Assembly (NCBI RefSeq): GCF_000430005.1
Contig: NZ_KE387017.1
Location: forward strand, 253,715-317,714
Direction of reading: 5' to 3'
From: Desulfovibrio cuneatus DSM 11391
Lineage (GTDB): Bacteria; Desulfobacterota; Desulfovibrionia; Desulfovibrionales; Desulfovibrionaceae
DNA: 64,000 bases
A program made the translations under genes and the position numbers. The notes beneath the pieces are model-generated. The model made no database searches and was not told the DNA's origin. It saw nothing but the letters and a program-made list of their open reading frames with translations. Of the stretch, positions 1-64,000 are shown in pieces (the first letter of the stretch is position 1; the number at the start of each line of letters is the position of its first letter).

Positions 1-409
1 CAGACTGTTCCAGCTTGCTCAGCAGCACGTCACTGTGGTCTTCGTCCAGCTCTTCCAAAACGTCTGCCGCGTCGTCAAACGACATTTCCCCTACAATGCT
101 GGCAGCTTTGTCCGGGTCCAGGCTTTCCAGAATCTCCACCCGCATGTGTTCATCAAGTTCTGTCAGCGCCTCTGCCACTTCATCTTCCGGCATTTGGCTA
201 ATAAAGCACACCTGCTGGTCCAGGGAAAGGTTTTCCAGGTGCGCGGCTATGTCTGCCGGGTGGGCCATTTCAGAAGGGTCGAAGGTGCCGCCACAAGGGT
301 GCGGGGCGCTTGGCACAGGGGTGGCAGGTGCTTCAGGGGTGTGGTGTGGGGTAGCTTGGGGTGCCTCGGGGGAAGCTTCGGCGTGCGGGCGGCTGTTGGG
401 GGTCTGCAT
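1..409 (-). CDS. mgtE: MgtE-family magnesium transporter, N-terminal part (runs off the window)
   Basis: Partial gene: 136 codons from an ATG whose complement lies at 407-409, preceded by AGGA eight bases upstream, open to the window edge. After about 45 Pro/Ala/His-rich residues the protein reads HPADIAAHLENL, then repeats helical units ending in DDAADVLEELDEDH. This is the cytosolic N domain of MgtE Mg2+ channels, which binds Mg2+ and gates the pore. The CBS pair and membrane domain would lie outside the window. The disordered Pro-rich leader is longer than usual. The N domain alone could also belong to a FliG-like or truncated MgtE protein. Confidence 0.8.
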   Translation of the reverse strand, partial: MQTPNSRPHAEASPEAPQATPHHTPEAPATPVPSAPHPCGGTFDPSEMAHPADIAAHLENLSLDQQVCFISQMPEDEVAEALTELDEHMRVEILESLDPDKAASIVGEMSFDDAADVLEELDEDHSDVLLSKLEQS

Positions 410-507
410 GGCGTTTGTCCTGGAAAGCTGATAAGGTGAAGGCAGCACCGTGCCAAGCAAGCCAGCACAGCATGAAAAGCGTTGGCCCTATGGTACAAGC
501 AGCATAC

Positions 508-631
508 GAGAGTTTGAACACTTGAAATAGTCGTTTAATGGCGAGCAACGCTCGCCTACGCCTATTGAGTGGCAAGGATTTTTCGTACAAATCCTTGCAG
601 AGCAATGAACTCATTTCATTTGTAATTGCTC
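508..631. repeat. family B dispersed palindromic element, copy 1
   Basis: It shares with 25663-25804 the stretch GAAATAG(T/C)CGTTTAATGGC, followed by GAGCAA(C)GCTCGCCTACGCCTATT, and the same right end, GTAATTGCTC. The right end also folds on itself (GAGCAAT...ATTGCTC, 602-631). The left arm is degenerate. No gene is visible inside. Confidence 0.55.
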
Positions 632-867
632 TGAAATGGCAGAAAGAGCCTTGGCAAAAAAGAGCGTGTGGGATACACCAGCCTTAGGCACAGTGTGTGG
701 CGTACGCATTCCCACACAGCCCCAGCCGGGTTGTGCAAGGCGGCGGCTGCATGTATAGTCGTTGGTTCAGTTTGTTTCGCGTGTCTTTGGTGGTTCCTGT
801 AAACGGATACCAGCACCTGCTGCATGGGCTTTTACCGTACTCTGGTGTGTTCCGTCAAACATATCAA

Positions 868-992
868 GGAAACGCTGATTTATTTCGTTTCGCTGCGTTA
901 CTTCTCTTTTTTTGAAACAGTCAAGGACAGAAGAGTTGACTCCTGCTTCAAAAAAAGCTCGTGCCTTGCCAAACGAAAAACTGAGCGTTTCC
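868..992. repeat. family A palindromic element, copy A1
   Basis: The outer arms GGAAACGCTGATTTATTTCG and, on the other strand, GGAAACGCTCAGTTTTTCG are inverted. The inner stem is TTTTTTTGAAACAG...CTGCTTCAAAAAAA. It fills most of the space upstream of nadC and could fold into one long cruciform or hairpin. Apart from copy B1 I see nothing else in 410-1054. Confidence 0.8.
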
Positions 993-1054
993 AAAACTCC
1001 ATTTAAACAATGGCGTCTTAACTTCTTATCACCTCAACCGTGCGGGCACAATCC

Positions 1055-1942
1055 ATGACCCCCCCTTCTTTTTCCGATTTTTTCCAAGGCACTGCCCTTC
1101 ATTTTTTAGAAAAAGCCGTGGCGTTTGCTCTGGAAGAAGACGGCCAGGAACTTACCAGCGAGCTTGTGTTTACCCACCATGAACGCATGGCTGCATTGCT
1201 GGTGGCCAAGCAGCACACCCTGTTGTGTGGCCTGCCCATTGCCCAACTGGTGTTTGCCGCTGCGGCACGCCCAGGGGACGTGTGGCACTTTGAGCCGTTG
1301 GTGGAAGAAGGCAGCCAGCTTGCCCCCGGCCAGGTTGTGGCCCGCATGGAAGGCCCGGCCCCCCTGGTGCTGCGGGCAGAGCGCACTATCTTAAATTTTA
1401 TCATGCGGCTTTCCGGCGTTGCCAATACCACCCGGCTGTATGCCAATGAACTTGAAGGCACTGGGGTAACACTTTTGGATACCCGCAAAACAACGCCGTG
1501 CCTGCGCTACCCTGAAAAATATGCCGTGCTTGTGGGCGGTGGGGCCAACCACCGTAAAAATCTTGAAGAAATGCTCATGCTGAAAGATAACCACATTGAC
1601 GCAGCGGGAAGCATAACCAAGGCCGTGCACTTGCTGCGGGCCAGCCACACAGCCTTGCCCCCCCTTGAAATAGAATGCCGTACCCCGGAAGAAGTGGCAG
1701 AAGCCGTGGCCATGCAGCCAGAGCGCATTATGCTGGACAACATGCCCCTGGATATGCTGCAAAAAAGCCTTGCCCTTGTGCCCGGTTTTATTGAGGTGGA
1801 AGTGAGCGGCGGGGTAACCCTGGAAACCATACGGGAAAAAGCCCTGGCTGCCGGGGCCCGCAAGCCGGACTTTATTTCCGTGGGGCGGCTTACGCACACG
1901 GCGGCTGCGGCAGATTTCAGCATTATTATTAACCGGGCGTAG
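1055..1942 (+). CDS. nadC: Quinolinate phosphoribosyltransferase (decarboxylating), NadC
   Basis: Converts quinolinate and PRPP to nicotinate mononucleotide in de novo NAD synthesis (cytosol). The 295-residue protein shows the family signatures: LLDTRKTTPCLRYPEKYAVLVGG, then NHRKNLEEMLMLKDNHI (catalytic and PRPP-binding Arg, His and Lys residues), and late EVEVSGGV and DFISVGRLTH. An in-frame GTG at 1040 would add five residues. Neither start has a clear Shine-Dalgarno, so the ATG at 1055 is a choice by family length. nadA follows after 33 bases, so the two are probably co-transcribed; nadB is 1.5 kb on. Confidence 0.95.
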   Translation: MTPPSFSDFFQGTALHFLEKAVAFALEEDGQELTSELVFTHHERMAALLVAKQHTLLCGLPIAQLVFAAAARPGDVWHFEPLVEEGSQLAPGQVVARMEGPAPLVLRAERTILNFIMRLSGVANTTRLYANELEGTGVTLLDTRKTTPCLRYPEKYAVLVGGGANHRKNLEEMLMLKDNHIDAAGSITKAVHLLRASHTALPPLEIECRTPEEVAEAVAMQPERIMLDNMPLDMLQKSLALVPGFIEVEVSGGVTLETIREKALAAGARKPDFISVGRLTHTAAAADFSIIINRA

Positions 1943-1975
1943 CCCCTGTGTGCCCGTTTCCCTAAAGGACTGAGT

Positions 1976-3010
1976 ATGTCTGTTGCTGCAAAAATAGAAA
2001 CCCTGCGCCGCACCCTTGGCGGGCGGCTTACCATAATGGGGCACCACTACCAGCACCAAAGTGTTATTAATCACACTGATTTACGGGGCGATTCCCTGGA
2101 ACTGGCCCGCAAGACCGCTGGCGTTACTTCCGACTTTATTGTGTTCTGCGGCGTTTTTTTTATGGCAGAATCCGCAGCCCTGCTTGCCCGCCCAGGGCAA
2201 ACCGTGTGCATTCCCGACCCTTCCGCTGATTGCAGCATGGCCCTTATGGCCCCGGCAACGCGGGTGCGCCGTATGCTTGAACTCCTTGGGACCAATGGGC
2301 GCAAAATTATTCCCCTGGCTTATGTGAATTCTTCGCTGGAAGTAAAAGCGGTGGTGGGGGAATACGGCGGGGCTGTGTGCACTTCCGCCAATGCTAAAAC
2401 CATGTTGCGCTGGGCCATGGAGCAGGGCGACGCGGTGCTGTTTCTGCCAGACAAATGCCTTGGGGCCAACACGGCAAAGCTTTTGGGCGTGCCGGAAGAG
2501 GCCATTATGGCCCTGGATATTCGGGCAGACGGCAAGCACATTGACCTTGCCGAGGCCGACAAGGCCAAGCTTTTGCTGTGGCCTGGGCATTGCTGCATTC
2601 ACACCCGCTTTACCCTGGAGCAAATGGCTGCCATGCGGGCTGCCCACCCTGGGGCGCGTATTGTGGTGCACCCGGAAAGCTTGCCAGCCATTGTGGATGC
2701 GGCAGACGCGGCGGGGTCCACCTCGTTCATTATTGACTATGTGGCCAAGGCCAAAGCCGGGGAAACCATTGTGATAGGCACAGAGGTGAACCTGGTGAAG
2801 CGCCTTGCCGTGGAACACGCAGGCCGCGTCACTGTGCTGCCCCTGCTGGAAACGGAATGCAGCCACATGGCCCGCACCACGGAAGAAAACCTGCTTGAAT
2901 TGCTGGAAAGCATTGCCGCAGGCAAGCCCCTGCACGTGGTACAGCCAGATACGGCCCTGTTTGCCCCGGCTAAGGCTGCTCTTGAGCGCATGCTTACCGT
3001 CTGCGCTTAG
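1976..3010 (+). CDS. nadA: Quinolinate synthase, NadA
   Basis: [4Fe-4S] enzyme that condenses iminoaspartate (from NadB) with dihydroxyacetone phosphate to quinolinate. The 344 residues include GHHYQHQSVINHTD near the N-terminus, CGVFFMAESAALL, PDKCLGANTAKL, and TECSHMARTTEENL at the C-terminus. Cysteines in the second and last of these, and one in the middle third, are the expected cluster ligands. Start ATG follows AAAGGA with good spacing. It lies 33 bases after nadC. Its TAG stop is followed directly by GGACACGCTGATTT, a decayed family A arm. Confidence 0.96.
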   Translation: MSVAAKIETLRRTLGGRLTIMGHHYQHQSVINHTDLRGDSLELARKTAGVTSDFIVFCGVFFMAESAALLARPGQTVCIPDPSADCSMALMAPATRVRRMLELLGTNGRKIIPLAYVNSSLEVKAVVGEYGGAVCTSANAKTMLRWAMEQGDAVLFLPDKCLGANTAKLLGVPEEAIMALDIRADGKHIDLAEADKAKLLLWPGHCCIHTRFTLEQMAAMRAAHPGARIVVHPESLPAIVDAADAAGSTSFIIDYVAKAKAGETIVIGTEVNLVKRLAVEHAGRVTVLPLLETECSHMARTTEENLLELLESIAAGKPLHVVQPDTALFAPAKAALERMLTVCA

Positions 3011-3035
3011 GGACACGCTGATTTTGTTATTTCTT
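3008..3035. repeat. family A arm, degenerate, fused to the nadA stop codon
   Basis: TAG (stop of nadA) is followed by GGACACGCTGATTTTGTTA, close to the family A arm GGAAACGCTGATTTATT. No matching right arm is seen before the family C element at 3039. Confidence 0.5.
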
Positions 3036-3038
3036 TAT

Positions 3039-3200
3039 TTGGGGAGGCTCTGCCTCCCCAAAGCCCCTCCGCCAAGGGCATCATGCCCTTGGATCCCCAC
3101 ATCGGCGTTCAGTTTTTCGCTTCGCGAAAAACTGAACGATTATGGAGGTCAAGGGGAATGATTCCCCTTGCAGGGGGCATGGGGGATCGGGGAGACAGGC
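3039..3200. repeat. family C nested-hairpin element, copy C1
   Basis: Successive perfect hairpins: GGGGAGGC-TCT-GCCTCCCC (3041-3059), CCAAGGGCATCATGCCCTTGG around 3072-3092, then a 14-bp stem with TTC loop at 3107-3137 whose arm (GTTCAGTTTTTCGC) resembles a family A arm. GGGGAATGATTCCCC follows at about 3155. Related copies lie at 11979-12041 and 56691-56872. It may end nadCA transcription. Confidence 0.6.
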
Positions 3201-3284
3201 CCTGTGCAGCGCCCTCCGATACACTATGTGCACTATTCCCTCGACTGGATTATAATAAAAGACGCACTGATTAAATAGCAATTT

Positions 3285-3408
3285 GGAAACGCGTAGTTAC
3301 TTCGTTTGGCAAGGCGCGAGTTTTTTTGAAACAGGAGTGGACTCTTCCGTCCATGACTGTTTCAAAAAAAGGAAGCAACGCCGCCAAACGGAATAAATCA
3401 GCGTTTCC
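3285..3408. repeat. family A palindromic element, copy A2
   Basis: Left arm GGAAACGCGTAGTTACTTCG; right arm, other strand, GGAAACGCTGATTTATTCCG. The inner stem is TTTTTTTGAAACAG / CTGTTTCAAAAAAA, with GTGGAC/GTCCAT near the tip. The right end runs into TAAGGAG, the ribosome binding site of nadB, so an RNA copy of the hairpin would end just before that site. Confidence 0.85.
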
Positions 3409-3420
3409 TAAGGAGTGAGC

Positions 3421-5016
3421 ATGGCTTTTCGCATGAGAACCCCAGTACTCGTTATTGGTGCTGGCCTTGCCGGGTGTGTTACAGCGCTTCGTCTGGCAGA
3501 CCACGGGGTGGACGTTACGCTGTTGGCTTCAGGTGCCGAAGCGGAAAATGCCAACTCCTGGCTGGCTCAGGGGGGGGTCATTTTTCGTTCCAAAGACTCA
3601 GCGGATGCCAACGCCCTTGCCAAGGATGTGATGATTGCCGGGCGGCAGCACAACAATGCCTCTGCCGTGCAGTTTCTTGCCCAGGAAGGCCCAGGCGCGG
3701 TGGAAGATATGCTCATGCAGCGGGTGGGTGTGCCCTTTGATAAAAGAGGTACCAGCGCCAGCGCTCCGGAAGGGGAGTGGGACTTAACGCGGGAAGGGGG
3801 GCATTCCACCCAGCGCATTGTGCACTGTGCCGACCACACGGGCCACACCATTATGGAAAACCTTATCCGCACCGTGGAAGCGCACCCGCGCATTGCCTTT
3901 TTGCGTGGCTACACGGCGGTAGACCTGCTTACTTCCCACCACCACACTCGCGGCATGACCTACCGTTACCAGCTTGAAAACCGCTGCTGTGGGGCCTATG
4001 TGCTGTGCGAGGCCACCAACGAAGTGCAGTGTATGCTGGCAGACATGACCGTGCTTGCCACAGGCGGGGTGGGGCAGGTGTATTTGCACACCACCAACGC
4101 CGCTTCTGCCACGGGTTCCGGCATTGCTATGGCCAGCCGCGCCTTTGTGCGCCTGGAGAATTTGGAGTTCGTGCAGTTTCACCCCACAACCCTGTTCCAC
4201 ATGGAACCACGCCGCTTTTTGATTACAGAAGCCATGCGCGGGGAAGGGGCTGTACTGGTAAACGCCAAGGGCGAGCGGTTTATGCAGCGTTATGATGCCC
4301 GCGGGGAACTGGCCCCGCGTGACATTGTGGCCCAAAGCATTGTCACAGAAATTTTGGAAAATGGCGAGCAGTGCGTGTTTCTTGATGCCCGCTCTGTGCC
4401 CCATAATTTGACAGACCGATTCCCCACCGTATTCCAGGCCTGCCTGGACAGGGGTATAGATATTCGCCGCCAACCCATTCCTGTGGTGCCTGCGGCCCAC
4501 TATTTTTGCGGCGGCATTTTAACGGATGAACGCGGGCGCACTTCCCTGCAAGGGCTGTATAGTGTTGGCGAATGCAGTTGCACGGGGGTGCACGGGGCCA
4601 ACAGGCTTGCCAGCACTTCCCTGCTGGAAGCTGTGCTGTGGGGCCGCAATGCTGGCGATGATATTTATTCCCGCATGCAGGGTGGCCTGCCAGACATGCA
4701 AGCCCTGCATGCCGCCATTGTGGACTGGGAATCTACCGGTGATGAAAATAATGATGACCCGGCCCTTATTGCCCAGGACTGGGCCACCATACGCCATACT
4801 ATGTGGAATTATGTGGGCATTACCCGCACCCAAACGCGCCTGGCCCGTGCCTTTGAAGACCTGCGCGACCTTTCCCGCCGCTTGCATGCGTTTTACCGCA
4901 GCACGCCGCCTTCAAAAGATATCATTGATTTGTTTCATGGATGCCAAACAGCGTACCTTATTACGCAATCTGCCTTGCGGAATCGCGAGAGTTTGGGGTG
5001 CCATAACAGGGTGTAG
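3421..5016 (+). CDS. nadB: L-aspartate oxidase, NadB
   Basis: FAD flavoprotein that oxidises L-aspartate to iminoaspartate for NadA; without oxygen, fumarate is the usual acceptor. The 531 residues open with the Rossmann motif VIGAGLAGCVTALRLADHG. ENANSWLAQGG, HSTQRIVHCADHTGHTI, the catalytic segment RGELAPRDIVAQSI and HYFCGGI...GLYSVGECSCTGVHGANRLASTSL all follow the fumarate-reductase/NadB superfamily order. ATG follows AAGGAG by five bases; a GTG two codons earlier sits on that site and is unlikely. The gene is separated from nadA by 410 bases of repeats, so it may be transcribed separately. Confidence 0.96.
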   Translation: MAFRMRTPVLVIGAGLAGCVTALRLADHGVDVTLLASGAEAENANSWLAQGGVIFRSKDSADANALAKDVMIAGRQHNNASAVQFLAQEGPGAVEDMLMQRVGVPFDKRGTSASAPEGEWDLTREGGHSTQRIVHCADHTGHTIMENLIRTVEAHPRIAFLRGYTAVDLLTSHHHTRGMTYRYQLENRCCGAYVLCEATNEVQCMLADMTVLATGGVGQVYLHTTNAASATGSGIAMASRAFVRLENLEFVQFHPTTLFHMEPRRFLITEAMRGEGAVLVNAKGERFMQRYDARGELAPRDIVAQSIVTEILENGEQCVFLDARSVPHNLTDRFPTVFQACLDRGIDIRRQPIPVVPAAHYFCGGILTDERGRTSLQGLYSVGECSCTGVHGANRLASTSLLEAVLWGRNAGDDIYSRMQGGLPDMQALHAAIVDWESTGDENNDDPALIAQDWATIRHTMWNYVGITRTQTRLARAFEDLRDLSRRLHAFYRSTPPSKDIIDLFHGCQTAYLITQSALRNRESLGCHNRV

Positions 5017-5081
5017 GGGGCCGCTTCGCTTGGGGTGGAAACACAAAGTTTTTTCGTTTGGCAAGGAATAATCCCTTGGCA

Positions 5082-5239
5082 CCGTCATCCCTGCGAAGGC
5101 AGGGATCCAGTATTCCTAGTGTGTTAGCAGGTTCTTGCGGCGCAAGCGCCACACCATTCTTTTTTTCTTGTTTTGTTTGCCGCTCTGCTAGGGTCAGGGG
5201 GCCGCACAAGGGCTCCCTAACCCTAGCGGAGCGGCAAAC
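5082..5239. repeat. composite intergenic hairpins (CGTCATCCCTGCGAAGGCAGGGAT type and a second palindrome)
   Basis: At 5082-5108, ATCCCTGC-GAAG-GCAGGGAT follows CCGTC. This resembles the CGTCATTCCCGCGAAAGCGGGAATCC repeat known from many proteobacteria. At 5175-5239 GTTTGCCGCTC pairs with GAGCGGCAAAC, with GCTAGGGT/CCCTAGC inside. Upstream, 5050-5068 (TTTTTTCGTTTGGCAAGG) is a stray family A inner arm. No gene is supported in 5017-5373. Confidence 0.55.
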
Positions 5240-5309
5240 ATAAAAAGGAAAGAGGTAGGAGGCGGCGACACGCCGCACAACTCCCTCGTCTTTTTTTCTG
5301 CAATACAAC

Positions 5310-5341
5310 GCATAACGGCAGGGTGTTCCCTGCCGTTATGC
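5310..5341. terminator. bidirectional terminator-like hairpin between nadB and the hydrogenase protease gene
   Basis: Perfect 14-bp stem GCATAACGGCAGGG / CCCTGCCGTTATGC with loop TGTT, located between the convergent genes. There is no long T-run immediately after it on either strand, so termination efficiency is uncertain. Confidence 0.6.
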
Positions 5342-5373
5342 CAGCCCTTCATGGTGGGCAATTTCTCCAAAAC

Positions 5374-5859
5374 CTATTTCGGAAACGCTTCCCCACCCTG
5401 AATAACCAGTTCCCGCAGGATAAGGTCAATAAAGCGCTGGAAGTTTTGCTGCACTACCGGGGTCATTTCCATTTGCAGGGTTTTCCAGTCTTCCGGTTCC
5501 ATGCCAATAACCACGGCTTCTGGCCTGTGGCCTGTCAGGTCGCAGGAAATAAGAATATCCACAAGGTCAACCTGATGTTGTGAATCGCTAAACCCAAGGC
5601 TTTTGCGCAGGCTGTTGTCTGTAAGGCGGTATATGCTGCCGGGTTTTTCCCCGCCCAGCACGGCGTCCATAACCAGCACCCTGTCTGCATCCAAAAGCTG
5701 GGGCATAAGCAATTTGCCCAGCACGCCTCCTTCCATAAGGGTAACGTTGGGGGAAAATGTATAATGCTTTTCCAGGTAATTGGCGGCGTGTACCCCCACC
5801 CCTTCATCTGAGTACAGAATATTCCCTACTCCAAGTAGCAGTATGCGCGGTGCGTCCAT
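5374..5859 (-). CDS. [NiFe]-hydrogenase maturation protease (HyaD/HybD/HynC type)
   Basis: Endopeptidase that removes the C-terminal extension of a [NiFe]-hydrogenase large subunit after nickel insertion. The 161 residues begin ILLLGVGNILYSDEGVGVHA (Glu19 of the conserved DEG corresponds to the first nickel ligand). MDAVLGG carries the second acidic residue, and SQHQVDLVDIL the expected histidine. ATG follows AAAGGA. No hydrogenase subunit gene lies in the window, which is unusual because this protease is normally the last gene of the structural operon. The target enzyme must be encoded elsewhere. Confidence 0.9.
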   Translation of the reverse strand: MDAPRILLLGVGNILYSDEGVGVHAANYLEKHYTFSPNVTLMEGGVLGKLLMPQLLDADRVLVMDAVLGGEKPGSIYRLTDNSLRKSLGFSDSQHQVDLVDILISCDLTGHRPEAVVIGMEPEDWKTLQMEMTPVVQQNFQRFIDLILRELVIQGGEAFPK

Positions 5860-6044
5860 GGTGTGTTCCTTTGTGAGTTATTGCGCTGTGAAGCGCTCAA
5901 ATATTTCCTTTGCCATGGCAACACAGCACGGGAATTTTATATTGTACCAGAAATAAGCATATGAAGAAACCGTAATACAGGGAAAAACTGAACATTCCAG
6001 TTCTTCTTGAAGAAAGCCATATTGCTTACGGTAAAGGGCAGTGC

Positions 6045-7379
6045 CTACCGTTCTTTTTCCAGTACCCGATAAAACACGGGCTTTACCTTGGAAAGGCCGC
6101 GCTCTTCCAGGCTGCGCAGGGCTTGCTCAATGCTTTTGGTGCTGGCTTCATGCGTCATAATAATAAAGGGAACGCAAGCGGGTGCTTCGGACTGGTCATA
6201 ATCGCAGGCGTCGCCGCGCTGAATGGCCTGTGCCACAGAAATGTCGTTTTCCGCCATAATGGCGGCAACGTCGCGCAGCACGCCGGGGGAATCAGGCAGT
6301 TGCAGGCGAATGTAGTAGGGGCTGGTGGTTTCGCTTTGGGGCAACATGGGCAACTGCGCTTCCCCGGCAGAGCTGGAAAAGCCTGTGTTGTTGGGGTTGG
6401 CGTTACGGGCAATGGCAAAAATGTCTGCTGCCACGGCGCTGCCTGTGGGCAAGTCGCCTGCGCCTTTGCCATGCAGGAACAGCGGGCCAACAGCATCGCC
6501 ATGAATGCGAATGGCGTTAAAGGCACCGTTTACACGGGCCAGCAAAAAGTCCTGGTGCACCAGGGCAGGGTAAACACCGGCTTCCAGCTTGCCATTTTCC
6601 ACCTTGGCGCTGCCCACCAGCTTAATGTGGTAGCCAAACTCCCGGGCAAAGGCAATGTCTTTGGGCTGAATTTGGGAAACACCCTGCACCGGCATTTCTT
6701 CAAACGGCACCACATGGCCCCAGGCAAGGCGAATGAGCAGGGCCAACTTGTGGGCCGCGTCAATGCCTTCCACGTCCAGGGTTGGGTCGGCCTCGGCATA
6801 GCCCAGTTCCTGCGCTTTGCGCAGTACGCTTTCATAGGGCAGGCCTTTGCTGGACATTTCCGAAAGAATATAGTTGCTTGTGCCGTTTAAAATGCCCACC
6901 AGGGCAAGAATGTGGTTTGCCACAAGCCCTTCACGCAGGGTTTGCACCACAGGAATGCCCCCGCACACGCTGGCCTCAAAGGCAAGGTGCAGGTTTTTTT
7001 CTGCTGCCAGGGCAAACAGGGGGGCACCCGCTTCCGCCAGCAAGGCCTTGTTGGCCGTTACCACATGCTTGCCGGCCTTCAGGGCGCGCTCAATAAGGGC
7101 GTAGGGGGTTTCAATGCCGCCCATAAGCTCTACCACCACATTAATGGCCGGGTCGTTCAGCAGTACGTCCGGGTCGTCTGTTAGGGTTGCTCCTTCCGGC
7201 AGGGAATAGTTCCGTTTTTTGGCGGTATCGCGTACCAGTACGGTACGAATATGAATTTCCCGCCCGGTGCGTGCCATAACGTTTGCTTTGTTTTCATGCA
7301 AAATACGCGCAAGGCCAGTACCAACAGTACCATAACCTGCAAGGCCAAGGGTGAGGGGGGCAAGCGTAGGGTTTGTCAT
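6045..7379 (-). CDS. hom: Homoserine dehydrogenase
   Basis: NAD(P)-dependent reduction of aspartate semialdehyde to homoserine, the branch to threonine and methionine. 444 residues: N-terminal nucleotide fold GLAGYGTVGTGLARIL, ELMGGIETPYALIERALKAGKHVVTANKAL, the substrate loop GILNGTSNYIL, and ELGYAEADPTLDVEGIDAAHKLALL with the catalytic Asp/Lys region. A C-terminal ACT domain begins around residue 350 (YYIRLQLPDSPGVLRDVAAIM), consistent with feedback control by an end-product amino acid. Start has AAGGA upstream. It is monocistronic, as far as can be seen. Confidence 0.96.
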   Translation of the reverse strand: MTNPTLAPLTLGLAGYGTVGTGLARILHENKANVMARTGREIHIRTVLVRDTAKKRNYSLPEGATLTDDPDVLLNDPAINVVVELMGGIETPYALIERALKAGKHVVTANKALLAEAGAPLFALAAEKNLHLAFEASVCGGIPVVQTLREGLVANHILALVGILNGTSNYILSEMSSKGLPYESVLRKAQELGYAEADPTLDVEGIDAAHKLALLIRLAWGHVVPFEEMPVQGVSQIQPKDIAFAREFGYHIKLVGSAKVENGKLEAGVYPALVHQDFLLARVNGAFNAIRIHGDAVGPLFLHGKGAGDLPTGSAVAADIFAIARNANPNNTGFSSSAGEAQLPMLPQSETTSPYYIRLQLPDSPGVLRDVAAIMAENDISVAQAIQRGDACDYDQSEAPACVPFIIMTHEASTKSIEQALRSLEERGLSKVKPVFYRVLEKER

Positions 7380-7829
7380 GGGGCATCCTTCTTAAACGGT
7401 CTCTGTGGGCAGGGGCAAAAAACAGAAGGGAGTAACTGCTGCGTGCCTCTGCACGTGTGCTGTCTGTCCTTGCCATGGGGCACATAGGATTTTCTTAGCC
7501 TGTCTTCATGGGTTCTGTAAAGCTCCTTGTCCTCCTTTTCCTGCGGGAAGGCGCGGGGCAGGGCAATGCTGGCAGTTGCCATATGGGGGTGAATCGTTTA
7601 TACGAAAGCAGATCTTCTATCCAACGCCGCGGTATGCCTTAAGAGCATTTGGCAAGAGACAACGGGTGCAGTGCTCTGCGCAGATTTATCGTAAAACCTG
7701 CGTGGCAAATGGGTACATGGCGCACCGCGTTGTCTGCTTTCTTGCAGTGCAACGTGTTCAGGCACAAAAAAACTCGCTTGCAGGTTTTTTTATTCCGCCC
7801 GGCGACCACCGCAACCATACGGAGGGGCC
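7380..7829. other. intergenic region without a recognisable gene
   Basis: 450 bases between the divergent hom and yicC genes. A plus-strand reading frame of 146 codons (7405-7845) overlaps the yicC start and has no family signature or ribosome site, so I do not call it. Promoters for both genes presumably lie here, but no convincing -35/-10 pair stands out. Confidence 0.5.
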
Positions 7830-8711
7830 ATGCTGCACAGCATGACAGGTTTTGGAAGGAGCCTCCTTGAAGAGGAGCGCTGGACGCAGGTTTGGGAAAT
7901 TCGCAGCGTAAATGGCAGGCACCTGGACATTCGCTGGCGCTTGCCTTATGAGGCGCGGGCCTTTGAAGGCCTGTTTGAAAAAAAAGTCAAAACCTTTGCC
8001 TGCCGGGGGCGGCTTGAAATTTCCCTGCACATGCAGCGCCACCGGCAAGATGGCATGTATGCCCGTTTTAATGAAGGCCAGGCCGATGCCATGCTGGAAG
8101 CTGTGGCTGCCTTTGCCGCTTCCCGCGGGGACGAATTTGTTCCGGATTACAACCGCTTCCTTTCTCAAACGTCGTTTTGGGAAGACAGCTCCCAGGATAT
8201 GGAAGATGACCTTGCCCAAAGCCTGGAAGCGGGCCTTGCTGCTGCCCTGGAAGACTGGAATGAAGCACGCATAACCGAAGGCCGTGCCCTGGAGCGTGAC
8301 CTGCTGATGCGCCTTGCCCACATGGAAGAATGGGCGCAGCGTATTGAGGCACGTGCCCCTGCCATTAAGGAAGAACGCTTTGCCCTGGTGCGTGACAGGG
8401 TGGGCGACATTTTAGCCAGCCTTGGGCAGGAACTGGACGAAGGCCGCTTTTTGCAAGAAGTGGTGCTGCTTGCGGATAAAATGGACGTAACAGAAGAACT
8501 GACCCGGCTGCGGGCGCATTTTGCCCGCCTGCATGAACTGGTGCCCCTGGGGCGCGACGCCGGGCGCAAGCTGGATTTTACCCTGCAAGAATGCTTTCGT
8601 GAAGTTTCCACCTGCGGCAACAAGGTGCAGGACATGCACGTTTCCCGCCTGGTGGTAGATTTGAAAAATGAACTGGAAAAATGCCGGGAGCAAGTGCAGA
8701 ATGTGGAGTAA
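7830..8711 (+). CDS. yicC: YicC-family endoribonuclease
   Basis: 293 residues with the family N-terminus MLHSMTGFGR, the central RWRLPYEARAFEGLFEKKVK, and the DUF1732 C-terminus RKLDFTLQECFREVSTCGNKVQD...VVDLKNELEKCREQVQNVE. Enterobacterial YicC is an endoribonuclease affecting small-RNA turnover; the role here is inferred from family only. ATG follows GGAGGGGCC. It is the first gene of a yicC-remA-gmk run. Linkage of yicC with guanylate kinase is common across bacteria and supports a joint housekeeping operon. Confidence 0.9.
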   Translation: MLHSMTGFGRSLLEEERWTQVWEIRSVNGRHLDIRWRLPYEARAFEGLFEKKVKTFACRGRLEISLHMQRHRQDGMYARFNEGQADAMLEAVAAFAASRGDEFVPDYNRFLSQTSFWEDSSQDMEDDLAQSLEAGLAAALEDWNEARITEGRALERDLLMRLAHMEEWAQRIEARAPAIKEERFALVRDRVGDILASLGQELDEGRFLQEVVLLADKMDVTEELTRLRAHFARLHELVPLGRDAGRKLDFTLQECFREVSTCGNKVQDMHVSRLVVDLKNELEKCREQVQNVE

Positions 8712-8753
8712 CGCTCCGGTAGGCGCGGGCCTCTTTATAACGGGGGGCACCGC

Positions 8754-9011
8754 GTGAGCACAGGAAAACAGCATCTTCTAAACGTGGGGTTAGGAAACTT
8801 TGTGGTGGCTTCACGGGTGGTGGCAGTGGTGAACCCTGCCTCTTCCCCCATGCGCCGCCTGCGTGAAGAGGCCCGCCAGGCTGGGCGTATTATTGACGCC
8901 ACCCAGGGCCGCAAAACACGATCTTTGATTATTACAGACTCCAACCATGTCATTCTTTCCGCGGTTCAGGCGGAAACCATGCGCCAACGCTTCCAGGAGG
9001 AAGACGAGTGA
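8754..9011 (+). CDS. remA: RemA/DUF370 small DNA-binding protein
   Basis: 85 residues: [34 protein letters not shown] then [33 protein letters not shown], the full DUF370 pattern. In Bacillus, RemA is an oligomeric DNA-binding activator of biofilm-matrix genes; in proteobacteria its role is unknown. It starts with GTG at 8754 behind a weak GGGGGG. It lies 42 bases after yicC, and its TGA overlaps the GTG of gmk, which implies translational coupling. Confidence 0.87.
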
Positions 9012-9643
9012 CTACGATCCAACGAAGCGGTATTGCCTTGGTAATATGCGCCCCTTCTGGCACTGGTAAAACAACGCTGACCAAGCGGCTTATTGCCGAA
9101 TTCCCCCGGTTTGCATTTTCCATTTCCTGCACCACCAGGGCTCCTCGCTCCGGGGAAGTAGACGGCAGGGATTACAACTTTATTTCGCCGGAAGAATTTA
9201 AGCAGCGCCGGGACGCAGGCTTTTTTGCGGAATGGGCTGAAGTGCATGGCAATTATTACGGCACCCCGCTGGAAGCTACCCGTGTGCTGCTGGCCCAGGG
9301 GCGCGATGTGCTGTTTGATATTGATGTGCAGGGCGCTTCCCAGTTGCGCCGCACCATTCCTGGGGCGCGCCTTATTTATATTCTGCCCCCCAGCCGGGCT
9401 GAATTGGAAAGCCGCCTGCGGGGTAGAAATACGGAAACGGAAGAATCCGTGGCCCGCCGCCTGCAAGCTGCCCACATTGAGCTGATGCAAGCCAGGTGGT
9501 TTAACGTGTGGATTGTCAATGACAACCTGGACCAGGCCTGGGAACATTTGCGTGCAGCGTACCTAGCTGCCACTCTCTCCCCAGACTGCCAAACCGACTT
9601 GCTGGATGAGCTGCTCAAGGAATGGAGCGTTGGGGCTAAGTAA
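9008..9643 (+). CDS. gmk: Guanylate kinase
   Basis: Phosphorylates GMP to GDP with ATP. The P-loop [11 protein letters not shown] is at residues 16-26, followed by [23 protein letters not shown] (GMP binding), [13 protein letters not shown] and [11 protein letters not shown] (Walker B region). The lid [17 protein letters not shown] comes after these. At 211 residues it matches the family. The start is GTG in a GTGA overlap with remA. The stop is followed after 21 bases by a family A arm. Confidence 0.96.
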
Positions 9644-9663
9644 CGCCTGCCGTGCTTCTGCTA

Positions 9664-9800
9664 GGGAAACACGGATTTATTCCGTTTGGATGCGTTACCC
9701 CTAAAGCCGACGGCAGTTGCGAGCATAGCGAGCTGTGGAGTGAGGACTGAGGGTGCGGGTGGCTTTGCTACCCGCACATATCCACGAAGCCCGAGCGGAT
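9664..9800. repeat. family A element, body type, copy A3
   Basis: Left arm TAGGGAAACACGGATTTATTCC, then the GC-rich body starting ACCCCTAAAGCCGACGGCAGT (9697) and ending GCCCGAGCGG (9798), with an internal hairpin GTGCGGGTGGC...GCTACCCGCAC. The right arm is decayed. The same body recurs near 19.3, 21.7, 62.6 and 63.95 kb. The region lies between gmk and pyrF. Confidence 0.7.
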
Positions 9801-9857
9801 AGTTGTTGCCGCTGCATAATGTTCTTTTTTTTATGTGCCTTCTGTGCGAGGATGACC

Positions 9858-10556
9858 ATGAGTGTTTTGATTGCCGCCATAGATGTGGCAGATGCTGCCG
9901 CCGCCCGCAACGCTGTGGCCCAATTGCCCCAAAGCGTGTGGCTGAAAATTGGGCTGGAACTGTTTACCGCAGAAGGGCCTGCCCTGGTGCGTGAACTGGC
10001 AGCCCAGGGGTGGCCCATTTTCCTGGACATGAAGTTCCACGACATTCCCAACACTGTGCGTGGGGCTTGCCGCAGTGCGGCAAAACTTGGGGTGCGTCTT
10101 TTGACCATTCATGTGGAAGGCGGGGTCGAAATGGCGCAGGCCGCCATGCAGGGCGCTGCTGAAGGGGCTGCCCTTGCCGGGTTACCTGCCCCGCGTGTGC
10201 TGGGCATTACGTTGCTTACCAGCGGGCAGGCAGGCACCCAGGAAGAAACCGAGGCTCTGGTGGTGGCGCGTGCTCTGCAAGCCAAGGCCAGTGGTATTGA
10301 CGGTGTGGTATGTTCCGGGCTGGAAGCCGCAGCGGTGAAGGCCGCTTGCGGACCTGACTTTTTGTGCTTGTGCCCAGGCATTCGCTTTGCCGGTAGCGGT
10401 GCTACGCAAGACCAGAAACGCGTGTGCACACCCGGTGAAGCTGTGGCTGCCGGGGCTGATTACCTTGTTATGGGGCGGCCACTGTTCGGGGCGGAAAACC
10501 CCCAGGCCGCTGCCATGCGTGCGTTAGCCGAAATGCAAATTTCAGTGCTTCCCTAG
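9858..10556 (+). CDS. pyrF: Orotidine 5'-phosphate decarboxylase
   Basis: Last step of UMP synthesis. 232 residues as a TIM barrel: LIAAIDVADAAAA, KIGLELF, the catalytic FLDMKFHDIPNTV (Lys and two Asp), LTIHVEGG, CLCPGIRF and GADYLVMGRPLF at the phosphate site. The reading frame stays open 105 bases upstream, but ATG at 9858 has GAGG six bases before it and gives the family length; another ATG two codons earlier is possible. The gene stands alone, with a TPR gene 37 bases downstream. Confidence 0.95.
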   Translation: MSVLIAAIDVADAAAARNAVAQLPQSVWLKIGLELFTAEGPALVRELAAQGWPIFLDMKFHDIPNTVRGACRSAAKLGVRLLTIHVEGGVEMAQAAMQGAAEGAALAGLPAPRVLGITLLTSGQAGTQEETEALVVARALQAKASGIDGVVCSGLEAAAVKAACGPDFLCLCPGIRFAGSGATQDQKRVCTPGEAVAAGADYLVMGRPLFGAENPQAAAMRALAEMQISVLP

Positions 10557-10593
10557 TTTTTGGCAATACTCTGACCATCAGGGAAATAACTAT

Positions 10594-11427
10594 ATGAGCG
10601 AACAAACAGCAAAGCGTGAAGCAATTAACGGGGTTTTTTCCTCCCAGGAAATGCGCAAGGTGGGCACAGGTACCACCACACGGAAAAGTATTCAAAAAAC
10701 CATGTGGATTGCCGCGGAACTGCCAGACGGGCAAATTGAAGTGCAGCCCCTGAACCTGAATTATATTCCTTCCGGGCCCAAAAAAGTAGTGAGCCGGGAA
10801 GACTTCCTGCAAGGTTTTTCCCCGGAACCTGAGGTGTACCAGTCTCAGGTATTCCCCAAAATGCGGGAATTGAATAAAACCATTGCCACAGCAGAACGCC
10901 ACCGCAAAAATAAAGAATATTTCAGCGCGGAAATGGAATATAACAACGTGCTGCACGTGGATGAAGAAAACGTAAGGGCCAACTTTGGCCTGGGTATTAC
11001 CTACCTTGAACGTGGAGATAATGCCAAGGCTGACGATATTTTTGAACGCCTAGTCAAGCTGGACGCTGCCTTTGAACCGGAACACAAGCACCTGTTCAAT
11101 GAGTTTGGCATTAACCTGCGTAAATCGGGTATGTTGGACCAAGCTATCAGCTATTATTCCAAAGCTCAGGAACTTTCCGGGCAAGACGCCAACCTGTGCT
11201 ATAACATGGCACGGGTGCTGTATGAAAAAAAGGAACTGGAAAAGTCCCTTGACTTTTTGATCCGTTCGCTGGAACTTGACCCCCGCCTTGAGGTTTCGGT
11301 GAAGTTTCTGCTGTGGCTCCTGAACCGCAAGGAAGTGCCTGAATTTTACATTCCTAACGTGGCTGCTGCCTTGCAGCGGGTGAAAGACGCGCAGGAATCC
11401 GGGCAAGCAGTTCCTGCACCAGAATAG
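10594..11427 (+). CDS. TPR-repeat protein of unknown role
   Basis: 277 residues, no signal peptide. Residues 1-75 form a distinct N-terminal domain (MWIAAELPDGQIEVQPLNLNYIP) without a known name to me. Residues 100-255 hold about four TPR units, for example EYFSAEMEYNNVLHVDEENVRANFGLGITYLERGD and ANLCYNMARVLYEKKELEKSLDFLIRSLELDP. TPRs bind partner proteins. AGGGA lies upstream of the ATG. It lies close behind pyrF, but no functional link is evident. Confidence 0.8.
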   Translation: MSEQTAKREAINGVFSSQEMRKVGTGTTTRKSIQKTMWIAAELPDGQIEVQPLNLNYIPSGPKKVVSREDFLQGFSPEPEVYQSQVFPKMRELNKTIATAERHRKNKEYFSAEMEYNNVLHVDEENVRANFGLGITYLERGDNAKADDIFERLVKLDAAFEPEHKHLFNEFGINLRKSGMLDQAISYYSKAQELSGQDANLCYNMARVLYEKKELEKSLDFLIRSLELDPRLEVSVKFLLWLLNRKEVPEFYIPNVAAALQRVKDAQESGQAVPAPE

Positions 11428-11521
11428 CACACAGGCATGTAGTTTTTTGGGCGGGGCAGGGTGCAGGGTATGCACTTTTCTCCGCCTTTCATTCTCTAAT
11501 CCTCTACAATGAACTTTTCCC

Positions 11522-11953
11522 ATGATCCAAATCGTTCGCGCCAAACTCCATGGCATTCGCGTTACAGGCTGCGCCTTGAATTACCACGGCTCCATTACCC
11601 TGGACCCTGAAATGTGCGCCCAGGCTGGTATTTATCCGCTGGAATTTGTTGATATCTGGAACAAAAACAGCGGGGCCAGAATTTCCACCTATGTCATTCA
11701 CGGGCAACCCGGTTCCCGCTGTTGTATTTTGAATGGTGCCGCAGCGCGCACCTGCCAGGAAGGGGATGAAGTGATTATTTGTGCCTCGGAATGGCTGCAA
11801 TCGCCGCAGGAACTTTATGACCGCGCCCCTGTGGTGCTTACCTTTAACCCGGACAATTCTGTGCAGGAAGTGCTGCGCTACCGGGTGGATGGGAAAGAAA
11901 GCGATGCCTTTAATTTTCATATTGAACACTGCGGCACCCCTGGTGAGTCCTAG
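11522..11953 (+). CDS. panD: Aspartate 1-decarboxylase, PanD-like
   Basis: Makes beta-alanine from aspartate for pantothenate. The enzyme self-cleaves at Gly-Ser to create a pyruvoyl group; here that bond is in YHGSITLD (Gly23-Ser24). Other family marks are [60 protein letters not shown]. At 143 residues it is longer than most PanD (about 115-126), the excess being C-terminal. No Shine-Dalgarno is visible before the ATG. The partner panC is 50 kb away. Confidence 0.88.
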
Positions 11954-11978
11954 TAATTTTACTCTCTGTTGAGTTTTA

Positions 11979-12041
11979 TGGGGGGACGCTGTCCCCCCCC
12001 ACACCCCTTGCAAGGGACGTGAAGCCCCTTGTACACCCCCA
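11979..12041. repeat. family C nested-hairpin element, copy C2 (short)
   Basis: GGGGGGAC-GCT-GTCCCCCC (11980-11998) followed by CACACCCCTTGCAAGGGACG and CCCCTTGTACACCCCC. It sits 26 bases after the panD stop and is probably also its transcription end, though no T-run follows. Confidence 0.5.
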
Positions 12042-12121
12042 AATTTGTTTTACTTTTCTGCAATACGGGAAAGGAAACGCTGATGCGGGGTTTCAAGTGG
12101 GAAAGCTGCAAAGGAATAACT

Positions 12122-13855
12122 ATGCATTGGGTGTTACGAAATACGGCACAGCCCCCTGCGGAACACGTGCAGGAGTGGGCAGAGCAGCTTGAAATTTCAA
12201 AAGTTCTTGCTGCCCTGCTCTGGAGCCGTGGTTTGCAAACGCCCAAAGCCATGCAGCACTTCATGAACCCTTCCCTGCGTTTTTTGAGTGGGCTTGAAGG
12301 GTGGCCCGGCCTGCAGGAAGCGGCCGATTTTTTGGCAGGTGCCCTGCTTGAAGGCCAGAAAGTGGCGGTGTGGGGTGACTACGACGTGGACGGCATTACA
12401 GGCACTGCTCTGGTACTGGAATTTTTGCAGGAACACGGGTTCAGCGCTGCGCACCATATTCCCAACCGCCTGGAAGAAGGCTATGGCCTGAACACCGAAG
12501 GGGTGGAAATGCTGCACTCCCAAGGGGTGCAGGTGCTGGTTACGGTGGATTCTGGCATTAGCGATATAGAACCCATTGCCCTGGCCCGTCGCCTTGGCAT
12601 GGACGTTATTGTTACCGACCACCACCTGCCAGGGGACGCTTTGCCCCCGGCTACCCATATTTTGAACCCCCGCCTGCATGAAAACCACCCCTGCCCAACC
12701 CTTGCCGGGGTGGGCGTGGCCTTTTTCCTTATGGCAGCTGTGAACGCTGCCCTGTATGCCCGTGGCAGGCAGAAGGTGGATGTGCGCCCCCTGCTGGACC
12801 TGGTGGCCTTGGGTACCCTGGCAGACGTGGTAGACCTGCACGGGCAGAATCGCATTTTGGTGAAAAATGGTCTGCTGTTCATTGGTTCTGGTAAACGGGT
12901 GGGCATTGCCGCCTTAAAAAGTGCCTGCAACCTTGCCCCTTCAGCCTGGCTGGGGGCTGGGCAGGTGGTGTTTTCCCTTGCACCCCGGCTTAACGCCGCA
13001 GGTCGCCTTGGCTCTGGTGAAGCAGCCCTGGAGCTGTTGCTTACCCAGGACAGGGTGCGGGCAGGGGAACTGGCCCAGGAACTTTCCCGCCTGAATGCCG
13101 AGCGCCGAGAAGAGGAGGACCGCATTTTGCTGGCCGCCAAGGCCCAGGCTGAACAGCAGGTGGCCCAGGGGCGTAGCGCCATTGTGGTGTACCACCCCAC
13201 ATGGCACCCCGGAATTATTGGTATTGTGGCTTCGCGCCTGGTGGAAGCGTTGCACCGCCCCAGTGTTGTGTTGTGTGAAATGGGCAGTTGTATTAAAGGC
13301 TCTGCCCGCAGTGTGCCGGGCTTTGATGTGCATGAAGCGTTTGGCCTGTGCGCCAAGTTCCTTTTGGGCTTTGGCGGGCATAAAATGGCTGCTGGGCTAA
13401 GCATGTTGCCGGAGCAGTTGAAATCGTTCCAGGACCAGTTCAACGCCATTGTCGCCAGTACCCATGGGGCAGGAAAGCCGCCACTGTGCAAGCTGGATGG
13501 GGAACTTTCCTTCATGCAGGCGTGCGATTTTGATTTTCTGAAAGAACTGGAAATGTTGCAGCCCTTTGGTATGGGCAATGCAGAACCTGTTTTTTATTCG
13601 CAACGTGTGCTGCTGCGGGCCATAAAGCCCCGGCGTAATTTTATACAGCTTGAACTGGAAGATGAAGGCTGCGGCATTGTATTGCAGGCAAAGGCCTGGC
13701 GGCTGGCACAGGAAATTCCCGCTTCCATGAAAGGAAAGCGTGTTCATGTGGCCTACACCCCGCGCATAGACCGCTATAATGGAGCAGCAACGGTGGAACT
13801 TCGCCTGAAGGACTGGAAAGAGGCGGGGGTGCCTTTGGTGATTGAGGCTGAATGA
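12122..13855 (+). CDS. recJ: Single-strand 5'-3' exonuclease RecJ
   Basis: DNA repair and recombination nuclease. 577 residues. The DHH phosphoesterase motifs are all visible: VWGDYDVDGITGTALVLEF (motif I), VTVDSGISD (II), DVIVTDHHLPGDALP (III, DHH) and LVALGTLADVVDL (IV). The DHHA1 domain GIIGIVASRLVEALHRPSVVL then SARSVPGFDVHEAF and FGGHKMAAGLSM follows, with an OB-like C-terminus. The frame is open further upstream, but ATG at 12122 has AAAGGA at correct spacing and family-like length. Confidence 0.95.
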   Translation: MHWVLRNTAQPPAEHVQEWAEQLEISKVLAALLWSRGLQTPKAMQHFMNPSLRFLSGLEGWPGLQEAADFLAGALLEGQKVAVWGDYDVDGITGTALVLEFLQEHGFSAAHHIPNRLEEGYGLNTEGVEMLHSQGVQVLVTVDSGISDIEPIALARRLGMDVIVTDHHLPGDALPPATHILNPRLHENHPCPTLAGVGVAFFLMAAVNAALYARGRQKVDVRPLLDLVALGTLADVVDLHGQNRILVKNGLLFIGSGKRVGIAALKSACNLAPSAWLGAGQVVFSLAPRLNAAGRLGSGEAALELLLTQDRVRAGELAQELSRLNAERREEEDRILLAAKAQAEQQVAQGRSAIVVYHPTWHPGIIGIVASRLVEALHRPSVVLCEMGSCIKGSARSVPGFDVHEAFGLCAKFLLGFGGHKMAAGLSMLPEQLKSFQDQFNAIVASTHGAGKPPLCKLDGELSFMQACDFDFLKELEMLQPFGMGNAEPVFYSQRVLLRAIKPRRNFIQLELEDEGCGIVLQAKAWRLAQEIPASMKGKRVHVAYTPRIDRYNGAATVELRLKDWKEAGVPLVIEAE

Positions 13856-13931
13856 GAGTGTCCGGCTCAATGCGGGCCGTTTTGAGGCAGAAGAGGAAGG
13901 AATATTCAGAAGGGGGCAAATGCCCTTTTTT

Positions 13932-14873
13932 TTATTCCTGCCGGGGGCGTATTCCAATAATATTGGGCAGGGGGGCATTGGTATTGCCTTTGCTTAACAA
14001 AAAGCTTTGCCTGCCTTTTAAAATGCTGAACGGAGCATTGGCATCTTGCCGGGGGGCAAGGGAGGCAGGAAAACTGCCTGCGCTGGCAGCCGTGGCAAGG
14101 CCGCTAAAAAATAGCCCGGCCTGAGCGCCGCCTTCCACATACATGACTGTGCCAAGGCTCAGGGAAAGGGATTGCAGCAGGGTTGCCAGTTCCACAGGGG
14201 TCAGGGGTTCTTCGCATAAAATAAACAAAATACGGCCTTGGGTGTCTTTACCAACCACAGCAATGCTGGTGCGCGTGCCCCCTTCGCTCCAAAGAATGCG
14301 CCCGCTGCGGGCAATAAGGCGATAGTTCTGGGCCACCACGTTATATTCTTCCAGCCGCTCGTGCAGGGTGGGGTCGCTTGCTTCCAGCAGGTCTGCCAGG
14401 GGCAGCCCGGGTTTTTTGGGTTCTGCCACGAAAAAGGCCCCAAGGTTGGTGCCTACCCGGCTGTTGTTCACATGGGTGCCACCACGCATGTAGCCTGTAC
14501 TGGTTATGTTGTCTTGCAAATACATGCTGGCGTTTATGCCTGCAGTTAGCCCGTGGGCGTTACCCCAGCCAGCCAGGGGCAGGGCTTTGCCCTGTTCACT
14601 GGCCATGTGCAGGGAAAAGCGAAAATGGGAAGGGGCAATGCGCAGCATGGCCAGCAGTGTTCCTTCCGTGGAATGAGGGCTGCTGTTGAACGTTGCTGTG
14701 CCAAGTTCCAGGCCAGGCGCCAGGGTGCGCCATTCAAGGGGGGTGGCCAGGGAAGGGGTGGGGCCTGCCACGGCAGGGGGGGCGCTAAGGCAAAGCAGTG
14801 CCAGGCTGCATATGAACCGGGCAATGCAGCGGTGCAGCAGGAAAGGGGAGAAGTTCCAAAAAATACCAAGCAT
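13932..14873 (-). CDS. Secreted phosphodiester-glycosidase-like (NAGPA-domain) protein
   Basis: The N-terminus FLLHRCIARFICSLALLCLSAPPAVAG is a signal peptide, so the protein is exported. The mature part has the NAGPA-like pattern: LTAGINASMY (conserved Gly-Asn), GYMRGGTHVNNSRVGTNLGAFF, TSIAVVGKDTQGRILFI, and MYVEGGAQAGLFF in place of the usual LDGGGS. Such proteins occur near exopolysaccharide genes, but none are here. 313 residues from ATG at 14873; an ATG at 14912 would add 13. It is convergent with recJ. Confidence 0.75.
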   Translation of the reverse strand: MLGIFWNFSPFLLHRCIARFICSLALLCLSAPPAVAGPTPSLATPLEWRTLAPGLELGTATFNSSPHSTEGTLLAMLRIAPSHFRFSLHMASEQGKALPLAGWGNAHGLTAGINASMYLQDNITSTGYMRGGTHVNNSRVGTNLGAFFVAEPKKPGLPLADLLEASDPTLHERLEEYNVVAQNYRLIARSGRILWSEGGTRTSIAVVGKDTQGRILFILCEEPLTPVELATLLQSLSLSLGTVMYVEGGAQAGLFFSGLATAASAGSFPASLAPRQDANAPFSILKGRQSFLLSKGNTNAPLPNIIGIRPRQE

Positions 14874-14983
14874 AACAAGGCTGCCTACGCTGCGCGGGTG
14901 GGAAGGTGGCAAGAAAACCGCAAGGAATGCAGCGGTTGGTGCAATTTAGCCCTTCCTTTTAGAAAGGGCAAGTTCTTTTTATA

Positions 14984-15011
14984 TTGACATATCAGGTTAT
15001 CCTTATATAAT
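14984..15011 (+). promoter_or_regulatory. sigma-70 promoter for metF
   Basis: Perfect TTGACA (14984-14989), 16-bp spacer, perfect TATAAT (15006-15011). It implies a transcript start near 15018 and an untranslated leader of roughly 220 bases before the metF ATG at 15240. No known riboswitch consensus is recognised in the leader. It contains two copies of TTCTTTCTTTGTG (about 15063 and 15134). Confidence 0.75.
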
Positions 15012-15239
15012 AGGCAACGCACAGAAAAAAACGTCAAAGATTTGGGTATGTACTTGGCTTTGTTCTTTCTTTGTGTAACTATGCAAGCAAGAATTTTCCC
15101 CTATATAAAGGGTTTGCGGGGCGAGGCTTGCCTGTTTCTTTCTTTGTGGTTTTGGGAACATTATTTCCCCCGGAACATATCTTCCTTGCTGGAGAACAAA
15201 AATCCTTTAGTGTCAATAGCCCTAAAGCGAGGCGCATTT

Positions 15240-16109
15240 ATGAAGTTGGCAGAATCCATTGCGGGCAGCAGCCCCTTTTATTCATTAGAATTTTTTCCGC
15301 CAAAAGATGCTGATTTACAGCCAAAATTTTTTGCTACCGTGGAAAAACTGCGGGCGCTGAACCCGTTGTTTGCTTCTGTTACATACGGTGCAGGTGGCGG
15401 CACGCAGGAAAATACCCTTGGTATAACTGCACGCCTTGCGGAAAGTGGCCTTGCCCCCATGGCGCACCTTACCTGTGTGGGTGCCACGGAAGAACGCATT
15501 GAAGCGTTCCTGACCAGGCTGAATGAAGCCGGGGTAACCAACGTGCTTGCCCTGCGCGGTGATGAACCCCAAGACAGCCAGGAAGACTGGGAAGCAGGCC
15601 CGTTCCGCTATGCCAGCGACCTTGTGCGCTTTGTTACGCATCGCTTCCCTCACTTCGGTGTGGCGGTGGCTGCCTACCCCACACCCCACCCGCAGTCGGA
15701 AACGTTTGCCAGCGACAGGGCCTATACCCGCCTCAAGCTGGAGGCAGGCGGCGACTTTGCCGTAACCCAACTGTTTTTTGACGTGCGCGAATATTTTGAA
15801 TTTGTTGCGCAAATGCGGGCTCTTGGGGTAGATAAACCCATAATTCCCGGCGTGTTGCCCATTCAAAGCCTGGAATCCATCCGCCGCATTCTTTCCTTGA
15901 GTGGGGGCAGCATTCCTGCCAAGCTTTACCTTTCCTTGGAAGCCGCACAGGAACGCGGCGGCCCGCAAGCCGTGCGCGATGCAGGCATTGCCTTTGCCGT
16001 GGAACAAATTCGCCGCCTGCTTGATGGCGGAGCCCCCGGCATTCACCTGTATACCCTGAACCAGGCCGAAACCTGCTTGCGTATAGCGGAAGCAGTGGGG
16101 CCATTGTAA
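15240..16109 (+). CDS. metF: 5,10-methylenetetrahydrofolate reductase
   Basis: FAD enzyme supplying methyl-THF for methionine synthesis. 289 residues: FYSLEFFPPKD, SVTYGAGGGTQENTLG (Thr/Gly at FAD), LTCVGATEERIEAFL, NVLALRGDEP (catalytic Asp-Glu-Pro), FAVTQLFFDV. The frame continues 66 codons upstream to 15042, but that part is hydrophobic and outside the family, and the ATG at 15240 matches the normal N-terminus; GAGG precedes it weakly. A strong terminator follows. A companion metK lies at 62.7 kb. Confidence 0.95.
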   Translation: MKLAESIAGSSPFYSLEFFPPKDADLQPKFFATVEKLRALNPLFASVTYGAGGGTQENTLGITARLAESGLAPMAHLTCVGATEERIEAFLTRLNEAGVTNVLALRGDEPQDSQEDWEAGPFRYASDLVRFVTHRFPHFGVAVAAYPTPHPQSETFASDRAYTRLKLEAGGDFAVTQLFFDVREYFEFVAQMRALGVDKPIIPGVLPIQSLESIRRILSLSGGSIPAKLYLSLEAAQERGGPQAVRDAGIAFAVEQIRRLLDGGAPGIHLYTLNQAETCLRIAEAVGPL

Positions 16110-16128
16110 TTTTTGTTTTCTTCTGTAA

Positions 16129-16162
16129 CAAAGCAGCCCGGTGGTAACACCGGGCTGCTTTG
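16129..16162 (+). terminator. rho-independent terminator of metF
   Basis: 15-bp perfect stem CAAAGCAGCCCGGTG / CACCGGGCTGCTTTG with GTAA loop, followed by TTTTGT. It is placed 20 bases after the metF stop. Confidence 0.9.
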
Positions 16163-16225
16163 TTTTGTCCAACGTGTAATGAAGGTGCGTTATCTATCGA
16201 AATTGGGGAAAGCAAGCCGGAGATA

Positions 16226-16819
16226 TTATTGTTTTTTCAGCGGTTCAATGCGGTCAAACCCCGGCAGGGTAACGCTGCTCACCTTGTCGCCAGAGCAGCC
16301 CTGGGCCTGGCCGCTGCCCTTGGGGCATTGCGGGCGCAGGTGGCATGCTTCACAGGCACCTTTAAAAGGGAGGAATGTCAGCACAGCGTAGCGGCGCTCT
16401 AGCCCTGGTTCACCCGGCCTAAGGGGGGCAACCCCTGCCTGGGTAAGGGCTGCTTCAAGTGCCGGGGTAATGGCCGGGGCTGCGGCGCAGCCTGCTTCTT
16501 CCACTTCCGGCAACAGGTTATGCACCATGCCCATGCACATGACCTGGGCCAGGGCATTAAACATGAATGCTTCTGAAGGGGTTGTTTCCCAAGCGGTGTC
16601 CACCGCTTCTTCCACCGGTTCACCCAGCCACACCAGCAAGTAGCTTTGCTCGCCCGCTGTAATTTTGCGTGCCTGGGCGCAGGGTGTCCAGGTATCCCAT
16701 GCATCGGAAAGGCGGTTCATAATGTCGCCGCCAATGCGTGTTTCCTGGCAGGTGCTCATAAACAGCTCCAGGTCAAACTGGGGGTATGCCTCAATAACGT
16801 CTACGGTAAAATCAGCCAT
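16226..16819 (-). CDS. Unknown protein with C-terminal cysteine cluster
   Basis: 197 residues, cytosolic, AAGGAG seven bases before ATG. No family recognised. The body is acidic and helical (VEEAVDTAWETTPSEAFMFNALAQVMCMGMVHNLLPEVEEAG). The C-terminal third carries CEACHLRPQCPKG...GC, spacing C-x2-C-x5-C-x9-C, like a metal or Fe-S site. The pattern CxxCxxxxxC is reminiscent of SPASM/radical-SAM maturation cysteines, but no radical-SAM core is present. It is convergent with metF and divergent from the next gene. Confidence 0.7.
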   Translation of the reverse strand: MADFTVDVIEAYPQFDLELFMSTCQETRIGGDIMNRLSDAWDTWTPCAQARKITAGEQSYLLVWLGEPVEEAVDTAWETTPSEAFMFNALAQVMCMGMVHNLLPEVEEAGCAAAPAITPALEAALTQAGVAPLRPGEPGLERRYAVLTFLPFKGACEACHLRPQCPKGSGQAQGCSGDKVSSVTLPGFDRIEPLKKQ

Positions 16820-17209
16820 ATGTTCTCCTTGCTCACCAAGTGGCGCTTGCGGGGGGTGGTAGCCTAATGCGGTGAAGTGTAAGCAAGAGAGGCGTGGAAG
16901 TAAAGCAGCGTTTCTACCCGGCCATTTATTCAGGGCTCATTGAGGTTGTGTCTCCACAGGGAGTGTTTTCACAACGTCTCAGGATCTTTTCTTCTGGGCC
17001 ATTTAATTCATTCTTGGGTGCTTGTGGCCCGCAGCGCAACTTTTACATTGCCATGGGGGTGGCGTATAGCGTAAAAGGAGATACAGTATTTTTTTGCCTA
17101 TTTCCCCTGCCTTGGGCACGGGGTGCCTTCAATAGCCCATGGCCTGGGCGTATTGTGCAGCGTGTACAGCGAGTACATATCTGTGAAACTTACCAGTAAG
17201 GAAACAATC
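16820..17209. other. divergent intergenic region, no gene recognised
   Basis: 390 bases between two divergent unknown genes. No repeat-family member, tRNA or strong promoter match was found. Low-complexity candidates at AAAAGGAGATACAGTATTTTT (17070-17090) have no reading frame behind them. Confidence 0.4.
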
Positions 17210-17584
17210 ATGAAAAAATCAGACTTGGGACTGCATGTCCGGTTTGAATATGAGCAAGCCCCTGATATGACGCTTACCTATGCCCACGGGGTGTGGGGCG
17301 GCGTAAACCCCCAGGGTGAAGTTGAAATGAACTTTTATACGGAAAGCGACAAATTTCCTGATTTTTCTGAGCGGATGGTGGAACCTGATGGCGGCGTTGG
17401 TGAAGAAACCGCCCATTACGGGGAACATGGGCGTTCTATTGTGCGCCGTATTAATAACAAGCTCATCCTCAATTACCACACTGCCCGCGCCGTGTGCGAC
17501 TGGCTGGAAGATAAGCTGGCCATGCTGGAGGCAGAGGCAGAAGACGAAAACCTGCTGCTGGACAGCGATATGCGGTTTCAATAA
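17210..17584 (+). CDS. Unknown small protein, faintly DUF3467-like
   Basis: 124 residues from ATG at 17210 with AAGGA seven bases upstream; an upstream in-frame extension to 17123 lacks a ribosome site. The layout TYAHGVWGGVNPQGEVEMNFYTES, then IVRRINNKLILNYHTARAVCDWLEDKLAMLE, recalls DUF3467 proteins (YAN..., DFxLxF, then a helix ending in LxxxLxxYE), but the match is weak. The acidic C-terminal tail EAEAEDENLLLDSD is notable. It is followed after 14 bases by the MogA-like gene, so the two are probably one transcript. Confidence 0.65.
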   Translation: MKKSDLGLHVRFEYEQAPDMTLTYAHGVWGGVNPQGEVEMNFYTESDKFPDFSERMVEPDGGVGEETAHYGEHGRSIVRRINNKLILNYHTARAVCDWLEDKLAMLEAEAEDENLLLDSDMRFQ

Positions 17585-17598
17585 CACCGGGGGCAGCC

Positions 17599-18396
17599 AT
17601 GGCACATTCTTTTTCTTGTGTACTTCCCCCGTGTGAACAGGGGCAGCGACTAATTTTTACATGCGCTCCCGTGGAAGAACATCCTCACATTCTGGTGCCG
17701 CATTCCCTGTTATTGCCCCAGGGGGCGCTTGCCCCTTTTGCCGTAGGAACTGTGTTGCTGGCCCAGCATGAGTCTGAACCGCTATTCCAGGTGGAAGCCA
17801 GGCGGTTTTATGCCAGCGCACGTAACATGGTGGATGGGGCAGAAGCGGTTGTGCTGCGCCCTGTGCTGGGTGGGCAAACAACATTGGGCATTGCCCGGCA
17901 GGGCATTTCCCTTGCTGTGGTGACTCTTTCAGATAAAGGGGCAGCAGGCCTGCGCGAAGATGAAAGCGGCCCCCTTATTGCCAGCATGGTAGCACAGGCA
18001 ATGCCTTTGTGCCGAATTTCGCATTTTCTGCTGCCGGATGACCCAGGTGCCCTGCGGGCCCTGGTGGCAGACCTGGCTCTGCGCCAGGGCTATGACCTTG
18101 TTATTACCACTGGCGGAACGGGCCTTTCCCCGCGTGACTCTGCACCAGAAGCTCTTGCCCCGTTGCTGGAGCGTTCATTGCCGGGCCTTACCCAAGCCAT
18201 GATGGCGGCTTCCCTGGCCAAAACCCCGCGCGCTGCACTTTCACGTGCTGTGGCGGGCACCGTGGGGGCAAGCATTGTGTTTACGCTGCCGGGCAGTAAA
18301 AAAGCTGTGCAAGAAAATTTGGAAGCTGTTGTGGGTGCCCTGGAACATGGGTTGCAAAAGTTGCAAGGCGACACCCGGGATTGCGGCATTATGTAA
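17599..18396 (+). CDS. mogA: MogA/MoaB-family molybdopterin adenylyltransferase with N-terminal extension
   Basis: Adenylates molybdopterin before molybdenum insertion. Residues from about 100 on are the MogA/MoaB domain: LAVVTLSDKGAAGLREDESGPLI, DLVITTGGTGLSPRDSAPEAL, SLPGLTQAMM, VFTLPGSKKAVQENLEAVV. Residues 1-100 are an added domain (EEHPHILVPHSLLLPQGALAPF...ARNMVDGAEAVVLRPVL) that I cannot name; it might be MOSC-like or a cofactor-handling fold. A terminator follows. moaC is at 27.9 kb. Confidence 0.88.
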   Translation: MAHSFSCVLPPCEQGQRLIFTCAPVEEHPHILVPHSLLLPQGALAPFAVGTVLLAQHESEPLFQVEARRFYASARNMVDGAEAVVLRPVLGGQTTLGIARQGISLAVVTLSDKGAAGLREDESGPLIASMVAQAMPLCRISHFLLPDDPGALRALVADLALRQGYDLVITTGGTGLSPRDSAPEALAPLLERSLPGLTQAMMAASLAKTPRAALSRAVAGTVGASIVFTLPGSKKAVQENLEAVVGALEHGLQKLQGDTRDCGIM

Positions 18397-18455
18397 TGTA
18401 CTTCAAGGCTATGGCATGTCATTTTCCCATACACGGGGGCATGTGTTATGAATAC

Positions 18456-18488
18456 AAAAACGGCAGTACCAATGGTGCTGCCGTTTTT
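18456..18488. terminator. bidirectional terminator between mogA and the LOG-like gene
   Basis: 15-bp stem AAAAACGGCAGTACC / GGTGCTGCCGTTTTT (one G-T pair), loop AAT, T-runs on both strands. It serves both convergent genes. Confidence 0.9.
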
Positions 18489-18531
18489 TGCTGTATGTTG
18501 TGAATAAGTAATGGCGTAACAGGACGTGGCG

Positions 18532-19176
18532 CTAGGCCAGCTTTTCGTTCTCGTCCAGGCCCAGCAGGTATAGGCACAGGTGGGAGCGCAGTGTTTCCCA
18601 GTTTGGGTAGGCTGTGGCGCCTTCTACTGTGGGTGCGTTGCACAGGGTGAACACCCGCTTGCCAAACTGGAGGGAAAGGGCAATTTCCGAAATGGTGCCA
18701 AGCCCGCCGCCAATGGCCACCACTGCCACGGCAGCGCGGCTGATAAGGGCGTTCCTGGCAATGCCAATGCCCGTGGCCACAGGCACGGTGACATACGGGT
18801 TGCCGCTTTGCCAGTCGCCTTCCGGCAGCAGGCCTACTGAAATACCGTTATTTTCAGCAACGCCCTTGCAGGTGGCTTCCATAACGCCCTGGCGGCCACC
18901 GCACAGCACGGTTATGCCCATGTGGGCCAAATCACGCCCCACCTGGTGGGCCACCACAAGTTGTTCCTCCGTCGCTTCCCGTGGGCCAATAACTCCAAGG
19001 GGGGGGCGCAGCGGGCTGCCAGATTCTTTTTGCATCCAGCGCAGGGCTTCTTCCGGGCTCAGGGCCTGCATGGTGGCAGTGTCTGCTGCCTCACAAGGAA
19101 TCCAGGTGCGGTTGGCCGGGTTCCAACGGGTTGTGGGGCTGGCATACAGGGTGTTGTTGTGCAGGTAAAGAGTCAT
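18532..19176 (-). CDS. LOG-like Rossmann protein (TIGR00725 type)
   Basis: 214 residues. The core starts LGVIGPREATEEQLVVAHQVGRDLAHMGITVLCGGRQGVMEATCKG and continues GISVGLLP, RNALISRAAVAVVAIGGGLGTISEIALSLQFGKRVF, the nucleotide-binding GGGxGTxxE of the SLOG superfamily. LOG proper is a cytokinin-type phosphoribohydrolase; members of this subgroup are uncharacterised. The first 60 residues (NNTLYASPTTRWNPANRTWIP) look like a small substrate or sensor module. ATG at 19176 follows AAGGA. It lies between a terminator and a family A element. Confidence 0.82.
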   Translation of the reverse strand: MTLYLHNNTLYASPTTRWNPANRTWIPCEAADTATMQALSPEEALRWMQKESGSPLRPPLGVIGPREATEEQLVVAHQVGRDLAHMGITVLCGGRQGVMEATCKGVAENNGISVGLLPEGDWQSGNPYVTVPVATGIGIARNALISRAAVAVVAIGGGLGTISEIALSLQFGKRVFTLCNAPTVEGATAYPNWETLRSHLCLYLLGLDENEKLA

Positions 19177-19291
19177 GGTAATATCCTTGAATAAAACTGG
19201 TTGTTGGCGAGTGGCAACCGCCCGCAGGCCGGGGCCGAAGTCCGGGATTAAAGACGGGCGAACCAAGTTTTTGGTGCAGCCCCTTGTCTGC

Positions 19292-19435
19292 TAACCCTAA
19301 AGCCGACGGCAGTCGAGAGCGTAGCGAGCCGTGGAGCGACGCAGCGGGGCGTTGGCGGCTTCGCCGCCAGAGCATGTACCCCGATGCTGGAGCGAAAAAA
19401 GGTCACGCCGCCAAAAGGAATAAATCAGCGTTTCC
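19292..19435. repeat. family A element, body type, copy A4, ending at the permease stop codon
   Basis: The body starts AACCCTAAAGCCGACGGCAG. The inner hairpin GGCGGCTTCGCCGCC lies near 19352. The right arm GCGTTTCC ends at 19435, and the next three bases (CTA, 19436-19438) are the stop codon of the minus-strand permease gene. The left arm is missing. Confidence 0.75.
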
Positions 19436-20284
19436 CTAATTCTCGGCGTGCTTGCGGTGTTCATGCCGCAACGCAGACATTTCCGCCACGCTCATCATCA
19501 GGCTGCACACGCCCAAAAGCACCAGGGAAATGGCCGCAGCCTGGGGAAAGTCGCTGCCCGTGTCGGAAATGCGGCTATACAACAGCAGGGGCAGAATATT
19601 TACTTGCGAGCCCACAAGGGCAAGGGCGGTGCCGTAAGCACCAAAGGCCACTGCTGCCACCAGGAAAAAGGCCACTTTAAGGGTGGGCATCATTTCCGGC
19701 AGCAGAACATCGCGCAGGGCGGCAAAACGTGAAGCCCCAAGGGAGGTGGCAGCCGTGAGCAGCCGGGTGTCGAAATTGCTCACAACCGGCAACAGCAGCA
19801 GCACCACGCGGGGAATAAGGTAGTAACAGTAAGCCAGGGCCAACCCCACAGGGCTGTACACAAGGCCTGCTACCCATTCCGGGGAAACGCCTACTTCAGC
19901 CAGCAGCAGGGTGATAAAACCGGAGCGGCCAAAGCATAAAATAAATCCGTAGGCTACAATAAGGCCGGAAAAGGTCAGGGGCAGGGAAATGCAGAACATT
20001 ACCAGCAGCCGTGCACTTTCCTTCATGCGGGCCAGCTTGAAGGCCACAGGCAGCCCCACAATAACGGAAAGCGCCCCGGCGGTTATGGCAAGCATTACGC
20101 TGCCCTGTAAACCACGCAAAAACAGGGGGTCTTGCCATAGGCGTAACAGGGCCTGCCCGCCATCTTGCACAAGTGAGCCAAGCACACTGCCAAGGGGCAG
20201 CACAAAAAACATGGCCAGGGTAATAAAACCCGGTGCGGCAAGAAGAAGGAATAGAGGGAGTTTACGGTTCTGGCTGGCGCTCAT
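19436..20284 (-). CDS. ABC transporter permease (PotB/ThiP-like), subunit 1
   Basis: 282 residues, six predicted membrane segments (LFLLLAAPGFITLAMFFVLPLG first). The EAA loop reads TAATSLGASRFAALRDVLLPEMMPTL, where the ATPase docks. AGGA precedes ATG. It is the last gene of a minus-strand set permease-ATPase-binding protein-permease, the usual kit of an iron/putrescine/2-aminoethylphosphonate-class importer. The substrate cannot be read from the permease. Confidence 0.9.
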   Translation of the reverse strand: MSASQNRKLPLFLLLAAPGFITLAMFFVLPLGSVLGSLVQDGGQALLRLWQDPLFLRGLQGSVMLAITAGALSVIVGLPVAFKLARMKESARLLVMFCISLPLTFSGLIVAYGFILCFGRSGFITLLLAEVGVSPEWVAGLVYSPVGLALAYCYYLIPRVVLLLLPVVSNFDTRLLTAATSLGASRFAALRDVLLPEMMPTLKVAFFLVAAVAFGAYGTALALVGSQVNILPLLLYSRISDTGSDFPQAAAISLVLLGVCSLMMSVAEMSALRHEHRKHAEN

Positions 20285-20354
20285 GCGGTGGGTCCTGCTG
20301 CAAGTAAAAAGAAAAGAGAATAAGGTTGAGAAAGCACTGCGTTACTCGTGTTTG

Positions 20355-20477
20355 GGAAACGCTGAGTTTTTTCGTTTGGCTAGGCGCAAGTGTTTTTGAA
20401 AAGGGGGGGTGGGCTCTTTGGCCCTGCCCCCTTTTCAAAAACATGCAGCAACAACGCTAAACGGAAAAACTCAGCGC
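20355..20477. repeat. family A palindromic element, copy A5, between permease and binding-protein genes
   Basis: Left arm GGAAACGCTGAGTTTTTTCG; right arm, other strand, GCGCTGAGTTTTTCCGTTT. The inner stem GTTTTTGAAAAGGGGG / CCCCCTTTTCAAAAAC is strong. Its right end touches the TAA stop (20478-20480) of the binding-protein gene. Confidence 0.85.
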
Positions 20478-21548
20478 TTATTTGCCAAGTACTTTTTGGG
20501 TCCACGCTTCATCAATAGTCTTTTTGGCCTGGGAAGACTTGATAATATCCAGGGGCTGCACCTGGGGGGCTTCGGGCATATACTGCTTCATGGCTTCAGG
20601 AATTTCCACACCCGGCACAGAGGGGCGCACGTAGCCATCCACAAAAATCTGCTGGCCCATTTCAGACATGACAAAGTTCAGCCACAGCTTCCCGGCGTTG
20701 GGGTTGGGGCCTTTTTTTACCAGACTCATGGCGTAGGGGGCACTCACGCTGGCTTCACGTGGAATAACCACGGCAATGTCGTCGCCCATGCCGTCCAGCA
20801 GTTTTGCTTTCAGGCCGTCCCCTTCATAGGCAATCCAAATGGGAATTTCCCCTTTAATAAACTTGGCATAGGGGGTGGTGCCTTCAGTACGCTGCACGTT
20901 GCCTAGCTTGTGCAACTTGGCAAGGTAATCAATGCCGGGCATGACGTTGTCCACAGAACCGCCAGCCCCATAAGCTGCGGCAATGGTCAGTACCTGGCCC
21001 TGCCCGGTGGAGCGGGGGTCAAGGTACACAATGCTGTTTTTGTATTCGGGCTTCAGCAGGTCTTCCCAGGACTGGGGCACGTTTTGCACCAGCTTCTTGT
21101 TCACCAAAAAGGCTACCACAAGCTGGTGTACCACAAACCATTCGTCGTCTTTATCTTTAAAAGCGGCGGGGAGCTTGTCGAAATTCACGGGCTTAAACCC
21201 GGTAAGCACACCTTTTCCCTTGGCATCTACAGCAGACTGGGCAAAATAGTAGGCTGTGTCAGCCTGGGGGCGGCGGCGGGCTTTATCCAGGGCCACCACG
21301 GTGGCGCCGGAGCCAAGGTCGTTGGCTACCAGCTCAATTTCCGGGTAGCGCTTTTTAAAGGCCTTGAACTGATTGCCCCAGTTGGCCCAGGTGGGGCCTG
21401 TGTCAAAGGAAACAACCATGCCTTCTTCTTTGGCGGCTTCATATAGGGCTTTTTCACCGGGGTAGAGTTCCGCGCCTTCAAAAGCCTGGGCAGACAAGGG
21501 CAGGGCAAGCAGCAGGGCTGCTGCCAGGGTTGCGGCGTAGCGTATCAT
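20478..21548 (-). CDS. ABC transporter solute-binding protein (PotD/AfuA class)
   Basis: Periplasmic binding protein. The signal peptide MIRYAATLAAALLLALPLSAQAFEG ends at an AxA cleavage site. The mature 335 residues have the type-2 fold: YEAAKEEGMVVSFDTGP, ADTAYYFAQ, PQSWEDLLKPEYKNSIVYLDPRSTGQG, PIWIAYEGDGLKAKLL, FVMSEMGQQIFVDGYVRPSVPG. ATG at 21548 follows AAGGA; a longer frame to 21605 has no site. The candidate substrate classes are iron, polyamine, phosphonate or thiamine, and none is decided by the sequence. Family A elements flank it on both sides. Confidence 0.88.
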   Translation of the reverse strand: MIRYAATLAAALLLALPLSAQAFEGAELYPGEKALYEAAKEEGMVVSFDTGPTWANWGNQFKAFKKRYPEIELVANDLGSGATVVALDKARRRPQADTAYYFAQSAVDAKGKGVLTGFKPVNFDKLPAAFKDKDDEWFVVHQLVVAFLVNKKLVQNVPQSWEDLLKPEYKNSIVYLDPRSTGQGQVLTIAAAYGAGGSVDNVMPGIDYLAKLHKLGNVQRTEGTTPYAKFIKGEIPIWIAYEGDGLKAKLLDGMGDDIAVVIPREASVSAPYAMSLVKKGPNPNAGKLWLNFVMSEMGQQIFVDGYVRPSVPGVEIPEAMKQYMPEAPQVQPLDIIKSSQAKKTIDEAWTQKVLGK

Positions 21549-21608
21549 ACGTAGTTCCTTTTTGGGTTTATGGGTTGCAGTGGGGAAACATTGGTTGATT
21601 GGCATGTG

Positions 21609-21819
21609 GGAAACGCTCAGTTATTTCGTTTGGCAAGGCACACACTTTTTTTAATGGACTCTTCCTTTCATGAAAGTACCCCTAAAGCTGACGGCAGTCG
21701 CGAGCGTAGCGAGCCGTGGAGTGAGGGCGAAGGCTGCGGGCAGCTTTGCTGCACCGCACTTCCCAGCGATGCCCGAGCGGAGAAAGTACCGCTGCCAAAC
21801 GGAATAAATCAGCGCTTCC
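21609..21819. repeat. family A element, body type, copy A6 (211 bp), between binding-protein and ATPase genes
   Basis: Both arms are present: GGAAACGCTCAGTTATTTCG at 21609 and, other strand, GGAAGCGCTGATTTATTCCG ending at 21819. The GC-rich body is flanked by direct repeats GAAAGTACC at 21672-21680 and 21782-21790. The right arm touches the TAA stop (21820-21822) of the ATPase gene. Confidence 0.85.
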
Positions 21820-22887
21820 TTAGGCCAGGGGAATATCCCCTGGCGGTAACAGGCGCACGTGGTGCGGGTCTATGTGAATGCACCCTACCGGGGTTCTGGC
21901 GGTGGTTTCCCCCAGAATGCGGGCGCTGGTCCCTTCTGCGGCCAGTTCAAACCGGCGCAGGGCACCCAAAAATGTGTCGCTTGCCAGTGGTCCACGGAAT
22001 GTGTTGGGGCACAAGCCTGGGCTTGCGCTGGCTGGTTCCTGTAAGGGCTGCACATGCTCTGGCCGAACCAGCACCGTAACGGCTGCCCCTTCCTTATAAG
22101 CGCCAATTTCACATGCTAAGGTGGCAAAGCCAACATCCACCCGGCTTTGGCTGGTAACGGTGCCTTCCCACAGGTTGGCCTGGCCCACAAAGGCGGCTAC
22201 CAGCCGCGAATTGGGGTTGTCATATAGTTCTTGCGGGGAGGCAAGCTGCACAATGCGCCCCTGGTGCATCAGGGCAATTTTGGTGGCCATGGAAAGGGCT
22301 TCTTCCTGGTCGTGGGTCACGTGCAGGGCGGTTATGCCGTGTTCGCGCTGCAATTCGCAAATCTGGCTGCGCATTTCCACCCGCAGGCCCGCATCCAGGG
22401 CGGAAAGGGGTTCGTCCAGCAAAAGCACCACAGGGTTGAATACCAGCGCCCTGGCAAGGGCAACCCGCTGCTGCTGCCCGCCGCTCATGCTGCCGGGAAA
22501 GCGCCGGGCAAAGGCCCCCAGCCCCACCCGGTCCAGCATGGCAAGGGCACGCTTATGGCGCTCGGCCTGGGAAACACCACGAATTTTCAGAGGGTAGGCC
22601 ACGTTGTCCAGGCAGGACATAAGGGGGAACAGGGCATACGACTGGAACACCACCCCCATGTTGCGTTCCCGCGCGGGTACGTGGGTTACGTCTTGCCCGT
22701 TAACGCGAATGCACCCGCTATCTGGCTGTTCAAACCCTGCCACCAGCTTGAGCATGGTGGTTTTGCCGGAACCGCTTGCCCCAATAACGGCAATAAGTTC
22801 ACCTTGGGCGGCGTTGATGGAAACATCAAACACGCCCACCCCTGTGCCGGGGTACTGGAAGTTGCACTGTTCAATATCGATGCTCAT
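21820..22887 (-). CDS. ABC transporter ATP-binding protein (PotA/FbpC-like)
   Basis: 355 residues. Walker A GASGSGKTT (about residue 36), Q-loop VVFQSYALFP, signature MSGGQQQRVALARAL, Walker B VVLLLDEPLSALDA, switch histidine ALHVTHDQEEAL. The C-terminal 120 residues form a TOBE regulatory domain (LVRPEHV). Energises import with the two permeases. It is separated from the upstream permease by 161 bases that hold two perfect hairpins, and from the downstream binding-protein gene by a family A element. Confidence 0.93.
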   Translation of the reverse strand: MSIDIEQCNFQYPGTGVGVFDVSINAAQGELIAVIGASGSGKTTMLKLVAGFEQPDSGCIRVNGQDVTHVPARERNMGVVFQSYALFPLMSCLDNVAYPLKIRGVSQAERHKRALAMLDRVGLGAFARRFPGSMSGGQQQRVALARALVFNPVVLLLDEPLSALDAGLRVEMRSQICELQREHGITALHVTHDQEEALSMATKIALMHQGRIVQLASPQELYDNPNSRLVAAFVGQANLWEGTVTSQSRVDVGFATLACEIGAYKEGAAVTVLVRPEHVQPLQEPASASPGLCPNTFRGPLASDTFLGALRRFELAAEGTSARILGETTARTPVGCIHIDPHHVRLLPPGDIPLA

Positions 22888-22990
22888 GAAATACTCTCAA
22901 TATTATTTGACTCAATTTTACTTTAGTACAAGCTTTCCACCAACATGAGGGGCAAAAAGGAGTAGGCTAAAGGTAAACGACACGTTACGC

Positions 22991-23050
22991 GGTGTCATTT
23001 TGCAAGCAAAATGACACCAATGCTACCCGGCTTGCCAGCCGGACAGCATT
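22991..23050. repeat. two adjacent hairpins between permease and ATPase genes
   Basis: GGTGTCATTTTGC-AA-GCAAAATGACACC (22991-23018, 13-bp perfect stem). Then AATGCT...CCGGCT-TGCC-AGCCGG...AGCATT (23019-23050), whose far arm overlaps the permease stop codon. Neither has a T-run on the minus strand that would make a classical terminator; they may be RNA-stability or attenuation structures. Confidence 0.6.
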
Positions 23051-23825
23051 AAACACTCTCTTTAGCTCGGGCCGCGGCGCGGGCGGTAAGTGCGCCTGCC
23101 CCGGCCCCAATGGCTGCCAGAAATAACAGAATAACGGTGGTAGCGCAGGCAAAGCCTGTGGCCCCATAAAATGCCTGCAACAAGACCACGGGGTAGGTTC
23201 TGTTCAGAAAGCCGGCAATGAGGTTGGTTACCTGAAATTCACCAATGGAAATGGCACTTACCACCACAAGCCCAGCCAGAATACTGTGCCGCAGGGAGGG
23301 CAGCACAATGTGGAAAAAACGCTGCCCAAAGCTGGCCCCCAGTGATTCTGCCGCCAGTTCCAGCCTGTCCAGGTGCAGGTGGCGAATGTCTGCCACCAGG
23401 GTTTGGAACATGTAGGGCAGGGTGGTTACCACATGGGCCGCTACTATAAGGGCGGTGGTGCCAAGCCAGGGGAAGGTGTCGGTGGAAAAAATGATGATAT
23501 AGCCAAAGCCCAGCACCACAGGGGGGGCGGCAATGGGCATAACCGCTACCAGCCGGGCAACAAGTGTGGCTGTGCGCCCCATGCTGCGGGTAAGGGCATA
23601 GGCCAGGGGCACCGTAAGGGCAGTAACAATGGCGCTGGTGCCAAGGGCCACATACAGGCTCATAAGGAATGCCCGGCGAAAGCTTGGGTCGTGCCACACA
23701 TCCAGGTACCAGCGCAGGCTGAACCCGGTGGGCAAGAGGGTGTTTGTCCAACTTTCACCAAAAGAGCCTACAATGAGCAATATGATGGGAAGGAAAATGT
23801 AGAGCAGGTAAATGCCTATAACCAT
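23049..23825 (-). CDS. ABC transporter permease (PotC-like), subunit 2
   Basis: 258 residues from ATG at 23825, chosen because AAGGA stands six bases before it and the length equals PotC-type permeases; the open frame reaches 23996 but the extra residues are cysteine-rich and unlike the family. Six membrane segments, first VIGIYLLYIFLPIILLIVGSF. EAA loop LAAESLGASFGQRFFHIVLPSLRHSI. First gene of the importer set. Confidence 0.9.
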   Translation of the reverse strand: MVIGIYLLYIFLPIILLIVGSFGESWTNTLLPTGFSLRWYLDVWHDPSFRRAFLMSLYVALGTSAIVTALTVPLAYALTRSMGRTATLVARLVAVMPIAAPPVVLGFGYIIIFSTDTFPWLGTTALIVAAHVVTTLPYMFQTLVADIRHLHLDRLELAAESLGASFGQRFFHIVLPSLRHSILAGLVVVSAISIGEFQVTNLIAGFLNRTYPVVLLQAFYGATGFACATTVILLFLAAIGAGAGALTARAAARAKESV

Positions 23826-24116
23826 TATTGTTCCTTGTGCAGGCAGCCAGGCTGCCATGGGTAATGTGAGCGCACTGTAGCAAATGGCGTTGTCAAATGC
23901 AAACAACACAAATGCCACAAAACATGGGCAAATTTTTGATAAATCTGTACACCCTTTGGCAGAGAAATGTGACAATTTGATGGCAACGCACCCCATATTT
24001 GCAAGTGCTCTGTGCTGGTTGTTCAGCGTTCACCTTCCCCTTGACGAAGGGCATTCTCTTTGCCAAAATGTTCTGTACAATAGAAAGGAGTGCGCAGCGA
24101 AGTGCTGCCAAAATAT

Positions 24117-25520
24117 ATGGAAAAGAAATCAATGCAGTATGATGTTGCCATTGTGGGCGGTGGCCCTGCCGGGCTTTTTGCCGCCTATTGGCTGGCCAAG
24201 AATAGCAAGTTGCGTGTGTGCCTTATAGATAAAGGCGAAAGCGTGAAAAAACGTCGCTGCCCCATTGCCAAAACAGGCCAGTGCGTGCAGTGCAAACCCA
24301 ATTGCCATATTCTTGCCGGGGTGGGCGGGGCTGGCCTGTTTTCCGACGGCAAGCTGAATTTTATTCATAAGCTGGGCAAAACAGACCTTACCCAATTCCT
24401 GGGCAAGGCAGAAGCTGAAGCTTTGATTGTGGAAACTGAGGAAATTTTCAACCAGTTTGGCATGGATGGCCCGGTGTACCCCAGTAACATGGACGCAGCC
24501 GTGGACATTCGCCAAAAAGCCAAGCATTGCGGCATAGACCTTTTGCTTATCAAGCAAAAGCACCTTGGTAGCGACTGCCTGCCAGGGCACATTGACACCA
24601 TGTGCATTTGGCTGGAAGAAAACGGGGTGGATATTTTGACCCGTTGCCTTGTGCAGGATGTGCTGGTGGAAGGAAATGAAGTGCGCGGGCTTGTCACCTC
24701 CCATGGTGAAATTCTTGCCAGGGCCGTTATTCTGGCCCCTGGGCGGGTTGGGGCAGATTGGGTAGGCGAAGTGGCCCGCAAGTTTGCCATTCCTGTAAGC
24801 CAGCGCGGCATTGAGGTAGGGGTGCGGGTAGAAGTGCATAAAGACATTCTCCATTCCCTGACCAACATTATTTATGACCCCACGTTTTTTGTGCAAACCA
24901 ACAAGTATGACGACCAAACCCGTACCTTTTGCACCAACCCCCAAGGCTTTGTGGCCCTGGAAAATTACCAGGATTTTGTGTGCGTCAACGGCCATGCCTT
25001 TTTGCACAGCAAGTCGGAAAATGCCAACTTTGCCTTTCTTTCCAAGGTGGTGCTGACAGACCCGGTTTCCGACAACCAGGGCTATGGCGTGGCGCTTGGC
25101 AAGCTTGCCACCCTTATTGGTGGCGGCAAGCCCCTGCTGCAACGCTTTGGCGACTTGAAGCGCGGGCGGCGTTCCACCTGGAACCGCATTAATAAGGGGT
25201 ACATTGAACCCACCCTGAAAAACGTGACCCCAGGGGACATTGCCATGGCCTTGCCGGAGCGTATTGTCACCAACCTTGTGGACGGCCTGGAGCAACTGCA
25301 CAGAGTTGTGCCAGGGGTTGCCAATGAGGAAACGCTGCTCTACGCCCCGGAAATAAAGTTTTTTGCTACCCAGGTAGAAAGCGACAATAACCTGGAAACA
25401 AAAATCAAGGGGCTGTTTGTCGCGGGTGATGGCCCTGGCGTTTCCGGAAATATTGTGGCGGCGGCTGCCACAGGCATTATTCCCGCCAAGGTGTTAACCC
25501 AACGCCTGAAACCATTGTAA
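24117..25520 (+). CDS. FAD-dependent dehydrogenase of the COG2509 type
   Basis: 467 residues. N-terminal dinucleotide motif DVAIVGGGPAGLFAAYWLAK, then RRCPIAKTGQCVQCKPNCHILAGVGGAGLFSDGKLN with several cysteines typical of this uncharacterised group, and C-terminal GLFVAGDGPGVSGNIVAAAATG for FAD. The substrate is unknown; the family is often annotated as an electron-transfer flavoprotein dehydrogenase relative. The start is uncertain: ATG at 24132, ATG at 24117, or GTG at 24102 behind AAGGAG. It is divergent from the ABC operon. Confidence 0.85.
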   Translation: MEKKSMQYDVAIVGGGPAGLFAAYWLAKNSKLRVCLIDKGESVKKRRCPIAKTGQCVQCKPNCHILAGVGGAGLFSDGKLNFIHKLGKTDLTQFLGKAEAEALIVETEEIFNQFGMDGPVYPSNMDAAVDIRQKAKHCGIDLLLIKQKHLGSDCLPGHIDTMCIWLEENGVDILTRCLVQDVLVEGNEVRGLVTSHGEILARAVILAPGRVGADWVGEVARKFAIPVSQRGIEVGVRVEVHKDILHSLTNIIYDPTFFVQTNKYDDQTRTFCTNPQGFVALENYQDFVCVNGHAFLHSKSENANFAFLSKVVLTDPVSDNQGYGVALGKLATLIGGGKPLLQRFGDLKRGRRSTWNRINKGYIEPTLKNVTPGDIAMALPERIVTNLVDGLEQLHRVVPGVANEETLLYAPEIKFFATQVESDNNLETKIKGLFVAGDGPGVSGNIVAAAATGIIPAKVLTQRLKPL

Positions 25521-25662
25521 CGCTGTAATTACTATGCTTTTTCCCTCGCATGGCAGCTTGCAACTGCTGTGCGGGGTTTCTTTTATGCAGACTTGTCAAC
25601 GTACTTGAAAGCATGCTATTATTTATTAACCGCAAGAAAGCACCATGCGGGGCGTTTATTTA

Positions 25663-25804
25663 GAGCAGTTACCACCTGAAATAGCCGTTTAATGGCGAGC
25701 AAGCTCGCCTACGCCTATTTGACGAGCCACATACGGCTTGCCTTATAGCGGGCTTTTGTAAACTTCTTGCAGAATACATTGGCTTATTTCATTAGTAATT
25801 GCTC
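25663..25804. repeat. family B palindromic element, copy B2
   Basis: Ends GAGCAGTTACCACCTGAAATAG and, other strand, GAGCAATTACTAATGAAATAAG, so terminal inverted repeats of about 22 bases with mismatches, preceded by TA on the left. The interior GGCGAGCAAGCTCGCC is a perfect palindrome. The rest of 25521-25966 shows no gene. Confidence 0.7.
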
Positions 25805-25966
25805 CCAGCTTTTTTGCTACGGCTATTGCGCATGTACGCCCTTTCTTTCTGCATGCTGTTTTCCATCGCGTAACAATATTGCGGCTTAATACCGCACCCC
25901 CCAGTATTTTAGTCCATGGATGCCTGTCTGTTTTCTACCCATTTACCTTAAAAAAACGAGAGTACT

Positions 25967-26563
25967 ATGCCACGTTTTCTTCACGCCATTTGCGGCAATG
26001 CTGATAAAACACGTACCACGAAACTGTTTGCTCAAGATGACTGGGTTGAAGTGCGCCTTGACCCTACTGATGTGAACAAGCCAGACGTTGTGGGCTCTTT
26101 GCTGGAAATGGACAAGGTGGAAGATGCTTCTATGGATGCTGTTATTACCAGCCATTCCCTGGAGCGTTTGTACCCCCACGAGGTTATTCTGGCCCTGGAA
26201 AATATTATGCGCGTATTGAAAGATGACGGTTACTTCATTGTAACCTGCGCAGACATGCAAACCATTTGCAGCCTTGTGGCAGAAGATAAATACCTTGACC
26301 CGGTGTACACTTCTTCCGCTGGCCCGGTGGCCCCCATTGACATGCTGTATGGCTACCGGCCTGCCCTGGCTGCCGGGCAATTGCAGTTTGCCACCCATTG
26401 CGGCTTCACCAGTAAGGCGCTTACAGGCACTCTGGCTCAGGTGGGCTTTGCTTCCATTTGGGCAGCTCGTAATCCGGATATTCTCACCATTGGGGCCATT
26501 GCCACCAAGAAAGAATGCACTGAAGACGAACTGCGGGCTTTGGCTGACAAGCACTTCGGCTAA
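25967..26563 (+). CDS. Methyltransferase-like protein (class I fold, reduced)
   Basis: 198 residues. The pattern WVEVRLD...VVGSLLEMDKVEDASMDAVITSHSLERLYPHEVILALENIMRVLKDDGYFIVTCADM follows motifs II-V of SAM methyltransferases of the DUF268/Methyltransf_11 kind. The glycine-rich SAM loop (motif I) is missing, so catalysis is doubtful. The initiation region shows only GAG. A terminator follows. Its substrate and partners cannot be read from context. Confidence 0.75.
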   Translation: MPRFLHAICGNADKTRTTKLFAQDDWVEVRLDPTDVNKPDVVGSLLEMDKVEDASMDAVITSHSLERLYPHEVILALENIMRVLKDDGYFIVTCADMQTICSLVAEDKYLDPVYTSSAGPVAPIDMLYGYRPALAAGQLQFATHCGFTSKALTGTLAQVGFASIWAARNPDILTIGAIATKKECTEDELRALADKHFG

Positions 26564-26580
26564 AGGGCCTATGTAAATGC

Positions 26581-26621
26581 AACAACGGCTTTTCCCCTTC
26601 AGTTGGGGAAAAGCCGTTGTT
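26581..26621 (+). terminator. rho-independent terminator of the methyltransferase-like gene
   Basis: 17-bp perfect stem AACAACGGCTTTTCCCC / GGGGAAAAGCCGTTGTT, loop TTCAGTT, then a T-run. Confidence 0.93.
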
Positions 26622-26672
26622 TTTTTGTATTGGTGCAAGTGGGGCTGCGGTTGTGTCAGTTCTCAACCGCGA

Positions 26673-26773
26673 GAGCATATTACCTTTGAAACGTTGTAGT
26701 CATTTATCCCTGGTAGGTATGAACTACTTCATACAAATGCGCGTCCACTGGGCATTTCAAAGTGAAATTGCTC
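26673..26773. repeat. family B palindromic element, copy B3, ending at a stop codon
   Basis: Ends GAGCATATTACCTTTGAAACG and, other strand, GAGCAATTTCACTTTGAAATG. Its last base is the first base of CTA (26773-26775), the stop of the binding-protein gene on the minus strand, as seen for family A. Confidence 0.7.
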
Positions 26774-27762
26774 TAGTTGCCAAATCGCTTTCCCCACTCT
26801 TTAAGAATAGCTTCTCTTGCAGCGCCTGCTTTTTCAGGGTCTATGGGCAGGAACAGGCTGAGAGTTCGTTTACTCGCTGCGGTTTGTTTGGCTGCCAGGG
26901 AAGGAATAAAGCCGAATTCAATGGCAATGTCGGCAGCTTGCGGGGAAACGGCAAAATCAATTAATGCTTTTGCTTCTTCCGGGTGGGCGCTGTTTTTCAG
27001 CAGGGCGGCTGTTTCAAAGTCCCAGCCAATGCCTTCACCGGGTTGGATTATCTGCAAGGCTGCGGGCTTGTTGTCCATCACATTGACGCATGTTTCTGCG
27101 GCAATGCCAATGGCAATTTCGCCTTTGGCAGCCATTTGGCAGGGCTGACACCCGTGGTTCGGGTAGCTGGCAATGTTCTTGTTCAGCGCCTGCATAAATT
27201 TCCAAGCCTTTTTTTCTCCCCACAGTTGCAGCCAGCCATTCACATTGAGCAGGGCAGTGCTGGAAGAAAGAGGGCTGGCCATGCTAATGGCCCCTTTGTA
27301 CTTAGGCTTTGCCAAATCGTTCCATGCAGCAGGTACAGGCAGGTTGCGGCGCTGTAATTCTTCCGTGTTCACGCACATGGCCCCACCCCAGGCGTTCAAG
27401 GCTGTCCACACGGGCTCTTCTGCGGTGTCTTGCATTTGCGGGGAAACAGCTTCCAAACCCTGGGTGATGTACGGTTCGAGCATAGCTTCGTCACTCAGGC
27501 GCATAAGGGCATTGAGGGAAAGGCCGAAAACAACGTCCGCTTTGGGGGCGTTACGTTCAGCCAGCAGTTTTGCCAGAATGTTTCCGGCAGAATCGCGCAC
27601 CCAGTGCAAGGAAATATCGGGGTTTTCTTCTTCAAAGGCCTTGGTATACAGGGGAAGCAGCTCAGGTTCAATGGCTGTGTACACAACCAGTTGGGTGGCA
27701 GCCTGCGCTGAAGGCAGTGCAAAGCAAAGGCATACAAGAATGGTGAACAGGCGCAAAGGCAT
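26773..27762 (-). CDS. Orphan ABC solute-binding protein (FbpA/PhnS-like)
   Basis: 329 residues; signal peptide MPLRLFTILVCLCFALPSAQA, cleavage before ATQLVVYTAIEPELL. The fold signature LAKLLAERNAPKADVVFGLS, ALNAWGGAMCVNT, KYKGAISMASPLSSSTAL, GIGWDFETAALLKNSAHPEEAKALIDFAVSPQAADI matches binding proteins for iron or 2-aminoethylphosphonate. ATG at 27762 has GGAG five bases upstream. No permease or ATPase adjoins; the nearest importer (19.4-23.8 kb) already has its own binding protein and could be shared. Confidence 0.85.
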   Translation of the reverse strand: MPLRLFTILVCLCFALPSAQAATQLVVYTAIEPELLPLYTKAFEEENPDISLHWVRDSAGNILAKLLAERNAPKADVVFGLSLNALMRLSDEAMLEPYITQGLEAVSPQMQDTAEEPVWTALNAWGGAMCVNTEELQRRNLPVPAAWNDLAKPKYKGAISMASPLSSSTALLNVNGWLQLWGEKKAWKFMQALNKNIASYPNHGCQPCQMAAKGEIAIGIAAETCVNVMDNKPAALQIIQPGEGIGWDFETAALLKNSAHPEEAKALIDFAVSPQAADIAIEFGFIPSLAAKQTAASKRTLSLFLPIDPEKAGAAREAILKEWGKRFGN

Positions 27763-27896
27763 AACCGCTCCGTAATACTGTTGGTACTGTGCCATGGGAA
27801 TGTGGTGCGCAAGCCATGTACCTGCGCCAAAAGGCTGCCAGAACAACATTGGGGTGTTATGCAGCCATGTAACCGCTAAGGCAAAAAAGGGAATAT

Positions 27897-28379
27897 TTAT
27901 TTTGCCCGAAATTCACCACTTTTACCACCACTTTTATACACAAGGCGGCAGTTGGTGATAATAATGTCTTTTTGTACGGCTTTACACATGTCGTACATGG
28001 TAAGTGCCGCTACCTGCACAGCCGTAAGGGCTTCCATTTCAACCCCGGTGGCCCCGGCCGTGCGGGCTTCTGCCTCAATATGCACGGTGCTGTTCTGGGC
28101 GTCCAGTTCAAACCGCACATCGGCATAGGAAAGAGCAAGGGGGTGGCACAGGGGAATCAGTTCATGGGTGCGCTTTGCCGCCATAATTCCCGCAATTTTT
28201 GCTGTGGTCAGCACGTCGCCCTTGGGCAGAGCTTTTTCCTGCAACAAGGCAAATGTGGCGGGGGAAAGCACAACACTACAACGGCTAATGGCCGTGCGCT
28301 GTGTTTGGGCTTTATGGCCCACATCCACCATGCTTATTGCACCATCTTCATCCATGTGTGAAAAGCGTGAACCTTCCAT
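27897..28379 (-). CDS. moaC: Cyclic pyranopterin monophosphate synthase, MoaC
   Basis: Second enzyme of molybdopterin synthesis. 160 residues with [45 protein letters not shown] (catalytic Lys and His) and [27 protein letters not shown]. It lies 15 bases after dnaJ on the same strand, following rpoZ-dnaJ. It serves with mogA (17.6 kb) any formate dehydrogenase or other molybdo- or tungsto-enzyme of the cell; the Qrc subunit QrcB is thought not to carry molybdenum. Confidence 0.95.
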
Positions 28380-28394
28380 ATCTGCACCGTTGCT

Positions 28395-29513
28395 CTAGTC
28401 GTCAAGGCCCATGGCCTTGCCCACTTTTTTAATGATTTTCTTGGCCTTGTTCAAAGGCTTTTTTTCTTCCATTTTGGCAAATTCGCGCAGCAGGTCTTCC
28501 TGCTTTGCCGTAAGGTGGGTGGGGGTAACCACATTTATGCCTATAAGCAGGTCGCCAAAGGTGCCCCGATTGGGGTAGGGCAAGCCTTTTCCTTCAATAC
28601 GGAAAATGTGCCCGTTCTGGGTGCCTTTGGGAATTTCCAGGGTAATGGGTTCATCCAGCGTGGGAACGGTGAGTTTTGCCCCAAGGGCCGCCTGCACAAA
28701 GGAAATATTTTGTTCCAGCAGCAGGTTTTGCCCCTCTCGGGTAAAGGTTTTGTCGTCTTCCACGGAAAGCACAACGTACAGGTCCCCTGGGGGGCCACCG
28801 TTGGCTCCTGCTTCCCCTTCACCGCGCAGGCGCAGGCGGTTTCCGTTATCTACCCCGCCGGGTACAGTAACGGAAAGTTCACGCACCTCACGCTGCACCC
28901 CTTTGCCGCGGCATGCGCTGCAAGGGCTGGTAATAACGGTGCCCTGCCCATGGCAGCTGGGGCAGGGAATGCTTACCTGGAAGAACCCCTGGTTGTGGCG
29001 CACCTGACCGCTGCCACCGCACTGGCGGCAAGTTTCCGGGCTGGAGCCCTTGGCTGCGCCGCTACCGTTGCATTCGGCGCAGGTGATGTGGCGGGGAATT
29101 TTCAGGCTTACCACATCGCCTTTGGCTGCCTGCTGGAAGTTGATGTTCAGGTTGTAGCGCAGGTCTGCCCCGCGCTGGGGCCTGTTACGGGTTGCTCGCC
29201 CGCCCATGGAAAAGCCGAACAGGTCGCCAAAAATATCGCCAAAATGGGCAAAAATATCTTCATTGGAGCTGAAGCCACCTTGCCCGGCATTCACCCCGTC
29301 ATGCCCGAACCTGTCGTAGCGGGCGCGTTTTTCCTGGTCACGCAGCACGTCATAGGCTTCCGCAGCTTCTTTAAAGAAGTTTTCTGCTTCTTTGTCGTCT
29401 GGGTTCCTGTCCGGGTGGAATTCCATGGCCTTTTGGCGGTAAGCTTTTTTTATCTCTTCATCCGTGGCGGTGCGGGTAATGGAGAGAATTTCATAATAGT
29501 CGCGGCGGATCAT
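28395..29513 (-). CDS. dnaJ: Chaperone DnaJ
   Basis: Hsp40 co-chaperone of DnaK. 372 residues: J domain MIRRDYYEILSITRTATDEEIKKAYRQ with HPD at 33-35, Gly/Phe linker, zinc domain with CAECNGSG, CRQCGGSG, CPSCHGQG, CSACRGKG, then the two substrate-binding barrels. This is a full type I DnaJ. It starts 9 bases after rpoZ with no ribosome site, so translation is likely coupled. dnaK and grpE are not in the window. Confidence 0.95.
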   Translation of the reverse strand: MIRRDYYEILSITRTATDEEIKKAYRQKAMEFHPDRNPDDKEAENFFKEAAEAYDVLRDQEKRARYDRFGHDGVNAGQGGFSSNEDIFAHFGDIFGDLFGFSMGGRATRNRPQRGADLRYNLNINFQQAAKGDVVSLKIPRHITCAECNGSGAAKGSSPETCRQCGGSGQVRHNQGFFQVSIPCPSCHGQGTVITSPCSACRGKGVQREVRELSVTVPGGVDNGNRLRLRGEGEAGANGGPPGDLYVVLSVEDDKTFTREGQNLLLEQNISFVQAALGAKLTVPTLDEPITLEIPKGTQNGHIFRIEGKGLPYPNRGTFGDLLIGINVVTPTHLTAKQEDLLREFAKMEEKKPLNKAKKIIKKVGKAMGLDD

Positions 29514-29522
29514 TGCAGTAGC

Positions 29523-29762
29523 TTACTCGTCATTAGGTTCAAGAATGGTGCCCTCAGGCAGGGGGCTATAGTAGGTGTGGTCGTCGGGCTGCACTTTGCC
29601 AGCGGCAATTTCGCGCAGGGCAGTTACCACTTCTTTGTTGTTGGATTCCACAAGGGGGTCGTAGCCTTCCCGAAACTGGCGGACACGTTTGATGGCCATT
29701 TGCACCATAAGAAAGCGGTTGTTGACGCGTTCCTGGCAATCTTCAACGGTAATGCGGGCCAT
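29523..29762 (-). CDS. rpoZ: RNA polymerase omega subunit
   Basis: 79 residues: [30 protein letters not shown], then [16 protein letters not shown], the omega pattern (the RF-L and ALREIA motifs). Assembles beta' into RNA polymerase and in many bacteria forms part of a ppGpp site. AGGAGG stands before the ATG. First gene of rpoZ-dnaJ-moaC. Confidence 0.93.
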
Positions 29763-30094
29763 ACAGCCTCCTGTTGCATTGAAGGAAACACTGTTCAGGT
29801 GGTTCCTTATGGTTTTGAGCGAAGGGAAACAAAAACACCTGCAGAAAGGACATGCCTTCTGGGGGCTAGGCGTTAGCGTTATTTCCCGTAGCGATTATTC
29901 GCTTTTATAGGGCAAGGGCTGATTATGCGGGCACAACCAGCGCTTCCTCGGTTTAAAATGGAAGGAACTCCCAAACAGCCTAAGTGTGTTTAGTGGGGTG
30001 AACAGTCAAAGCTAAAGCACATAAAAGAGGATGTCAAGGCAGGTGTGGGTAAAATACGGTGTTTTGTTTCATTATGCAGTGTGTAATACGCCAA

Positions 30095-30114
30095 AAGCCG
30101 CCCAGTGGCGGCTT
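30095..30114 (-). terminator. terminator of the cheV-like gene
   Basis: AAGCCGCC-ACTG-GGCGGCTT followed by TT on the minus strand, 68 bases past the stop. Nothing else is seen in 29763-30182 apart from the rpoZ promoter region. Confidence 0.65.
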
Positions 30115-30182
30115 GGTGGTGAATGGCGTTACTTTTGTAAGGGGGCAGGGGCTTGCGTAGTGCCTTGGGGCTGTGCCGCCAA

Positions 30183-31151
30183 TTATGTGCGTTTTGCGCG
30201 TGCTTCTGCCTGCTTTTCAATAAGCCGAATAGCCTTTTGGGCCAGGGCTGTTACTTCTGGCTTGGAAATCTGTTCATCTGCTCCCACTGCATCGCCCTTG
30301 TGGCGCAGCTTGTCGGTAATAAGGGAGGAAAACAGCAGCACAGGCAGGTTTTTCAGTACAGGGTCATCTTTTATGCGCTTGCACAGGTTGTGCCCGTCCA
30401 TTTGCGGCATTTCGATGTCGGAAACAATGCACTGGAGGAAGTCTTCCACGGGTTTGCCTTCGTCTTCGGCTTTGCGCTTAATGCTTAACAGGCGTTCCCA
30501 GGCGTCGCGGCCATTGGTAACGGCTTCCACATCAAAGTTGGCCTGCTGCAAGAAGTCCTTCAGCATTTCCCGGATAACGGTGGAGTCGTCTGCCACCAGG
30601 GCGCGGTAACGGGCCCCTTTCTTCCAGTCAATGGCAGTGTCCAGGCGCAGGGCAAGCTGGGGGTTCAGGTCGCCCACAATGCGTTCCAGGTCCAGCAAAA
30701 AGATAATGCGCCCTTCAAGCTTCACCACACCTGTAATGGTGTTTTGGGTGAGGCTTGAAACATACATGTTTGGGGCTTCCACTTCTTCCCAGCTAATGCG
30801 GTGAATGCGGTTCACCCCGGAAACGAGGAAGGCCGTGGTGACGTTGTTGAACTCCGTAACAATAACCTTGGAAACATCGGAGGCAATGCGTTTTTTCCCC
30901 AGCCAGCGGCCAAGGTCTACCAGCGGAATAATTTGCGAGCGCAAGTTGAATGCCCCCAGCACAGACTTGTCCCGCACTTCAGGCAGTTCTGTTACTTTGG
31001 GCATGCGGATAATTTCCAGTACCTTGGCAACGTTCACCCCGTAGTAGCCCTTATAGGGCTTGCCGTCGGGGCCGTCTACCTCGTCAAGGTAAAATTCAAC
31101 AATTTCAAGCTCGTTTGTTCCGGCTTCCAGAAGAATATTGGTTTGCGTCAT
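30183..31151 (-). CDS. cheV: CheV-type chemotaxis coupling protein (CheW + receiver)
   Basis: 322 residues. Residues 12-165 are a CheW domain (ELEIVEFYLDE...YYGVNVAKVLEIIRMP, AFNLRSQIIPLVDLGRWLG, GVVKLEGRIIFLLDLERI). Residues 185-315 are a receiver (ALVADDSTVIREMLKDFL, phospho-acceptor in IVSDIEMPQMDG, LLFSSLI, ISKPE). CheV adapts receptor-kinase coupling by its own phosphorylation. ATG at 31151 follows GAGGAG. It stands 7.6 kb from the main chemotaxis operon. Confidence 0.93.
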   Translation of the reverse strand: MTQTNILLEAGTNELEIVEFYLDEVDGPDGKPYKGYYGVNVAKVLEIIRMPKVTELPEVRDKSVLGAFNLRSQIIPLVDLGRWLGKKRIASDVSKVIVTEFNNVTTAFLVSGVNRIHRISWEEVEAPNMYVSSLTQNTITGVVKLEGRIIFLLDLERIVGDLNPQLALRLDTAIDWKKGARYRALVADDSTVIREMLKDFLQQANFDVEAVTNGRDAWERLLSIKRKAEDEGKPVEDFLQCIVSDIEMPQMDGHNLCKRIKDDPVLKNLPVLLFSSLITDKLRHKGDAVGADEQISKPEVTALAQKAIRLIEKQAEARAKRT

Positions 31152-31600
31152 GCAATGCGCTCCTCGTCGTTGTGCTGGCGCACGGCCTTTTTTGAGTAAA
31201 GACGTTATTGTGGGTGCCTGCACAATGCTTGCAGGTGTGCTAACAGCAGGCTTACATGTAATATCGGTAGAATATATAAAAACTTGAGAAGAACACAAGC
31301 AGATTAATGGTTTTTTTTGCCAGAAGGGTGGAAGAATTATTTTGCGCTATGGCAGGCTAGGCTATTATGCGATTACTATAATAAAGTTGTGGGTATTTTC
31401 TGGGGTACATGGCAGGGAACTGCTCATGCGCCTCTCCCCTCAGCAAAATGCCCTTGACAGTATAAGGTAGGAGCGTTTAAGTTACTAACTACGTATTTTC
31501 ACAAGGTTAGATTTTTTGGTATTATTTTTTTGGGAAGAGTTCGCTGCCACAAGCGTGCATTCCTTTTTTTTCACCATTAAACAAGCTGCGAGGCAAGGGC
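31152..31600. other. divergent intergenic region, possible qrc promoter
   Basis: 450 AT-rich bases between the cheV-like gene and qrcA. TTGACA at 31454-31459 with a weak -10 (TTAAGT at 31477) is the only -35-like match. No repeat family member or RNA gene is seen. Confidence 0.35.
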
Positions 31601-32314
31601 ATGGATGAAAACAAGCACTGCGAGGAAAGTCAGGCTTGCCGTTCAAAATGTTGTTGTAACCCGTTGCCGTTTTTACTCGGCATAGCGGTGGCTCTGGCAT
31701 TTGGCTGGTGGGTCTTCCCGGGAATGGTCTTCAGCCAGAAAGAACAACCTATCTTTTTTACCCACAAAACACATGTGGAAACTGCTGGCCTGAGTTGTGA
31801 CACCTGCCACACCTTTGCTGCAGACGGTTCCTTCAATGGCTTGCCACGGCTGGATGCATGTAATTCCTGCCATGCGGGCCTCGACTCGCTGCAAACCCCG
31901 GAACCTAACAGTTCTGAAACCCGCCGTGCGCGTGAGGCGGAAGTGAACTTCATCAAAAATTATGTGATGACTGGGCAGGAAGTGCCTTGGATTGTTCACC
32001 AAAAACAGCCAGACAACGTATTTTTCAGCCATGCTGCCCACTACAAGCGCTGTTTTAGCTGCCACCTGACCATGAAGGGGAACCTGAACCTTGGTACCCC
32101 GGAAAATCCGCAGCGCTTGTGCCAAACGTGTCACCCTTCTCTTGAAGAGCTGGATAAAAACCTGCCAGTAAGTGTGAATGTGCTTACGGGGTACAGCAAA
32201 ACTACCATGAAAATGGCTACTTGCGAGCATTGCCACGCGCACCCAGGCCACTTCTACAATGACGGCAAAGGGCGCGCTTTCGCTAACAACGCTTGCTTTA
32301 CCTGCCACAGATAA
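31601..32314 (+). CDS. qrcA: Menaquinone reductase, multihaem cytochrome c subunit QrcA
   Basis: 237 residues with an N-terminal membrane anchor PFLLGIAVALAFGWWVFPGM and six haem sites: CDTCH, CNSCH, CFSCH, CQTCH, CEHCH, CFTCH. Six haems is the number known for Qrc of Desulfovibrio. It faces the periplasm and takes electrons from periplasmic type I cytochrome c3, reduced by hydrogenases and formate dehydrogenases. GAGG precedes the ATG. It is followed after 10 bases by qrcB, so the four genes form one operon. Confidence 0.93.
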   Translation: MDENKHCEESQACRSKCCCNPLPFLLGIAVALAFGWWVFPGMVFSQKEQPIFFTHKTHVETAGLSCDTCHTFAADGSFNGLPRLDACNSCHAGLDSLQTPEPNSSETRRAREAEVNFIKNYVMTGQEVPWIVHQKQPDNVFFSHAAHYKRCFSCHLTMKGNLNLGTPENPQRLCQTCHPSLEELDKNLPVSVNVLTGYSKTTMKMATCEHCHAHPGHFYNDGKGRAFANNACFTCHR

Positions 32315-32324
32315 GGGGTGCATC

Positions 32325-34376
32325 ATGGCATTTGACAGAAGAGCATTCATAAAATTCATGGCTGGGGCAAGCGCTGGCATAATGGTCACCCCGCTTCCCT
32401 GGAAATTGTTAGACGACGTGAGTATTTGGACACAAAACTGGGGCTGGATTCCCCGGTTACAGCACGGGCCCAATTCCTTTGTGCCTGTGGTAAGCAAAAT
32501 GTGCCCATCTGCTGTAGCCATGCAGGTACGCCTTGTGGAAGGCCGCCCCGTGCGGGCGCTGCCCCACCCGGAACATCCCCTTGGTGGCGGGGTTAGTGCA
32601 CTCAGCGTTGCTGAAGTGCAAATGACCCAAAGCCCGGGCCGCGTGCATGCCCCGCTGCGCCGTTCTGCCGACGGTGCCTACGTTCGCATTACCTGGGCTG
32701 AAGCCGGGGAAATGCTGGCAGCACGGCTGAAAGAGGCTGGCGCTTCCACCGCTTTTGTGTGCGGTGATGAAACAGGCTCTACCCTGGACGTAATGGCAGG
32801 TTTTGCCGCCGCCATTGGCAGCAAAGACGTGTTCCTTATGCCTTCAGAAGGGCAAGCCGCCGCAGGCGCTGCCAAGGCCATGGGCGTTGAAGCCCAGTTG
32901 GGCTATGACCTGGAAAACAGCGATTATGTGCTGGCCATTGGTTCAAACATTCTGGAAACCTGGGGTACGGTGGTACGCAACCGCCGTATTCTGGTTGAAA
33001 AGCGCCCCCACCCAGGGGAAAAGGCTGCTCCGGCGGCTGCCCTTGTGTTCGCCGGCCCCATGCAAAACCAAACGGCAGCCCTGGCCAAGCCTTGGGTGCC
33101 CATTTTGCCCGGTACAGAAGTGACCTTTGCCTTAAGCCTTGCGGAGGAACTTATTCGCCGTGGGCGCACGGTGAACAGTACAGACTTTAACGCCTTCCGC
33201 CGCCTGGCAGAACGCAACAACGCCAAAGACGTTGCCAAAATCACCGGGGTTTCTCCGGAAACTGTGAAGACGGTGGTTGACGCCTTGCTGGCAGCCAAAG
33301 CGCCCCTGGTTATTGCCGGTGGTGAAGGCCAGGGCAGTGCCCCGGTAATGGCTGCTGTGGCATTGAACGCTTTGCTTGGCAACATTAACAAGCCCGGTGG
33401 CCTTACCCTGCTGCCAGACGCACCCCAGGTTGTGAAAGGGGCTGCTTCGCGCCGCGACGTGTATGCCAACAGCCTGCAAGGCTGGCTTGATGCCAAGAAA
33501 ATGCCCAAGGCCCTTGTGCTGCATGAAGCAAACCCGGCCTATGCCTTGCCTAACCCGGCAGCGGTAAAGGCTGCCCTTGCCACCATTCCTTTTAAAGTGT
33601 GCTTCAGCACCTTTATGCATGAAACAGCCGCCCTGTGCGACCTGGTGCTGCCAGTTCCCATGGGTATTGAACGCACAGACGATATCTTCACACCCTACGG
33701 TGCTGGCAAAGGTATTTACTGTGTCACTTCCCCCGTTGTTCCGGCAGACGAAAATGCCAGGGCCACGGCAGACATGCTGCTGTTTATTGCCAAGCAAATG
33801 AAGAAAGACCTGGGCTTTGCCAAGTTTGCCGATGTGGTGAAGGCCAAAGCCGAAGGGCTTGGGGCCAAATTGCCCGCCCTGGCCAAAGGCACCCCCAAGG
33901 TGCTGGAAGCCACGGCCACAGCCGATGCCCTGCGCCTGCGCCCAGAGCTTATGGACAAGGCTACAGAAGCCAAGTTTGGCAGTGGCACAAAGCTTGTGGT
34001 GTTCAGCAAACTGAACCTTGGTACAGCCAATACGGGCATTCCGCCGTTCAACACCAAAACATTGCGGGCCACTGAACTTGCTGGCCACACCATGTTTGCT
34101 GTGATGAACGGTGCTACAGCCAAGGCAAAAGGACTGGAGCCCAACGCCCTTGTGGCGGTGCGCGCTGGCAAGCAAAGCATTCCGGCCCGCGTGCGTGTGT
34201 TTGAAGGGCTTACGCCTGAAAGCGTGGCCTTGTGCACCGGTCTTGGTCGGACGGCGCTGGATGAGTTCAGCCAGAACAAAGGCGCCAACGTCATGGAGTT
34301 ACTGACGGCTACCACTGAACCGGAAACAGGACTTTGCGTGTGGTCTAGAACCAGCGTAGAAGTTGTTAAAGCATAA
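32325..34376 (+). CDS. qrcB: Menaquinone reductase, molybdopterin-oxidoreductase-like subunit QrcB
   Basis: 683 residues. Twin-arginine-like start DRRAFIKFMAGASAGIMV, so probably exported folded. The molybdopterin-oxidoreductase fold is recognisable (DYVLAIGSNILETWG, KAPLVIAGGEGQGSAPVMAAVALNALLGNINKPGGLTLL, CDLVLPVPMGIERTDD). The N-terminal CxxCxxxC Fe-S motif of catalytic family members is absent, as reported for QrcB, which is thought to lack molybdenum. ATG at 32325 follows AAGGGG. Function is electron relay or scaffold in the Qrc complex. Confidence 0.92.
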   Translation: MAFDRRAFIKFMAGASAGIMVTPLPWKLLDDVSIWTQNWGWIPRLQHGPNSFVPVVSKMCPSAVAMQVRLVEGRPVRALPHPEHPLGGGVSALSVAEVQMTQSPGRVHAPLRRSADGAYVRITWAEAGEMLAARLKEAGASTAFVCGDETGSTLDVMAGFAAAIGSKDVFLMPSEGQAAAGAAKAMGVEAQLGYDLENSDYVLAIGSNILETWGTVVRNRRILVEKRPHPGEKAAPAAALVFAGPMQNQTAALAKPWVPILPGTEVTFALSLAEELIRRGRTVNSTDFNAFRRLAERNNAKDVAKITGVSPETVKTVVDALLAAKAPLVIAGGEGQGSAPVMAAVALNALLGNINKPGGLTLLPDAPQVVKGAASRRDVYANSLQGWLDAKKMPKALVLHEANPAYALPNPAAVKAALATIPFKVCFSTFMHETAALCDLVLPVPMGIERTDDIFTPYGAGKGIYCVTSPVVPADENARATADMLLFIAKQMKKDLGFAKFADVVKAKAEGLGAKLPALAKGTPKVLEATATADALRLRPELMDKATEAKFGSGTKLVVFSKLNLGTANTGIPPFNTKTLRATELAGHTMFAVMNGATAKAKGLEPNALVAVRAGKQSIPARVRVFEGLTPESVALCTGLGRTALDEFSQNKGANVMELLTATTEPETGLCVWSRTSVEVVKA

Positions 34377-34387
34377 GGACGCATGCC

Positions 34388-35245
34388 ATGTCAGCAGTAA
34401 AAGAATTCAATGTCAAATGGGGGATGGCCATTGACCTTGACAAATGCACGGGCTGCGGCGCGTGCATGGTGGCCTGTCAGGCTGAAAACAACCTGGCCCC
34501 TGTGCCTGATGCTTCCAACAAGCTTCGTGTGATGAACTGGCTTGTTGTTTATGAGCTTTCCAACGGAAAAGCTTTCCCTGAACACGACGTTGCTTACCTG
34601 CCGCGTCCATGCCAGCAGTGTGCCAAGCAGCCTTGCGCCACGGTGTGCCCGGTTATTGCCACTGAACGGAACGAGGAAGGGGGCATTGTAAGCCAAATTT
34701 ACCCGCGCTGCATTGGGTGCAGGTATTGTATGGCAGCCTGTCCTTACAACGCCCGTTACTTTAACTGGCACGACCCCGTATGGCCGGGTGGCCTTGACAA
34801 GGTGCTTACCCCGGATGTTTCTGCACGCCCCCGTGGCGTAGTGGAAAAATGCACGTTTTGCCACCACCGCTACATGAAGGCCAAAGACACACTGCGGGCC
34901 AATGGTGAACCCATTATGGTGACAGGAAGGGATGGCCACCGCCATTCCAACATACCCGAAGACGGGTACGTAACTTCCTGCGCAGAAGCTTGCCCCAACG
35001 GTGCCATTGTGTTTGGTGACCTGAACAACCCAGAGCATCGCGTGTATCAGCTTACCCACAAAAATCCCAATGCGTTCCGCCTGCTTGAGCGCCTGGGAAC
35101 AGACACGGCTGTGTATTACCTGAGCAGCCGGGAATGGGTGCGCCGCCAGGGCGACAACTACCTTGCCCATGAAAAAACCGGGCATCCCGAGGCAGTCTTG
35201 TTCCCTGGCCACCACGAAAGCCCTAATGACCCGGCAAAGAAGTAA
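34388..35245 (+). CDS. qrcC: Menaquinone reductase, iron-sulfur subunit QrcC
   Basis: 285 residues, ferredoxin-like with four cluster motifs: CTGCGACMVACQAENN, CQQCAKQPCATVCP, CIGCRYCMAACPYNARYF, and CTFC...CAEACPNGAIVFGD. In Qrc one of the four is a [3Fe-4S] site. It links QrcA/B to the membrane subunit. AAGGA eight bases before ATG. Also similar to PsrB/NrfC-type subunits, but the neighbours decide for Qrc. Confidence 0.93.
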   Translation: MSAVKEFNVKWGMAIDLDKCTGCGACMVACQAENNLAPVPDASNKLRVMNWLVVYELSNGKAFPEHDVAYLPRPCQQCAKQPCATVCPVIATERNEEGGIVSQIYPRCIGCRYCMAACPYNARYFNWHDPVWPGGLDKVLTPDVSARPRGVVEKCTFCHHRYMKAKDTLRANGEPIMVTGRDGHRHSNIPEDGYVTSCAEACPNGAIVFGDLNNPEHRVYQLTHKNPNAFRLLERLGTDTAVYYLSSREWVRRQGDNYLAHEKTGHPEAVLFPGHHESPNDPAKK

Positions 35246-35258
35246 GGGGTAGCGAACC

Positions 35259-36515
35259 ATGGATAAGAATTATAACCTTCCCATTGATGCGGCTCTGTTC
35301 CCGGAAGGGGTAGAGCGTTGCTCTTTCTCCCAGTTTCTTGCGTGGCTTACACCCATTATGGCACTGTTCATGTGGGGGCTGTATGCGGCATTCCTTGTGC
35401 TTAGCCAGGGGCTGGGCACCACAGGCCTGGACGACCGTTTTGGGTTTGGCCTGTGGATTACCTTTGACCTTGCGGTTATTGCCTTGGGTGCAGGGGCCTT
35501 TTTTTCCGGCCTGTTGCGCTACATTCTGAATATTGACCCGCTGAAAAACATCATTAACCTTGCGGTTATTCTTGGTTTTATCTGCTATTCCGGGGCCATG
35601 CTCATTCTGGTGCTGGACATTGGCCAGCCCTTGCGGGCCTGGTTTGGTTACTGGCATGCCAACGTGCACTCCATGCTTACAGAAGTAATTTTCTGTATTA
35701 CCTGTTACTGCATTGTGCTGATTATTGAATACATCCCGCTGATTTTTGAACAGCGCCAGTTGTATAAAAATCCTCTGCTGCATGCCATTGCCCACAACCT
35801 GCACCTGACCATGCCCTTGTTTGCCGGTATTGGTGCCTTCCTTTCCACGTTCCACCAGGGTTCCCTGGGCGGCATGTATGGCGTGCTGTTTGCCCGCCCC
35901 TATGCCTACCGTGAAGGGTTCTTCATTTGGCCCTGGACCTTCTTCCTGTTTGTTCTTTCCGCTGTTTCCTCCGGCCCGCTGTTCACAGTGCTTGTTACGA
36001 CCATGATGGAAAAGGTAACAGGCCGTAAGCTTGTTTCCTGGGACATTAAGCAACTGATGGGCAAAATTGCCGGCACCATGCTGCTTGTGTATATTACCTT
36101 TAAAATTCTGGACACCTGGGCCTGGGCTTCCGGCCTTATGCCCCGCCAGGGCATGACCTTTGACCAGTTTTTTCATGGGAATATCTACGGGCAGTGGTTA
36201 CTGTATACGGAAATTCTGCTGTGCGGCGTTGTGCCTTGCTACCTGTTGCTGAAGGCAGATTTACGTAACAACCCGGCTATTTTCTACGGTTCTGCCATTC
36301 TTGTGTGCATTGGGGTGACCATTAACCGCTATGTGCAAACTGTGCAGACTCTTGCCCAGCAGATTCTGCCCTTTGACCAGTGGCAGCTTTATATGCCCAA
36401 CTGGGTAGAATGGGCAGCCAGTGGCCTTGTGGTGGCTTACGGTATGCTTATTTTGAGCATTTCCTACCGCTACCTGCCTGTGTTCCCACAGGAAGTAAAG
36501 CTGAACAAGCGCTAG
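35259..36515 (+). CDS. qrcD: Menaquinone reductase, NrfD/PsrC-like membrane subunit QrcD
   Basis: 418 residues with about ten membrane helices (FLAWLTPIMALFMWGLYAAFLVLSQGL, NLAVILGFICYSGAMLILVLDIG, MLIL...). Belongs to the NrfD family that holds the quinone site and, in Qrc, couples menaquinone reduction to charge translocation. It completes qrcABCD, a hallmark of sulfate reducers that use periplasmic hydrogen or formate. A terminator follows 20 bases after the stop. Confidence 0.93.
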   Translation: MDKNYNLPIDAALFPEGVERCSFSQFLAWLTPIMALFMWGLYAAFLVLSQGLGTTGLDDRFGFGLWITFDLAVIALGAGAFFSGLLRYILNIDPLKNIINLAVILGFICYSGAMLILVLDIGQPLRAWFGYWHANVHSMLTEVIFCITCYCIVLIIEYIPLIFEQRQLYKNPLLHAIAHNLHLTMPLFAGIGAFLSTFHQGSLGGMYGVLFARPYAYREGFFIWPWTFFLFVLSAVSSGPLFTVLVTTMMEKVTGRKLVSWDIKQLMGKIAGTMLLVYITFKILDTWAWASGLMPRQGMTFDQFFHGNIYGQWLLYTEILLCGVVPCYLLLKADLRNNPAIFYGSAILVCIGVTINRYVQTVQTLAQQILPFDQWQLYMPNWVEWAASGLVVAYGMLILSISYRYLPVFPQEVKLNKR

Positions 36516-36535
36516 TATACAGGGTATACGAAAAC

Positions 36536-36567
36536 AACAGGGGGCCGCAGCAATGTGGCCCCCTGTT
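36536..36567 (+). terminator. terminator of the qrc operon
   Basis: AACAGGGGGCC / GGCCCCCTGTT, 11-bp stem, 10-base loop, followed by TTCGTTTTTG. From here to 36900 the AT-rich sequence holds no supported gene. Confidence 0.8.
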
Positions 36568-36900
36568 TCGTTTTTGTGTTTCGGGCACCTGTATTTGTGT
36601 GCACATCCCTGAAGTATGTATAAGAGCCTCAAGGACGGCTTCTGTATCCTCTTTATTTATCAACCAATTTTTTAATGCGCTAAAAATGAAAAATTACGCT
36701 GGATTTTATTGGTAAACAGTATTACTCTTCCTGTAATCATTGCTGAATAGTGTGTGGGCTTATTGCCAGCTTGTTTGTGCGGTTATTTGGAGAGGAACAA
36801 GCAAGGTGAACAGCTGCACAATTCATTAATGGTATGTTTTACGGTGTTTTAGTACAGGCATATGCCTATGTCCTTCACAATTTAGGGCAAGGAGGTTGCC

Positions 36901-37110
36901 ATGGATAAGCAGGAAACTCTCTCTGTCTATATTGACAATAATGGCCAGTGGCGCTGGCGTGTACTTGCGGAAGATAACAGAATTATAGCTGGCGCTGAAA
37001 ACGGGTATGATTCAAAGGCAGATTGCCTGGCAGATGCCGAGGCCAATGGGTTTATTCTGGAAGATGCACTTCCCTTGGATGCTGAGGCCGCCTCACCAGT
37101 GTATTTTTAA
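36901..37110 (+). CDS. Small YegP/DUF1508-like protein
   Basis: 69 residues behind AAGGAGG. SVYIDNNGQWRWRVLAEDNRIIAGAENGYDSKADCLADAEANGF follows the YegP (DUF1508) unit: polar strand, WRWR-like strand, NGxIIA, YxSKxxC. The function of these proteins is unknown. The acidic C-terminal tail is extra. It stands alone, with a terminator after it. Confidence 0.7.
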   Translation: MDKQETLSVYIDNNGQWRWRVLAEDNRIIAGAENGYDSKADCLADAEANGFILEDALPLDAEAASPVYF

Positions 37111-37152
37111 AATGCTGTGCGCCTTTGCTTATTGATTGCAATTGCTTACTAC

Positions 37153-37189
37153 AAAGCGCCCACAGGAAGTTGACTCCCGAGGGCGCTTT
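37153..37189 (+). terminator. terminator after the YegP-like gene
   Basis: AAAGCGCCC / GGGCGCTTT with 19-base loop, followed by TTTT. The T-run adjoins the end of the convergent lysR gene (37192). Confidence 0.75.
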
Positions 37190-37191
37190 TT

Positions 37192-38103
37192 TTATGGAGT
37201 GGGCAATGCTGCCGCAGCCAGTTCCACCAGTTCTTGGGCCAGGAATTCGTTGCCGGGTAGGGAGGTTATGCCTAATGCTAAGCGGAGTAACTCTCCTTCT
37301 GCCACAGGGGAAAAGGTAACGCCCTTACGGGAAATAGCTGCGAATGAGGCCGCAAACAGCCCTATGCCCTCTCCTGCGGCAATACGAGCAAGCAACACAT
37401 CGTGTTCTTCGGGTTCTTCCATAAACAGCGGTTCATACCCCGCATGGGCGAACACAGTTTTTGTGAAATCAAAAAATGCCGGGTTGCTGTCCCGATGAAA
37501 CCAGAACAAGGGTTTGCCGTTGAACTCCTTGAGTGCCAACCCTGGTTTTTCCGCTTCCAACCAATGGCTAGGCAGTACCGCGAACAGCGGTTCCGCATAG
37601 TGTGTTGCTTGCAACTCCAGCCCTGGGGCATCAAGGGGCAGCGCCACAAAGGCGGCATCCAGTTTTCCCTTCTTCACATCCCGCACTAACTTGAGAGAAT
37701 CAGAGCGCACAAGGCGCAAACGTTCTCCGTAATATTCCCGCAGGCGTTTTTCCAGGGTTGTGAATGTGCCCTGCTCAAAAGCAGTGGTTAAACCGACTGC
37801 CACGCGCTTTTCAGACGCTGTAGAAAATTCTCGTAACTGTTCATAGACGCTTTCCTGCGTTCTCAAAAGAGGCTGAATTGTTTGTAATACCTTGGTGCCC
37901 TCGTTGGTAAGGGTCAGCCCCTTGGTATGCCGGGTAAATAACGTGACCCCCAGGTATTCTTCAAGATTTTTCATATGCCTGCTCAGTGGCGGCTGTGACA
38001 TAAACAGGCGCTGTGCTGCACGGCGTAAATTGCATTCTTCTGCCACCACCGCAAAGTAGCGGAGCAGGCGTACATCAATGGTATCAAGATATGAATTTGT
38101 CAT
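37192..38103 (-). CDS. LysR-family transcriptional regulator
   Basis: 303 residues. Winged helix at 8-67: LRYFAVVAEECNLRRAAQRLFMSQPPLSRHMKNLEEYLGVTLFTR. The C-terminal co-inducer domain follows (GKLDAAFVALPLDAPGLE, FWFHRDSNPAFFDF). It is divergent from a carboxymuconolactone-decarboxylase-like gene, which it probably controls together with itself: several GGTAT/ATACC half-sites lie between the two starts, one overlapping its own start codon. The inducer is not predictable; the benzoate/catechol-type regulators (CatR/BenM) are the closest in organisation. Confidence 0.92.
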   Translation of the reverse strand: MTNSYLDTIDVRLLRYFAVVAEECNLRRAAQRLFMSQPPLSRHMKNLEEYLGVTLFTRHTKGLTLTNEGTKVLQTIQPLLRTQESVYEQLREFSTASEKRVAVGLTTAFEQGTFTTLEKRLREYYGERLRLVRSDSLKLVRDVKKGKLDAAFVALPLDAPGLELQATHYAEPLFAVLPSHWLEAEKPGLALKEFNGKPLFWFHRDSNPAFFDFTKTVFAHAGYEPLFMEEPEEHDVLLARIAAGEGIGLFAASFAAISRKGVTFSPVAEGELLRLALGITSLPGNEFLAQELVELAAAALPTP

Positions 38104-38217
38104 ACCTTAGAGGTATCACAAAAAGGGTATGATGCAAAGCGTGGTTGACTCCTTATGTTGTTTCATACCAAGTTGCAATCTGTAGGGTTGTAACTTGGTA
38201 TGAAACAACATAAGGAG
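38101..38217. promoter_or_regulatory. LysR operator region with a 30-bp-arm inverted repeat
   Basis: ATACC-TTAGA-GGTAT (38102-38116) is a LysR box (T-N11-A) overlapping the regulator start. Further on, 38149-38178 and 38188-38217 form an inverted repeat with 29 of 30 matches and a 9-base spacer TCTGTAGGG. Each arm contains CATACCAAGTT or its complement. The right arm includes AAGGAG, the ribosome site of the target gene. Confidence 0.8.
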
Positions 38218-38222
38218 ATTAT

Positions 38223-38609
38223 ATGCAATCAGAACGATACACAAAAGGCCTTGCCATGTTGCAACAGGTAGACGGTAAGGGCGGCGAAGCCGTAGTAGAA
38301 AGTTTGCAGGACATAGCGCCAGATTTTGCCCGTTACCTCATTGAATTTCCCTTTGGCGATATTTATTCACGGCCCGGCCTTGACCTCAAAAGCCGGGAAA
38401 TTGCCGTGATTGCGGCCCTCACGGCCCTTGGCAACGCTACACCGCAGTTGAAGGTGCACCTTGCCGCAGCCTTGCATGTGGGTTGCACGCAGCAAGAAAT
38501 CATAGAAGTTATTATGCAAATGGCTGTGTATGCCGGGTTCCCTGCCGCCTTGAATGGCCTGTTTGCCGCCAAGGAGGTGTTTGCAGCCCATACGCCATCC
38601 CAAAGTTAA
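38223..38609 (+). CDS. Carboxymuconolactone decarboxylase-family protein
   Basis: 128 residues: [64 protein letters not shown] is the CMD fold of the PcaC branch (Glu and His conserved, no CxxC, so not an AhpD-type peroxidase). Anaerobes carry many such proteins without an aromatic pathway, so the substrate is unknown. The start ATG lies 5 bases after AAGGAG. Single target gene of the adjacent LysR regulator. Confidence 0.88.
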
Positions 38610-38639
38610 GGAACCGTTGGTACTGCTTGATGCTTAAAT

Positions 38640-38680
38640 ACACAATGACCTTGGGAAGATTCTTCCCAAGGTCATTGTGT
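38640..38680. terminator. long hairpin between the CMD gene and cheA
   Basis: 19-bp perfect stem (ACACAATGACCTTGGGAAG with its complement), 3-base loop ATT. No T-run adjoins on the plus strand. It lies between convergent genes, so probably ends transcription of both. Confidence 0.7.
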
Positions 38681-38739
38681 TTATAGAGGGGCAGGTTGCA
38701 GTGCCCTGAGAGGTTTTTGTAGTGCAGTGGAGTGTGTCT

Positions 38740-41574
38740 CTACTTGGCAATGGCCAGGGTGTAGATTTCGTGCGGCTCAAGAATAAGAATAACGCTGCCG
38801 TCGCCCATAATGGTGGCCCCGGAAATGCCCTTGAGGTCCCCAAGGTAGGAACTGAGGGGCTTGATAACAATTTCCTGGCGTTCCAGCAGCCTGTCTACCA
38901 CAAGGCCAAGGCGACGTTCATTGTCTTGTATGACCACAACGGAGAGCATTTCTTGCTGTGCCATGTTGCAGGGCAGGCCAAGCAGTTCGGCAAGGCTCAC
39001 AATACCCAGCACTTCGCCCCGCAGGGTAACGGCTTTTCTGCCTTTGACGTCGGTTAAGCGGTGGGCTTCAATTTTGGTAGTTTCGGAAACAGCGTCCAGG
39101 GGAATAGCGTACATTTCCTGGGCCACGTTAACCATAAGGGCATCAATAATGGCCAGGGTCAGGGGCAGCAGCAAGGTGAACTTGGTGCCTTTGCCCACTT
39201 CCGACTGAATGCCAATACTGCCTTTCAGGTTTTTGATGTTGGTACGCACCACGTCCATACCAACGCCCCGGCCGGAGATGTCGGTAATAACCTCAGCGGA
39301 AGAGAAGCCGGGGGCAAAAATAAGTTCTATGGCTTCCCTGTCGTCCAGCAGTTTTGCTTCTTCAGCCGTAATAACGCCTTTGCGCACTGCCACCTGGCGC
39401 ATTACTTCCGGGTCAATGCCTTTGCCATCATCTTCAATTTCAATGGCTACCGAGTTGCCGCGGTAAAAGGCCCGCAACCAAACAGTGCCCTTAGGGGGTT
39501 TGTTGGTGGTGCGGCGTATTTCGTCTGGTTCAATGCCGTGGTCCATGGAGTTACGAATAAGGTGCACCAATGGGTCGCCAATAACTTCCACCACGCTTTT
39601 ATCCAGTTCTGTTTCTTCACCTTCCACTACCAAGTCAACGTCTTTGCCGCTTTTGCGGGAAAGGTCGCGTACAAGGCGTGGGAAGCGGGAAAACACAGAA
39701 GCCACAGGCACCATGCGCACCTTCATAATGGTATCTTGCAGGTCGTCGGAAATACGCGCCATGGCGTATGTTGTTTCCGAAAGGTTCTGGGCGATAAGAC
39801 CGATGTCGTGCTTGTCGCTTGCTTCCAATTGGCGGGAAATCATGGTGTAGCGGTTGCGGTTAATAATCAGCTCGCCAATGAGGTTCATAAGGTGGTCAAG
39901 CTTTTCGTGGTCAACCCGAATGGTGGAAGATGTTTTGGCTGTGCTTTCTTCCTGCTTTGCCGGGGCCTTGTTGCCCCCGCTGTTGCCCTGGGTGGGGGCA
40001 GGCTTTGGGGCAGGGGGGGCACTGGCAGCAGGTGCTTCCACTTTTTCTGCGGAAGGCGGAATGGCTTCCAGGGCCTGGGCTGTTTGTTGCAGCGGCGTTT
40101 CTGTGGCAGGCTGCACGGCAGGGGGCTCGGCTGGCAGGGCGGCTTCCAGGCCCGGAATGGCATTGCCCACCATGTCAATAATAATGGCGCATTCCTGTTC
40201 CAGCAGGTCTGCCATCATGGAAAAGTCCAAGTCCGTTTCCCGGCCTTGTTTCACAATATTTGCGGTGCGCTCTGTGTATGATTTTATTTCATCCAGGCCC
40301 ATAAAACTGCACGAGCTTTGCACCGTGCTCAAGGCGCGGAACATGGCGTCGGCATAGATCTGGTTTGTGCCGTCAGTTCTGAACCCTTGCAAGGCTTCAT
40401 CCAGCAGTACTTTTTGCTGGGCAATGGTGCTTTTGAAGGCTGAAATTTTTTCCAGCTCTTGGCTTGCGGCCTGGGTGTTCTGTACCGAAATGGCAGGGGG
40501 GGCCTGCTCACTGGGCGCAGAAGGCTGCACATCCTGGTTGCGTAGGCTTTCCGGCAGCTCTACTGCGCCACCAGCCACAGCCTGGCGTAATTTAATGAGC
40601 AAGTCTTCGGGGTCCAGGGGGGAAACACGGGAGGTGGAAATATCGATGTTCGTCACAAGGGCGTCTAGTGTGTCCACCACCAGCAACAGCAGGTCCACCA
40701 GGGCAGAGCTAACCGGGTATTCATTTTTTCGCACAGAATTGAGCAATGTTTCTGCTTCATGGGTAAGGCTGTTTACTTCAGCAAACCCAATAATGCCGCT
40801 GTTGCCCTTGAGGTTGTGGAAAAAACGGAATAAGTCGTTGACCAGTTCGTCGTGCTGTTCGTCGGGGTTTTTTTCCAGTTCCAGCAGGCCGGTCGTGAGG
40901 CAGGACGTATTTTCCTTGGCCTCTTCCATAAAGTCTTTCAGGTGGCTCTCTCCAAAGGCCGTGAGCTGATACCCCTCTTTACGGGGCAAGCGGGCAAGCC
41001 AACTGGGCACATCACCGGAAGATTTTTCCTCTATTTCCTGGGGGATTGCGGCATCTTCCCCTTGTAGCTGTTCAGGGGCTTCTTGCGTTGTGGCTTGGGG
41101 TGCCGGGGCAATGGGTGCAGGGGCAGCGGCTTGTGGCGCAGGGGCAGGAGCTGCTTTGGGGGCACCCCCGTGGGCAAGCTGTGCTTCCAGCAGGGAGTCC
41201 AGGGTAACTATAAGGGGGGCAGTGTCTACGTCCCCTTCAGTATTGGATTTTTCAAGGTTGTCAATAATTTGGCGTAAGGCGTCGGTGGAGGCAAGAATAA
41301 CATCCATTATTTCGGAGTTAACAGCAATGGTGCCTTTGCGCAATTCATCCAAAATATTTTCAGCCTTGTGGGCCAGGCCGTTTATGCGGTTAAGACCAAG
41401 AAAGCCGGAAGCACCCTTAAGGGAATGCATAGGGCGGAATATTTCGTTGAGCAACGAAAGGTTGTCTGGGGCTTTTTCAAGCTCCAGCAGGTTCGGCTCA
41501 ATGGTTTCCAGGTGCTCTTTGGCTTCAATAATGAAGTCGGCAAAGAGTTCGGCATCTATAAAATCTTGGCTCAT
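38740..41574 (-). CDS. cheA: Chemotaxis histidine kinase CheA with two active and one degenerate Hpt domain
   Basis: 944 residues. Hpt1 has phospho-His50 in MHSLKGAS; Hpt2 has His253 in FFHNLKGNSG. A third Hpt-like helix bundle at about 380-475 aligns exactly with Hpt1, but Ser416 replaces the histidine (RALSTVQSSCSFMGL). Ala/Pro linkers join them. Dimerisation starts at TIRVDHEKLDHLMNLIGELI, the ATP domain shows HLIRNSMDHGIE and DISGRGVGMDVVR, and the C-terminus is a CheW-like domain. It is the last gene of the operon, 349 bases after cheY. Confidence 0.96.
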   Translation of the reverse strand: MSQDFIDAELFADFIIEAKEHLETIEPNLLELEKAPDNLSLLNEIFRPMHSLKGASGFLGLNRINGLAHKAENILDELRKGTIAVNSEIMDVILASTDALRQIIDNLEKSNTEGDVDTAPLIVTLDSLLEAQLAHGGAPKAAPAPAPQAAAPAPIAPAPQATTQEAPEQLQGEDAAIPQEIEEKSSGDVPSWLARLPRKEGYQLTAFGESHLKDFMEEAKENTSCLTTGLLELEKNPDEQHDELVNDLFRFFHNLKGNSGIIGFAEVNSLTHEAETLLNSVRKNEYPVSSALVDLLLLVVDTLDALVTNIDISTSRVSPLDPEDLLIKLRQAVAGGAVELPESLRNQDVQPSAPSEQAPPAISVQNTQAASQELEKISAFKSTIAQQKVLLDEALQGFRTDGTNQIYADAMFRALSTVQSSCSFMGLDEIKSYTERTANIVKQGRETDLDFSMMADLLEQECAIIIDMVGNAIPGLEAALPAEPPAVQPATETPLQQTAQALEAIPPSAEKVEAPAASAPPAPKPAPTQGNSGGNKAPAKQEESTAKTSSTIRVDHEKLDHLMNLIGELIINRNRYTMISRQLEASDKHDIGLIAQNLSETTYAMARISDDLQDTIMKVRMVPVASVFSRFPRLVRDLSRKSGKDVDLVVEGEETELDKSVVEVIGDPLVHLIRNSMDHGIEPDEIRRTTNKPPKGTVWLRAFYRGNSVAIEIEDDGKGIDPEVMRQVAVRKGVITAEEAKLLDDREAIELIFAPGFSSAEVITDISGRGVGMDVVRTNIKNLKGSIGIQSEVGKGTKFTLLLPLTLAIIDALMVNVAQEMYAIPLDAVSETTKIEAHRLTDVKGRKAVTLRGEVLGIVSLAELLGLPCNMAQQEMLSVVVIQDNERRLGLVVDRLLERQEIVIKPLSSYLGDLKGISGATIMGDGSVILILEPHEIYTLAIAK

Positions 41575-41923
41575 AATCTATCCTTTCCTGGCGTAAAACC
41601 TTATGCCCCATGCTGCGGCACCCCTATTCATGAGCGGGAGTGCAAATTTGAGGTGTTCAATGATTTATGCAAAAATCTTGCCATATTTCTTGGGGCATTG
41701 TGGTTTTGAAAAGAGGCATTTCTTTCCTGTAACACGCCGGGCAATGCAAAATAATCCATGGTGATAAGAGAATGGAGCGATATGCTTCGCGCAAGTGAAA
41801 GCCACTTGCTTGGGGAGGCATATAATCTACTCATTTTACAGGAAAAGTGAATTTTCCTTATGCGTGGATTATGGTCATTTTGCTGCGCAAAAAGACAAAG
41901 AACAACACGTCATCAGTGTTTCC
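41575..41923. other. gap between cheY and cheA with repeat remnants
   Basis: TAGGGAAACACTGATGACG, read on the minus strand, starts with the cheY stop codon and resembles a family A arm (41909-41926). CATTTTACAGG at 41831 recurs near 48457 and 53410. No gene is seen. The gap makes a separate cheA promoter possible. Confidence 0.45.
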
Positions 41924-42292
41924 CTAGCCAAGCAGCATACGCACGTTGGTTATCATGGCAGTGGGCTGGGCTGGTTTTACCATGTACAGGTTTGCGCCAA
42001 ACTCTATGCCAAGCTGAATGTCTTTTTCCTGCGATTCAGTGGAAAGCACCACAATGGGCAGGTCTTTGTATTGGTCTTGTTCCCGAAGGTTTTTGATGAA
42101 TGTCAGTCCATCCATAACAGGCATATTAATATCGCATATAATGAGGTCAACGGGTTCAGCGGCATACAACTTTTCCAGGCCGTCCAGCCCGTTTTCTGCC
42201 GTGGTTACCTTAAACCCTTCTTTCTTCATTATAAACGCCACAAGGTTGCGTACTGTTTTGGAATCATCAACAATAAGAATATGCTTGGACAT
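41924..42292 (-). CDS. cheY: Chemotaxis response regulator CheY
   Basis: 122 residues, a single receiver domain: HILIVDDSKTVRNLVAFIMKKEGF (acidic pocket), phospho-Asp in LIICDINMPVMDG, switch Thr/Ser in VVLSTES, Lys in MVKPAQP. It relays CheA phosphate to the flagellar motor or another output. GAGGA precedes ATG, 15 bases after the cheW stop. Confidence 0.95.
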   Translation of the reverse strand: MSKHILIVDDSKTVRNLVAFIMKKEGFKVTTAENGLDGLEKLYAAEPVDLIICDINMPVMDGLTFIKNLREQDQYKDLPIVVLSTESQEKDIQLGIEFGANLYMVKPAQPTAMITNVRMLLG

Positions 42293-42307
42293 GGCCGATT
42301 CCTCTCT

Positions 42308-43225
42308 CTACAGGATGCTGGTCACTATTTTGTCAACGTAAACTATGCTCACAAGTTGTTCGCGCAGTTTTACCACCCCTGCAATCAGGTCTGTGGTCAC
42401 CCCAAGGTGGGCTTCAATGTTCCAGTCAATGTCGGTTTGGGGCACCCGGTACATGGTGTGAATGCGCTCTACCAAAAGCCCAACCTGAAGGCCAAGACGC
42501 CTGCACACAATGATGAAGTTGTCATCAGATTGCCGCGGGCTGGGCACTTCAAGCACATGGCGCAACATAATGAGCGGGGTTACTTGCCCGCGTAGGTTAA
42601 TAACCCCTGCTACCAGCGGGGGCGAAGCAGGAAGCTTGGCAATGGGCTGAGTGCGAATAACTTCCTGCACGGCTGCCACAGGCACAACAAATTCCTGGTT
42701 GCCAAGGTAAAAGCCCACCATGAGCAGGTCGGTGGCCTCACGCAGGTTTTGATACAGCCCGTCGTTTTCAGGTTCTTTGTAGGTGGTAAGGGCTTCTGCC
42801 TGCTCAAAATGAATTTTGGAGGTTTCTGCCTGTGCCCTGGCAGTGGCAGCCACTTTAGCCTGCGGGGCGGGTGCTGCCACTTTGGGCTGCATTTGCGGAG
42901 CAGGTGCTGTCACTTCGGACTGCATTTGCGGAGCAGGTGCTGTCACTTCGGGCTGCATCTGCGGAGCAAGAGTTGTAATTTCAGGCTGCACTTGCTGGGC
43001 AGGAGCAGCAGCCAAGGGTTGCACTTGCGGGGCGGGTGCTGCAACTTCAGGCTGAATTTGCGGGGCGGGTGCGCTGGCAGGCAAGTTCAACCCTGCCAGA
43101 ATGGCTCCGGCATCTGCCCCCATGTATTTCTCAATAAACGCCTGTTCAGCCGAGGTAAAGCCAGTGCCTTTGTCCTCGGTTTCTGAGAAGTTGCAGTCGG
43201 AAAAATATTCTTCAGGGCTTTTCAT
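42308..43225 (-). CDS. cheW: CheW-domain protein with 11-residue tandem repeat linker (ParP-like)
   Basis: 305 residues. Residues 1-50 form a short acidic N-terminal region. Residues 52-125 hold about seven copies of an 11-residue unit, APAPQxQPEVx. Residues 165-305 are a CheW domain (LMVGFYLGNQEFVVPVAAVQEVI, INLRGQVTPLIMLRHVL, DLIAGVVKLREQLVSIVYVDKI). The start overlaps the end of parA by four bases. A CheW domain with a Pro-rich N-terminal arm next to a ParA ATPase is the layout of Vibrio ParP, which tethers chemotaxis arrays to the pole. Confidence 0.9.
   Translation of the reverse strand: MKSPEEYFSDCNFSETEDKGTGFTSAEQAFIEKYMGADAGAILAGLNLPASAPAPQIQPEVAAPAPQVQPLAAAPAQQVQPEITTLAPQMQPEVTAPAPQMQSEVTAPAPQMQPKVAAPAPQAKVAATARAQAETSKIHFEQAEALTTYKEPENDGLYQNLREATDLLMVGFYLGNQEFVVPVAAVQEVIRTQPIAKLPASPPLVAGVINLRGQVTPLIMLRHVLEVPSPRQSDDNFIIVCRRLGLQVGLLVERIHTMYRVPQTDIDWNIEAHLGVTTDLIAGVVKLREQLVSIVYVDKIVTSIL
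42860..43075. repeat. 33-bp tandem repeats inside the cheW gene
   Basis: About six consecutive 33-base units; the two near 42889-42954 differ at very few positions. They encode the 11-residue Pro/Ala/Gln linker and are likely variable in copy number between strains. Confidence 0.8.
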
Positions 43226-43998
43226 AACGCCATAATCTCTTGTGCCAAGGCTTCATATTGTTTTGCACCCCGTGAATTGGGTGCGATTTCGTAGATAACA
43301 CGACCATGGGCGCTTGCCTCACGAAAGCGGGTATCCATGCCTATGGTTGTTGCAAACATGCTGTGCCCCATTTTACGGGAGAGCAGTTCCAGCACTCTGG
43401 AGCAAGCGCCAGCCCGTTTGTCGTATAATGTGGGCAACACTCTGTAGCGCACAGGGGCTGGCAGTATTTTGTTCAGCACTCCAATGGTATCAAACAGAAG
43501 CTTCAGGCCATGCAAGGCAAGAAAGTCTGTTTGAATGGGAATAATGAGCCAATCTGCCGCCACCAGGGCATTTACCAGTAAAATTCCCACATGGGGGGGG
43601 CAATCCAAAACAATGTAGTCGTACTCTTGCCGCACAGCTTCTAATGCTGTGCGCAGCACGGCACCTTTTCCGGGGCGTTCACGCAGGTCTATTTCAAGTT
43701 CTGCAAGGCGTACGCTACCGGGCACCACATCAAACCCTGCCGATTCATGCACAATGCGTACCTGTTGCCAAAGGGCCGGGCTTTCCGGTATTTGTGCCAT
43801 AAACACGTCATAAGTGGTGTAAGGCGTTTCTTCCGGATACAGGCGCAAGTGAATGGAGGCATTGGCATGTGGGTCCAGGTCCAGCAACAAAACCCGTTTC
43901 CCTGCTCTTGCAAGGGCGGCCCCCACGCTAACAGCGGTGGTGGTTTTGCCCACTCCTCCCTTCTGGTTTGCTATGGTTAGCACAACGGCGCGTTGCAT
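43222..43998 (-). CDS. ParA/ParC-type ATPase of the chemotaxis operon
   Basis: 258 residues. Deviant Walker A ANQKGGVGKTTTAVSVGAAL, Walker A' DLDPHANAS, Walker B DYIVLDCPPHVGILLVNAL. Family members move on DNA or at the pole and place cargo; in Vibrio and Rhodobacter such ParA proteins (ParC, PpfA) position chemoreceptor arrays. ATG at 43998 begins at MQRAVVLTIANQK; longer frames lack ribosome sites. No parB gene adjoins, so it is not a chromosome-partition pair. Confidence 0.92.
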   Translation of the reverse strand: MQRAVVLTIANQKGGVGKTTTAVSVGAALARAGKRVLLLDLDPHANASIHLRLYPEETPYTTYDVFMAQIPESPALWQQVRIVHESAGFDVVPGSVRLAELEIDLRERPGKGAVLRTALEAVRQEYDYIVLDCPPHVGILLVNALVAADWLIIPIQTDFLALHGLKLLFDTIGVLNKILPAPVRYRVLPTLYDKRAGACSRVLELLSRKMGHSMFATTIGMDTRFREASAHGRVIYEIAPNSRGAKQYEALAQEIMAL

Positions 43999-44008
43999 GC
44001 GTACCGCC

Positions 44009-44887
44009 CTATTCTTTTTTCCGGTACACAATGGTGCCGGTGTGGTGTTCAGGGTGGAACGTGCGGGAAATGCTGTGCAGCGATTCCGAGTGCCCAATAA
44101 GCATACAGCCGCCGGGCAGCAGGTTATCGTAGAATGATGCAATGACCTGCTTCTTCATCTCATCGTCAAAATAAATGATAACATTACGGCAGAAAATAAT
44201 GTGGGAGCGATCAACCCGTTTGAGCAGGGCGCGGTCGCTGAGGTTAGTGTGCCCAAAAGAAACAAGGCGCTTAATTTTGGGGTCTACCGTGTAGTTTGTT
44301 CCTTCTTTTTTGAAGTATTTATTAATAATATCCAGGGGGGTGGTGCGCAGGGCGTATTCGCTATAAACACCCTTACGGGCAGAGGCAAGAACAGCTTCTG
44401 AAAGGTCGTTGGCGGTTATTTTAATGTCCCATGAGCTGATTTCTGTTTTCAGCACATCATGCAAAATCATGCTTATGGTGTAGGGTTCTTCCCCTGTGGA
44501 ACACCCGGCAGACCAGATGCGCAGGCGCTTTTGCCCTGCGGCCCTGAGCTTTTCCAGTTCCTTGGGCAGCACCACTTCCTGAAATACTTTCAGTTGCGGC
44601 GGGTTGCGGTAAAAGCTGGTTTCGTTTGTGGTAATGGCTTCAAACAGCTTTACCATTTCCGTGCGGCGGTTAGCGTCAAACTTTAAATACTGGTAGTATT
44701 CATTGAAGTTTTTCAGGTTCAGCTCGCGCAGGCGGTTGCCAAGGCGGTTTTCCACAAGATATTTGCGGGTATCGGCAATGTAAATGCCGCTTGTTTCGTA
44801 AATGAAGTTCCGCAATTGAGCGAATTCTTCCTGGGTTGCTTTTATGTCGCGGGCTCCAGCCCCAGGAGAAGTGGAAAAAAGTGCCAT
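44009..44887 (-). CDS. cheR: Chemotaxis methyltransferase CheR
   Basis: Methylates glutamates of chemoreceptors with SAM. 292 residues from ATG at 44887 (GGGGGA upstream). N-terminal helical domain (FIYETSGIYIADTRKYLVENRLGNRLREL), then the SAM domain: AITTNETSFYRNP, RIWSAGCSTGEEPYTISMIL (motif I), ITANDLSEAVLASARKGVY, HIIFCRNVIIYFDDEMK, MLIGHSESL. It lies 4 bases after the HEAT gene and 10 bases before parA. Confidence 0.96.
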   Translation of the reverse strand: MALFSTSPGAGARDIKATQEEFAQLRNFIYETSGIYIADTRKYLVENRLGNRLRELNLKNFNEYYQYLKFDANRRTEMVKLFEAITTNETSFYRNPPQLKVFQEVVLPKELEKLRAAGQKRLRIWSAGCSTGEEPYTISMILHDVLKTEISSWDIKITANDLSEAVLASARKGVYSEYALRTTPLDIINKYFKKEGTNYTVDPKIKRLVSFGHTNLSDRALLKRVDRSHIIFCRNVIIYFDDEMKKQVIASFYDNLLPGGCMLIGHSESLHSISRTFHPEHHTGTIVYRKKE

Positions 44888-44891
44888 GTGT

Positions 44892-46817
44892 TTATTCCCC
44901 CGCCCGTGTTCGAATTTGTTCAATGGCGTTTTCTGCGGCCGCCTGAATGTCTGCATCGTCATTGTTCAGTTGCGAAAGGAGTGCGCGGAACGCAATTTCG
45001 CCGCCAATAACCCCCAGTGCTTCAATCCCTTTCATGATAACCAGTGGGTCTTCTTCTTGCCCAATGCACTCCACCAGCTTTTCCACACTCCAGTGGGCAT
45101 TGCGCTGGCTGAGTTTTTCAAGGCTACGAATGCGCACCCATGGGTCTGCATCATACAGGGCTTCAAGCAGAAGGGGGCGTGTAATTTCTTCCTTCATGCA
45201 ATTGGAAGCTTCAATAACAGCAATGCGCACGTCCTGGTCACTGTCTGTAAACTGGTTGGTAATGGCTGTGGCAATGACGTCTGGCATGGGCAAAATGCGT
45301 GAAAGCCCCTCAACTGCCAGGGCACGAACCCTTGCTGCGCTGTCTTGCAGGGCTTTTTGCAGGTCTTCCTGGTATGTTTTGGGGGCAATTTGGCCCAGGG
45401 CATACACACCCATCATGCGCTGGTCTGCATCTTGTGTGTGTATCATACGTACAAGATGGTCCAAAATACGGGGTGAACGCAAGGCTACGCAGGCAAGAAT
45501 AGCTGCTTCTTTCACGTCGTCGTAAGGGTGGACAAGCAGTTCAATAATATCGTCTTCCGCCCCTTGGGGGCTTCCTTTGGCTGCCAGAAACTCAAGGGCG
45601 CCGCGCAGCACAGTGCCATCAGTGTGGCGTTGCAGTGCCTGAAGGAAAAAGGGCTGGTCTTCCGGCGTTGCAATTTTGGCAAGTTCCACAATAATTATGC
45701 GCTGAATGTTGCGGGGGCTTTCCCAGAACAGGCGGCTGAGCAGGGCGACTTTATCCACCCCGGGCATACGCAAAATTGCGGCCAGGGCAACCTGCGTTGT
45801 GGCTTCATTAGGGTCACGCACGGCGCTTTCCACAGCTTTGGTCATGCCAATGCGGGCAATGGCATCCACACAGCGTTCCAGGCGTTCCATGTCTTCTTCC
45901 TGGTCCAGGGTGGAAGCCAGCAAGATAATACGTTGGGAAGCTTCTTCCCCGCCCACGGTGGCAAGCCCTTTAATGGCTGCATCCTGAATGGTTGTGTCGT
46001 CGTCTTCCATGGCTTGCATGAGGTAGTCCCGCAGGCGGGCTACCTCTTTTGCGCCCAAAAGGTTCAGGGTGTGTTCCCCCAAAATGTTGATAATGGCCTT
46101 TACCGTGAGGTTGGCCAGGGGGGTAGGGGCGTCTTCCAGGCGCTTTAGCAACAGGGGAACAGCTTTGATGTTTCCCATTTGCCCCAGGGCGTCAATAATG
46201 CTGGACGCCACCAGGTCGGAAGCTTTGTCCAGGGCCGCAAGCATGAAAGAAACGGAAGACTCCGCCCGCAGTTTGGTAAGTGCTTCAATAACAGCAAACT
46301 GTACCCATTCTTCATCATGCAGGGCTTTGTTCAGGCATTCCGCGGCCTCCATTTTGGCAAGGGAACCAAGGCTGATGGCCGCCTGGTAGCGCACGTTGAC
46401 TTCCGGGTCGTGCAAAAGCGCATGGCACAGGTGCGGAATGGCCAGGGGGCTGTTTACGGAGCCGAGGATATCGGTAATAAAAATACGGATATCAGGGTCG
46501 TTGCTGTGCAAAAGCTGGGTAAGGGCGTTCAGGTCTTCCGCGCCGCGTTCGCGCAGAATTTCCATACCCATATTACGTATGGGGGCATCTTCACAGGAAA
46601 GGAGGGGAATGGCGCCTTGCACCACTTTGGGTCCGCCAATTTTGCGCAGGGCATAGTCTGCGGCTTCCTGAACACCTTTGTGCTTGCTTTGCAGGTGGGC
46701 AAACAACAGGGGCACAGCTATTTCCAGGCGTATTTTTCCGGCAAGGTAGGCCCCTTCCCTCATTTCTTCAGGGTCTGCGCTTTGCAGCAGGGTCATTGCG
46801 GTTTCTTGTGTAGGCAT
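44892..46817 (-). CDS. HEAT-repeat protein of the chemotaxis operon
   Basis: 641 residues from ATG at 46817 (GGGAG eight bases before). It is built almost wholly of HEAT units of about 30 residues, such as DPEVNVRYQAAISLGSLAKMEAAECLNKALHDEE and QDVRIAVIEASNCMKEEITRPLLLEALYDADPWVRIRSLEKL. There is no signal peptide or enzyme motif. PBS-lyase-type HEAT arrays act as protein-binding scaffolds. Its place between cheB and cheR suggests a role in receptor adaptation or array assembly, which is inference. Confidence 0.88.
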   Translation of the reverse strand: MPTQETAMTLLQSADPEEMREGAYLAGKIRLEIAVPLLFAHLQSKHKGVQEAADYALRKIGGPKVVQGAIPLLSCEDAPIRNMGMEILRERGAEDLNALTQLLHSNDPDIRIFITDILGSVNSPLAIPHLCHALLHDPEVNVRYQAAISLGSLAKMEAAECLNKALHDEEWVQFAVIEALTKLRAESSVSFMLAALDKASDLVASSIIDALGQMGNIKAVPLLLKRLEDAPTPLANLTVKAIINILGEHTLNLLGAKEVARLRDYLMQAMEDDDTTIQDAAIKGLATVGGEEASQRIILLASTLDQEEDMERLERCVDAIARIGMTKAVESAVRDPNEATTQVALAAILRMPGVDKVALLSRLFWESPRNIQRIIIVELAKIATPEDQPFFLQALQRHTDGTVLRGALEFLAAKGSPQGAEDDIIELLVHPYDDVKEAAILACVALRSPRILDHLVRMIHTQDADQRMMGVYALGQIAPKTYQEDLQKALQDSAARVRALAVEGLSRILPMPDVIATAITNQFTDSDQDVRIAVIEASNCMKEEITRPLLLEALYDADPWVRIRSLEKLSQRNAHWSVEKLVECIGQEEDPLVIMKGIEALGVIGGEIAFRALLSQLNNDDADIQAAAENAIEQIRTRAGE

Positions 46818-46896
46818 ACAAAGGGCTCCCGTTTGTAATTCTGTGAGAACGAGGGGAGATGCTCCCCGCCATTCATGTACTATGAATGGATGAGTC

Positions 46897-48144
46897 TTAC
46901 CGCGTGAAGTGGCTAAGAATAGTTGGCCCCATGTGGTCAATGTCCACTATTTCATCGGCAAGTTTTGCATCAACAATAGCTTTGGGCATACCATAAACAA
47001 CACAACTTGCTTCATTTTGTGCAATGGCAAAGCCGCCCTTGGCTTTAAGTACCTTGGTTCCTTCCAGGCCATCGTTGCCCATGCCTGTTAGAATAACACA
47101 AAGCGCACGTTTGCCAAGGGCATTTCCGGCGGAAGCCATAAGCTCGTTGGCAGAAGGTTTGTACAGGGCGCTTTTGGGTTCTTCCCCCACCACCCCAAAC
47201 AGCACTCCCCCGCGCATTTCAAGGCGCAAGTGCATTCCACCCCGGCACACATACGCTGTGCCGGGCTTAAGGCGAACCGTTTCAGCAATTTCTTCTACTT
47301 GAATGGCGCATTGGCCGTCCAGGCGTTTGGCAAATGGCCCGGTAAACGACATGGGCATGTGCTGGGCAATAAGCAGGGGCACCGGAAAATTTCCCGGCAG
47401 GGAGGAAAGCACTTTTTGCACCGCAGGTGGCCCCCCGGTGGAAACGCCAATGCACACTACATCAAAGGGGGCCCTGCCAAAACGCACGGGCACTTCCCCC
47501 CCCCCGGCCACCGGGCTGGAAGAGCGGGCAGCACTTGCCTGGCTGGGTTCATGCCCCAAGGTGTGCGTTGTGCTGGTTCCTCGGTCTGAAAAGGTTCCTC
47601 GTTCTACAAAGGTAGGTCTTTCAGGAGCGGCTGGGCGGCTGCTGTCAATGGTGCTCATTTTGGCACCAGTACCTGTGCTGCCCATGGCTGGGCTGGCAGA
47701 ACCGGGTTGGGCATTGCGGCTTTTGCTGCGGTGAATAAGGCGCATTAAGGCTTTGCGCCGTGCCAGGGCACGCACCCGTGAGGCCAGTTCTTGTTGCAGG
47801 GCGACAATGTCCAGGCTGCCGGAAGCAGGTTTGGCAATGTAATCCAGGGCACCAATGTCCAGGGCTTTGAAGGTAACGTCTGCCCCTTCTGTGGTGAGCG
47901 AGCTAATCATGATAACCGGGGTAGGGGCTTCTTCCATAATGCGTTTCAGGGCGGTTATCCCATCCATGCGGGGCATTTCCACGTCCATGGTTATCAGGTC
48001 CGGGTCAAGGCTGGTAACCATTTCCAGGGCTTGCATGCCATCAGCCGCCATGCCCACAATTTCAATATCGGTTTCTTTTTCAAGCAGCATTTTCAGGGTG
48101 CGCCTGATAAAGAGGGAATCGTCCACAATAAGCACTTTAATCAC
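46897..48144 (-). CDS. cheB: Chemotaxis protein-glutamate methylesterase/deamidase CheB
   Basis: 415 residues. Receiver 1-120 (KVLIVDDSLFIRRTLKMLL, Asp in LITMDVEMPRMDG). A Ser/Thr/Arg-rich linker follows, with duplicated FVERGTF/FSDRGTS. The methylesterase domain has GVSTGGPPAVQKVL (catalytic Ser), AQHMP (His) and ILTGMGNDGLEG (Asp). The start is GTG at 48144 with AAAGGAG at proper distance, although the frame runs on to 48348. First gene of the operon. Confidence 0.95.
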   Translation of the reverse strand: MIKVLIVDDSLFIRRTLKMLLEKETDIEIVGMAADGMQALEMVTSLDPDLITMDVEMPRMDGITALKRIMEEAPTPVIMISSLTTEGADVTFKALDIGALDYIAKPASGSLDIVALQQELASRVRALARRKALMRLIHRSKSRNAQPGSASPAMGSTGTGAKMSTIDSSRPAAPERPTFVERGTFSDRGTSTTHTLGHEPSQASAARSSSPVAGGGEVPVRFGRAPFDVVCIGVSTGGPPAVQKVLSSLPGNFPVPLLIAQHMPMSFTGPFAKRLDGQCAIQVEEIAETVRLKPGTAYVCRGGMHLRLEMRGGVLFGVVGEEPKSALYKPSANELMASAGNALGKRALCVILTGMGNDGLEGTKVLKAKGGFAIAQNEASCVVYGMPKAIVDAKLADEIVDIDHMGPTILSHFTR

Positions 48145-48751
48145 GTCTTCTCCTTTATAAACACTGCTACTTTTGCCAAACCGGCTGCCGCAGTTAACGG
48201 ACGGTGAGGCAGACCTTGCCTGCCTTGCTGACAGAAAAGAAGGGTAAGATAAAAGCGTGCAGGCAAGAATAGGTGGAAGTGTTTCCAAGAATATACTCAA
48301 TTGGCAGAAATAACGCGAGTGTTTTCTGCGGTACACGTGGTTTTTCACCGAAATTACTTAGTAAAGACCATTGCAATACTACGCTTTACATGCTTTTTCA
48401 TCATGCTTTGTCCTGCCTGCGCAAGCAGAAATATGGCCTAAACGACAAAGCCTGAGCATTTTACAGGGAAAATAAATTTCCTTTATTCGTATTTTTGGGG
48501 TCGTCTTCCCTGCGGGAAGCCGCTTCAAGGCAATTTTGCAATAGTTTTGCGTAATGGCAGGGGGCAAGTTGCGTTTATTGGGGCTGCATGCCGTGGCTTT
48601 CGTGTTGCTGAACAACAAGAAGTAAGGCATACTTTTTTCTGAATTGAATGGCAAGATGAGACTTTTGCCCAAGAGTCTCAGGGCGGCTTCCGTTAAGAAA
48701 ACACTGATGCAGTGGCACTTGGGAAACGCTCACTAAAACAAGAGGTATGCA
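48145..48751. other. divergent region between cheB and the hybrid kinase, with repeat pieces
   Basis: GTAAAGACCATTGCAATACT (48361) and GCATTTTACAG (48456) are the two ends of a family shared with 53353-53419. Near 48719, GGGAAACGCTCAC resembles a family A arm end. No gene is seen. Promoters for both operons must lie here; none was convincing. Confidence 0.45.
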
Positions 48752-51700
48752 ATGGCCAGCTCCCGGCAGCAACGATTGAACCAGCTCAGGCAAGAGTTGT
48801 ATGACGCGCAGCAGCGCGTTATGCACTTGCAACATACTATTGCTCACCATGCTGCCCTTGTGGGGGAAGGGATTGAACCCCACAGCAGTATGGGCCAGCC
48901 AGTGCGCGGCCAAGGCGCTGAAGACGATATGTTCCAATATATAGGCCTTGTGGAAAACGAAGACGACATGAGCAATTTTATTGGTTCGGATGACCAGCCA
49001 GAAACAAAACCACGCCTTGGGGCAGAAGCGCCTTCGCAAATTAAGCCTAAAAGTTCTGTTTCTGTTTCCCCTCAGGTGCTGCAACTGGTGCATGGGCACC
49101 CCAATGATACGGTGGATTTTGCCGTGCCCGGCCCGGCCCCTTTGTTTGCCCAGGCAGAAGAGAGCAATGGGGCTGGCCTCACCCCTGGGCACAGTGCAGA
49201 ACAGATGGATGATGCAGCGGGTGCGCTGCACCCCGTGCACACTGTGTGTGAGCCTGTTCCAGGGGTGTGCCCCGCAGAATTTTGGGAGTGGGATATAACG
49301 GCAAACGCGGTGCATACCTCCGCAGCGTGGCCCCCGCCCCCCTACATGGAAGAAGAGCACTCCGCCACTGCGCTGGAACAGTTGTTGCGCAGCGTGCATG
49401 CCATAGACCCTGTGCCCCTTGAGCGGCGTATTGATGCGCTGCTCTCCGGGGCGTTTGACCGCCTTTCCCTGCCGGTGCGTGTGGCAGTGGCCCCGCAAAC
49501 CGGGGTTACGTGTTTGCACATGCTGTGCCACAGGGACGCCGGGCGTATGCCTGTGCGGCTATCGGCTTTGTTGCTGGCTGGGGCGCAGCCTTCAGCCTAT
49601 GGCAGCATAGCCGGAGAAGCTGAATGTGCCCTTATGGGGGGGCGGTTTGGCAGCGGTGATATTGTTGCCCATTTTGATACCAAGGAGCGGTTGCTCTATT
49701 CCAGCCCTTCCCTTGCGGCCTATGCGCTGCCCCCGGCCCGCGGTTTTGTGGGGGAGGCATTCCCCCCTATGGGCAGCGGCACCCAGGCCATTGAAGCGGC
49801 TGTGCGCAAAGTGTTTCTGGAAAAAGTACCCCATTGTGAGCAGGTAACGCTGCATTCTTCATTGCTGGGCACTTTTGAGGCGGAATGCCGCTTCTGGCCG
49901 GAAAAAGGCCCGGATGGCACAGTGCTGTTTGTTCTGGCCCAAATACGCGACACCCAGCGCGCCCGGCGCATGGCGGAAAGTTACTACGCCTTGTTCCATG
50001 GCATTGAAGAAGGGTTTGTGGTGTGTGAACTGGACCCCCCAAGGCCTGCCGGGGCACAGGTGCAAGCCCATGAACTGCGTGTGTTTTCCATGAACCCTGC
50101 CTTTTCCCGGCTTTTCTCCCTGGAAGGAACTGGGGCAGGCCATTCCCTTGCCGCACTTTTGGGGCCAGACGCAGAACCGCTTATGGCAACGTGCCTTCGC
50201 CCCATGCTGGCAGGGGGGAAAGCCGTTACCGCCACCTTTACCAGCCATACGCGGGGCCTTTCCTTTGAAGTAACAGGCTACCCCACGGAGCAGGGCCGCT
50301 TTGCCTGCATGGTGAAGGATGTAACGGAAAAAGTGCGCATTATGCAGGCCATGCGCCTGAACGAGTCGCGCTTTGCCGCTTTGTACCGCCTTTCCCACAT
50401 GGACGCTGCCCCGGAAGAGGAAGTGGTGCAATTCTCCCTGGACCACGCGGTGGAACTTACCAGCAGCAACATCGGGTTTTTGTATGTTCCGGCAGAACCG
50501 GGGGAATCAGCCCAGCGGTATTTTTGGTCGCGTGAAGTGCAAGACATGTTTGATGGTTTCCCGCCCGCAACAGTGCCAGATGCCCTGCTGCTGCGCCCGG
50601 CGGGTGAAATGGCCACAAGCCTGCGGCGAGGGGAAATATTTAATGAGCCCTTTGCAGAACACCCCGTGTGCATTGGGGAGCAGTTGGACATAAGCCGGTT
50701 TATGGTTGCCCCCATTATTGAGGACGAGCGGGTGGTGTGTATTGTGGGGGTGGCAAATAAGGCCGCTGCCTATGAGGCCGCAGACTTGCGCCAGTTTGAG
50801 CTGTTTATTAATGGCATGTGGTTTCAGTTGCGGCGGCGTTGGGCTGTGCAAACGCTGCAACGGGCCAAGGATGAAGCAGAAGCCGCCAGCCGTGCCAAAA
50901 ACGAGTTTCTTGCCAACGTAAGCCATGAACTGCGCACCCCGCTTAACGGCATTTTGGGTATGTTGCAGTTGTTGCAGCAATCAACCCTTAGCACAACCCA
51001 ACTGGAATATGTGGTTACAGCCAACTATTCAGGGCGCAGCCTTTTGCGTATTATTTCCGATATTCTGGACTTTTCCCGCATTGAGGCAGGCCGGTTCTTC
51101 CTGGAGCCACACCTTTTTGATTTTGCCACCACAGTACGTTCCACCCTTGGTATGTTTGTGCATGAAGCTGAACAAAAGCGCATTAAGTTTGTGCTGCGTA
51201 TGGGCAGCAACATTCCCAAGGTATTGTTGGGCGACGATGCCCGCCTGCGGCAAATTATTTTTAACCTTGTGGGCAATGCCTTCAAGTTTACCGAATCAGG
51301 GGACGTGGCTGTGGAATGCAGCCTGCTGCCCTATTGCCCAGAGGGAAAGGTGTGCATGTATGTGGCGGTGAAGGATACCGGCATTGGCATACCCGATGAA
51401 CGCCTGAATGATATTTTTACAGCCTTTACCCAGCTTGATGGTTCAAGCACCCGCAAGTATGCAGGCACGGGCCTTGGCCTTGGCATTGTGCAGCGCCTTA
51501 TGCAGCTTATGGGCGGCACCCTGGCTGTGGAAAGTGAGGTGGGCGTTGGCACCACCATTCACTGCTCCATTCCCTTTGGAAGAGCGGAAGAAGAGCCGGA
51601 AGAAGAAAAAGTGGTGGAAGAACACCCTGTGAAGGCTCGGCCCCTGGATATTCTGGTGGCTGAAGATGACCCGGTGAACCGCCTGACCATTCGCAGCCTG

Positions 51701-52102
51701 CTGCAAAAACAAGGGCACCGTGTGGTGTGTATGAACAATGGACAGCAAGCCCTGGAGGCTTTGCAACTGCGATATTTTGATTGCCTTATTACCGACATTC
51801 AGATGCCTGTGATGGATGGAACCGAAGTTGCCATCCGCATTCGGGAAGGCAGCGCCAGCGACATTGCCCCCACAGCGGTGGTGGAAGAAATGCTGCAAAT
51901 GGGAGAAGGGCCACACACGCTCCTGCCTGTTTCCACCACAATACCCCTTGTTGCCCTTACCGCCCACGCCATGACGGGTGATAAGGAATATTACCTCAGC
52001 CTTGGCATGGACTATTACCTTTCAAAACCCATTATTGCCACTGAACTGGAAGCCACGCTTAACCGCATTGCGGCTGGGCTTGCCACCAAAGCCCACCCAT
52101 GA
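48752..52102 (+). CDS. Hybrid sensor histidine kinase (PAS, GAF, HisKA, HATPase, receiver)
   Basis: 1116 residues, no membrane segment, so a cytosolic sensor. Coiled coil at 1-40; then about 170 low-complexity residues; PAS-like segments near 300 and 410 (YALFHGIEEGFVVCELD...FSMNPAFSRLFSLEG); GAF-like domain 545-690 (ESRFAALYRLSHMDAAPEEEVVQFSLDHAVELTSSNIGFLYV). Kinase His725 lies in FLANVSHELRTPLNG. The ATP domain has NLVGNAFKFTESG and GTGLGLGIVQRLM. A C-terminal receiver carries Asp1015 (LITDIQMPVMDG). AGAGG lies before the ATG. It overlaps mnmH by four bases. Confidence 0.92.
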   Translation: MASSRQQRLNQLRQELYDAQQRVMHLQHTIAHHAALVGEGIEPHSSMGQPVRGQGAEDDMFQYIGLVENEDDMSNFIGSDDQPETKPRLGAEAPSQIKPKSSVSVSPQVLQLVHGHPNDTVDFAVPGPAPLFAQAEESNGAGLTPGHSAEQMDDAAGALHPVHTVCEPVPGVCPAEFWEWDITANAVHTSAAWPPPPYMEEEHSATALEQLLRSVHAIDPVPLERRIDALLSGAFDRLSLPVRVAVAPQTGVTCLHMLCHRDAGRMPVRLSALLLAGAQPSAYGSIAGEAECALMGGRFGSGDIVAHFDTKERLLYSSPSLAAYALPPARGFVGEAFPPMGSGTQAIEAAVRKVFLEKVPHCEQVTLHSSLLGTFEAECRFWPEKGPDGTVLFVLAQIRDTQRARRMAESYYALFHGIEEGFVVCELDPPRPAGAQVQAHELRVFSMNPAFSRLFSLEGTGAGHSLAALLGPDAEPLMATCLRPMLAGGKAVTATFTSHTRGLSFEVTGYPTEQGRFACMVKDVTEKVRIMQAMRLNESRFAALYRLSHMDAAPEEEVVQFSLDHAVELTSSNIGFLYVPAEPGESAQRYFWSREVQDMFDGFPPATVPDALLLRPAGEMATSLRRGEIFNEPFAEHPVCIGEQLDISRFMVAPIIEDERVVCIVGVANKAAAYEAADLRQFELFINGMWFQLRRRWAVQTLQRAKDEAEAASRAKNEFLANVSHELRTPLNGILGMLQLLQQSTLSTTQLEYVVTANYSGRSLLRIISDILDFSRIEAGRFFLEPHLFDFATTVRSTLGMFVHEAEQKRIKFVLRMGSNIPKVLLGDDARLRQIIFNLVGNAFKFTESGDVAVECSLLPYCPEGKVCMYVAVKDTGIGIPDERLNDIFTAFTQLDGSSTRKYAGTGLGLGIVQRLMQLMGGTLAVESEVGVGTTIHCSIPFGRAEEEPEEEKVVEEHPVKARPLDILVAEDDPVNRLTIRSLLQKQGHRVVCMNNGQQALEALQLRYFDCLITDIQMPVMDGTEVAIRIREGSASDIAPTAVVEEMLQMGEGPHTLLPVSTTIPLVALTAHAMTGDKEYYLSLGMDYYLSKPIIATELEATLNRIAAGLATKAHP

Positions 52103-53205
52103 CACCATTGATGCCTCACCCGCCCGTTGCCTCCCTTGATTTTACTGAAACTTGTTCCGCCCAGGAATTTCCGGAAGAACGGACTGTGGGCGTCCCTTTA
52201 TTCTTGCAGCAGGCTGAAGCAATGCCTGTGCTGGATGTGCGTTCCCCCGCAGAATTTACCCAGGGCCATGTGCCAGGGGCCATTTCTTTGCCGCTTCTTG
52301 ATAATGACCAACGGGCAGAAATTGGCACGTTGTACAAGCAGCAAGGGCGCGAAACGGCCTTTGCCCGCGGCCTGGAGCTGATAGCCCCCAAAATCCCCTA
52401 TTTTCTGGAAGTGGCGCAACAGGTAACCGCCCATGGGGCCGGCCAGGATATAGCTGTGTATTGCTGGCGTGGGGGTGAACGCAGCCTTGGCATGGCGCGC
52501 TTGCTGCATGGCGCAGGCTATGGCGTGTGGCGGCTTGGTGGGGGGTATAAGGCCTTCAGGAATTATGTGTTGGACCTGTTCCAGCAACCCGTGCGCCTGC
52601 TTGTGCTTGGGGGGCAAACTGGGGTGGGGAAAACAGACGTGCTGCATGCCATGGCAGCCCAGGGTGCCCAGGTGGTGGATTTGGAACACTTGGCCCGGCA
52701 CCGTGGTTCTGCTTTTGGCAGCTTGCCCCATGAAGGGCAGCCCACGTGTGAGCATTTTGAAAACCGCTTGGCCATGGCCCTGCGGTGCTGTTCGGGAGCG
52801 CGGCCCGTGTGGGTGGAAGATGAATCGGAAAAGCTTGGCAGGGTGCGTATTCCCCAGGCCCTTTTTCAGGTGAAGGAAGCTGCCCCTGCTGTGCTGCTGG
52901 AAGCTGGCACTGCGGAACGTTTGGTCCGTATTGTGGAAGAGTACGGCACATTGCCCCCAGCTTCTTTGGCGAAAGCCCTGGAAAAAATTCAAAAGCGTCT
53001 TGGTTCACAGCAATACCGTGCAGCGTTGGCGCTTTTAGAAGCCGGGGAAATTGCTTCCCTGGCAGGTCTTTTGCTGGTGTATTATGATAAGGGCTATGCC
53101 CGGCAAATGCGCAAGCGCGCGTATGCCATGACCATTACGGGGACAACGCCGCAAGAGACGGCACAGCGCTTGCTGGCCCTGGAGGCACAGCTTGTGCAGC
53201 CGTAG
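52099..53205 (+). CDS. mnmH: tRNA 2-selenouridine synthase MnmH (SelU)
   Basis: Replaces sulfur in 2-thiouridine of tRNA wobble bases by selenium from selenophosphate, via a geranylated intermediate. 368 residues: rhodanese domain with PVLDVRSPAEFTQGHVPGAISLPLLDNDQRAEIGTLYKQQG and active Cys in VYCWRGGERSLGMARLL; then a P-loop GGQTGVGKTDVL. Its ATG overlaps the stop of the hybrid kinase gene and has no ribosome site, so it is translationally coupled. It implies that the cell makes selenophosphate (selD, not in the window). Confidence 0.93.
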   Translation: MTPLMPHPPVASLDFTETCSAQEFPEERTVGVPLFLQQAEAMPVLDVRSPAEFTQGHVPGAISLPLLDNDQRAEIGTLYKQQGRETAFARGLELIAPKIPYFLEVAQQVTAHGAGQDIAVYCWRGGERSLGMARLLHGAGYGVWRLGGGYKAFRNYVLDLFQQPVRLLVLGGQTGVGKTDVLHAMAAQGAQVVDLEHLARHRGSAFGSLPHEGQPTCEHFENRLAMALRCCSGARPVWVEDESEKLGRVRIPQALFQVKEAAPAVLLEAGTAERLVRIVEEYGTLPPASLAKALEKIQKRLGSQQYRAALALLEAGEIASLAGLLLVYYDKGYARQMRKRAYAMTITGTTPQETAQRLLALEAQLVQP

Positions 53206-53741
53206 AGCGGTTGTACGCTTTGTGTTTTTGATTGGGCGTGGCACCCTGTCGTAGGGCGCGAGCCTTCCTTCTATTCTTCTTGGCTATTTTGTGCCCTCTC
53301 GCGTGCCTGGCTTTGGCCAAGCGCGGGGGGGCATTTTTTTTACAAACACAAAGTAAGACCATTGCAATACTGCGTTTTGCAATGGCCTTATTTTGGAATA
53401 ATCATAACGCATTTTACAGTTGCATTGCTTCAGTCTGTTTTCACGCGTGTTGTTTTTGCTTGTGGCGCTTTTAGTATATGTATCTTAGTATTGTTGTATC
53501 AGAATCTACATTGCACGGCTAAGCATATTGAATTGTTAGAATTTATTATAACTTGCTGGTTTTGTTGGTTTGTTGTTGCGTAAAGTTCGTTTTTTTGATA
53601 ATGGTAATATTGGTGTACAGTGTTGACGAATATAATGCATGCTATTTGCTTGTGCGCATAATTGATTCAAAAACATCCAATTTATACGCAATGTTATTAT
53701 GATTCTCTATGAAGGCGTGTCGTTCAGGAGGTTGCAAGCAA
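53206..53741. other. AT-rich intergenic region with one repeat copy
   Basis: 53353-53419 starts GTAAGACCATTGCAATACTG and ends GCATTTTACAG, like 48361-48466. From 53450 to 53700 base composition is clearly more AT-rich than the rest of the window. TATAAT at 53631 is a possible -10 of the HD-GYP gene, but its -35 is poor. Confidence 0.45.
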
Positions 53742-53810
53742 ATGGTTGTCATATGCGTGTTGCAGCAGGTGCATACCCTATGGGCCTGTGGTTGCAAAAT
53801 GTTTACGTAG
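53742..53810 (+). CDS. possible 22-residue upstream ORF before the HD-GYP gene
   Basis: ATG at 53742 lies behind a full AGGAGG (53727-53732). The peptide is MVVICVLQQVHTLWACGCKM plus two residues, rich in cysteine and hydrophobic residues. The stop TAG (53808-53810) overlaps the GGGGG used by the next gene, whose ATG is 10 bases on. It may be a coupling leader or simply chance. Confidence 0.4.
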   Translation: MVVICVLQQVHTLWACGCKMFT

Positions 53811-53820
53811 GGGGACAAAA

Positions 53821-56664
53821 ATGGATACTGGAAGGCGTTCGGTTTCCTTGCAAATGGCTGTCACTGTGGCGGCAAGTGTCATCATGACAGTGATTGCTGT
53901 GCTGTTCATCGTGCATGGGTATTCTGGCTTAACGCAAAGCATTCTTTCCGCAACGGAAGTGAGTGTTGGGTATGCCACCAGGGCGGTGAACCAGTCGTTG
54001 GAAAAAACGTTGCTGCCAGCGGAATTTACCCTGCGCATGCTGCGCCAAACAGCCATTGGTGAAGCAAAAACCGTGGAAGAACGGCTGGAAATGCTGCCAG
54101 CGTTTGCGGAAGCATTGCGGGCTGCCCCCATAGCTGACGCGGTGTTTATGAGCTATGGGACAGACGAACTTTTTCTGCTACGCCGCTATGCCCAAAACCT
54201 AGGCGCCCTGCAATTACACGCCCCTGCGGGAAGCGTGTTCGTGTTGCAAACCAAAACCCTGAATGCTGAAAATACCTTTGTGCGTGAAATTCGTTATTAC
54301 GATGATAACCTCATGCTGCTGGGCACGCACACCACAGATACCTTTAATATTACCCCCAGAATGATGGCCTGGTATGAAGCGGCCATGAGCCATTCAGGCC
54401 CTACCACCACCAGGGCGTATGCCTTTGTAGACACTGGCGAGGTAGGCATAAGCATGGTGGAGGCAACTCCGGGGGGAGATGGTGTGCTGGGGGTGAATTT
54501 GCCCACCAGGAATATCAGTCAGTTGCTTGTGCGCCTGCGCATGACACCACACACGCAAATAGTGCTAGTAGATGACACCGGGCGTGTGGTGGCTGCCTCG
54601 GAAGCAGAAATGCTGGACACGCAATTGGTAGGAGATGATGGGGCTGTGCCCATTACGGCATTGCATCATGTTTTCTTTGAACAGCTTGCCACACAGCAAG
54701 AAACCACGGGGGTGCAACGCAATAGAAACGGCAGTCTGTTTGGCGCTGTTTCCCCCTTGCGTCAAATTTATGGAAATGAGCTGCGCATGCTCATGGTTAT
54801 TCCGGAAAACGAACTGCTGCTTATGGCGCGGGAAAGCCTGCCCCGCTATTTAATGCTTGCCTTTGGTACATTGCTGTTGGCAGTGATGACAGCATTAATA
54901 GCAGGGTGGTGGTTGGCCCGGCCCCTGGTCAATTTAGCCCAGCAGGTTGTTGCCTTGAGTGATTATGACTTCACAGCGCCAGTGCAGGTAAGCACACGGT
55001 TCAGGGAAGTGCGTCGCCTGGGCTTTGTGTTGCGTGACATGGCATCAGCCATACGGAGCATGCGGGAAATTTCGCGGATTTTGAACAGGGAGCCTAACCT
55101 GGAATATATGCTGGAAGCTGTGCTGGAACACCTGTTGCTTTTGGCGAAACGTTCTGCCGGGGCTGTTTATTTGCGTGGTTCAGGCAATAGTTTGCAAAAA
55201 TCGGCTGCCATGGGAAAAGACTTTCCTGAAGAGTTGCCCGTGGGGGACGCCCAGTGGCATAAAGAGGCCGTGCTGGCTGCATTCACCGCAACGCTGGGCA
55301 ACGACTATTTGTTTACCCCATTGCTCAACCGGGAAGGCACGCTGATTGGCGTATTGTGCATCGACTACCCCCGCGCCTTGCAGCAACAGGAAGGCACGCA
55401 CTTTGAGCAGCTCACACAATACCTTGAAGGAATTGCTGGTTCCGCTGCGGTGGCGGTGGAAATGCGCCAGCTTATTCTTACCCAAAAAGCCCTGCTGGAA
55501 GGCATTATAAGCCTGATGGCAGACGCTATTGATGCGAAGTCGTTGCACACTGGCGGGCACTGCCGCCGGGTGCCGGAACTTGCCTGCATGATTCTGGAAG
55601 CCATAAAAACCTCTCAGCAGGCACCTTTTACCACGTTTTCCCTTTCCCCGGATCAGGAAGAAGAATTCCGGGTTGCGGCATGGCTGCATGACCTGGGGAA
55701 AGTGACGACCCCGGAATATGTGGTGGATAAGGCCACAAAACTGGAAACACTGTATAACCGCATTCATGAAATTCGCATGCGTTATGAGGTACTGCACCGT
55801 GATGCGCTTATTCAATGCCAGCAGCGCATGTTGCAGGACGCTGCCCCGGAAGAAGCCTTACAGGAATGCCAGCAAACACAGGCCCGGCTGCAAGAAGAAT
55901 TTGCCTTTGTGGCCCGGTGTAATATTGGAGCAGAGTCCATGCGGGATGAAGATATGGCCCGCTTGCATGACATAGCCAGGCAAACCTGGGTGCGGCATTT
56001 TGACAGTTCCCTTGGCCTTTCGCGCGATGAGCAAAAGCGTAACCTTGCGGCACATACCCCGCCGCCGCCAGTGGAAGAACCCCTGCTGGCAGACAAGCCC
56101 TGGCATGTTGTGCCCTGGGGCAAGGTAGTGCCCCCTGTGTGCAAAGATGACCCAAAGAATATTTGGGGGTTTGATATGAAGATTCCTGAATGTATGTATA
56201 ATTACGGTGAATTGTATAATTTGTGCATACGTTTTGGGACTCTTACGGCTGAAGAGCGCTTCAAGATTAATGACCACGTGGTGCAAACCATTTGTATGCT
56301 TTCAAGCCTGCCCTGGCCGCCAACCCTGGATAATGTGCCCCGCATTGCCGGGGGCCACCATGAGATGCTTGTGGGCAATGGCTACCCGCAGCAACTGGAG
56401 GCAGAAGAAATGGGCCTGCTGGAACGGATTATGACAATAGCAGACATTTTTGAAGCTCTTACGGCCCCGGACAGACCCTATAAAGAAGGGAAAACACTGC
56501 GCCAGGCCCTGGGAATTCTTGCAGATATGGTGCGTAAAGGAAACCTGGATAAAGATATTTATAACCTCTTCGTGCGGGAAAAAATCTATCTCGCCTATGC
56601 CAAAAAGTTTGTGAAACCGGAACAGATTGATAATGTGGCAGGCGAGGAGTTTATGGTGCCGTAA
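53821..56664 (+). CDS. Membrane HD-GYP protein with Cache-like sensor, HAMP and GAF
   Basis: 947 residues. Membrane segment 12-34, periplasmic sensor 35-342, second segment 343-365 (LMLAFGTLLLAVMTALIAGWW), HAMP to about 420, GAF-like 440-580, HD-GYP 577-947. HD-GYP enzymes hydrolyse cyclic di-GMP. Seen: HTGGHCRRV (577), HDLGK (623), HHEMLVGNGYP (846). The gap HDLGK-HHE is about 223 residues, against roughly 60 in RpfG-type domains, so there is an insertion of about 160 residues. ATG at 53821 follows GGGGG; longer frames lack a site. Confidence 0.92.
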   Translation: MDTGRRSVSLQMAVTVAASVIMTVIAVLFIVHGYSGLTQSILSATEVSVGYATRAVNQSLEKTLLPAEFTLRMLRQTAIGEAKTVEERLEMLPAFAEALRAAPIADAVFMSYGTDELFLLRRYAQNLGALQLHAPAGSVFVLQTKTLNAENTFVREIRYYDDNLMLLGTHTTDTFNITPRMMAWYEAAMSHSGPTTTRAYAFVDTGEVGISMVEATPGGDGVLGVNLPTRNISQLLVRLRMTPHTQIVLVDDTGRVVAASEAEMLDTQLVGDDGAVPITALHHVFFEQLATQQETTGVQRNRNGSLFGAVSPLRQIYGNELRMLMVIPENELLLMARESLPRYLMLAFGTLLLAVMTALIAGWWLARPLVNLAQQVVALSDYDFTAPVQVSTRFREVRRLGFVLRDMASAIRSMREISRILNREPNLEYMLEAVLEHLLLLAKRSAGAVYLRGSGNSLQKSAAMGKDFPEELPVGDAQWHKEAVLAAFTATLGNDYLFTPLLNREGTLIGVLCIDYPRALQQQEGTHFEQLTQYLEGIAGSAAVAVEMRQLILTQKALLEGIISLMADAIDAKSLHTGGHCRRVPELACMILEAIKTSQQAPFTTFSLSPDQEEEFRVAAWLHDLGKVTTPEYVVDKATKLETLYNRIHEIRMRYEVLHRDALIQCQQRMLQDAAPEEALQECQQTQARLQEEFAFVARCNIGAESMRDEDMARLHDIARQTWVRHFDSSLGLSRDEQKRNLAAHTPPPPVEEPLLADKPWHVVPWGKVVPPVCKDDPKNIWGFDMKIPECMYNYGELYNLCIRFGTLTAEERFKINDHVVQTICMLSSLPWPPTLDNVPRIAGGHHEMLVGNGYPQQLEAEEMGLLERIMTIADIFEALTAPDRPYKEGKTLRQALGILADMVRKGNLDKDIYNLFVREKIYLAYAKKFVKPEQIDNVAGEEFMVP

Positions 56665-56690
56665 AGAATAACGAGAGTTAATTGTGGGAT

Positions 56691-56872
56691 GGATTTACTT
56701 GGGGAGGCAGAGCCTCCCCAAGTAAATCCGCCAAGAGCATGATTGGCTCGGCCCTTCCTGAGCCTCGGGCTTCGGCTCCCGCCATGTGGGCGGTTCTCAA
56801 TTGTGCCTCCTGCACAATTGTCCTCTTGGAACGCCGATGCGGGGGCAGGGGGAATGATCCCCCAATACAAGT
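56691..56872. repeat. family C nested-hairpin element, copy C3 (includes HD-GYP terminator)
   Basis: GGATTTACTTGGGGAGGC-AGA-GCCTCCCCAAGTAAATCC (56691-56729, 18-bp perfect stem), 27 bases after the HD-GYP stop. CGGGCTTCGGCTCCCG, CAATTGTGCCTCCTGCACAATTG and GGGGGAATGATCCCCC follow, in the same order of hairpins as copy C1. Confidence 0.75.
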
Positions 56873-56896
56873 CAATGCGCAGTTAAAGGCTATTGA

Positions 56897-57022
56897 GGAA
56901 ACGGTGAGTTTTTGTGTTTGGCTAGGCACGAGCCATTTTTAAAGGGGGGCTGGACTTCTTTGGTCCTGCCCCCCTTTAAAAATGGCGAGTAACACCGCAA
57001 AACACAAAAACTCACCGTTTCC
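56897..57022. repeat. family A palindromic element, copy A7, ending in the glnN stop codon
   Basis: Both arms read GGAAACGGTGAGTTTTTGTG (5' on each strand), sharing the same departures from other copies. The inner stem is GCCATTTTTAAAGGGGGGC and its complement. The last C (57022) is also the first base of CTA, the glnN stop on the minus strand. Confidence 0.9.
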
Positions 57023-59226
57023 TAATAGATCCAGAGAAGCTCGCGGTATTTGGGCAAAGGCCAGCGGGCGTCGTCCACAAGGCTTTCCAGGGCATCTGCC
57101 TCAGCCCGGCAAGCCGTCATTACAGGCAGGAGCAGGTCGCGGCAAAAACGAGCTTTTTCCACCACAGACCCTTTAATTTCCATGCACCGGGGCAGCTCTT
57201 CATCCAGCCTGTCCAGGGCAATCATCAGGTCGCGCACATGGCGGTTCACGCGGTCAAGCTGCAACTGGTGCGTTTCCCACACCCCTTCATCGCATCCTGC
57301 CTTGCGCAATGACCCAATGGTTTCCGCCAGCTTACGCTGCCAGGAAAGGGAAGGGGGCAGAATAAGGGTGCGCCCCATTTCCAGGGCCACCTGGGCTTCA
57401 ATCATGAGCACTGTAATGTATTCGTCCAGCAAAATGTCGCGGCGTGAATGGACTTCACGCGGGGAAAGCACCCCGTAGCGGCTCAGCAGGGCAATGTGTT
57501 CGTCTGTGTTAAAAAGCTCAATGGCATCCACGGAATTGCGCAGGTTGGGCAGGCCGCGTTTTTCAGCCTCTTTGGGCCAGGCTGTGCTGTAGCTGTCTCC
57601 TGCAAACAGTACCGGGGCATGGGCGGCAAACTCTTCACGCAACAGTTTGTTCACGGCATCAAGGAACGGGGTGCCTTCTGCCACAGCCGCTTCCAGAATG
57701 GTTGCATAGGCGTCCAGTGCTTCCGTCACGGCCGTGTTCACAAGGAACGTAATGGGGGCAGCACTTTGCAGGGAGCCGGGGGAGCGAAACTCAAACTTGT
57801 TCCCCGTAAACGCCACAGGAGAGGTGCGGTTTCTGTCTGTGGCATCGCGCGGCAGTGCGGGCAGTGCGCTTACACCAATGCGCATAAATTCGCGCTGTTT
57901 TCCCTTGCTTTGGGTGCCGGCAATAATGCCTTCCACCACTTCCATAAGTTCATTGCCCAGGAACATGGAAAGAATGGCCGGGGGCGCTTCGTGGGCGCCA
58001 AGGCGGTGGTCGTTGCTGGCCGTGGCGGAACCGATGCGAATGAGGGAAGCATACTTGTGCACGGCACGGGCTGTGGCACACAGGTACACAAGGAACTGGG
58101 CATTTTCCTGTGGTGTATCACCGGGGTCCAGCAGGTTGTTGCCCTCGGAATCTTGTAGCGACCAGTTGTTGTGCTTGCCGCTGCCGTTTACCCCTTTGAA
58201 GGGCTTTTCATGGAGCAGGCACACCATGCCGTGGTCACGGGCCACACCGCGCAAAATTTCCATAATGAGCATGTTGTGGTCAATGGCAATGTTGGCTTCT
58301 TCATACAGCGGGGCCAGCTCAAACTGGGCCGGGGCCACTTCGTTGTGGCGTGTTTTCAGGGGAATGCCCAGGCGGTACAGGCGCTTTTCCACGTCCATCA
58401 TAAAAGCCAGAATACGCCCGCGAATGCTGCCGTAGTAGTGGTCGCCCATTTCCTGGCCCTTGGGGGGGCGTGCGCCAAACAGGGTGCGCCCTGTGTTTAC
58501 CAGGTCGGGGCGCTGCAAAAAGAATTGGCGGTCAATTAAGAAATATTCCTGCTCAATGCCCAGGGCCACGTTCACGTGGGTGGCGCGGTTGTTGCCAAAC
58601 AGGCGCAAAATACGCAAAGCCTGCTGGGAAAGTGCCTGGGTGGAGCGCAAAAGCGGGGTTTTACGGTCCAGGCATTCCCCGGTGTAGGAACAGAACGCCG
58701 TGGGAATGCACAGGGTTTTGCCGTTAAGGCTTTCCTTCAAAAATACAGGGGAGCGCGGATCCCATGCGGTGTACCCCCGTGCTTCAAAGGTGGTGCGAAT
58801 GCCGCCAGAAGGAAAGGACGAAGCGTCGGATTCTCCCTTAATAAGCATTTTACCCGAAAATTCGTTAATGATTCTACCAGGGCCACTGGGGGTTAAAAAG
58901 GCATCATGCTTTTCTGCGGTAAGGCCTGTCATGGGCTGGAACCAGTGGGTGTAGTGGGTGGTTCCTTTGTTCACTGCCCATTCTTTCATGGCATTGGCAA
59001 CAATGTCAGCCAATTGCGGGTCAAGGGGGGTGCCTTCATGAATGGTGGCCTGGAGCCGCTGGAACACGTTGGCAGGCAGGTAGCTGCGCATGGTCTCTTC
59101 GCCGAACACCAGTTCTCCGTATATTTCTTCCAACGGGGCAGCTTGGTAGTCAATATTCTTATTGAGGGGGCGGGTAGAGGCAATGTGGGAAATGGTGCTT
59201 TGACGCAAGGCATTACGCGTACTCAT
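57022..59226 (-). CDS. glnN: Type III glutamine synthetase (GlnN)
   Basis: 734 residues, the length of GSIII, a dodecameric enzyme making glutamine from glutamate and ammonia. GSIII marks: FPSGGIRTTFEARGYTAWDP, CIPTAFCSYTGECLDRKTPLL, NVALGIEQEYFLID, NEVAPAQFELAPLYEEANIAIDHN, LHEKPFKGVNGSGKHNNWSL (ATP site), and NKFEFRSPGS. GSIII is not adenylylated like GSI, so it is controlled differently. GGAG stands before ATG, and a palindrome GGCATAG-N5-CTATGCC (59260-59278) lies 34 bases upstream of the start. Confidence 0.95.
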   Translation of the reverse strand: MSTRNALRQSTISHIASTRPLNKNIDYQAAPLEEIYGELVFGEETMRSYLPANVFQRLQATIHEGTPLDPQLADIVANAMKEWAVNKGTTHYTHWFQPMTGLTAEKHDAFLTPSGPGRIINEFSGKMLIKGESDASSFPSGGIRTTFEARGYTAWDPRSPVFLKESLNGKTLCIPTAFCSYTGECLDRKTPLLRSTQALSQQALRILRLFGNNRATHVNVALGIEQEYFLIDRQFFLQRPDLVNTGRTLFGARPPKGQEMGDHYYGSIRGRILAFMMDVEKRLYRLGIPLKTRHNEVAPAQFELAPLYEEANIAIDHNMLIMEILRGVARDHGMVCLLHEKPFKGVNGSGKHNNWSLQDSEGNNLLDPGDTPQENAQFLVYLCATARAVHKYASLIRIGSATASNDHRLGAHEAPPAILSMFLGNELMEVVEGIIAGTQSKGKQREFMRIGVSALPALPRDATDRNRTSPVAFTGNKFEFRSPGSLQSAAPITFLVNTAVTEALDAYATILEAAVAEGTPFLDAVNKLLREEFAAHAPVLFAGDSYSTAWPKEAEKRGLPNLRNSVDAIELFNTDEHIALLSRYGVLSPREVHSRRDILLDEYITVLMIEAQVALEMGRTLILPPSLSWQRKLAETIGSLRKAGCDEGVWETHQLQLDRVNRHVRDLMIALDRLDEELPRCMEIKGSVVEKARFCRDLLLPVMTACRAEADALESLVDDARWPLPKYRELLWIY

Positions 59227-59292
59227 GGGGGCATTCTCCGAAGGTTTCCGGTTGCGTAGGGCATAGCTTTCCTATGCCAAGCAATTCATTTT

Positions 59293-59417
59293 GGAAACGC
59301 TGAGTTATTCCGTGTTGCTGTGTTTCTCAGGTTTTTTGCAACGGGGCAGGGCCAAAGAGCCCATCACCCGTTGCAAAAAAAGCTCGTGCCTTGCCAAACG
59401 AAAAACTGAGCGTTTCC
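59293..59417. repeat. family A palindromic element, copy A8
   Basis: Arms GGAAACGCTGAGTTATTCCG and, other strand, GGAAACGCTCAGTTTTTCG. The inner stem is TTTTTTGCAACGGG / CCCGTTGCAAAAAA with AGGGCC..AAGAGCCC near the tip. It lies upstream of glnN, between glnN and rlpA, not at a stop codon. Confidence 0.85.
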
Positions 59418-59574
59418 TCAATGTCATTTAATAGTTCGTTACTTAAATCTTTGTGCGGGGGCCGTCAATGTCTCTTTGGTCCGGCGGGCCGTGTAACGGT
59501 GTGCAAAAGCAAGAAACTCCCCGCAAGCACGTGCTTGTGGAGAGTTTGAATATGCAGAACAAAAAACACGAGAA

Positions 59575-60414
59575 TTACTTGACAGGGGAAACAGTGACAC
59601 GGCGCTGGTTGGTTGCCTTTACCCCGCTGGCACTGGTCTGTTTTTTGGCAAGGGCCACTGTTGTTTTGGCCTTTTTGGTTTTAGCGGGCTTTTTGGGGCT
59701 GCGCAGCATAAAGGTGTTTCCGTCTTTGGAAGCTTCAATAATAGTCGCTTCGGAAAGCAGTGTTTTGCCTGTTCCCCGTGCCTTGCGGGCCTGCTTGAAT
59801 GATTTGAAGGGGCCAAGGGCCACAATGGCGTTATTTTTTGCAGATGAGGTGGAATGCATAATTTTCAGCGGCTTACCTTGCATTTTTGTTTGCAGGGCCT
59901 GCAATTGTTTTTGGGCCTTTGCTTCGGGCAGGGCGGGGGTAAGGCGCAGGTAAAAGGCGTTTTCCTGGTCAATGGGGGTGCCGTCTGGTTTACTTACCAC
60001 TTCAATGGCGGCCCGGCCCACGCCAAGGGCCATAAGTCCCAAAGACTTTGCGGCCCGTTTGGAAACGTCCACCAGTCTGTTTCCGCCAAAGGGGCCCCTG
60101 TCAGTCACTTCCACAAGCACATGGCTGTTGTTGTTCAGGGAATACACGCGGAGTACAGTGCCAAAGGGCAGGTTGGGGTGGGCTGCGGTAAAGTCGTTCT
60201 GGTCGTAGGTGCGCCCGCTAGCGGTGCGTTTACCGTGAAATTCTTCGCCATACCAGGAAATTTTACCGGCTTTGTTGCTGCTGGTATTGGCGTTAGCAGT
60301 TAGGGGAACAAGGCACAGGGTAACTGCACAGGCCAGGGAACAAAGGCGAAAGACAACGCCATGGAAAACACCTAGGCTGCGCCCGGTGCTGCGGGGAAAT
60401 GCGATATGTTTCAT
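59575..60414 (-). CDS. rlpA: RlpA-family septal-ring lytic transglycosylase
   Basis: 279 residues with a signal peptide (LCSLACAVTLCLVPLTANA). The double-psi barrel follows: GKISWYGEEFHGKRTASGRTYDQNDFTAAHPNLPFGTVLRVYSLNN, VEVTDRGPFGGNRLVDVSKRAAKSLGL. It cleaves denuded peptidoglycan at the division site. Its C-terminal 130 residues replace the usual SPOR domain by a region with KIMHSTSSAKNNAIVALGPFKSFKQARKAR, which may be a diverged SPOR, and a very basic tail. The start at 60414 has no ribosome site. Confidence 0.88.
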   Translation of the reverse strand: MKHIAFPRSTGRSLGVFHGVVFRLCSLACAVTLCLVPLTANANTSSNKAGKISWYGEEFHGKRTASGRTYDQNDFTAAHPNLPFGTVLRVYSLNNNSHVLVEVTDRGPFGGNRLVDVSKRAAKSLGLMALGVGRAAIEVVSKPDGTPIDQENAFYLRLTPALPEAKAQKQLQALQTKMQGKPLKIMHSTSSAKNNAIVALGPFKSFKQARKARGTGKTLLSEATIIEASKDGNTFMLRSPKKPAKTKKAKTTVALAKKQTSASGVKATNQRRVTVSPVK

Positions 60415-60830
60415 AAGGTCAAATGGCTGGCCTGGCGCGAAAAGCAAGCATGAAGCTGCAATCCACTTCCACCGGAATGTTCCGGTGTCCCAACTGGGAA
60501 CAGGGCCTTTTTGTTTGGCAAGCACAGGCGTTATTGAATAAAACCAGGGGCAGGGGCATGCAAAAACACAGTGTTACTGGGCCTGCCTGCCTGTGCGCTT
60601 TTTATTGAAACTGTACATGCAGTATACCGGGGGGGCAGGGCTGAGGCAATCTTTTTTTAATTCAATAAAATCGGTGTGGTAACGTATTTAATAGTGAATT
60701 TGAAAATTTAGTCAAGCAATTGGGTAACTTCTTGGGCTGATGTTATTTTATTCTTTTTTGTGTCTTGCAGGGCAGTGGGAAATGGCTTCAGTACCATGTT
60801 TGCATTTGGCTTATGCCCAGGAATGAACCG
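60415..60830. other. intergenic region upstream of rlpA
   Basis: CACCGGAA-TG-TTCCGGTG (60470-60487) is a perfect small hairpin. 60650-60770 is AT-rich. No gene is supported. Confidence 0.4.
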
Positions 60831-61502
60831 TTACACAAAGCCCTCCATGAATACAAGGGAAGCCGGGGAAAGCACCAAAGCCGGGCGGCTTAGTCCTTTG
60901 CCTTGGGTTTCTTCCTTGGGAATGCGGTGTATGGAATTGGCTTCGCCGCTGGCATCGTGCAGCAGCAGGGTGTTACCTTCCACGCCTGCAATGGTTGTCC
61001 AGTGGGAAACCACGGGCAGGGGCACCCCCGGTAAAAAACGGTGAAAGCGCACAATGGCGGCCCGCCTGGTGGCTGTGGGGCAAAACCAGGCGTGCAGGTG
61101 TTGCCACAACACGCCGTTAAGGGCGGCATTTACGGGGTTGTGGCACTGTTCCTGGGTGGTGTCTTCATCCAGCATGAAAAAAAGGGGATTTTCTTCCACC
61201 TCTTCCACACCAATGCGTTGGGGGCGGGGGATAAGGCATTGGGAAAAGGGTTGCTCCACAAGGCAGGGCAATGGTTTGTGGCAGCACCAGCGTTCCAGCA
61301 TATAGCGCACAACCCAGTAGTGGTCTGTGTGGTTGCGTAAAAAGGCGCGCCAGGCCGGGGGGTGGGCGGCAACTGCTTCCATACTATACAAATAAATGTG
61401 GCGCGCCTGTTCCAGCCCCAGGTTGTGGCACAGGGAAAGGGCGTTGATAACGGCATAAATGCCACATGCGTAGTCGAGGGTGCCTTGTAAATAACGGCGC
61501 AT
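60831..61502 (-). CDS. Papain/C39-like cysteine peptidase-fold protein
   Basis: 223 residues, no signal peptide. LQGTLDYACGIYAVINALSLCHNLG at 4-28 places Cys13 before a helix as in C39 and papain-like peptidases. VSHWTTIAGVEGNTLLLHDASG at about 180-200 supplies His and Asp. This is the order Cys-His-Asp of the fold. About 100 residues between them contain YWVVRYMLERWCC. No transporter with a double-glycine leader substrate adjoins, so it is not a bacteriocin exporter domain. It may process a protein or be a toxin or immunity-type enzyme; the function is unknown. ATG at 61502 follows AAGG. Confidence 0.7.
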   Translation of the reverse strand: MRRYLQGTLDYACGIYAVINALSLCHNLGLEQARHIYLYSMEAVAAHPPAWRAFLRNHTDHYWVVRYMLERWCCHKPLPCLVEQPFSQCLIPRPQRIGVEEVEENPLFFMLDEDTTQEQCHNPVNAALNGVLWQHLHAWFCPTATRRAAIVRFHRFLPGVPLPVVSHWTTIAGVEGNTLLLHDASGEANSIHRIPKEETQGKGLSRPALVLSPASLVFMEGFV

Positions 61503-61711
61503 GGCAAACCTTGCGGGAAATGGCCAGCAGCAACAGGTGGGTGGCTGGGTTAGGGGGTGAACTGCCAGATACTGGACGAAATATGGTGTGTGTTGTAGCG
61601 CCTTCTGTAAGCGGGGGCAAGGTGTAAGAAGGATAAAAGAATAAATTCGTGCTGGACAGGGCGGCAAGAAGTGGCTATGCTTACTGAAATACTATATGCG
61701 GATTTATTGAT

Positions 61712-62563
61712 ATGAAAACCATTGTTGACCCACTTCTTTTGCAAAACCAGTGCCTTGCATGGCGTGGTGAAGGCAAAAGCATTGCCGTTGTTCCCACCAT
61801 GGGGTTTTTCCATGCGGGGCATGAGTCGCTTATGCGCCAGGCCCGTACCCTGGCAGACAAGCTTGTGGTAACGCTGTTTGTAAACCCCAGCCAGTTTGGG
61901 CCGGGGGAAGATTTAGGCGCATACCCCAGGAAGCTGGAACAAGATGCAGCCATTGCCCAGGGCCATGGGGCAGATGTTTTGTTTACCCCTGCGGCGGAAG
62001 AAATGTATGCCCCAGGCCATTCCACGTGGGTGGAGGTGGGGGGCGTAAGCCAAGGCCTTTGCGGGGCTTCCCGGCCCGGCCATTTTCGTGGTGTAACCAC
62101 GGTGGTGGCCAAGTTGTTTTCCTTATGCCAGCCCACAGTGGCGGTGTTTGGGGAAAAAGACTGGCAGCAACTTGCCGTTATTCGCCGCATGGTGCGTGAC
62201 TTGTTCCTGCCTGTTTCCATTGTGGGCATGCCTATTTTTCGTGAAGCAGACGGCCTTGCCATGAGTTCACGCAACGCCTACCTTACCCCGGCGGAACGGG
62301 CCGAGGCTGTGCATATTTCCCATGGTGTGTTCCTGGCCCGCAAGCTTGCCTTGCAAGGGGCCTCCATTCCCGAGGTAAAGGCCGGGGTGCTGACCTACTG
62401 GAACACGCACCTGCCCTTGGGCTCCCTTGATTATTTGCAGTTTGTGCACCCTGAAACAATGCAGCCAGTGGAAAATTTTTCCACACCGGTGCTGGTGGCG
62501 GTAGCCATGAAGGTGGGCAAGGCGCGGCTTATTGACAATTGCCTTATTGCCCCGGTTGCCTAG
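61712..62563 (+). CDS. panC: Pantoate-beta-alanine ligase
   Basis: Joins pantoate and beta-alanine (from PanD) with ATP. 283 residues: VVPTMGFFHAGHESLMRQA (HxGH nucleotide motif), LFVNPSQFGPGEDLGAYPR, GHFRGVTTVVAKLFSLCQP, FGEKDWQQLAVIRRM, GMPIFREADGLAMSSRNAYL (KMSKS-equivalent region). No clear ribosome site. Its TAG stop is followed directly by a family A arm. It is divergent from the C39-like gene. Confidence 0.95.
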   Translation: MKTIVDPLLLQNQCLAWRGEGKSIAVVPTMGFFHAGHESLMRQARTLADKLVVTLFVNPSQFGPGEDLGAYPRKLEQDAAIAQGHGADVLFTPAAEEMYAPGHSTWVEVGGVSQGLCGASRPGHFRGVTTVVAKLFSLCQPTVAVFGEKDWQQLAVIRRMVRDLFLPVSIVGMPIFREADGLAMSSRNAYLTPAERAEAVHISHGVFLARKLALQGASIPEVKAGVLTYWNTHLPLGSLDYLQFVHPETMQPVENFSTPVLVAVAMKVGKARLIDNCLIAPVA

Positions 62564-62638
62564 GGAAACGTTGATTTATTCCGTTTGGCGGCGTTATGTC
62601 TCTAAAGCCGACGGCAGTCGCGAGCATAGCGAGCTGTA
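62564..62638. repeat. family A element, body type, copy A9, starting at the panC stop codon
   Basis: The panC stop TAG is followed at once by GGAAACGTTGATTTATTCCG, then CTCTAAAGCCGACGGCAGTCG and GAGCATAGCGAGCTGTAAG. The right half is missing or decayed. Confidence 0.75.
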
Positions 62639-62734
62639 AGTATTTCGTTTTGCTTGGCTGGGGGCACCGTTGCAAGCCTGGCCCGAACATTGCATTTGCA
62701 CTGGATACCATTATTTCAATTTTGAGGAGCCCTT

Positions 62735-63907
62735 ATGATTCCAGCGAAAGGAACGTACTTTTTTACTTCTGAATCTGTTACTGAAGGTCACCCAGACAAA
62801 GTGGCAGACCAGATTTCAGACGCTGTGCTGGACGCCCTGCTGGAGCAGGACGCTAATGCCCGCGTTGCCTGTGAAACATTGGTAACCACTGGCATGGCAT
62901 TTATTGCCGGTGAAATTACCACCACTGCCTATGCAGACCTGCCTACCATTGTGCGCAGCACCATTAAGCGCATTGGCTACGACAGCTCTGACATGGGTTT
63001 TGACTGGCAAACCTGTGCTGTTATGTCTTCCATCGACAAGCAGTCCCCCGACATTTCCCAGGGTGTGGATAAAAAAGATACGGAAGACCAGGGCGCTGGC
63101 GACCAGGGCATGATGTTCGGGTTTGCCTGTGATGAAACCCCCACCCTTATGCCTGCCCCCATTTACTGGGCGCACAAACTTTCTGAGCGCCTTACCGAAG
63201 TGCGCAAAGAAGGCATTTTGCCCTACCTGCGGCCTGACGGGAAAACCCAGATTTCCTTTGAATACGTGGATGGCGTTCCCCGTTTCATTAAAAACGTGGT
63301 TATTTCCAGCCAGCATTGCCCCACTGTGAGCCAGGAACAACTGGTAGCGGAAATTCAGGACAAGGTCATTATTCATACCCTGCCTGCTTCCATGTTCAAC
63401 CCCGCAGAGTGCGATATTCATATTAACGCCACCGGACGTTTTGTGGTGGGCGGCCCCATGGGGGATAGCGGCCTTACAGGGCGCAAGATTATTCAAGACA
63501 CTTACGGCGGCATGGGCCTGCATGGCGGCGGCGCGTTTTCCGGTAAAGATGCCTCCAAGGTAGACCGTTCCGGTGCCTACATGGCCCGCTACATTGCCAA
63601 AAACGTGGTGGCAGCAGGGCTTGCTCCTAAGTGTGAAGTGCAAATTGCCTACTGCATTGGCGTGGCCCGGCCCGTTTCAGTGCTGTGTTCTTCCCTTGGC
63701 ACAGGGCATTTGCCCGACACCGTGCTGACCAAGGCTGTGAACGAGGTGTTTGACCTGCGCCCTTACCACATTACCAAGCGCTTGGACCTGAACCGTCCCA
63801 TCTTCTCCAAAACATCCTGCTACGGCCACTTTGGCCGTGAATTGCCGGAGTTTAACTGGGAGAAGACGGATGCGGTGGCGGACCTTAAAACCGCCGCCAA
63901 AGTCTAG
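62735..63907 (+). CDS. metK: S-adenosylmethionine synthase
   Basis: Makes SAM from methionine and ATP. 390 residues: [28 protein letters not shown], the hexapeptide [72 protein letters not shown], all family signatures. GAGGAG seven bases before ATG. SAM supports CheR, methyltransferases and general methylation. The TAG stop is followed directly by a family A-like arm. Confidence 0.97.
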
Positions 63908-64000
63908 AGAGCGTCTCTTTTTCCGTTTTGCGGCGTGACCTTCTTCGCTCGGGCTACGTGGAGATGTGCGGGTAGCAAAGCTACCCACACCCTCCGCCCT
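63908..64000. repeat. family A element, body type reversed, copy A10, starting at the metK stop codon
   Basis: After TAG comes AGAGCGTCTCTTTTTCCG, a decayed arm, then TTTTGCGGCGTGACC and the body in the opposite orientation to copy A3 (GCTCGGGCTACGTGGAGATG, GTGCGGGTAGC-AAA-GCTACCCACAC). It is cut by the window end. Confidence 0.65.

Follow-up and report, generated by a model that had tools for sequence, protein, structure and literature searches.

A structured, probably mobile repeat nested in family A hairpins of Desulfovibrio cuneatus

The A6 locus and further copies in the window

In Desulfovibrio cuneatus DSM 11391, two minus-strand genes encoding a solute-binding protein (20478-21605) and an ABC-transporter ATPase (21820-22887) are separated by copy A6 of a hairpin repeat referred to as family A, which in turn contains a second sequence, from now on called the body. 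The window, i.e. the whole 64,000-nucleotide stretch of DNA analysed, belongs to a genome assembly of 3.36 Mb in 76 contigs that is 96% complete (G000). One protein encoded in the window has its nearest relatives in uncultured Mailhella and other Desulfovibrionaceae (77-79% identity).

An earlier sequence-only reading had described A6 as a 101-bp body (CCTAAAGC...GAGCGGA) placed between two copies of the direct repeat GAAAGTACC within A arms, and this layout was found exactly at 21609-21819 (Table 1). The GC content of the A6 body is 0.65 (110-bp stretch 21673-21782), compared with 0.54 for the window. The same body had also been assigned to copies A3, A4, A9 and A10, in one or the other orientation. 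This holds for A3, A4 and A10, whereas only a short 5' fragment accompanies A9. Both orientations do occur: A4 and A6 have the body forward relative to A, whereas A3 has it reversed. It should be noted that the A6 body is a diverged copy whose RNA fold is no better than that of shuffled sequences. No Rfam family matched at gathering score within the window.

Body-free A copies are also found in the window (867-1006, 3265-3413, 20335-20486, 56877-57027 and 59289-59431); these are hairpins of about 130 bp with a central stem that varies complementarily between copies. Further, six in-phase 33-nt tandem repeats are located at 42861-43072 within a minus-strand ORF (42308-43225).

Table 1 Family A copies, bodies and structural features located in the window.
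Feature	Position	Strand	Remark
Family A copy A6, left (ascending) arm	21609..21671	+	left match to A consensus stops at position 65
9-bp direct repeat GAAAGTACC, left copy	21672..21680	+	seen in A6 alone among 85 copies
Body of A6, nested structured element, type 1	21681..21781	+	127 core copies in genome
Hairpin P1 of A6 body (ACGGC-AG-TCGC...GCGA-GCCGT)	21691..21717	+	
Hairpin P2 of A6 body (GGGC...GCCC outer stem and variable apical stem)	21725..21774	+	pairing poor in this diverged copy
9-bp direct repeat GAAAGTACC, right copy	21782..21790	+	overlaps purine-rich tail of body
Family A copy A6, right (descending) arm	21791..21819	+	
Body in copy A3, type 1	9699..9805	+	reversed relative to A
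Body in copy A4, type 2	19295..19402	+	forward relative to A
5' body fragment beside A9 arm	62601..62637	+	37 bp, model columns 2-38
Body of A10	63946..64000	-	cut by window end; complete at C1:317652-317758

Copy number, ends and folded structure of the body

Searches of the genome for the body core, allowing up to 3 mismatches, returned 127 matches to a 32-mer and 103 to a 34-mer, while a reversed control pattern returned none; the copy number is therefore far beyond chance. One hundred stretches, 94 picked for bodies and 6 for body-free A copies, were read, covering most but not all copies. A profile search of these stretches yielded 135 body pieces and, once two window matches that had been covered twice were dropped, 133 units. 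These correspond to 114 loci, 96 of them single, 17 double and one triple. None of the 133 units read carries a gene inside the body of the kind that would mark an autonomous parent. Frame 2 of the body is free of stop codons in 54 of 89 copies and frame 3 in 65 of 89, so insertions can extend reading frames.

Generally, the body is about 100-108 bp long and consists of the leader CCCTAAAGCC, hairpins P1 and P2 and the tail GAGCGGA, followed by a purine run. Its ends are precise: among the 85 full copies, the left end is conserved as C (82), C (76) and T (82) and the right end as G (83) and A (81). Such sharp ends point to either an enzyme or a discrete RNA. The two ends, CCCT and the purine tail, are not inverted repeats of each other.

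Two subtypes of the body, type 1 and type 2, could be distinguished. RNAalifold gave a weak result on mixed subtypes owing to misalignment in P2, and type 1 was then analysed alone. Both hairpins hold in 49 gap-free type-1 copies, with apical pairs switching among T-A, A-T, C-G and G-C. For 30 type-1 copies, 93.9% of cells were paired over 28 pairs, and double-sided changes were found in 46 cells as opposed to 17.4 in shuffles. This count, the covariation score and the paired-cell share were each matched by 0 of 500 shuffles, whereas the other two of the five structure measures were not beyond all shuffles (both-side-changed pairs, 30 of 500; further pair types, 57 of 500). Pairing falls to 33-47% when the partners are shifted by 1-3 columns. 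The structure is thus kept by compensatory changes and, as P1 is almost invariant, it is the apical half of P2, i.e. its upper part, that supplies the evidence for covariation. Type 2 also keeps P2, with a different sequence, as judged by eye. G-T pairs exceed A-C pairs (57 versus 27 in 49 related sequences), which weakly suggests that folding takes place in the strand as written here.

Compensatory changes would also be found in a functional RNA or regulatory element, such as a leader or terminator, that is maintained by selection and does not move, and the tail of the body does resemble a ribosome binding site. An ATG opening an ORF of at least 90 amino acids lies within 30 nt of 9 of 106 copies; the opposite side of the body gives 6 of 112, which is no clear excess and leaves a role in supplying ribosome binding sites unconvincing. 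Since, in addition, a crude ORF survey revealed no consistent orientation to genes and congeners lack the body except for a single copy described below, we consider this reading very improbable.

Contexts, insertion sites and relatives

Within 160 bp of the 114 loci read, A arms were found on both sides of the body in 17 cases, on the left only in 25 and on the right only in 17, while 14 loci adjoin a terminator-type hairpin (TTGGGGAGGCAGAGCCTCCCCAA) and 41 have neither A nor a terminator. A hairpins or terminators are thus present at 73 loci. An A arm adjoins the body on one or both sides at 59 loci and is missing from the other 55, and the body is therefore not bound to A. Inside A, mapping of the junctions onto a 126-bp consensus revealed one favoured stretch, the A-tract of the descending arm, which is occupied in both orientations. 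In most reversed bodies the junctions fall on this stretch as well, reverse positions 31-38 accounting for 14 of 23 left ends and positions 46-47 for 7 of 11 right starts. For forward bodies, A resumes at positions 81-96 in 28 of 35 right junctions; the sequence-only reading had held that a body always located at one position relative to the arms and never accompanied by target duplications would speak against independent mobility, and the nearly constant position inside A agrees with part of this. The exact joints vary, with As kept on both sides in L059, L060, L027 and L074 and A bases lost in others. Several reversed composites have one common junction (...TATAC, the body, then GGATAAAGGAAACAG), and tandem composite units are found in L075 and L081.

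Two other modules were observed in these regions. The central loop of A is replaced in several copies by a third module (GGCCCGTCCTGGGCCTCGGCCTTCGG..., flanks of L018, L033, L055, L088 and L094), A therefore serving as host to inserts of more than one kind. A further hairpin repeat (CCGTAGTGTTG...CAATACAGCCCTACGCCAAAG) adjoins several bodies on either side (flanks of L067, L078, L081 and L032).

The 9-bp repeat of A6 had been taken as a possible target duplication, and a genome-wide comparison of flanks was suggested as a check. Copies outside A arms were indeed recovered in this way; a 9-bp duplication is not a general feature, as flank matches of at least 9 bp occur in one of 85 full copies, A6 itself (shuffled expectation 0.07). 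Fixed-offset and longest-match tests on the 85 copies gave nothing beyond A6, and local alignment of longer flanks at 100 loci did not exceed chance except in a few cases. Using blastn, 500-bp flanks returned L062 as well as tandem composites and A-related repeats. Flanking direct repeats are seen in three copies, with lengths of 9 bp (A6), 31 bp (a copy in the congener G010) and 97 bp (L062, C18:25000-26700). In L062, the repeat is 98% identical, and a type-2 body is bracketed by two copies of the darP 3' end, the second of which carries a new stop codon. The G010 repeat (29 of 31 bp identical) begins within the tail. Between the left repeat and the body, L062 has 22 extra bases and the G010 copy 8. 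Variable duplication together with trimming within A would suggest nicks without fixed spacing or, alternatively, joining of a repair type. Insertion at a hairpin apex was rejected, as true left and right flanks pair no better than mismatched pairs (102 loci).

Family A is more widely distributed than the body. The congeners G004, G009 and G011 each show many matches to an A copy, and one fetched locus of each is 71-81% identical to the A consensus. The body core pattern was found in none of the 287 other genomes of the family (288 in all), and a body covariance model had no match in 246 other genomes of the phylum; the body is abundant in a single species among the 288 family genomes. Plasmids and phages contained no body, nor did viral contigs with three patterns. 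Among 58 relatives, the covariance model gave a weak match in G010 only. A type-1 model built without the G010 copy scores it at 32.3 bits (E 7.5e-07 over 31 kb). The type-2 model R2, run on 34 fetched loci, scores it at 75.5 bits, a partly circular value given that R2 includes this copy. On these scores the match (L115:1501-1604, G010:C1) is taken to be a real, diverged body copy. Its P1 differs, but leader, GAGCGACAAGGCGGG segment and GGAGCGGA tail are all retained. A baseplate J-like gene lies on one side of it and a DUF2612 gene on the other, which places it among phage tail genes; the 31-bp repeat does not disturb the start of the DUF2612 gene. Further copies of this kind may exist in congeners. 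Congeners were too diverged to yield an orthologous empty site for the body, and a literature search brought up no account of comparable repeats from Desulfovibrionaceae.

A tree of 89 bodies over 98 columns is poorly resolved, with 8 of 84 inner branches well supported. Mapping the four contexts (A forward, A reverse, terminator and other) onto it requires 33 changes, the least possible number being 3 and the shuffled mean 45.4, and when just the well supported branches are counted, at least 6, 5, 4 and 7 changes, respectively, are unavoidable. Bodies have therefore changed context repeatedly. As the count lies below the shuffled mean, context labels are clustered on the tree, and composite A-plus-body copies multiplying together probably explain part of the spread. 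Eight pairs of bodies with 96-98% identity are found in unrelated flanks; with 98% as the closest such pair, very recent movement is not demonstrated.

It is also conceivable, though in our view unlikely, that the body belongs to a composite repeat as one of its modules, comparable to boxB in BOX. It would then have entered A on one or a few occasions and spread along with it, and all other bodies would be remnants or recombination products. The favoured position in A, the common junction of reversed composites, the clustering of labels, the double and triple arrays and the tandem composite units of L075 and L081 would all fit such a history. It is difficult to reconcile with the 41 loci lacking both A and a terminator, with both orientations at one A site, with the at least 5-6 changes that well supported branches force for A labels and with congeners that have A and no body. 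Overall, the earlier interpretation is partly supported. Its proposal that a second mobile unit sits within the first agrees with the 55 loci free of A arms, the many context changes, the near-identical bodies in unrelated flanks and the congeners possessing A alone, while a subtype of the same element, its other suggestion, is not borne out, considering the bodies outside A and those same congeners. The body is very probably a separate element nested in family A.

Possible mode of spread and comparison with known repeats

We favour, with some confidence, a non-autonomous structured mobile element that is moved in trans by a putative enzyme reading the folded strand. According to this model, the element would have spread through intergenic DNA of one species, often into older hairpin repeats, landing in one A-tract of family A in either orientation or beside a terminator-type hairpin. 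The trans-acting enzyme may recognise the folded strand and insertion could take place at a break with two nicks at no fixed distance, after which the target would sometimes be duplicated (9, 31 or 97 bp) and sometimes trimmed. Some A-plus-body composites may then multiply as units, and tandem units could arise through tail-to-head joining with loss of the leader.

Candidates for the moving enzyme among IS200, IS110 and reverse transcriptases found no support in G000. A Y1 search of 35 genomes gave 10 matches in G000, all belonging to one IS200, and 0-2 matches in each of 14 congeners. The IS200 is present in at least 5 copies of 99.7-100% identity, each broken at a contig end (C5, C13, C15, C18, C20, C26, C34, C44 and C51; L096, L156-L164). 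Movement of the body as single-stranded DNA by this resident transposase would agree with the near-identical IS200 copies and with the hairpins near both ends, the lack of inverted repeats and the lack of a fixed duplication, all of which fit the class. IS200-class (Y1) elements are not known to make target duplications, which does not fit repeats of 9, 31 and 97 bp, the IS200 ends are unlike the body (best matches of 7-10 bp, at chance level) and strand bias relative to replication is absent (mean oriented GC skew -0.004, t -0.63, n=114), making an IS200 derivative very improbable. The one IS110 copy in G000 has no likeness to the body. An IS-derived MITE was likewise rejected, the body having no inverted-repeat ends, no likeness to IS200 or IS110 and no target duplication of fixed length.

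RNA-templated spread, in which the element is transcribed and its structured RNA then copied back where A-rich sites are nicked, in the manner of a SINE, would be suggested by the asymmetric ends with a purine- or A-rich 3' tail, the 5'-shortened second units, the variable duplication or loss of target and the prevalence of G-T over A-C pairs. The latter excess is weak and comes from related sequences, 3'-short copies also exist and RVT_1 has no match in G000 (assembly 96% complete), which likewise led us to reject a group II intron or other element mobilised by a reverse transcriptase; we therefore hold RNA-templated spread to be very unlikely. In a more specific form of this reading, the body would be a SINE-like element of bacteria. 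A reverse transcriptase or polymerase recruited in trans would copy its structured RNA, roughly 100 nt long, into hairpin arms and A-tracts, with target duplications of variable length and tandem units shortened at the 5' end as the outcome. Such an element might first have been carried by a phage, as the G010 copy lies between tail genes; we consider this form very improbable. Integron attC sites have the core sites RYYYAAC and GTTRRRY, and none was spotted by eye in the body consensus.

Returning to the non-autonomous element moved in trans, its closest counterpart in mode of action appears to be YPAL/RU-2 and in modularity BOX, with membership in neither. According to the part of the literature considered, YPAL/RU-2, the Yersinia palindromic sequence, is a small intergenic repeat of 168 bp with internal inverted repeats that has no TA termini, is not A+T-rich, targets sites at or adjoining dyad symmetry and makes target duplications of 3-26 bp (PMC2229807). 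By that description, the body is similar in being a small intergenic repeat that is not A+T-rich and in having two internal hairpins and no TA termini. It differs in its unrelated host, its length of about 108 bp, the absence of target duplications from most copies and one of 97 bp, its tandem arrays and its nesting in another repeat at a favoured site. BOX of Streptococcus pneumoniae is outlined as boxA, a tandem array of boxB and boxC, i.e. hairpin flank modules with none to several central units, with an RNA-like fold and repeat families inserted into one another (PMC3049150). Modularity, hairpin-forming flanks, an RNA-like fold and the insertion of one repeat family into another are features of the body too, while its occurrence without A flanks in many places and in both orientations inside A is not BOX-like as outlined there. 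A BOX-type composite with a central module only between its own flanks was accordingly rejected on the 55 of 114 loci read that have no A arm within 160 bp.

BrickBuilt of Porphyromonas gingivalis, as summarised in PMC4596501, is a minisatellite in a MITE, and resembles the body as a species-restricted tandem unit inside a miniature element; its unit is 23 nt and that summary mentions no independent copies. GTAG/CGTC REPs and REPINs with RAYTs are extragenic hairpin repeats of high copy number forming clusters and dimers, properties shared by the body, the REPs being 20-40 bp long with an unpaired tag in the account cited (PMC3733652). A REP/RAYT system was rejected, with no RAYT recognised in the genome and all 10 Y1 matches belonging to one IS200.

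How most small structured bacterial repeats move is described, in the material cited, as an open question (PMC2229807). Such repeats are common in bacteria, and the body seems to represent a family of small mobile repeats that is new but of a known kind. This family is abundant in one species, occupies one site of an older repeat in either orientation and has sharply defined ends without a target duplication of fixed length. Its movement would be directly observable in sister strains, and enzymes present in this genome and missing from congeners are candidates that can be tested singly.
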